From IMG/VR virus record IMGVR_UViG_3300047483_000045, positions 1 through 26,240 of that record: DNA of 26,240 nucleotides, one strand, 5' to 3'. The notes under the pieces are model-generated. The model worked only from the letters and a program-made list of their open reading frames with translations, made no database searches and was not told where the DNA came from. Every line of letters begins with the position of its first letter. The first letter of the stretch is position 1. The position numbers were made by a program, and so were the translations under genes. The stretch comes from a virus. Below are positions 1 through 26,240 of this stretch, piece after piece.

Positions 1-67
1 ATAAGGAGATGCAACGCCTTGTCTTAGACGAAAGAATGAATAGTTCAGCGACGAACTTACTACAAAT

Positions 68-108
68 AAAGAAAGGGGATTCACTTTACGTGGTCCCCTT
101 TTCTTTTT
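68..108. terminator. Strong hairpin terminator closing the late module, possibly bidirectional
   Basis: Bases 68-79 pair with 94-106 (12 base pairs, one bulged T at 102). An inner CAC/GTG stem (82-84 with 90-92) closes a 5-nt loop. The 3' arm is T-rich and continues into TTTTTATT on the plus strand, the typical form of an intrinsic terminator for a plus-strand gene left of the window. Read from the minus strand it starts about 43 nt after the stop of the 2452-aa gene and ends in a weaker T-rich tract, so it may also end the structural transcript. A T81-G93 wobble forms only in plus-strand RNA, which makes the plus reading slightly better. Bases 1-67 and 109-149 hold no gene I can support. Confidence 0.75.
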
Positions 109-149
109 ATTGGAACTTTTGAGTATGGTGCTCATTTTACTTTGTTCCG

Positions 150-3100
150 TTATTTTAATTCTGGAGTTACTAATTCTCCTTGAGAAAGTTCAGGTACTTT
201 CAACATTCCGCTGGTATCAATACTTACTTTACCAGATTCTCCTAAACCTAAATTCCATTTACTATAACCCATAGCGAAAGCTATTCTCTGCCATGCTTCG
301 TATTCTGAATTTAAAGCGTTAGAAACATTCTGTGCTTTTACAAATATTCTATCCGCAGGTATGTTAGTTGCTGCTGATGTTACAGATGTTAAAGCTTCTA
401 TTGCATAAGTATTATCTAAGCTAAAACCTTTATAATTTATCTCATCTTTATTATACTCGTAAGCTTTGTAAGATTTTGATAAAGCTCTTGCTTTAATACC
501 TATTGCTGGCGCTACGTTCGCAAGTTCGAGAGCAACATCTCCAAATCCTTTTGGATCACCGCTTTTCTCGTACCATTTTATTATTACGTTTTTAACTGTA
601 GCTAATAATGCTCCTTGTAAACCAGAACCTCTAAGTAAGGTATCCATTGTACCAGTTAAAGCTCTCATTTTAGCAGAATCATATTTACCTTGAGTTTGCT
701 CATCATCATCGTCCCATAACGCTGCGAATAAAGCATTTTGCAAGAAGTTAAACATAATATTCTGTACTGCTGCATAGTAAACTATTTTAGCAATATTATT
801 TGGTACACTTCCTCTTCCTTTAACTAAATCTATTACAGATTTCTTTATAATTCTAGAGTACTGCAACGGAGTGTTTTGGAATGCTAATATCAATCTACCT
901 TTAACACTTGCTTGATTCATAGATATTTTAGAAACGTCTGCAGATTGTTGAGATATTTCCGATATTTCATAGAAATCACGCATAGTCAAATGCTTAGCTT
1001 CTTCTAGTGTTTCTCCTTTCTTAAGATAAGTGTTTATTCTGTTTCTATAAAAACCAGCACCACCAAAAGCAATAGCAAAACTATCTGCAATTCTAGTAGG
1101 TAAGAAACCTTGTTTAAGTATCCAATACAAACCTGATTTAAACTTATCTAAAACGTTCTTATTTCTAGGATCGTTCATTGCTTGAGCAAGTTCTGCTTCA
1201 GCAACGTCATTCATAAGTCCAGATCTTCTATCTTTTAGATAATCAGAGTTCCATATAGTACGGAAGTCTTCCATATATTGAGGTACGTTCAACAACGCTG
1301 CTCCAGCTTTAACCACGTTGTTATCACTAGTGTTTATGTAATTGACTGCTCCAATAGTTTGTAACACAGCAGATCGTATATTCATAAACATAGTAACGGC
1401 TGTTGAACCATTTAACCAGTTTAATAAAGAATCAGATGAACCATCTACTCTGTTACTACCAGTCTTCATTCTAGCAAGCATATCGTTTAAAGCTTTAACG
1501 TAATTTCTACCGTATACAGCTTCTATCTTACTCATATTCTGTTTAGAGAATATCTTTTCAACATTATGTGTCCAAGGTTCTAGATACTTAGTTCTGTTAG
1601 ATTTAGATATGATATTGTTAATATCACCAACTACACTACCAAATCCCCAGTTGTGACCAGGTTCTATATACCCATTTGCTTGTTTAGAAAGTAAAGATAC
1701 GTCTTCAGCGAATTTTCTAAGAGTAGGATTAGTTCTAACCTTTTCAACTAAGTTAAATACATCTTTCTTATCTAAACCTGGTATTTCGTATCCTGCTTTC
1801 TTCCATAAATAAACCCTAACAGCTTGATCATTCAAATAACCGCCGTAACCAGAGTCTTCTTTTAAAAGCTTACTTACTCCTTTGTATTTTTTATTAACAA
1901 GCTCTTTCCAGTCTTTGTACATCACTTGCCTAGCTCTCATTAAGTTAAGCATAGCATCACTATATGGTTTAAGTAAGTTGTCAACCAAGAAATCTAATTG
2001 TTCTTGACCTTGTTTACCTTTACCTGAAGCTAATGTATACATCAAACCTAAAAAGTCTTCATCTTCTGGAGGTAAGAATATATCATGTTTACCGATGTTT
2101 TTACCAAGATTCTTAGCTGTTTCTGGAGAGAAAGTTTCAGAAGCTTTAACTCCTTTGTTTTCTTCTATGATCTCGTTCATAGTTCTCTCTAGATTAGCAT
2201 TTCTCTCTGCAATCTCTTGGTATTTCTTAGATTTAAAATCTAAAGCATCTAAAACTTGTTTTGTCAATGGTCCAGTTGCGTTCTTCTTAACCATGAATTC
2301 AAAGTCATTATAACCTTCTGCTACTTTTTCTATAACGAAATAAGCAGTTGATTTATCTGACATCTTAGATCTACTAGGTACTTTAAAAGTAACCTTAGTA
2401 CCATCTGTAGTTTTAGAATTCTTTATAGCCGTATCAATATCTCTAGCAACAACCCATTGTTCTGTGAATGGTAATCCTTCTAAGAAATTAGATATATTAC
2501 CGTTTTCTTCTTCAGCTAAACTAAATTTAACAGAACTACTTTTACCTTTAGCCATATCGTTTAGAACTTGTGCCCTAACAACATCATCTTTAAGCTCGTT
2601 ATAAAGATTAACGTTTCTTTCGGCTACTCTTTCTAAGAAATCAGGTTGTCTAATTAATCTTCTAGCTTCTTGAAGAACCAAAACATCTCCAAACAACTCC
2701 ATTAAAGCTGTTCTTCTATCGAAATACGTAGTTGGTCTTAATGCTTTACCGTCTTTATCACTAACTTCAGCGTCTTCTAACTGACGTAATTCTTTGTCAG
2801 CGTTTTCTCCTCCATAAGTTCTTATTATACGAGATGCTTCTTCAACTCCATAGTAAGACTGTAAGAATTTAACCCTATCTATATCTTCTATTTTCTTAAA
2901 GTTTCCTTTATCATCTGTTTCTTTTAGTCTAGGAGGTAATTTCTTAGACGCATAACTAGATTGACCAGTAACAGGATCAGTTGGATGATTAATCACATCG
3001 TAAAGTAATTCCCACTGATTGTACATTAAAGATTCTATTTCAGGACCATTTTTAAAGGTCATTCTTCTAGCCATCGTTTTAGACAAAGTAGATAATTTCT

Positions 3101-6100
3101 CTTTGAAATTTCTATATTCTAAAGTTTGAATGTTAGGAGATCTTAATATTTCTCTTCCAACCTCGTCAGTAACGATTTTAGCTGGCGTATCTTGAATAGA
3201 AAGTGCTTCAAATGTGTTTACCATCATTCCAGTAGAAAGATCATAAGATTTGAAAGATTTTAATTCCTTTAACTCTTCTTTTTCCTCAAAAGTTATATCT
3301 TTTTTATTCTGAAGTTCTAAACCTCTTTCTAAATCTATCAACTGTCTCTTTAAGTCAGCTATTTTTACTGGATCAGTTTCTGTTTTTAACTTCTTGTTAG
3401 CAGCTACGGTTGGATCCGATGCTTCCGTAATAAAAAAACTACCAAAAGGAACCGTCTCAATGTCAATAGGTTTACCGTTTTCATCAACAAATTTATATAT
3501 TGGATCGTTAAGTAGTACGGCAAGTTTATTTTGCTCTGCTTCAAAGTCATTTTCTTCTTCAAAGATACTATCACCTTCGTCCATTAAATAACCTTCGTCA
3601 CCACCAAACCCATCAGATATGCTAGTTTCCTTAAACATCTCTCCTTCGATGTCTTCTGTAAACTTTTGAGTGGTAACAGATCCAGACTTAAGAGCTTGTT
3701 TCATTTTGTTGACTAACTGAGAGTTTATCCAAGCGTTAAGATCATCGTTTTCTTTTACGATACCTTTTTTACCTTGATAACCTTTTTCATCTTGAGTTTC
3801 TACCTTATCTTTAAACTCTTTACTTTTAGGATCCATTCCTTGTGAGACTAGTTCTTTTTTAAACTCTTCTCTTTTTTGTAAGAATTCTTTGTTAAAGTTT
3901 CTGATATGAGGTATAAGTGCTAATTGAGTTTCACTTATCATATCAAACTCACTAAAGTCTGGTAAGGCAGAATAACCTAAAGCTTTCGATTTACCTTTTA
4001 TTATATAATCATACTCACCAAGAATATCATACAATACATTGTCAATCGCTCTGTTCTCTCCTTTGTTATTGCTTCCTTCGCTCCAAGATTCTTTGTTATA
4101 TTTACTATTAACATCTTTCTTAATAGCGTCAGATGATTTTCTATCATCCATCAAAGAGAACTTTTTGTCAGTAACAGTAGACTTTTGTTCCGTAGAAGGT
4201 TTCTTAGAAGCAATACCTATTTCTTCTTTTAACGCTTCTCTATTTATTTTAGCTTTTTCGTTACCAAGTTTAGTTATAGCTTTGCCCCACTTACCACTCT
4301 CTACGCTTTTGTTGTAGTCTTTTATAAAGTTGTAAACATCTTTTCCAGTTTCAAACTCTATATCTTTTATACCAAGTCTTTGTAAAACCTGTCTTATTAC
4401 ATCTTTAAGTTTAGTAAATGTACCTTCGTCATACTTAACACTACCATTAGCTATCGCATCTGAATATAGTGTCAACGTTTCTTCCCATTGGTTACCTAAG
4501 TATCTATCTACGTTAGCGTTTCTTTCTTCTCTAGTGATTTCACCATCAGCCAATGCTTGATCTTGGTCTTGTATTAATTGTTTATATCTTCTTTGGTATA
4601 AACCCATTCTAGATATAAAAGAATCAGGCAAGACATCTTGTCCAGTCTCATTAGCATTCTCTTCTTTCTGAAGTTTAACTAATTCTTTATATAGAGATAC
4701 TCCAAGCAATTTCTGTGCTTCTGGATCATCCTTAACTGTCTCATGTAATATACCGTGTAAGAATTCATGTTGAACTATTTCACTAGCACCAAGTTTAAAA
4801 CCAACTGCTTCATTTACGAATATAGTTTTTTGACCTGGTTTTATTAGAGAAGGATCTTTAGCGTATTCTAAGTAACCTTCTTCGTCAAGTATAAAACCAC
4901 CTTGTTTTGCAGTCTGTCTAGCTTCGCTAAGTGGCATACCTATTTCTTTAACTAAGTATTTCTCTAATTCAGCAGTGCTAGAGAATGTTTTCATGTCAAG
5001 ATTTTTAACGACACCTTTTTTTATAGCGTTAGCTATAGATTTATTCTTAGTGTTTAATTGATCTTGAAAAACTATCTTCTTTATATTGCTTCTAGTTTCT
5101 TCTATCTCTTCATCTATCTGTTCATGAAAAGCTTTATCGACAGATTGTTTTTGGTTTTCTAACTTAGTAACAACATCTAACTCTCTCATCACAGGCATAG
5201 CCGCTTCTGAAGATACTGTTTTAGGTAATTTGTTTACGTTATTAGCGTATATATCTACGTCTTCTCTTAGTTTGTTTACTTCAGCTTCTGTAAATACACC
5301 TCTGTCTTTTAAACCACCTATTATTTTATCGAACTCTTGTTTGTTCTTAGCTAAAGTACTAAGCGATCTTAAATCATCTGTACTTTCGTTACCTGCTTTG
5401 AAACTAGGTAATTTAGCTTTAGATATTAAACCAGAAGATATAAATGATAATATCGATGTGTTCATGAAATCATCACCTGAAATAACATCATTCATGATCT
5501 TTTTACCAGCATCGTAGTTAGTCGTTTTATTAACACCAACTTCGCCAGCTTGTTGTATATTCTCTTGAACAACCTCTTTACCACCTTCTTCTGCGAACTC
5601 TAATAAGTTTCTAGGTGTATTTTTTATAATATCATCTATAGAAGCTACAAAACCTTTCTCTCCAGTTTTAGTGTATTGCTCTATAGCTTTCTTAATTATG
5701 TTCTTAGAACCAAATATATTCTCAGCAACATCTGTCTGTGGGTTGATAATACCAGTGGTACTATATAACACAGCCATTCTTTGACCTGCTGCCGCTGCTA
5801 ATTTAAAAGCTTCTTTATCTGATATTCCATTATCTCTCGCTGCTTTTAATGTTTCCTCATATCCTTGAGAATAACCTAAAGCACCTTGAGCAATCATAGA
5901 GTAACCTTCTGCTCTTTTGATAGGTACTTTTCTCAATAACTGAGAAGTATCATTCATAAGAGAAGTAAACTTACTAGCTTGTTTAGCTCCAGTTAAAGCT
6001 GCTCTAGTTTCTGTTGCTATCGCACCAAACTCTCCAACACCACGAGTTAACGCTGCTTGAAGAACCATGTCTGCTAATACGCCAGAAGTTTGAACTGCTG

Positions 6101-7508
6101 CTCCTTGAACACTGAACATCCAGTCGGAAGGACCAAATTGAGCAGATTGAACTATCTCATCGTGAGCTTTTTTATTAACCACATCAGTAACTCTAATCTT
6201 AGAATCTGCATCATAGATCTGTCCTTTTGAATCTACTATATAATTAGTCCCATTGTATTTAGTTGACTTACCAGATACGTAAGAAACACCTCTATCGTCG
6301 GGTCTAACAAGTTTATTCTCTTCATCTAACATTCTAATACCTTCTGCCGCGGTATCTAAACCAACAACATCAGCAGTTGCTGCGGTAAACTGTGCTGCTC
6401 TGTCTGCTATCGCATTCCAACCAGCTTTACCCATTTTACTAGGAGTTTCCCAAGAGAAAAAGTCTGAACCTCCTCTTTTAGATTCCTCGTATATTTTAGC
6501 GTTCTCTGCATCTCTATCCTTAAGTTTTTTAGTTAGGATAGGAAAGTTAGTCTCAACGTATTTAGCGATCCCATTTTGATCGAATAACTCATTTTGTTTT
6601 ATTTCTTTTTCTGTTCTAAAACCAGAAGCAATTTCAATATCTTGATTTAAGTCTTGCTTTGTAAAGTCTCTACGTTGCATGTCTTCCATATACATGTTTA
6701 ATAGTTTCTTCTTAGCGAGTTCTTTACCTAAACCAATATCATATCCTCCAAAGAAGTCTCTACCAGAACCATCAAACATACCTTTTTCTTGTTTATCCAA
6801 GAAATCGTTTTTGTAACCTTTCTTATTTAAAAAACCTTCAAAATCTTGAGTATTAATACCTAGACTTTCAAGTTCTTTTTTATTGTAATTACTTTCTATG
6901 AAGTTGTCTTCTTTTTCTTGATTAGCAGAAGAATAAAACAAATAAGGATGATCTAGATCAGAGTCTGTATTTCTGATTTGCTCTTGTGCTTTTAGTATTT
7001 TCATTTTACTATCTTCACCAAGCTCACCTGTGATAGGATTATCTCTGAAATTCTCAACGAAACCAGTCATCTCTTCATCAGACATGGCCAATTTACCTTT
7101 GATCTCTCTTTCAACCTTGCTTCCAGGTATTTTTATTTTACCAGTTTTAGCCTCGTAATTCTTTAACTTAGCTTCGTTTTGTTTTAAATTATATACACTC
7201 TGGTAATCATCCATATAATTACTTGGACGAGAAGAAGGAGGAGGTAAAATACCTCTCTTCTCCATCTCATCTACGTCATTAGTAGTAGGAAGTCTCCACT
7301 TTTTCGAATCCGAAGAACCATTTTCCCCATTCGAATCCGAATCTTGACTTAGTGCTTTTTTCTTCTTCGACGCTACGCCCGCACTCTTCGCAGCGCCCCA
7401 TTGCTTTTTTGCTCCGGGGTTCTTTAATAAAAAGTTAGTCTTTTCAAATTGATTCATAGTAGACATATCTACTTGAGAACCGTCAGGCAATGTATATAAT
7501 TCTTCCAT
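150..7508 (-). CDS. Giant multidomain virion (ejection) protein with HEXXH metallopeptidase motif, 2452 aa
   Basis: This is a huge, mostly hydrophilic protein at the end of the late module, in the position where podoviruses encode their largest internal/ejection protein (T7 gp16-like by order, not by sequence). Visible parts are a lysine/serine-rich N-terminal linker (about 35-72); alanine-rich, partly hydrophobic stretches about 470-600; a zinc-protease motif HEFLH at 914-918 preceded by TIFVNE-type sequence; two KFSL motifs after Ser/Thr/Lys-rich linkers (1116-1119 and 1661-1664); and a C-terminal block with hydrophobic helices about 2026-2056 and 2236-2268 flanking an NTPLQYSRI-type motif near 2212. 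Such C-termini are known from large polyvalent phage proteins. It likely enters the cell with the DNA; the protease could process virion or host proteins (inference). No DxDGD-type RNA polymerase motif was seen. The start lies 8 nt after the previous stop. Confidence 0.85.
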   Translation of the reverse strand: MEELYTLPDGSQVDMSTMNQFEKTNFLLKNPGAKKQWGAAKSAGVASKKKKALSQDSDSNGENGSSDSKKWRLPTTNDVDEMEKRGILPPPSSRPSNYMDDYQSVYNLKQNEAKLKNYEAKTGKIKIPGSKVEREIKGKLAMSDEEMTGFVENFRDNPITGELGEDSKMKILKAQEQIRNTDSDLDHPYLFYSSANQEKEDNFIESNYNKKELESLGINTQDFEGFLNKKGYKNDFLDKQEKGMFDGSGRDFFGGYDIGLGKELAKKKLLNMYMEDMQRRDFTKQDLNQDIEIASGFRTEKEIKQNELFDQNGIAKYVETNFPILTKKLKDRDAENAKIYEESKRGGSDFFSWETPSKMGKAGWNAIADRAAQFTAATADVVGLDTAAEGIRMLDEENKLVRPDDRGVSYVSGKSTKYNGTNYIVDSKGQIYDADSKIRVTDVVNKKAHDEIVQSAQFGPSDWMFSVQGAAVQTSGVLADMVLQAALTRGVGEFGAIATETRAALTGAKQASKFTSLMNDTSQLLRKVPIKRAEGYSMIAQGALGYSQGYEETLKAARDNGISDKEAFKLAAAAGQRMAVLYSTTGIINPQTDVAENIFGSKNIIKKAIEQYTKTGEKGFVASIDDIIKNTPRNLLEFAEEGGKEVVQENIQQAGEVGVNKTTNYDAGKKIMNDVISGDDFMNTSILSFISSGLISKAKLPSFKAGNESTDDLRSLSTLAKNKQEFDKIIGGLKDRGVFTEAEVNKLREDVDIYANNVNKLPKTVSSEAAMPVMRELDVVTKLENQKQSVDKAFHEQIDEEIEETRSNIKKIVFQDQLNTKNKSIANAIKKGVVKNLDMKTFSSTAELEKYLVKEIGMPLSEARQTAKQGGFILDEEGYLEYAKDPSLIKPGQKTIFVNEAVGFKLGASEIVQHEFLHGILHETVKDDPEAQKLLGVSLYKELVKLQKEENANETGQDVLPDSFISRMGLYQRRYKQLIQDQDQALADGEITREERNANVDRYLGNQWEETLTLYSDAIANGSVKYDEGTFTKLKDVIRQVLQRLGIKDIEFETGKDVYNFIKDYNKSVESGKWGKAITKLGNEKAKINREALKEEIGIASKKPSTEQKSTVTDKKFSLMDDRKSSDAIKKDVNSKYNKESWSEGSNNKGENRAIDNVLYDILGEYDYIIKGKSKALGYSALPDFSEFDMISETQLALIPHIRNFNKEFLQKREEFKKELVSQGMDPKSKEFKDKVETQDEKGYQGKKGIVKENDDLNAWINSQLVNKMKQALKSGSVTTQKFTEDIEGEMFKETSISDGFGGDEGYLMDEGDSIFEEENDFEAEQNKLAVLLNDPIYKFVDENGKPIDIETVPFGSFFITEASDPTVAANKKLKTETDPVKIADLKRQLIDLERGLELQNKKDITFEEKEELKELKSFKSYDLSTGMMVNTFEALSIQDTPAKIVTDEVGREILRSPNIQTLEYRNFKEKLSTLSKTMARRMTFKNGPEIESLMYNQWELLYDVINHPTDPVTGQSSYASKKLPPRLKETDDKGNFKKIEDIDRVKFLQSYYGVEEASRIIRTYGGENADKELRQLEDAEVSDKDGKALRPTTYFDRRTALMELFGDVLVLQEARRLIRQPDFLERVAERNVNLYNELKDDVVRAQVLNDMAKGKSSSVKFSLAEEENGNISNFLEGLPFTEQWVVARDIDTAIKNSKTTDGTKVTFKVPSRSKMSDKSTAYFVIEKVAEGYNDFEFMVKKNATGPLTKQVLDALDFKSKKYQEIAERNANLERTMNEIIEENKGVKASETFSPETAKNLGKNIGKHDIFLPPEDEDFLGLMYTLASGKGKQGQEQLDFLVDNLLKPYSDAMLNLMRARQVMYKDWKELVNKKYKGVSKLLKEDSGYGGYLNDQAVRVYLWKKAGYEIPGLDKKDVFNLVEKVRTNPTLRKFAEDVSLLSKQANGYIEPGHNWGFGSVVGDINNIISKSNRTKYLEPWTHNVEKIFSKQNMSKIEAVYGRNYVKALNDMLARMKTGSNRVDGSSDSLLNWLNGSTAVTMFMNIRSAVLQTIGAVNYINTSDNNVVKAGAALLNVPQYMEDFRTIWNSDYLKDRRSGLMNDVAEAELAQAMNDPRNKNVLDKFKSGLYWILKQGFLPTRIADSFAIAFGGAGFYRNRINTYLKKGETLEEAKHLTMRDFYEISEISQQSADVSKISMNQASVKGRLILAFQNTPLQYSRIIKKSVIDLVKGRGSVPNNIAKIVYYAAVQNIMFNFLQNALFAALWDDDDEQTQGKYDSAKMRALTGTMDTLLRGSGLQGALLATVKNVIIKWYEKSGDPKGFGDVALELANVAPAIGIKARALSKSYKAYEYNKDEINYKGFSLDNTYAIEALTSVTSAATNIPADRIFVKAQNVSNALNSEYEAWQRIAFAMGYSKWNLGLGESGKVSIDTSGMLKVPELSQGELVTPELK

Positions 7509-7516
7509 ATTTTATT

Positions 7517-9319
7517 TTATAAAGATTTCGATGCTCTATTAGCGTATGCTTGTTCAGACTCACCTGATTTTTTAGGATTAGCTCTTACCCAATCCATTAA
7601 CTTAGCTTCACCCAAAGTTTCTTGAAGTATTTTTCTTTCACCAGCATCAGACGTTTGATCCAACGCTAATTTAACTCTACCAACAGCGCTGTTAACATCG
7701 TAACCTTTTAAAGGTTTATATTGATTAGCTCCGTCTTCTACAAATAGAGATGCTTTTGGATACATTTTATCAAACGCTACTTTAGGATCTTTTCCTTTCT
7801 TCTTATACTCTTGTTCTATCGTATTTTCAGAAACGTATTTACCTTCTTTGTATGGTTGAGATATAAATCTAGCGTATAAATCTTCTCTAGTAACATACTT
7901 ATCTGTACTTCCAGATAATTTGTTTAAGTTTTCTGCTAGACTTTTTCTAGTTCTATATTTAACTTGTCCTTCCTGTAATTTCTCACCCTGTTTAGGAGTA
8001 TAACCAGAAATTATATCTCTATAATAATCTGTCTTATAAGTCGTAGGTTCTGGCTTATCAGATTTACCTCTACCTCCTATTCCTAATTCAGCATTACTAG
8101 GTTTGTCTTTTAGTTTAATGTCTGCAGTTGGGTTCCAGTATATAGTCTCTCCGTTCTTGGTTGTTGTTTTTTCCAGAGGTTTAACCATATCGTTAAAAGT
8201 CTTTTCTGTCAACATTTCTTTTAACATTTGCTTTTGTTCTTCTGGTGATCTAGCAACTCCGTTTTCATCAACCTTAAAGTTCTTATCGTAGAAACCAGGA
8301 CCTTTCTTTAAAGTGTAATCTAACATAGCTCTAAGTCTAGTAGGACTATCGGCTCCAATCATCCCAGATGCTGTAACTTCTGCTTTCTTTGCTATAGCTT
8401 TCTTAGCGGCGTCAACCTGAAGTCTTCTACCATTTGTTATTTGGTATATATCTCTACCGTTTCCACCAGAAGTACCAGAACTATCAAGATCGTATGTCTC
8501 TCTAGTTTCTGTTAAATAACCTTCGTATATATTACCTTTCTTATCTACGATGTCTTCTTTAGCTTGAGTATGAAAAGTATCTAAACTTTCAACTGGTACA
8601 AGTAAACCATTTTCGCCCTCAGTTTCAGACTTATCAAAGTTCTTAGAATATATTTTGAAATTAATATCTCTATTATCTTCTTTATGTTTTCCAGTAACGG
8701 TTAATATTAAACCATCACCATCTTCGTCTTTCTCAACATTTACTTTAGGATCTATATATCTAGCGTTCATACCACCAAGTATTTCAATACCTGCTGTGTT
8801 ATCTAGTATTTCCTCTGGACTTGATCCATTAACAAAATGTCCTCCAACTTCACCCACTTTTAAACCTTTGGTATTTAATCTCCAAGTAGCAGTTTGACCA
8901 GCTATTGACTTAGCGAAAGTAGCAGAGCTATCTAAAAGAACGTTAGCATTTCTAACAGTCTTTAGATATTCTTGTCTTTTAGCCGGATTTGTTTCGTTAA
9001 GCAACATTATTCTAGCGTCAGCTGCGTTCTTTATTTCGTTCTCCATTATAGAGTAAACCTGCTTATCAATACCATCATCGGTATGAGTTTGCTTAGTCTT
9101 CCAGTCGGCAAGTTTCTCGCTATAAAGTAAATCAGTTTCGTTCTTTCTATCCTGAAGCTTTTGAAGAGTAAGTTTGTTTTCTTTCTCTTCTTGACGCTTT
9201 CTTTCTCCTTTCTCTATAAGAGCTTTTGATATAGAACTAGCTGCGTCAGCTATAGAGGCAGAGACTATCTCGCTACCTCTATTAGGTTGTATTATAGGTG
9301 GATTTTCGTAATATCCCAT
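7517..9319 (-). CDS. Putative internal virion/ejection protein, 600 aa
   Basis: I do not recognise a domain. The protein is hydrophilic and lysine-rich, with a charged helical, probably coiled-coil segment at about 30-90 and no signal peptide or membrane helix. It lies between a 239-aa glycine/alanine-rich protein and the giant 2452-aa protein, which matches the middle member of the three-gene ejection cassette of podoviruses (T7 gp14-gp15-gp16 order). The role is therefore inferred from position and size, not from sequence. The start follows a 31-nt A/T-only gap after the 239-aa gene; the stop lies 8 nt before the giant gene, implying co-transcription and stoichiometric expression. A structural or cargo protein of another kind is possible. 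Confidence 0.7.
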   Translation of the reverse strand: MGYYENPPIIQPNRGSEIVSASIADAASSISKALIEKGERKRQEEKENKLTLQKLQDRKNETDLLYSEKLADWKTKQTHTDDGIDKQVYSIMENEIKNAADARIMLLNETNPAKRQEYLKTVRNANVLLDSSATFAKSIAGQTATWRLNTKGLKVGEVGGHFVNGSSPEEILDNTAGIEILGGMNARYIDPKVNVEKDEDGDGLILTVTGKHKEDNRDINFKIYSKNFDKSETEGENGLLVPVESLDTFHTQAKEDIVDKKGNIYEGYLTETRETYDLDSSGTSGGNGRDIYQITNGRRLQVDAAKKAIAKKAEVTASGMIGADSPTRLRAMLDYTLKKGPGFYDKNFKVDENGVARSPEEQKQMLKEMLTEKTFNDMVKPLEKTTTKNGETIYWNPTADIKLKDKPSNAELGIGGRGKSDKPEPTTYKTDYYRDIISGYTPKQGEKLQEGQVKYRTRKSLAENLNKLSGSTDKYVTREDLYARFISQPYKEGKYVSENTIEQEYKKKGKDPKVAFDKMYPKASLFVEDGANQYKPLKGYDVNSAVGRVKLALDQTSDAGERKILQETLGEAKLMDWVRANPKKSGESEQAYANRASKSL

Positions 9320-9350
9320 TATTTATAATTTTTTATATTACTATTATTTT

Positions 9351-10070
9351 CTAACCAGCTGAAGCTAAACCACCAGCGATACTACCAACAGCGCTTATAC
9401 CAGCTCCTATAGCAGCTCCTTGAGCTTGTTTAGCAGCGGCTTGATTTGCACTTGCTTGAGCTTGTTGTCCAGATAGTCTATTTAATTTAGCTATATCTCT
9501 AGACTCTTGTTCTCCATATTTAAACTTGATAGCTTCAGTATCTGCCGCTTGCATTCTTTGAGCCTCACTGAATTTAACACCTTGTATTCTTTGTGCTTCT
9601 TCCATTTTAGCTTTCTGCATGTCTGCTTGACCTTGAGCTTTTAGTTTTTCATTAGCAGCTTCTTGTTGTTCGATACTAGCAGCAACGCCTTGTTTACTTT
9701 GTAACGCGGCTTGTGCTAATGCAGTTGCTCCACCGGCGCTTGCTCCAGTAGCTCTAATAGTGTCTAACGTATTTGCTAAAGATATATCGGCTTCTTCTGC
9801 TTGCATTTCTGCTGCTTTAGTTGAAACACCTAAATTAGCAAACGGATTATTAGCCATGTTACTTAAGTCTTCAGCTATTCCGCTTAGATCTTTTATGTTA
9901 GCATAAGGGTTTGGTATTTCTTGTCTATTTTGTTCTATAGTTGCTATTTCAGCTGCTTTTCTGTTCGCTTCGTTAGCGTATCCTTTAGCTGATTGTTTAG
10001 CTTGATTAGCTTGAACTAAGGAACCACCTACCGCTAAGGCTCCTCCTACTATTGCTGATGCTACTGCCAT
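9351..10070 (-). CDS. Putative internal virion protein with membrane-active ends (gp14-like position), 239 aa
   Basis: The N-terminal 20 residues are Ala/Gly/Val-rich and hydrophobic. The middle (about 100-205) is a long Ala/Gln/Glu-rich helix, probably coiled coil. The last 25 residues form a glycine-zipper-like hydrophobic stretch of alternating small residues. This layout is common in small phage ejection proteins that insert into or cross the envelope, such as the T7 gp14 class, and the gene is the first of three in the expected order. Only composition and position support this; I see no catalytic motif. The start is 1 nt after the stop of the acetyltransferase gene (TAATATG), so translation is probably coupled. 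It is the only gene here that ends in TAG; all others end in TAA. Confidence 0.75.
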   Translation of the reverse strand: MAVASAIVGGALAVGGSLVQANQAKQSAKGYANEANRKAAEIATIEQNRQEIPNPYANIKDLSGIAEDLSNMANNPFANLGVSTKAAEMQAEEADISLANTLDTIRATGASAGGATALAQAALQSKQGVAASIEQQEAANEKLKAQGQADMQKAKMEEAQRIQGVKFSEAQRMQAADTEAIKFKYGEQESRDIAKLNRLSGQQAQASANQAAAKQAQGAAIGAGISAVGSIAGGLASAG

Positions 10071-10071
10071 A

Positions 10072-10479
10072 TTATATTATTTTTTTTGATATTTCATACG
10101 ATGGTTTTTCGTCCACAGTATACCCTAATTCTTTATGTATATTTAATAAACCTTTATTTCTACCGATACTTAGTATTATCTTATATCCAGTACTTATAGC
10201 GACATCTTCAAGTCCACTTACAAGCATCGTCAAACATTCCGCTCTATCTGTTTCTCTGTAATCTGGGTCTGATACTATCCATTCTGTCCAAGCAACCTTA
10301 GAATTCGTAAGATACAAAAAACCCGCCGCTATCGGTTTGTTTTCTTTTTCTACAATTAATCCACCTAGGCCATTTAATGGCAATAAGTCCTTACTCATTT
10401 CAGGCCAACCCCATGCTTTCCACCACGATTGCAACATTTCCCAGTCTGATTCTTGTATTGATCTAATATTTAATTCCAT
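10072..10479 (-). CDS. GNAT-like N-acetyltransferase, 135 aa
   Basis: The short alpha/beta protein matches the GNAT layout: an N-terminal beta strand and helix (LNIRSIQESDWEMLQSWW), a central strand pair (GGLIVEKENKPIAAGFLYL), a strand with WIVSDPDYRETDRAECL followed by a long helix, and a C-terminal NKGLLNIHKELGYTVDEK segment typical of the GNAT end. The acetyl-CoA loop is not the canonical (Q/R)xxGx(G/A): DYRETDRAECL occupies that place, so activity is uncertain. Small GNATs are found inside structural operons of several environmental phages, where they may modify virion or host proteins; the substrate is unknown. It sits between tail and ejection genes, 15 nt after one (a tandem ATTAA leader) and 1 nt before the other, so it is expressed late with virion genes. 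Confidence 0.75.
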   Translation of the reverse strand: MELNIRSIQESDWEMLQSWWKAWGWPEMSKDLLPLNGLGGLIVEKENKPIAAGFLYLTNSKVAWTEWIVSDPDYRETDRAECLTMLVSGLEDVAISTGYKIILSIGRNKGLLNIHKELGYTVDEKPSYEISKKII

Positions 10480-10497
10480 TTAATTTAATTTAATTTA
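10480..10497 (-). promoter_or_regulatory. Tandem ATTAA leader before the acetyltransferase gene
   Basis: The 15-nt gap between the 491-aa gene stop and the next ATG, together with the stop codon itself, is a run of about three and a half copies of the 5-nt unit ATTAA (plus-strand TTAAT). There is no purine-rich Shine-Dalgarno sequence. It fits the A/T-only start leaders seen throughout this module and probably acts in translation initiation, as in Bacteroidota, where SD pairing is weak. It could equally be drift in an AT-rich gap. Confidence 0.4.
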
Positions 10498-11970
10498 AAA
10501 CACTGAATAATCGTAGTTACAAGATGCTGCAAACAATTCTTTAGCACCACCAACATCAGTAGCGTTATCTAGAGACATGTCAACAACAGCGAAGTAACCT
10601 TTTATTCCTGATATTTCATTACCAAAAGATATTTCTTCTGGATTAGGCTCACTCTTATTCATAAGAACAGCCATGTATTTATTTTCTTTTCTATCAAAAC
10701 CTGCTCTGTTAATTGGAGGGTATAGTGTACTAGGATATGAATTACCATAATCATCATAAGCTCCAGTCATATAACTAAATATAGCTGGATCACCAACACC
10801 ATTCAATACTCCAACAATATCTTGAGTACTTATGTAACCAGGTCCTAATAAATCAGGTCCAGTCAAATCAGATCTAAACGAAGTAACTTGCCATCCATTA
10901 GCACCTTCGTAGTTTACAGTTTTAAAGATCTTAACATTGCTAGGAGCTTCGTTAAATACAAATCTAATTGCCGATGTGTATTGAACTCCATAAAAATTAC
11001 ATCTAGTATTAGCAGCGTTATTATAATGTTCCCAAAGCTTACCAGAATTTAACGTATAAAATTTATTCTTTAAACTAATCATTTGAGAAGGTTTAAACGA
11101 ATAAAAACTTGCCCAACCATTAGCTTCTTCAGTAAAACCTAAAGTGTTATATGATTGATCTGGATTAGTTGCTGATTTCTGCGTAGACAAAACATACTGT
11201 TTGTTATGAGTGTCCCATCCTCCTATAACTTTACCATTACCATAATATTGAGAATCTATGTTGTTAAATTCATCTCTAAAATAATCAGTCATACCATATT
11301 GCGATATTTCTGTTATACCATCTTGAGACAACCTTAATACAGCGTTTCTATATCTATCAGTAAAGTACTTTCTATAACCATAGACAGCGAAACTTCCAGG
11401 GTCTTGACTTATACCATATACACCAGCATAAGCTTGTGTCTGTCCAATTACAACATTTGAAGATGTTACTGTTCCAGCACCTTCGGCCGAATATATAGCG
11501 TCTTTATCTATTAATGCTCTACTAATCTTGTTTTCTTGAAATATAATTAAGTTGGTATCTTCTGCGTATAGTTTTTGAATAGAACCGTTAGCAGGATCTA
11601 AACCTTTAGTTATTTCTTCACCAACCGAAAACTGATTAGTATTATTAACTCCTGATTTTGAATTAAATATACCAGAATATATTAATGCACTTGATCTTAT
11701 CGCTGCTAAATTGTTAGTATCAACTAAATATGCTTTAACACCAAAGTCGACACTTAAATTGTTATAACCACCTCTTATTCTGGCTTCTTCAATAACCCAT
11801 TCTTTAGCGGGTTGCGCAGTTACACCAGCTATTGGCCAACCAACATTAACACCATCTATAGTAGTTGGAATACCAAACGAACCATCCCAAGTAGGAGTAT
11901 TAGCGTCTTCTTCAAATACTTTTTTAAGTAAAAAGGTATTAAAATATTTTATTTCTACTACTGCTGCCAT
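10495..11970 (-). CDS. Tail protein, second part of a split tail-tube/nozzle family, 491 aa
   Basis: The protein is beta-rich, with repeated short Tyr/Gly/Asn-rich strands. Its most recognisable block is at about 140-235, running from NLIIFQENKISRALIDKDAIY through YAGVYGISQDPGSFAVYGYR to LRLSQDGITEISQYGM. I know this block from the C-terminal half of long tail proteins in crAss-like and related environmental phages. Here it is a separate gene directly downstream of the 1054-aa protein, which carries the matching N-terminal half. The two probably assemble together in the tail tube or nozzle. The gene is preceded by an 82-nt gap containing a hairpin and followed by the acetyltransferase after 15 nt. 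The exact structural role (hub, nozzle or muzzle) cannot be read from the sequence. Confidence 0.75.
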   Translation of the reverse strand: MAAVVEIKYFNTFLLKKVFEEDANTPTWDGSFGIPTTIDGVNVGWPIAGVTAQPAKEWVIEEARIRGGYNNLSVDFGVKAYLVDTNNLAAIRSSALIYSGIFNSKSGVNNTNQFSVGEEITKGLDPANGSIQKLYAEDTNLIIFQENKISRALIDKDAIYSAEGAGTVTSSNVVIGQTQAYAGVYGISQDPGSFAVYGYRKYFTDRYRNAVLRLSQDGITEISQYGMTDYFRDEFNNIDSQYYGNGKVIGGWDTHNKQYVLSTQKSATNPDQSYNTLGFTEEANGWASFYSFKPSQMISLKNKFYTLNSGKLWEHYNNAANTRCNFYGVQYTSAIRFVFNEAPSNVKIFKTVNYEGANGWQVTSFRSDLTGPDLLGPGYISTQDIVGVLNGVGDPAIFSYMTGAYDDYGNSYPSTLYPPINRAGFDRKENKYMAVLMNKSEPNPEEISFGNEISGIKGYFAVVDMSLDNATDVGGAKELFAASCNYDYSVF

Positions 11971-12006
11971 ATAATTATTATTACTTATTTATGTATTTGT
12001 TTACAA

Positions 12007-12037
12007 CATAAGGGTTTATATTATTAAAACCCTTATG
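12007..12037 (-). terminator. Perfect 11-bp intergenic hairpin between the two tail-protein genes
   Basis: CATAAGGGTTT (12007-12017) and AAACCCTTATG (12027-12037) are exact reverse complements around a 9-nt A/T loop. The hairpin starts 16 nt after the stop of the 1054-aa gene. Neither strand has a T-run after the stem, so it is a poor intrinsic terminator. It may be an RNA 3'-end stabiliser, a processing site or an attenuator that sets the ratio of the two tail proteins. Confidence 0.6.
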
Positions 12038-12052
12038 CTATAAATCAACTTA

Positions 12053-15000
12053 TTATTGAGATGACTCTATTTTACCTAAACCTTGACCACTTATTCCTCC
12101 AGTACTAGGATGTACTTTTACATATAAACTGTAACCATAAGTTCCAGGAGGCAATGTAAATCCAGTAGATGTAACCGAAGTAAAACCAGACCCAATAGGA
12201 ATATTTGCATCTTTAAAATTACCGTCTACACTTATCGTGGTATCTATTTGTGAATCTCCAAATGACCTAACAGAAGCGGCTCTAAATGTAGCTGGCAAAC
12301 CAGTAACAGTAACAGTTCCTAAGTAGTTTCCTGTTCCTCCAGGTGGTACGTTAAATTGATACTGAGTTGGACCGTCGAAAACAACACTAACTCTATATGG
12401 GTAAGTAACAGTAACATTAGCAGTATCTGTAGCTCCACTAGCTTCTGTCATTGTAACAACCAAGTTAAATGTTCCTTCGGCAGTACCATCTAATTGCTGT
12501 AATAAACCACTAGATGTTATGGAGAATAAAGACGAACCAGCAACGGACCAAGCTAAGTTAGATGTACTGTTTCCGCCAGAAGGGTTAGACCCGTTTACAC
12601 CATCAAAATCATAAACATTAACAACACCTTCAGCTAAACTTATTGTGCTTGTAGGTTTGTTTGTTATAGTAGGTGATACATTTGATAACGCTCCTGTTCT
12701 TGTGTAATTCTTTGATATTATAGGATACCCAACGGTAGCATTAATAGTGAATGTATATGCCTCTGCGGTTGATGCGCTAAATCCATAATAGAAATATGCT
12801 CCAGGTGCCGTTTTTATACGGTACACACCAGGAGTGCTTGTTTGTTCTATAACAAATTTAGAAGTCACATTTGTACCAGTACCAGTTATTACGTTAGTTA
12901 TGGTAACAGTGTCTGGAATTACATCATCTCCTAGTATGTTATCAAAAGAAAATCCCGTTGATGTTATAGTTCCAGGAGCAGCTGCCTCTGATAAAGTAAA
13001 ATTCCATCCATTTAGATTACCTAAGCTTTCAGTAGAACCTTCTTCTATTGCTGTATTTAATTCAGTTATCAATCCAGCTGTAGATGTTTCCCAATATATA
13101 TCTAATTTTGACTCTACTGGTTTTGTTTCGTATACAGATAGATTTATAACATCGTTTGTACTAGTGATAACACCTAATTCAACAGGCGTTGAAATCCTTG
13201 CTATTATAGGATCTGAATTTATTTGATAAAAATTTTCAAAGCCAGCAGGAACTGTAGATGGCGAAATACCATCAGGGTAAAATAAAGAATTGCTAGTAGC
13301 TATCGTACTAACAAAAGCATATTCATTCCCAGGATAAAACTGCTCGTTATTATATGCTGAAGTATTATTGTTTACTCTAGGAAATAATATAACGCTACTT
13401 CTAAACTGTCTCTGCGCAGGGCCAACCTCACTCAAGTCTCTTGGTACTTTATTTATATTGTCGTTAAGTAAAACAATGTGAGAAGTTTTTCCTAATTCTA
13501 AAGTAGGACTATCAGGGTAAGCCGCCATTGTTCCAGGTAAGTACACATTGTAATAATCCTGTTCTGTTTGTTTAACTACTATCTTATAAGAATACCATCC
13601 TAGTGGATTGTAATTAACACTATTTATGTCTCCGTTATATATTCCAGGCCATCCAGTACTAGTGTTTGGTAGTGTTGGAGATATAGGTGAGTTAAATAAT
13701 ATTTTTAAAGAATTACCAGACCATTCAGAAGGTATAATATCACCACTTCCGTTATAAGGTAAATATAATGACGATGCTCCAAATTGACCTGGAAAATCTG
13801 TTGATATTTGATCCGAAAGAATAACACCTGATTGTCTACCAAATCTATCTGCTAGAACAACTCCAACTTGGTAGTTTCTATTCTCTTTAACAGAATGGTT
13901 AGGATATTCAACTTTGCTTGTACCTTTGTCAGATGTAAAACCAAAAGGTAATTTTGTACTGGCTCCAACGTTGTAGTTTAAATACTTTGGATACGAAAAT
14001 TTATCTTGGTAATTACCATAAACTATTCTATTACCAACTACCTCTTGACTCAGCGCTTTTACTGGAGTTGTATCATACACTCGAATAACGTCTCTACTTG
14101 GTAGAGTCTTAAATGGTTTTTTAGATTGATAGTCATAACTATAAACTACTGCCGATGTGTTCCAAACGTACCCACTTCCTTTTGAAGGATCAGGCAATGT
14201 TGGTATAGAATCTACAGCACTAACAGCAACGCTATCTGCTTCTTTGTATAATATTTCTATCTCAGATATTTCGTACAAAGAACTTATTAAGTTTGCAGGA
14301 CCTGGTAATAATATTTGTAAAAGTATATTATTAACTTTGTTTTGCATAAACCCAACTATAGTACTTCTGTAAGCGGCTGTTTCATCGTCAACAGCAGGTT
14401 CTGCTCCAACTGAAGGAGGAGGAGAATATAAAAAATAGCCATCTTGTTTTGGAATATAAGCTATTTGAGTAAACGGAGCCATTATAGAATACTCTCCGTC
14501 TTTAAACTTGTATCTATAACTAAACCTAACATATTTACTTTCTAAGTAAGCAGGATCACCAGCCCATCCAGCGTCGTAATACGGATTAGGAGTAGTTCCA
14601 TTTGGTAAATACTCACTGACAACGTCATACATTGTAGTTTCATATTGACCTGGTTCTAATACGCTTTCTCTGTATAATTCAGGTGAATATAAAGGACTAA
14701 GCTTGGCTACTGATATTTGTTCTTCGTTAATGTAATACGTTGAATTAGCAAAAGCCTTACTCACGTTTATACGTCTAGGTTGATTTCTATTATCTGTCCA
14801 GAACAATAGACTTTCTAGTAAGTTTATACCGTATATTGGGAATTGTGTTGAGAAGTTTAAGAAAGCGCCACTAACCAAAAGATTAGTAGCGTTTTGTTTG
14901 TTATTGTATACGTATATATAATTTTTAGCAGTTGGACTGTAGTCTGTACCACTATAGTTTGTTAAGAATATGTATATGTTATTATTTGATTCATCAGCAT

Positions 15001-15217
15001 ATACACCAATACATTCTAACCCGGTAGTATTAGCTAACGCGTTAAAGTTAACCGTTAAACTATTACCTAAAATATTTTGTAGTGTTCCAACGTCAGAAGC
15101 CTCTGATCTATTAACTTCTAGATTTAATGCATAGCGATATTCGTTATTAGGCATTAATCTATCGTCAATGTCTTGGTTCATTTTTGAACTAGTGAAATTA
15201 TTTTTAATTTCTGCCAT
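12053..15217 (-). CDS. Large tail protein with C-terminal Ig/cadherin-like domains, 1054 aa
   Basis: The N-terminus carries a hallmark block (SKMNQDIDDRLMPNNEYRYAL, then SDVGTLQNILGN) of a tail protein family found in crAss-like and other environmental phages. Further family blocks are GNRIVYGNY (about 390), KENRNYQVGVVLADRFGRQSG (about 440-460), VVKQTEQDYYNVYLPG (about 540-560) and LNDNINKVPRDLSEVGP (about 580-597). From about 690, after a KPVESKLDIYWETST block, the chain becomes Ser/Thr/Gly-rich and beta-like. A cadherin/Ig-like segment lies at about 845-945 and another beta domain at about 945-1054. The C-terminal domains probably project from the tail and could bind host glycans (inference). 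The propeller-like block expected further along in this family is instead in the next gene. It starts 4 nt after the upstream connector gene. Confidence 0.82.
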   Translation of the reverse strand: MAEIKNNFTSSKMNQDIDDRLMPNNEYRYALNLEVNRSEASDVGTLQNILGNSLTVNFNALANTTGLECIGVYADESNNNIYIFLTNYSGTDYSPTAKNYIYVYNNKQNATNLLVSGAFLNFSTQFPIYGINLLESLLFWTDNRNQPRRINVSKAFANSTYYINEEQISVAKLSPLYSPELYRESVLEPGQYETTMYDVVSEYLPNGTTPNPYYDAGWAGDPAYLESKYVRFSYRYKFKDGEYSIMAPFTQIAYIPKQDGYFLYSPPPSVGAEPAVDDETAAYRSTIVGFMQNKVNNILLQILLPGPANLISSLYEISEIEILYKEADSVAVSAVDSIPTLPDPSKGSGYVWNTSAVVYSYDYQSKKPFKTLPSRDVIRVYDTTPVKALSQEVVGNRIVYGNYQDKFSYPKYLNYNVGASTKLPFGFTSDKGTSKVEYPNHSVKENRNYQVGVVLADRFGRQSGVILSDQISTDFPGQFGASSLYLPYNGSGDIIPSEWSGNSLKILFNSPISPTLPNTSTGWPGIYNGDINSVNYNPLGWYSYKIVVKQTEQDYYNVYLPGTMAAYPDSPTLELGKTSHIVLLNDNINKVPRDLSEVGPAQRQFRSSVILFPRVNNNTSAYNNEQFYPGNEYAFVSTIATSNSLFYPDGISPSTVPAGFENFYQINSDPIIARISTPVELGVITSTNDVINLSVYETKPVESKLDIYWETSTAGLITELNTAIEEGSTESLGNLNGWNFTLSEAAAPGTITSTGFSFDNILGDDVIPDTVTITNVITGTGTNVTSKFVIEQTSTPGVYRIKTAPGAYFYYGFSASTAEAYTFTINATVGYPIISKNYTRTGALSNVSPTITNKPTSTISLAEGVVNVYDFDGVNGSNPSGGNSTSNLAWSVAGSSLFSITSSGLLQQLDGTAEGTFNLVVTMTEASGATDTANVTVTYPYRVSVVFDGPTQYQFNVPPGGTGNYLGTVTVTGLPATFRAASVRSFGDSQIDTTISVDGNFKDANIPIGSGFTSVTSTGFTLPPGTYGYSLYVKVHPSTGGISGQGLGKIESSQ

Positions 15218-15221
15218 ATAA

Positions 15222-16454
15222 TTAGTGTTTAATCCATTTCGATTGACCTCTTAATACTTGGCTAATTTCTTCAAGTTTAATGTTAGACAATCTTATTTTA
15301 GCATTTCTTAGTTTAGCGCTCTTCTCTTGTTTAAGTCTTTGCACTAAGTACTCAGGTTGATTAGCTCTAGTAGAAACAATAGCATGTAATAAATAAGCAT
15401 ACATTGCTTCTTCTGCTAATTTAGGAACTCTAGAGTCCATTTCATAAGCTAACCCATCAGAAACATATTCTAATACAATTAACTTACCAACAAGATTACT
15501 ACTAAAAGCTATTTTTCCTTCTCTATCATTTATAGTGAAGTACCCATTTACATTAGCATATTGAGGATCCATTCCGTATCTTCTTCCGTACCAAGCACTT
15601 TGTAACCAAACGTCTCCGTTGTACCAGTCTCCTACGAAATCAGCTGCATTGTAATCGTAATACTCACTATTGTTTTTCTTCCATCTTCTTTCAGTTATAG
15701 AAGTTCCTTCTACATTAGAATCAAAGTTGTCCTGAATTGGTACACCATTATCGTCTTGCAACGGAGTAGCGTAAGGATCTATAGTTAAGTTGTTTGTAGG
15801 ATATATAATGTGTTTTACACCGTGATAGTCGATCCATGACATGCGTACATAATTTACGTAGTCTTGAGGTATAATGACATTTAAGTTGTGAGGTATTGTA
15901 AGTTCTTGTGATTTTATACTTTTTAAAGTATCATAACTAAACTCTTGTAAAGCTCTTTTAGTATGGAATATAACATCGGTCTTTTTAACTGAACTTATTA
16001 ACTTACCATTACCAACGTAAGCAATCATAAAGTTATTTACGACATCCTCTAAAGTAACGTATTCGTAAGAGCCATAGTTATTTTCTACAGTATTACCGTA
16101 AGCAAAACTACTAGGATCTGACCAATCACCATAGTTACCGCCATCTAAAGTTTTAAGTTGAACTACAATATAAGTTCCATTAGCTAACGTACCAACTGTT
16201 GTTATAGTATTTCCACTAACAGAATAGTCGCTAGTGTATTCGGTAAACGTACCTGGATAACCGTTTGGACTAGTATATAACTTAAAGTTATTCAATCCAT
16301 AATCAACGTTAGAAGGATCGTAACTACCAAACGCTAGATTAGTATCAAACGTCGTTGTAAACGCTCTCTGAGTCCCATCTGCTAAGAAACTTTGTGCTCC
16401 TTCGTAGTATTGTCTATTTGTTTCGGTAATTAAACCGTTATCTGGTATCGCCAT
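15222..16454 (-). CDS. Head-tail connector/neck protein with fused N-terminal fibre-like beta domain, 410 aa
   Basis: Residues about 130-400 match a neck/connector family of environmental phages, recognised from LEDVVNNFMIAYVGNGKLI, KKTDVIFHTKRALQEFSYD, IPQDYVNYVRMSWID and the C-terminal helix rich in Lys/Arg. Residues about 15-110 form a separate beta domain (FLADGTQRAFTTTF ... YTSDYSVSGNTITTVG ... GTYIVVQLKT) that resembles the N-terminal domain of T7-type tail fibres in pattern. I infer it could anchor a fibre or act as a spacer. The gene lies 7 nt after the 255-aa connector gene and 4 nt before the large tail protein, so the three are very likely co-translated. The leader AATAAAATATG matches that of the giant ejection protein. 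Confidence 0.78.
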   Translation of the reverse strand: MAIPDNGLITETNRQYYEGAQSFLADGTQRAFTTTFDTNLAFGSYDPSNVDYGLNNFKLYTSPNGYPGTFTEYTSDYSVSGNTITTVGTLANGTYIVVQLKTLDGGNYGDWSDPSSFAYGNTVENNYGSYEYVTLEDVVNNFMIAYVGNGKLISSVKKTDVIFHTKRALQEFSYDTLKSIKSQELTIPHNLNVIIPQDYVNYVRMSWIDYHGVKHIIYPTNNLTIDPYATPLQDDNGVPIQDNFDSNVEGTSITERRWKKNNSEYYDYNAADFVGDWYNGDVWLQSAWYGRRYGMDPQYANVNGYFTINDREGKIAFSSNLVGKLIVLEYVSDGLAYEMDSRVPKLAEEAMYAYLLHAIVSTRANQPEYLVQRLKQEKSAKLRNAKIRLSNIKLEEISQVLRGQSKWIKH

Positions 16455-16461
16455 ATTTTAT

Positions 16462-17229
16462 TTAGCTTTTTGAATTTATATCCTCTAGTTGAGATTGTTG
16501 AGCTGCTGCTTGTACAATCTGTGGGTCTTTTATTATTATACCAGCGTACATTAATATTTTTATTATCAAACGAGTTTGTTCAGACTCATGTACTTCAAAG
16601 TTCCTAGATCCTGTGTTTGGAGTACCAGGTACAAAAGGAGCTGGATTATATATGTATTGACCTCTTGATCCAACTGTAAAACCCCAAACAGGGTCTAATG
16701 GTTTTCTAATATAGTTAGCTGTAACATTGGTTATTATTGAACTAGGTGCTACTATTATTCTTCCAGACTCTCTTAAGAATGTAGGATTTTTTTCTGTTGA
16801 AGCAGTTAACCTTGAGTTTTGTATATAGTAAAACTCTGATTTCTGTAATTCTTCTAATGGTCCAATACTTGTATTGTAAACATTTTTATATGCTAATGAC
16901 CCTAGTCTGTATGGAGAACATACTAAACCATAGGAGTCAGTTGTAGGCAATGTGAAATATCCACCGGCAGAATTCGACGTGTAAGTACATAGTCCAGTGG
17001 TTTCAAATATAGACATCTTCTCTTCAATATTTGCAACTCTATCAGCATAGTTCTCGTCACTCTGTGGAATTCGGAGTTGTTGATTTAAGTCATCAAAATA
17101 TTGTTCGAATATTTCAAGTTGTACTTGAGTTGCTGTCTTATTAAACTCTTGCGGTGTCATATAACCACGCTGTTCTTTGTTTAATATAGATAAAACTGTT
17201 TTATAAACTGTGTCTACGTTTACTGCCAT
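16462..17229 (-). CDS. Head-tail connector (ring/adaptor) protein, 255 aa
   Basis: The N-terminal helix carries LNKEQRGYMTPQEFN followed by AxxxQLEIFEQYFDDLN, a block I recognise from a connector-type structural family of crAss-like and related phages. A beta core follows (about 80-215: YFTLPTTDSYG, RIIVAPSSI, TANYIRKPLDPVWG), then a C-terminal helix (EQTRLIIKILMYAGIIIKDPQIVQAAAQQ). Helix plus beta sandwich plus terminal helix is compatible with a ring protein below the portal. Position directly after the capsid/auxiliary genes and 7 nt before the 410-aa connector agrees. It starts after a 77-nt gap holding a hairpin. The precise ring it forms is not known from sequence. Confidence 0.75.
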   Translation of the reverse strand: MAVNVDTVYKTVLSILNKEQRGYMTPQEFNKTATQVQLEIFEQYFDDLNQQLRIPQSDENYADRVANIEEKMSIFETTGLCTYTSNSAGGYFTLPTTDSYGLVCSPYRLGSLAYKNVYNTSIGPLEELQKSEFYYIQNSRLTASTEKNPTFLRESGRIIVAPSSIITNVTANYIRKPLDPVWGFTVGSRGQYIYNPAPFVPGTPNTGSRNFEVHESEQTRLIIKILMYAGIIIKDPQIVQAAAQQSQLEDINSKS

Positions 17230-17253
17230 TTGTTGTGTTTATTATAATATTTA

Positions 17254-17287
17254 GGCAGTTATTGCAGTTTTAAGTACAATAACCGCC
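17254..17287 (-). other. 11-bp intergenic RNA hairpin upstream of the connector genes
   Basis: On the minus strand GGCGGTTATTG and CAATAACTGCC form an 11-pair stem with one G-U pair around a 12-nt loop. In plus-strand RNA that position is an A-C mismatch, so the fold fits a minus-strand transcript. No T-run follows, so it is not a classical terminator; it may stabilise the 3' end of the upstream mRNA or mark a processing site. Confidence 0.6.
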
Positions 17288-17306
17288 CATATATTAGTAT
17301 TACGTA

Positions 17307-18197
17307 TTATTTAAGTTTTTTCTCTATAGACTTGAAGACTTGTACTCCTTCATCTGTCTTAAAGAAAGCTGCCATAGCTGAATAAGGATTCTCATCAAAT
17401 GGCACTGTCATTAATTTTCTATCGTTTTCACCCCACATAAATGTTCTTTGGTCATGTGATAGTTTTATAATGTTGTTTTCTGTAGCTCTAATAGCAATGT
17501 TTCTTAATTGAACATTATCATCATTGGCTAACTCTAAGAACAAAGAAGGATTTCTTCTAGCGAATAGTAGTAAATCTCTTTTTATCTCCTTAGAACTCAT
17601 CTTATTCACTCTAGAACCAGCTTCTACACGTACGATAGCTTCAGCTTCGTCAATATCCATCTCAAAAGCAGCGTTCATTGCGTGTACTTCTAATTCTATG
17701 TAATCTAAATCATCTTCAGCCTCTTCACTTGGATCAAACTCAGTGTACTTAACACCAAGACCAGGGTGATAGATTGATAATAATTTTTGTAAGTTTTGTT
17801 TTTCTTTTGCAACATGTAAGATACCATTCTCAAACATTATGTGCCCTAAAGTTACTTGTCCTTTTTGCTGACTAACTAAAGGTGAATTTTGATTGGTAGC
17901 GTATCTAAGTTCTTCTTGTTCGCCGGTTTCTTTGTTGAACCATATTAACGGGTATCTAACAGTGTGTTTACTCTGTAAGGTATACGTTAAAGGAGCGTGA
18001 CTATCTGATATTACATAGGTTCTATCTTTTATTTCCCATGTTGGTTTAGATTGTTTTGCTTCTACCTGCGTATCTTTTAATTTAGTAACAACTTCTACAG
18101 GTTCGTTAACTTCTATTTCATTAACCATATCAACGTCTTGAATTGTTGTTTCTAATTTTGCACTAGGTTGTGCTACTTGTTTTTTTGCTATTGCCAT
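17307..18197 (-). CDS. Virion structural (head-associated) protein, 296 aa
   Basis: After an acidic low-complexity N-terminus (about 1-55), residues 60-150 hold a conserved-looking block: TYVISDSHAPLTYTLQSKHT, then PLIWFNKETGEQEELRYATNQ, then GQVTLGHIMFENGILHV and LQKLLSIYHP. I associate this block with a structural family encoded next to the capsid gene in several phage groups, of unknown exact role. A helical, acidic/basic C-terminal half follows (IKRDLLLFARRNPSLFLEL). Its place right after the major capsid gene suggests a head auxiliary or decoration protein (inference). It has its own upstream unit: a terminator after the capsid gene and a copy of the AT leader against its ATG. It is followed by a 77-nt hairpin gap. 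Confidence 0.7.
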   Translation of the reverse strand: MAIAKKQVAQPSAKLETTIQDVDMVNEIEVNEPVEVVTKLKDTQVEAKQSKPTWEIKDRTYVISDSHAPLTYTLQSKHTVRYPLIWFNKETGEQEELRYATNQNSPLVSQQKGQVTLGHIMFENGILHVAKEKQNLQKLLSIYHPGLGVKYTEFDPSEEAEDDLDYIELEVHAMNAAFEMDIDEAEAIVRVEAGSRVNKMSSKEIKRDLLLFARRNPSLFLELANDDNVQLRNIAIRATENNIIKLSHDQRTFMWGENDRKLMTVPFDENPYSAMAAFFKTDEGVQVFKSIEKKLK

Positions 18198-18217
18198 AAT
18201 ATAATATAATTTAATAA
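18198..18217 (-). promoter_or_regulatory. AT leader motif, copy 2 (before the 296-aa gene)
   Basis: The 20 bases immediately before this ATG (minus strand TTATTAAATTATATTATATT) are identical to those before the scaffold ATG at 20901-20920. The copy lies just after the T-run of the terminator behind the capsid gene, where a restart of transcription or a strong translation signal would make sense. It does not match the Bacteroidota TAnnTTTG promoter element. Confidence 0.5.
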
Positions 18218-18222
18218 ATTTT

Positions 18223-18270
18223 AAAAAAGGTAATAATTACCCCCGTCATTTCAACAGGGGTAATATCACC
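18223..18270 (-). terminator. Intrinsic terminator after the major capsid gene
   Basis: On the minus strand, 7 nt after the capsid stop, GGT (18270-18268) and ATTACCCC (18264-18257) pair with GGGGTAAT (18243-18236) and ACC (18231-18229), with a small internal loop. A run of six T (18228-18223) follows at once. This is the best terminator for minus-strand transcription in the window. It probably ends most scaffold-capsid transcripts while allowing some read-through into the connector genes. Confidence 0.75.
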
Positions 18271-18276
18271 AGGTAA

Positions 18277-19743
18277 TTATGCTACAGAAGAAGTGAACAA
18301 TACGAAGTTGTTAGCTGCTTGAGTAACTAAACATCTTTCAGACAAGAAGTGTACTTGCATTGCATCAAGATCAGAAGTGTAAGCACCTCCAACAGATCCA
18401 GTGATCCAGTTTTTCATACGTCTGTCATCAGCTTGGTTAGCTCTATAACGAACGTGCAAGAATGGACGACGAATGTTAGTACCTAATTGTTGATCGTAAA
18501 CTGTAGATGTTCCAGCAGGAATAAGGATACCATCGATAGATGTGTTAGCCATACCACCACGAGTAGAAGCATCATTCAAATATTTCCAATCAGTTTTGTA
18601 GAAATCGTAAGATCCACGACGGAATCCAGAGAATCCTAAGTTCAAAGCCATTTGCTCAGAGTTTTCAAACAATCCGTAAGCAACACCACCAGCCGCGCCA
18701 GCAGATAAAGAAGCTAACATATCATCAAAATCAAGAGAAGTAGCACGGTTCAAGAAGAACATGTTTTCTTCAATTGCTCCTTGAGTATCTAAGTTTTTCA
18801 AGATTGAATCGAAATCACTTAATCCAGCAGCAGCAGTAAAGTTATTTACAACATTACCTCTTTCTTTAACAGCAGAGAAAAGACCTTGTGTACCTTTGAT
18901 GTTGTTAGATCCTAATGTAGAACCACCAGAAACTAATTCACCCTCAATAACTGACATCTCTAAGTAATCTTCAAAACGCAAACGAGTTTCAGATTCAGCT
19001 TTCAAATACCATAAGTATCCACCAGTTCCATCTTCAGTAGCAACTTCAACCCAACCGATTTGAGCAGTATCAGATCCAGAGATTTGGTATCTTTCTTTGA
19101 TGATGATTGGAGAGTTACTGTATTGAGTGAATGAAGGAGTTACAGAGTTTAAACTTGCATCAGTAGTTCCTTTTTTGAATTCAGAACCATAAACGAAGAT
19201 TTTAAGATCAGTTGCTCCAGCAAAGTTTACTACGTTACCAGCACCAGTAGTTAAATCTAACTGAGTATATGGTTTAACAGTAATAACAGCAGGGTTTGTA
19301 GCTCCACCTGTTCCAGTAGCAGCATCAGCAGTAGAAGCTGTAACATAAACTTTAAGTTCTTTACCTGTAGAAGGACTCATAACTACTAAAGTTTGACCTA
19401 CAGAGATAACGTTGTTTACAAAGTTAGCACCAGTACCACCAGTAACAAAAGTTAAAGTAGTAGCAGAAGCACATGTTACATCTTTGTAAGCAATGTGTAA
19501 TCTATTTTGTTCAGACCATACTACCTGATCAGAAGACATTGGCATTTCAGCACCAACCATACGTAAGAATCCAGATAAAGTTCTGTTTCCATAACGCTCT
19601 ACTTCAGCTTCGTATACTTCTGGTAAATATTGTTGCGCGAAATCATTACCACTTCCATTTGTGAAGTTTAAGTAATTTGTTTCTAGCGCTTGTTGTTTTT
19701 GAGACGGTTTAATAGTCCCAAACTGTGGAGTCACATTAGACAT
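18277..19743 (-). CDS. Major capsid protein, 488 aa
   Basis: The order (after portal and scaffold), size and sequence fit an HK97-fold major capsid protein of the crAss-like type. The N-terminus contains ALETNYLNFTNGSGNDFAQQYL, then YEAEVERYGNRTLSGFLRMVGAEM and SSDQVVWSEQNRLHI, blocks I associate with these capsid proteins. A Thr/Gly/Val-rich insertion lies about 75-190, and a conserved-looking C-terminal part (IRRPFLHVRYRANQADDRRMKNW) near 440. Codon use differs from the neighbours: by my count 12 of 19 arginines are CGT and 7 AGA, while TerL uses mostly AGA, as expected for a very highly expressed protein. It starts 11 nt after the scaffold stop and is followed by an intrinsic terminator. 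Confidence 0.88.
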   Translation of the reverse strand: MSNVTPQFGTIKPSQKQQALETNYLNFTNGSGNDFAQQYLPEVYEAEVERYGNRTLSGFLRMVGAEMPMSSDQVVWSEQNRLHIAYKDVTCASATTLTFVTGGTGANFVNNVISVGQTLVVMSPSTGKELKVYVTASTADAATGTGGATNPAVITVKPYTQLDLTTGAGNVVNFAGATDLKIFVYGSEFKKGTTDASLNSVTPSFTQYSNSPIIIKERYQISGSDTAQIGWVEVATEDGTGGYLWYLKAESETRLRFEDYLEMSVIEGELVSGGSTLGSNNIKGTQGLFSAVKERGNVVNNFTAAAGLSDFDSILKNLDTQGAIEENMFFLNRATSLDFDDMLASLSAGAAGGVAYGLFENSEQMALNLGFSGFRRGSYDFYKTDWKYLNDASTRGGMANTSIDGILIPAGTSTVYDQQLGTNIRRPFLHVRYRANQADDRRMKNWITGSVGGAYTSDLDAMQVHFLSERCLVTQAANNFVLFTSSVA

Positions 19744-19754
19744 AATCGTAATTT

Positions 19755-20900
19755 TTAATTGTTAAATTTTTTTGTTTGTATTCTTAGTTTAGAAGAATCG
19801 AAACCGCTAATTGACTTAACCTTCAATCCATTAATAAATACCTCGCCAGATGTTTTTCTAGGTTGGCTTGATGATGGATTTTTAGAATTGTTCATTACCT
19901 CTTTAATAGCATCCGCTTTTCCTTGTTCGTAGAAATGCTGAGCTATCTTATCGGAATTCATAGCAGTATACAAAGCCTTATGATAACTACCAGTGTCACT
20001 AACGTTTCCGTCTTTATCAAGGAACTTCCCGATAAAATTGTTAATGTCTGATTGTTTCTCTGCCAATTGTTCATTATTTTGAACACTATATCTAAATCTT
20101 TTATCTCCAACGTTGTATTCAAAACCTTTGAACTCGTTATTAAATAAATTTTTAGTGTCCTTTCTAAATCTCTCATGGCGAAGTTTAGATTCGTCTTCGT
20201 TCTTCTTGTATCGGTTGAAAAAATCAAAAGCCTCTTGTTGTTCTTTGGTAGCTCCGGGTTTCAACTTGATTTCCTCGTAGTATTTACCTTTTATTGACTC
20301 TAAGTGGTTCTTAGCTTTCGCAACTTCTTCTTTAAACGCGAGTTTCTTTTTTCTAATATCTCGCTCTTCTTCAATGTCCTCATCGTATTCGAAATTATCT
20401 TCTAGTAAGAATTCTATTTCTTCTCTATCTAAATGAGGTTTTGTTCTTGAATAATATTCTCTTAATAATGTTTTTTCATCAACACTAGAATAATCTGTGT
20501 TTAGTCTAACATAATCTTCTACAGTTCCTCCTGTTTCTTCCATGAAAGAGATTAACTTCTCTACATTTTCTGGAAGTTCTCTAGAAGGTGCTTGTACTAC
20601 TACTGTTTCTGGTTCATGAGTTTCCGTAACAATTTTAACTTCGACATCTTCGTTGGATATTTCTTCGATAACTCCGTCGTTTGTTTCGGTGTTAACGATT
20701 TCTTTAACTTCTCCACCATCTTGTTCTACAGTATCATCTTCTTTAACTTCTAAGCTAGGTATTACGACTTTGGTAACTTCTGATTCAACAGCAGGTACAG
20801 ATAAATCAACTTTAGTGATACCGTCTTGTTGTGTTAGACTTCTTGGTTTTTTAGGTTTGTTCATTTTGAACTCACCTTCTTGTTTAATAATTTCTGACAT
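19755..20900 (-). CDS. Putative capsid scaffolding protein, 381 aa
   Basis: This is a highly charged, helix-rich protein between portal and capsid genes, the usual place for a scaffold. Residues 35-110 are strongly acidic (Glu/Val/Asp repeats). Residues 150-260 are a charged helical region, and the C-terminal 50 residues are basic (KTSGEVFINGLKVKSISG ... RIQTKKFNN), like scaffold tails that contact the capsid lattice. No catalytic protease motif is visible. I chose the first ATG because the 20-nt AT leader abuts it; an internal Met13 (about 20864) with a weak purine-rich stretch upstream is an alternative. The leader and the short gap to the capsid gene suggest the two are expressed as a pair. 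Confidence 0.75.
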   Translation of the reverse strand: MSEIIKQEGEFKMNKPKKPRSLTQQDGITKVDLSVPAVESEVTKVVIPSLEVKEDDTVEQDGGEVKEIVNTETNDGVIEEISNEDVEVKIVTETHEPETVVVQAPSRELPENVEKLISFMEETGGTVEDYVRLNTDYSSVDEKTLLREYYSRTKPHLDREEIEFLLEDNFEYDEDIEEERDIRKKKLAFKEEVAKAKNHLESIKGKYYEEIKLKPGATKEQQEAFDFFNRYKKNEDESKLRHERFRKDTKNLFNNEFKGFEYNVGDKRFRYSVQNNEQLAEKQSDINNFIGKFLDKDGNVSDTGSYHKALYTAMNSDKIAQHFYEQGKADAIKEVMNNSKNPSSSQPRKTSGEVFINGLKVKSISGFDSSKLRIQTKKFNN

Positions 20901-20920
20901 AATATAATATAATTTAATAA
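20901..20920 (-). promoter_or_regulatory. AT leader motif, copy 1 (before the scaffold gene)
   Basis: The 20 bases against the scaffold ATG are identical to those before the 296-aa gene, and the 14-nt core AATTATATTATATT recurs before the 91-aa gene. The copy sits in the 30-nt gap after the portal stop. Exact repetition at this length next to start codons suggests a function: a phage-specific promoter giving a near-leaderless mRNA, or a translation enhancer. The AT-rich background weakens the statistics. Confidence 0.5.
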
Positions 20921-20930
20921 TTTTTCATTC

Positions 20931-23324
20931 TTACAGACCTAAACCATCTAAACCAGTGAACGATGCTGATTCAAAATTCTGTGGTAAAGAGTCTGTCTTT
21001 CTTTGACTAACCAACTGTGATTGTTGGGATGCTTGTATTCTAGTTCTTTCGTCCTTTCTATCTTCTGCTAATTGTAAGTTCTGACTATCAACTTGAGATT
21101 TTATCTGAGCTAGTTGCATATCATAATTAAACTTAGCCTCTGCTAACTGTTGCTTCAATTGCATCTCCATTTGCATCTTCTCAATATCAAACTGAGATTT
21201 AGCTCTCTCTATATTTATAGTCTCTTGAGTTAATGCTTGTTGTTTTTGAACTTCAAATAAAGCTGTTTGCTGTGCAGTCTGTTGGTTTGCTTGAGCTTGA
21301 GCTTGGATGTTTGCCATCTGAGCTTCTTGAGCAGCCTTCTGTTTCTTGTTCTTTCTTAGTTTAAGCAATTGATTTGCCAACTTCAAGTTCTTGATCTGTC
21401 TAATATCAATAGCATCGTCTAGATCAATCATCTGTGCTTGTAGAGCTACTTGTATGTTTTGCTCTAACATTGCTTTCTCTTCTTCGTCTGGTTCTAACTC
21501 TAAGTATATACCAAAGTCATGCAAGTTTAGATTTTTAATCTCTCTTAAAGTAGCAACATTATAAGTAGTAATACTTTGTTCTAAAACTTTTGCTGTTAAA
21601 GGAAAGTCTAAACAATCAGCTATTCTTAAAGATATGTTTTCACATGTTCTAAGAGTTATATACAAACTAGATTGTAGAATGTGTTTAGTTGCAGTATTAG
21701 AAGCGTTAGCTGCCATTTTCTGTAAACCAACTAATGTGTCTCTTTCTGGAGAACTACCATCTCTAGCTTCGTTCAAACCAGTAACATCTCTAATTAATTG
21801 TAGATAGTATTGATATGTTTGAATTAAAGATTGTATCTTTGATAATCCAGAAGAACTAGTTAATTCCGTGATAGGAACTTTACCCCCGTTTATTCCTCCT
21901 TCTTGCGTTAGTGACCTACCTACGATACTACCAGTTTGGAAGTACATATTCAACGCCTCCGCTGGATTATAGTTTGTTCCATTACCTAAATCAACTTCAG
22001 CTAAACCATCGACATCTATAAATACACCATCAGGTATCATTTTAGACATTACTTGTTGTAACTTAAGATGTGTCAACTGAATCATATCAGCAAACCCCGT
22101 TATCTTGTTAACTATAGAATCAATTCTACCTTTGTACATTCTAGGAGCTGAAATAGTATAATTCATTTCAACTTTAGTTGTATCAGCGAAAGGTCTAGTC
22201 ATGTTTTCAGACAACTTCCATTCCAACATCATATTTGTTCCTAGAATTTTTGTACCAGTATATAGTACTTCTATTGTTCTAGAAACTCTTTCAAAATTAT
22301 CATTCTCTGGTGGATTGAAATCGTCTGTTTTCTCTATAGCTTTTTCAAGACCATTCTCACCGTATTTTATTTTAAAAACCTGATTCATATAAGTCTTATA
22401 TTCGAAATACAAAACCTGAACAGTGTTTTCATCGTAGTTACCCCAACCAGTAATATATTGTCTATTACCTGGCATTTGTTGTATCTTATATAATTCCTCC
22501 TCAGACATGTGAGGAAATTGTTTTTTTAATTCTGGTATAGTTACAGCCTTAACCTCTCCAACATAATATATATCTTCAAAGTTTGGATCTTCAGTGTAAG
22601 AGTACACTAGATAAGCTGGATCTACGTATTCAGTTCTAATTCCTTCGCTAACATTAAAACTAGTTTTAGCACAAGCTATTCCTAGTACAGTCAGATCGTA
22701 GTTTAATCTTCTACGTACTAAATCCCATTTGTTAGCGGCTAAAACATTATTTATAGCTTCTTCTTCTGCTATCTCTACAGATTGCTTATAAGACAACTGC
22801 ATATGTAAGTCTAGTTCTTCTTTAGTCTCAGGTAACTCATCTTGTGGTAACGGAGACGCTGAAAAGTCTTGACCAGTAATACTATTTGCTTTGCTAACTA
22901 AATCCTGAGAATACATATCTCTTAATATAGACTGAGCGTAAGCTGTTCTAGCTTTTAGAGATTCTGGATCTTGAGCATAAGCTTTTATATCGTAAGTCTT
23001 TTGTGACATACCATTAACAACTATGTCAACAAACTTAGATATAATAGGAACTGGTTTCCAATCTAAGTTTAAATAAGAAATATCACCGTTTGTAGCTAGT
23101 TCATCCTTATATTTTTGTACTGATTGTTCTCCTCTAGCATATAATCTTAACTGATGAAAATTATTCCAATTAGTTAAGTATCTATTACCAGTAGTTCTAC
23201 CTTGTTCAAACCACTCCTGTTCTATAGCACGCGATACCTGTAATCCATATTCTTCGGAGGCCTTTACAGAGTCTGGTACTACCTGACTTGGAAATGCGCT
23301 GTTTGTATTTGTGTATATATTCAT
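20931..23324 (-). CDS. Portal protein, 797 aa
   Basis: Portal is recognised from position right after TerL, length, and blocks I associate with crAss-like portals: YLTNWNNFHQLRLYARGEQ and LDWKPVPIISKFVDIVVNGM in the first 120 residues, and a region near 495-560 (SSSGLSKIQSLIQTYQYYLQ, DVTGLNEARDGSSPERDTLV) that probably includes the channel helix and loop. From about 655 to 765 it ends in a very Gln/Ala/Lys-rich coiled coil, longer than in minimal portals, followed by an unstructured tail. The dodecameric ring would sit at one capsid vertex, bind TerL during packaging and the connector proteins later. ATG follows the TerL stop with no gap (TAAATG), so translation is coupled. The 30-nt gap after it holds the AT leader of the scaffold gene. 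Confidence 0.88.
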   Translation of the reverse strand: MNIYTNTNSAFPSQVVPDSVKASEEYGLQVSRAIEQEWFEQGRTTGNRYLTNWNNFHQLRLYARGEQSVQKYKDELATNGDISYLNLDWKPVPIISKFVDIVVNGMSQKTYDIKAYAQDPESLKARTAYAQSILRDMYSQDLVSKANSITGQDFSASPLPQDELPETKEELDLHMQLSYKQSVEIAEEEAINNVLAANKWDLVRRRLNYDLTVLGIACAKTSFNVSEGIRTEYVDPAYLVYSYTEDPNFEDIYYVGEVKAVTIPELKKQFPHMSEEELYKIQQMPGNRQYITGWGNYDENTVQVLYFEYKTYMNQVFKIKYGENGLEKAIEKTDDFNPPENDNFERVSRTIEVLYTGTKILGTNMMLEWKLSENMTRPFADTTKVEMNYTISAPRMYKGRIDSIVNKITGFADMIQLTHLKLQQVMSKMIPDGVFIDVDGLAEVDLGNGTNYNPAEALNMYFQTGSIVGRSLTQEGGINGGKVPITELTSSSGLSKIQSLIQTYQYYLQLIRDVTGLNEARDGSSPERDTLVGLQKMAANASNTATKHILQSSLYITLRTCENISLRIADCLDFPLTAKVLEQSITTYNVATLREIKNLNLHDFGIYLELEPDEEEKAMLEQNIQVALQAQMIDLDDAIDIRQIKNLKLANQLLKLRKNKKQKAAQEAQMANIQAQAQANQQTAQQTALFEVQKQQALTQETINIERAKSQFDIEKMQMEMQLKQQLAEAKFNYDMQLAQIKSQVDSQNLQLAEDRKDERTRIQASQQSQLVSQRKTDSLPQNFESASFTGLDGLGL

Positions 23325-25544
23325 TTAGTGTATTTTTGATAAAGAACCTGTATTGTCGTATTTTTTTATTCCTAAATTATATGTTTTTCTAAAAACTGGA
23401 GCCGAAGGAGCATATCTACTTTTATTGCAAGCCATTATAGCTAATCCCGAACTGATAGAGGCATCATACTTAGTTCTGTCATTTATATTAAATCTAGCCC
23501 AATCATTTAAAGTCCTATTGAAGTACATGTCTCCATAACCGTTATCCGTGATACCTACATATTCTTCGATGTAAGATTCTATAGCAGATGCGTGAGCTTG
23601 TTTTATATCTTCACTAGAGTTAGGTATTCCACCTATTTCTCTTTCAGTTATTGACAACTTATTCCATATTTTATCAGGTCTGTTCATAGAGAAATTCCTA
23701 TAACCTCTTCTTTTAAAATGAAAAAGTAATCTAGGTTTATTATTCTCTGCTAGTATTGGCATACCATAAAATATACATGCCATTAAAACATCTTCAAAAA
23801 ATATCTCAGCAGTTTGTGGTCTTGCTATGTATTCTAAAAAGAAATGATTTGGTGGTATATCTTCCATTGAAAACTTAGTTAAACCACTAAGTGCTCCATT
23901 AGATCCTTTACCATCAACAGTACCAGATATATCGTAAGGGTCACATCCAAAAGCACCTAAGTGTTCGTTACCTGGATGTTTAACTCCGTTTTTAATCAAA
24001 ATATTATTTTGCAAATGAATTGGAGGTATCCAAGATATTAGAAATCTACCGTCTTTATTAGGGTAGAATATAACTTTAGTATCAGGTATACCGTTCTCCC
24101 ACATAAAACTACCTCTAGTTACAATACTAGAGTTTCTCAAGTCTTCATTATAATCTATCTGTTCGTATATCCTAGTTAGATTAAATAAAGATTGCTTTGT
24201 TTCATCTCTAAAAGCGTGTTGTTCTGTTCTTGGAAACTGACGATAGTATTCGTTCAAACCATCTTGATCTGACTTTAAACCATCTACTTCATTTTGCCAA
24301 TGCTCTATAACTCCGTATTCTATTAGATTACCATCTACTCCTTTTATTGGACTTGATGGGGTATCAAAAACTGGGACACCATACATATCTATAAAACCTT
24401 CGTAAGACCATTCCATCGGTATAAACAAACTGTATAGACCAGAACTAGTTTGTCCGTTTCTATTTCGTTTAGTTACATCAGAGTTATAGTATAAAGTTTT
24501 AAAGTTCTCACCTCCTTTATCTAAAGCATTAGAAGTTGAACCCATCATACATTTACCAATAACTCTACTACCTAATCTAAGTGTAGTTTTTGTAACCCTC
24601 CAGTTGTTTAATATATTATCTGGTTTCTCCCATTTACCACTCTCATCGTGAACTAGTAGTTTTAACTTTTCACCATCATAAGAGTTGTCTCCTGTATTCT
24701 TCCAGTCAATAGTCGTATCCAAACCATCCATCTCTTCAACTCTTTCGTGAGAGTCAAGTTTTCTTCTTGTAAGTTTAGATGCTGGTATTCTATAAGCTAG
24801 TTCTGTCTTTGGTCTATCCATACCATCTTGTATGGGTTTGAAAAAGAAAGGATAGTTTATAGAAATAGGAACAACCTTATCTGTAAACATTTTCTTAGCA
24901 TCCGCTCCAGATTTTGATAATATACCAAACCTAGAGTCACTAGATATAGTCGCTAAATTAACCAATTCGGCAGATGACATAAATGAAAAACCAGAACGTC
25001 TATTTTTTAAGTAGCACATTCCGTAACATCTTGGATCTGCTTTACATGCTTCCCAGAAAATAAAGAATAATCTGTTTGACTCTCTATAATCAGGTGCTCC
25101 AATATCAATCTTGCTCCACTGCAAATACATGTAATGTGTACCTGTTATATAAGTAGGAGTCCCGTTGTTGTAGAAGAATAAACCTTCTTCTCTGTATTTA
25201 AACTCATTGTCGATGTAATCATACCATCTATCTTTAAAAGAATCAGGTTGTTTGTTCCAATCAAATGTGCTTTTTATTTTACTTATTTCTTTTGGGTAGT
25301 CCATTTGCTCCCAATATTGTTCTTCTTTTTTAGCAGATCTTGAATAAGCGTTTTCTACTAATGGCAATGCTATCTTTAAATTCTGGATCTCAACAATTTC
25401 ACCAATCTTTCCAGTTTTACTAATAACAACCACATCATGGTCTTTATCATATCCATACTTCCACTTGTTTAAGCGATTGTTCTGCTTAATAACACTTGAC
25501 TTTATATAATCAGGTACTATCTTATATAGTGTTTGCTCGTACAT
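23325..25544 (-). CDS. terL: Terminase large subunit (packaging ATPase-nuclease), 739 aa
   Basis: TerL drives DNA into the prohead and cuts concatemers. The N-terminal ATPase half shows a Walker A-like segment LKNRRSGFSFMSS at 179-191, in which the usual GK(S/T) is GFS and upstream K/R residues probably serve. A Walker B LLVHDE lies at 296-301 and a coupling motif GSTSN at 335-339. The C-terminal nuclease half starts with AFGCDPYD (Asp535, Asp538), followed by later acidic residues in a DRTKYD segment near 689-694. Length fits crAss-like terminases. The start codon overlaps the preceding 91-aa gene by one base (TAATG) and its stop abuts the portal ATG. The gene is intact, although an endonuclease gene lies close upstream. 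Confidence 0.93.
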   Translation of the reverse strand: MYEQTLYKIVPDYIKSSVIKQNNRLNKWKYGYDKDHDVVVISKTGKIGEIVEIQNLKIALPLVENAYSRSAKKEEQYWEQMDYPKEISKIKSTFDWNKQPDSFKDRWYDYIDNEFKYREEGLFFYNNGTPTYITGTHYMYLQWSKIDIGAPDYRESNRLFFIFWEACKADPRCYGMCYLKNRRSGFSFMSSAELVNLATISSDSRFGILSKSGADAKKMFTDKVVPISINYPFFFKPIQDGMDRPKTELAYRIPASKLTRRKLDSHERVEEMDGLDTTIDWKNTGDNSYDGEKLKLLVHDESGKWEKPDNILNNWRVTKTTLRLGSRVIGKCMMGSTSNALDKGGENFKTLYYNSDVTKRNRNGQTSSGLYSLFIPMEWSYEGFIDMYGVPVFDTPSSPIKGVDGNLIEYGVIEHWQNEVDGLKSDQDGLNEYYRQFPRTEQHAFRDETKQSLFNLTRIYEQIDYNEDLRNSSIVTRGSFMWENGIPDTKVIFYPNKDGRFLISWIPPIHLQNNILIKNGVKHPGNEHLGAFGCDPYDISGTVDGKGSNGALSGLTKFSMEDIPPNHFFLEYIARPQTAEIFFEDVLMACIFYGMPILAENNKPRLLFHFKRRGYRNFSMNRPDKIWNKLSITEREIGGIPNSSEDIKQAHASAIESYIEEYVGITDNGYGDMYFNRTLNDWARFNINDRTKYDASISSGLAIMACNKSRYAPSAPVFRKTYNLGIKKYDNTGSLSKIH

Positions 25545-25819
25545 TATTTAGATCTCCCTTCTGCAAACCCTTTAAACACCTTAACTTCTGCTTCTTTTTC
25601 TACTTCAACTAATAACTTTTCTTCTTCTTCGATGCGACTTAATATTTCAAATGCATCAAATATTGCAAGCTTTTTAGTAGCTGCAGCATTCTTTAATTTA
25701 TCAGCGGACAAATCGTCTTCGCCATTATCCAAAATAGCTTCTTCAGCAACCTTGATTAACTCAAGAACCGCTTTGTGCCCAGCTTTTATGATATTGTTTT
25801 TTGTTTCTTTAATATCCAT
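25544..25819 (-). CDS. Small helical protein directly upstream of TerL; candidate small terminase subunit, 91 aa
   Basis: This is a short, charged, almost entirely helical protein with an N-terminal helix (KETKNNIIKAGHKAVLELIKVAEEAIL), an acidic linker (NGEDDLSADK) and a second long helix ending in an E/K-rich coiled coil. I do not recognise a family. Its place, overlapping the TerL start by one base, and its size are those of many small terminase subunits, which bind the packaging site. A clear helix-turn-helix is not visible, so this role is only an inference. Another head-assembly factor is possible. The start lies 1 nt after the endonuclease stop, with the AT core motif 7 nt upstream. Confidence 0.6.
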   Translation of the reverse strand: MDIKETKNNIIKAGHKAVLELIKVAEEAILDNGEDDLSADKLKNAAATKKLAIFDAFEILSRIEEEEKLLVEVEKEAEVKVFKGFAEGRSK

Positions 25820-25820
25820 T

Positions 25821-26240
25821 TTATTTAATATAATATAATTTTTTTATAGTATTCTTATGGAGTCCTAAAGCTAAACCCGCTTTTCTTAAGGATGGATACT
25901 CAATATTATTAATTGTTACAGACATTCTATTCGCCTTACTTAAACAATTTTTTATCTTTGATTCTTCTGATACTTTTCTACCTGTTAAAGTTTCTTTTAT
26001 TTTAGATCTTCTTAAAAATTCTAAACTTTCATTTAGTGTACCAGTTCCTTCACCACCACAGGTCATATTACAAAGTGATCCGTTTTTAAGATCTATTCTG
26101 CCATATAACTTTATAAATTCCATTTCCTTTTCTATTGCTTGTTCTTTTGTTAAATTATCAAAAAGAATTTCTACAATATATTCGGTTTTATTAATTATAC
26201 TTTTCCAAAAATTAGATCTATCTTTTTTATTATATGGTCT
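25821..26240 (-). CDS. GIY-YIG homing endonuclease with NUMOD-type DNA-binding tail, 5' end outside the window
   Basis: Reading in frame from the window edge gives 139 residues. The first part (NFWKSIINKTEYIVEILFDN, TKEQAIEKEMEFIKLYGR, NGSLCNMTCGGEG) is the C-terminal half of a GIY-YIG nuclease domain, including the Glu-rich AIEKEMEFI helix that supplies the catalytic glutamate in this family. The GIY, YIG and Arg motifs would lie beyond the edge. A NUMOD3-like stretch follows (LTGRKVSEESKIKNCLSKA), then a NUMOD1-like helix-turn-helix stretch (YPSLRKAGLALGLHKNTIKK). Such enzymes cut near their insertion site and copy themselves into related phages. The apparent ATG at 26123 is internal. The stop lies 1 nt before the 91-aa gene. 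It may be free-standing or belong to an intron further right. Confidence 0.88.
   Translation of the reverse strand, partial: RPYNKKDRSNFWKSIINKTEYIVEILFDNLTKEQAIEKEMEFIKLYGRIDLKNGSLCNMTCGGEGTGTLNESLEFLRRSKIKETLTGRKVSEESKIKNCLSKANRMSVTINNIEYPSLRKAGLALGLHKNTIKKLYYIK
25827..25840 (-). promoter_or_regulatory. AT leader core, copy 3, inside the endonuclease 3' end
   Basis: The minus-strand core AATTATATTATATT, identical to the core of the two leaders at 18198 and 20901, lies 7 nt before the ATG of the 91-aa gene. Here it also codes for the last residues of the endonuclease (LYYI before the final Lys and stop), so the coding end of the mobile gene overlaps the leader of the packaging genes. Confidence 0.4.

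Follow-up and report, generated by a model that had tools for sequence, protein, structure and literature searches.

The locus analysed here raises the question of what a zinc-protease motif does inside a very large viral protein. The window, i.e., the whole stretch of 26,240 nucleotides that was analysed (positions 1 to 26,240 of virus record IMGVR_UViG_3300047483_000045), holds an open reading frame (ORF) of 2452 amino acids at 150-7508, which runs from ATG to stop and has full-length relatives on viral contigs. The first-pass annotation had described it, giving no strand, as a virion protein, likely injected, with a plausible gluzincin-type catalytic site that could act on host defence proteins, cell-envelope proteins or the virion's own large proteins. 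The ORF is real and lies on the minus strand, as do the segments of the protein described below.

Layout of the giant protein

The protein is composed of two conserved modules plus variable, exchangeable regions, as is the case for polyvalent proteins with their many distinct modules. The first conserved module is a zincin-type metallopeptidase core (residues 833-1030, 4419-5012), found in 79 of the 81 matching ORFs, whereas the variable N-terminal region (residues 1-832, 5013-7508) is, along most of its length, covered by only about 20-30 of them. A conserved flank follows the core (residues 1031-1085, 4254-4418), with the sequence YNFIKDYN at 1059-1066. The second conserved module is C-terminal (residues 1701-2426, 231-2408); its profile matches residues 1703-2426, with 45% mean column identity over 41 sequences, and it had no informative match in Pfam or PDB. 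Between both lies a variable middle module (residues 1120-1660, 2529-4151), matched by about 20 of the 81 ORFs, for which no Pfam family was found. Outside the protease and the C-terminal module, conservation drops among the 81 ORFs. No sequence relatives of the giant were found among 50,697 phage records, and nothing credible emerged from a PDB sequence search with the whole protein and the domain profiles.

Polyvalent proteins with an MPTase domain are likewise giant and multi-modular, with an HExxH helix followed by a Glu helix behind a three-strand core and variable inserts between them (PMC5512222, available excerpts). In contrast with them, the 2452-aa giant matched no named Pfam polyvalent domain. 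The virion RNA polymerase of phage N4 is also giant, injected and endowed with a zincin-type domain (PMC5512222, available excerpts), whereas no RNA polymerase signature was seen in the window's protein. An RNA polymerase reading of the giant was discarded, as its single DxDxD, at residue 182 in the N-terminal region, lends it no support.

Conservation of the zinc-protease site

The sequences TIFVNE, GASEIVQ and HEFLH (residues 914-918, 4755-4769) are present in the order previously indicated, and HEFLH is the sole HExxH of the 2452-aa protein, against 0.002 per protein in shuffles of the same sequence. A first scan for relatives, performed with a peptide adjoining the protease domain, fetched 80 loci with 79 ORFs holding the domain, and HExxH was present in all 79. 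Because this peptide adjoined the domain, the invariance of YNFIKDYN in that set is partly by construction, and the scan was therefore repeated with patterns restricted to the C-terminal module. This retrieved the best 80 of at least 523 relatives, 8 of which, judged by contig name, were already in the first set; 7 truncated ORFs were set aside. Among these best 80, HExxH was kept in 72 of the 73 complete ORFs, with a total of 0.5 expected by chance: 71 ORFs carried one copy, one carried two, and one had HExxxH instead. The domain profile failed to detect eight of the 73, although in these, too, HExxH was present N-terminal of the C-terminal module. In this second set, F1061 of the flank was kept in 63 of 73.

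A 73-row alignment was anchored on the motif; it includes the window's protein and leaves out the ORF with HExxxH. Glu1010 (4479-4481) was invariant in all 73 rows, whereas the neighbouring position 1009 varied (37 E, 18 D), the relatives again coming from the best 80 of at least 523. E1010 is thus a clear candidate for the third zinc ligand that the first-pass annotation proposed to look for after residue 918, and likely serves as such, judging from the alignment. The near-universal HExxH (72 of 73 against 0.5 expected) together with the invariance of E1010 indicates that the zinc-protease site is under selection. H914, H918 and E1010 would bind zinc, with E915 activating water. A structural zinc site devoid of catalysis is extremely improbable, since the catalytic base E915, which such a site does not need, is kept with both histidines in those 72 of 73 ORFs (best 80 of at least 523).

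The sole complete ORF of the 73 without HExxH, the giant ORF of locus L190, carries HEFIGH near residue 1160, followed by a helix candidate with the sequence YYEEV.

Predicted fold and family matches

Two alignments of the domain were built, one with 60 of the 79 domain ORFs, leaving out near-duplicates and two loci with no exact text anchor (L001 and L002), and another with 58 of those plus the window's protein. The AlphaFold2 model of residues 770-1121 (61 sequences) had a mean pLDDT of 89.7, with values of about 90 or more over most of the core. The predicted order of elements is a strand (837-842), a helix (845-856), two strands (871-874 and 894-899) and a helix (911-925, model residues 142-156) that carries HExxH, followed by two insert helices and a helix (993-1020, model residues 224-251) that carries E1010. 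His914, Glu915 and His918 therefore share one helix in the model, with the candidate third ligand on a later one. A zincin fold with an intact site is very probably present in residues 833-1030. Of the gluzincin-type assignment, the zincin-type domain with HExxH plus Glu stands, and Glu as third ligand is compatible with that class; membership in the subfamily is putative.

In Foldseek searches with the model of residues 770-1121, no zincin was found among solved structures. Among viral models, weak matches were obtained to a protein of an uncultured virus (E 0.026, probability 0.91) and to the elemoC_14-1A structural protein (probability 0.72, TMq 0.31). The VIA list of the window's model was filled by matches to its N-terminal helical hairpin, and therefore the core of a compact relative (L058) was folded (pLDDT 89.3). 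Its Foldseek matches were weak (best E 0.6). The top VIA row (1pwv, Z 6.7, 126 aligned residues, rmsd 4.3) is for the N-terminal part of anthrax lethal factor, a zincin-like but inactive domain. Next come 1oz9 (YbeY-like, Z 5.8), 6mdw (SPRTN, Z 4.8) and, in lower rows, MATCAP, selecase, jannalysin, BlaR1 and 3e11, whose title names a predicted zincin-like metalloprotease. Interleaved with these zincins were rows of glyoxalase type, spanning approximately residues 1-60. As all Z values are below 8, these matches support a zincin fold, short of proof.

Peptidase_M78 (PF06114) was weakly matched by 16 of 61 members (best E 1.7e-4), the window's member having no match. A profile comparison to M78 reached 86%, but motif-only shuffle controls gave 22-77% and a motif-masked copy fell below 1%. 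MPTase-PolyVal (PF18818) was not matched in a Pfam scan of the giant, and its profile similarity was about 5%. The sets used in both comparisons comprised only HExxH-bearing ORFs, and 6 of the 20 M78 candidates were taken out on visual inspection.

Gene neighbourhood and probable ejection

The other ORFs of the window form a structural block, with a terminase, a portal, a capsid-type protein and further virion proteins. One of them (10495-11970, minus strand) is a muzzle-type protein, matching PF25729 crAss_MUZ_C with 49.2 bits against a cut-off of 27, and it is followed by genes for proteins of 135, 239 and 600 aa and by that of the giant. The 239-aa protein (9351-10070, minus strand), first member of the cassette that ends with the giant, has hydrophobic ends (hydropathy peaks 1.93 and 1.49), and the second member, the 600-aa protein (7517-9319, minus strand), is recognised by gene position and by an ORF kept in relatives. 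Among 108 relatives of the giant with at least 3.2 kb upstream, an ORF of 380-750 aa lay directly upstream in 101, and 100 of the 108 also had an ORF of 150-420 aa upstream of that one; 69 of these 100 small proteins showed a hydropathy peak of at least 1.4.

In phage T7, gp14, gp15 and gp16 are encoded in this order, and gp16 carries a transglycosylase. The order in crAss001 is gp44 (the muzzle), gp45, gp46 and gp47, so that the 239-aa and 600-aa proteins are positional counterparts of gp45 and gp46, respectively. In crAss001, gp45, gp46 and gp47 were found in virions by mass spectrometry, their ejection was proposed, and this cargo block was likened to gp14-gp15-gp16 of T7 (PMC10172136, available excerpts). 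The 2341-aa gp47 occupies the same place as the window's giant, after the two smaller cargo genes, and carries an HEAFH at 2157; unlike HEFLH, this motif lies near the C terminus, and gp47 has no KFSL-type sites. Homology between both giants was considered and dropped, as no sequence similarity is detectable in either module; the positional analogy was kept.

Cultured phages with a related structural block infect Flavobacterium, Cellulophaga, Maribacter and Tenacibaculum. The giant at the same position is labelled 'structural protein' in Gundel_1, in elemoC and, based on its similarity to phi18:1, in phi38:1, but 'tRNA methyltransferase' in Panino and 'reticulocyte binding/rhoptry protein' in MW202828. 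The structural proteins elemoC_90 and Gundel1_74, from flavobacterial podoviruses, are encoded by the last giant gene of the same block and carry HEIFH at 1543 and HEFGH at 1337, respectively, but neither has a profile match to either module of the 2452-aa giant. No HExxH was found in phi38:1 gp101 and Panino_69, at the same position. The muzzle family PF25729 fits Crassvirales, whereas the nearest annotated relatives are classified under Pervagoviridae, Elemovirus, Pachyviridae or unclassified Caudoviricetes.

Taken by analogy, this gene order and the counterparts annotated as structural or detected by mass spectrometry make it probable that the giant is carried in the virion and ejected. Injection, as put forward in the first-pass annotation, agrees with the location of the gene, at a place occupied by ejected virion proteins; presence in the virion is suggested by gene order and positional counterparts. 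A zincin within an ejected virion protein is well supported, and it is a known theme, since zincins in giant phage proteins, as well as autoprocessing by them, were proposed in 2017 for polyvalent proteins (PMC5512222, available excerpts).

Ejection bears on two alternatives for the role of the protease. The main rival, which we consider rather unlikely, is an injected effector that, once delivered, would cleave host proteins of defence, envelope or regulation, with KFSL as a linker or docking motif. The likely ejected position of the gene agrees with it, as does the diversity of the domain sequence (28% mean column identity), expected for a protein in conflict, and host targets are among the possible roles of MPTase domains (PMC5512222, available excerpts). 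However, the sequence points to no host target, near-universal presence is less typical of an accessory effector, and the junction motif at module borders, described below, would be left without an explanation. The resemblance of the cassette to the T7 gp14-gp15-gp16 order would fit a role in envelope passage, in which the domain would open peptide cross-links or periplasmic proteins for the ejection channel, replacing the transglycosylase of T7 gp16. This is highly unlikely, given that zincins of such form are mostly protein-cutting and that family searches found no peptidoglycan-binding family.

Two further observations were made in the block. ORFs 10495-11970 and 12053-15217 match different parts of a single family of virion proteins, phrog_14478 (929-1217 and 1-180, respectively), as if the muzzle gene were split. 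At the end of the window (25821-26240), just upstream of the terminase region, an open-ended ORF matches homing endonuclease families (phrog_314).

A junction motif at module borders and proposed self-processing

The giant contains only two [KR][FY]S sites, both of them KFSL, and they coincide with the borders of the variable middle module. The first (residues 1116-1119, 4152-4163, codons AAG TTC TCT TTG) lies in a model tail with pLDDT below 50, as a cut site could, and the second (residues 1661-1664, 2517-2528, codons AAA TTT AGT TTA) is a candidate cut site and insertion point. Five relatives (L037, L004, L005, L006 and L014) carry inserted modules of approximately 175-816 aa, and the segments matching the window end or restart at 1690/1656, 1668/1659, 1666/1653, 1667/1659 and 1664/1683, respectively, around the second KFSL. 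The insert is flanked on both sides by KFSL or KYSL in L037, L004 and L006. L004, L005 and L006 share related inserts and those of L037 and L014 match no others, so that about three insertion events are represented.

Across 130 proteins, the broader motif [VI][KRQ][FY]S was observed 150 times against 37.9 expected, a ratio of 4.0 that ranked first among 24 letter orders (next 2.2). At least two copies were present in 43 of the 130 proteins and none in 53, though nearly all carry the protease. By region, the ratio was 0.6 in the N-terminal part, 1.7 in the protease, 4.9 in the linker, 24 at the C-module border (a region chosen after the positions were seen) and 0.2 within the C-module. When redundancy was strictly removed, leaving 20 proteins, the ratio was 2.8, with a runner-up letter order at 2.5, and the motif ranked second in linkers alone; the family-wide case is therefore moderate, and stronger evidence comes from the insertion pattern in close relatives. 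The serine codons of the window's two sites belong to different classes (TCT and AGT), and TCN and AGY are mixed in 23 of the 43 multi-copy proteins, so that not all KFSL copies are DNA duplicates. Duplication of DNA as their sole source was rejected for this difference between sites 1 and 2; AAA TTT AGT TTA nevertheless recurs in many of the copies at the C-module border, which may be duplicates.

In 129 relatives, the linker that joins protease and C-module is also enriched in FDF and DFD (FDF 137 against 15.3 expected), which may reflect a single conserved domain or a further short motif.

The recurrence of a short sequence at the module borders suggests, short of proving, that the protein cuts itself into pieces. 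As third member of the ejection cassette, the giant would exit the capsid via the tail, and its protease would cut flexible linkers at the two KFSL-type junctions (1116-1119 and 1661-1664), freeing the middle module or modules and the C-terminal module. This cleavage would take place while the virion matures or, with greater likelihood, once the protein has been delivered. If true, this would explain how a very large chain threads a narrow tail and then works as separate parts. Self-processing as the main role of the zincin is given a probability of about 0.45, and cleavage precisely at KFSL is a more tentative proposal. Among the three kinds of target suggested in the first-pass annotation, the evidence leans to the protein itself, through its KFSL junctions, over host defence or envelope proteins.

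Several observations argue against self-processing, among them the 53 of 130 relatives devoid of [VI][KRQ][FY]S and the lower ratio once redundancy is removed. No [VI][KRQ][FY]S is present in the zincin-bearing giants of Gundel_1, MW202828 and crAss001, and that of elemoC has one, at residue 568. In addition, the virion RNA polymerase of N4, which has a domain of this kind, is reported to enter the virion without processing (PMC5512222, available excerpts).

A maturation protease, which before packaging would trim its own chain or further proteins of the head or tail, was also weighed and appears distinctly unlikely. Apart from the giant, 4 ORFs of the window contain [KR][FY]S, but those sites are single or double and mostly without VKFSL context. 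Furthermore, prohead proteases are usually separate proteins, and the giant is probably present in few copies. In favour of maturation, DdrB of phage P1, which has such a domain, is processed before packaging (PMC5512222, available excerpts).

Returning to self-processing, a broader and doubtful extension of it would be a phage polyprotein whose exchangeable effector modules are set apart by a KFSL-type mark. The zincin of the polyprotein would cut at this mark, where modules would also be gained by insertion, the same principle operating with other cut sites in crassvirus gp47. The available excerpts of PMC5512222 describe no junction motif and mention neither a linker nor a processing site. 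In the open-access literature, no description was found of the junction motif, of a near-universal site in a family without assigned Pfam or PHROG, or of the crAss001 gp47 site. The presence of KFSL at either end of the variable middle module, with extra modules inserted at the motif in five relatives, may be new, and having a candidate cut site in fixed positions between modules opens the 2017 proposal of processing by zincins to direct testing.

Zincin-like motifs in other giants

The HEAFH of crAss001 gp47 (residues 2157-2161, L220:16588-16602) was also present in all 10 further crass-like loci examined (L222-L231), in open frames in nine and in a frame with in-frame stops in the tenth. It is followed by a conserved EE..AE.FR stretch. 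Judging from these motifs, gp47, annotated as an RNA polymerase subunit, is probably a second zincin-bearing giant cargo protein. Protease, peptidase or zincin are not mentioned in PMC7886860 and PMC6235969, nor protease or peptidase in the available excerpts of PMC10172136. A conserved zinc-protease motif in crAss001 gp47 would change the reading of a main cargo protein of abundant gut phages.

The gp47-type frame of L231 (cr4_1) has 12 in-frame stops in a 1135-codon stretch, in keeping with the reassigned stops of certain crass-like phages (PMC7886860). Finally, the same-position giant of MW202828 (3859 aa, L219:741-12320, minus strand) has HEFGH at both 1615 and 2500, and perhaps holds two zincin modules.
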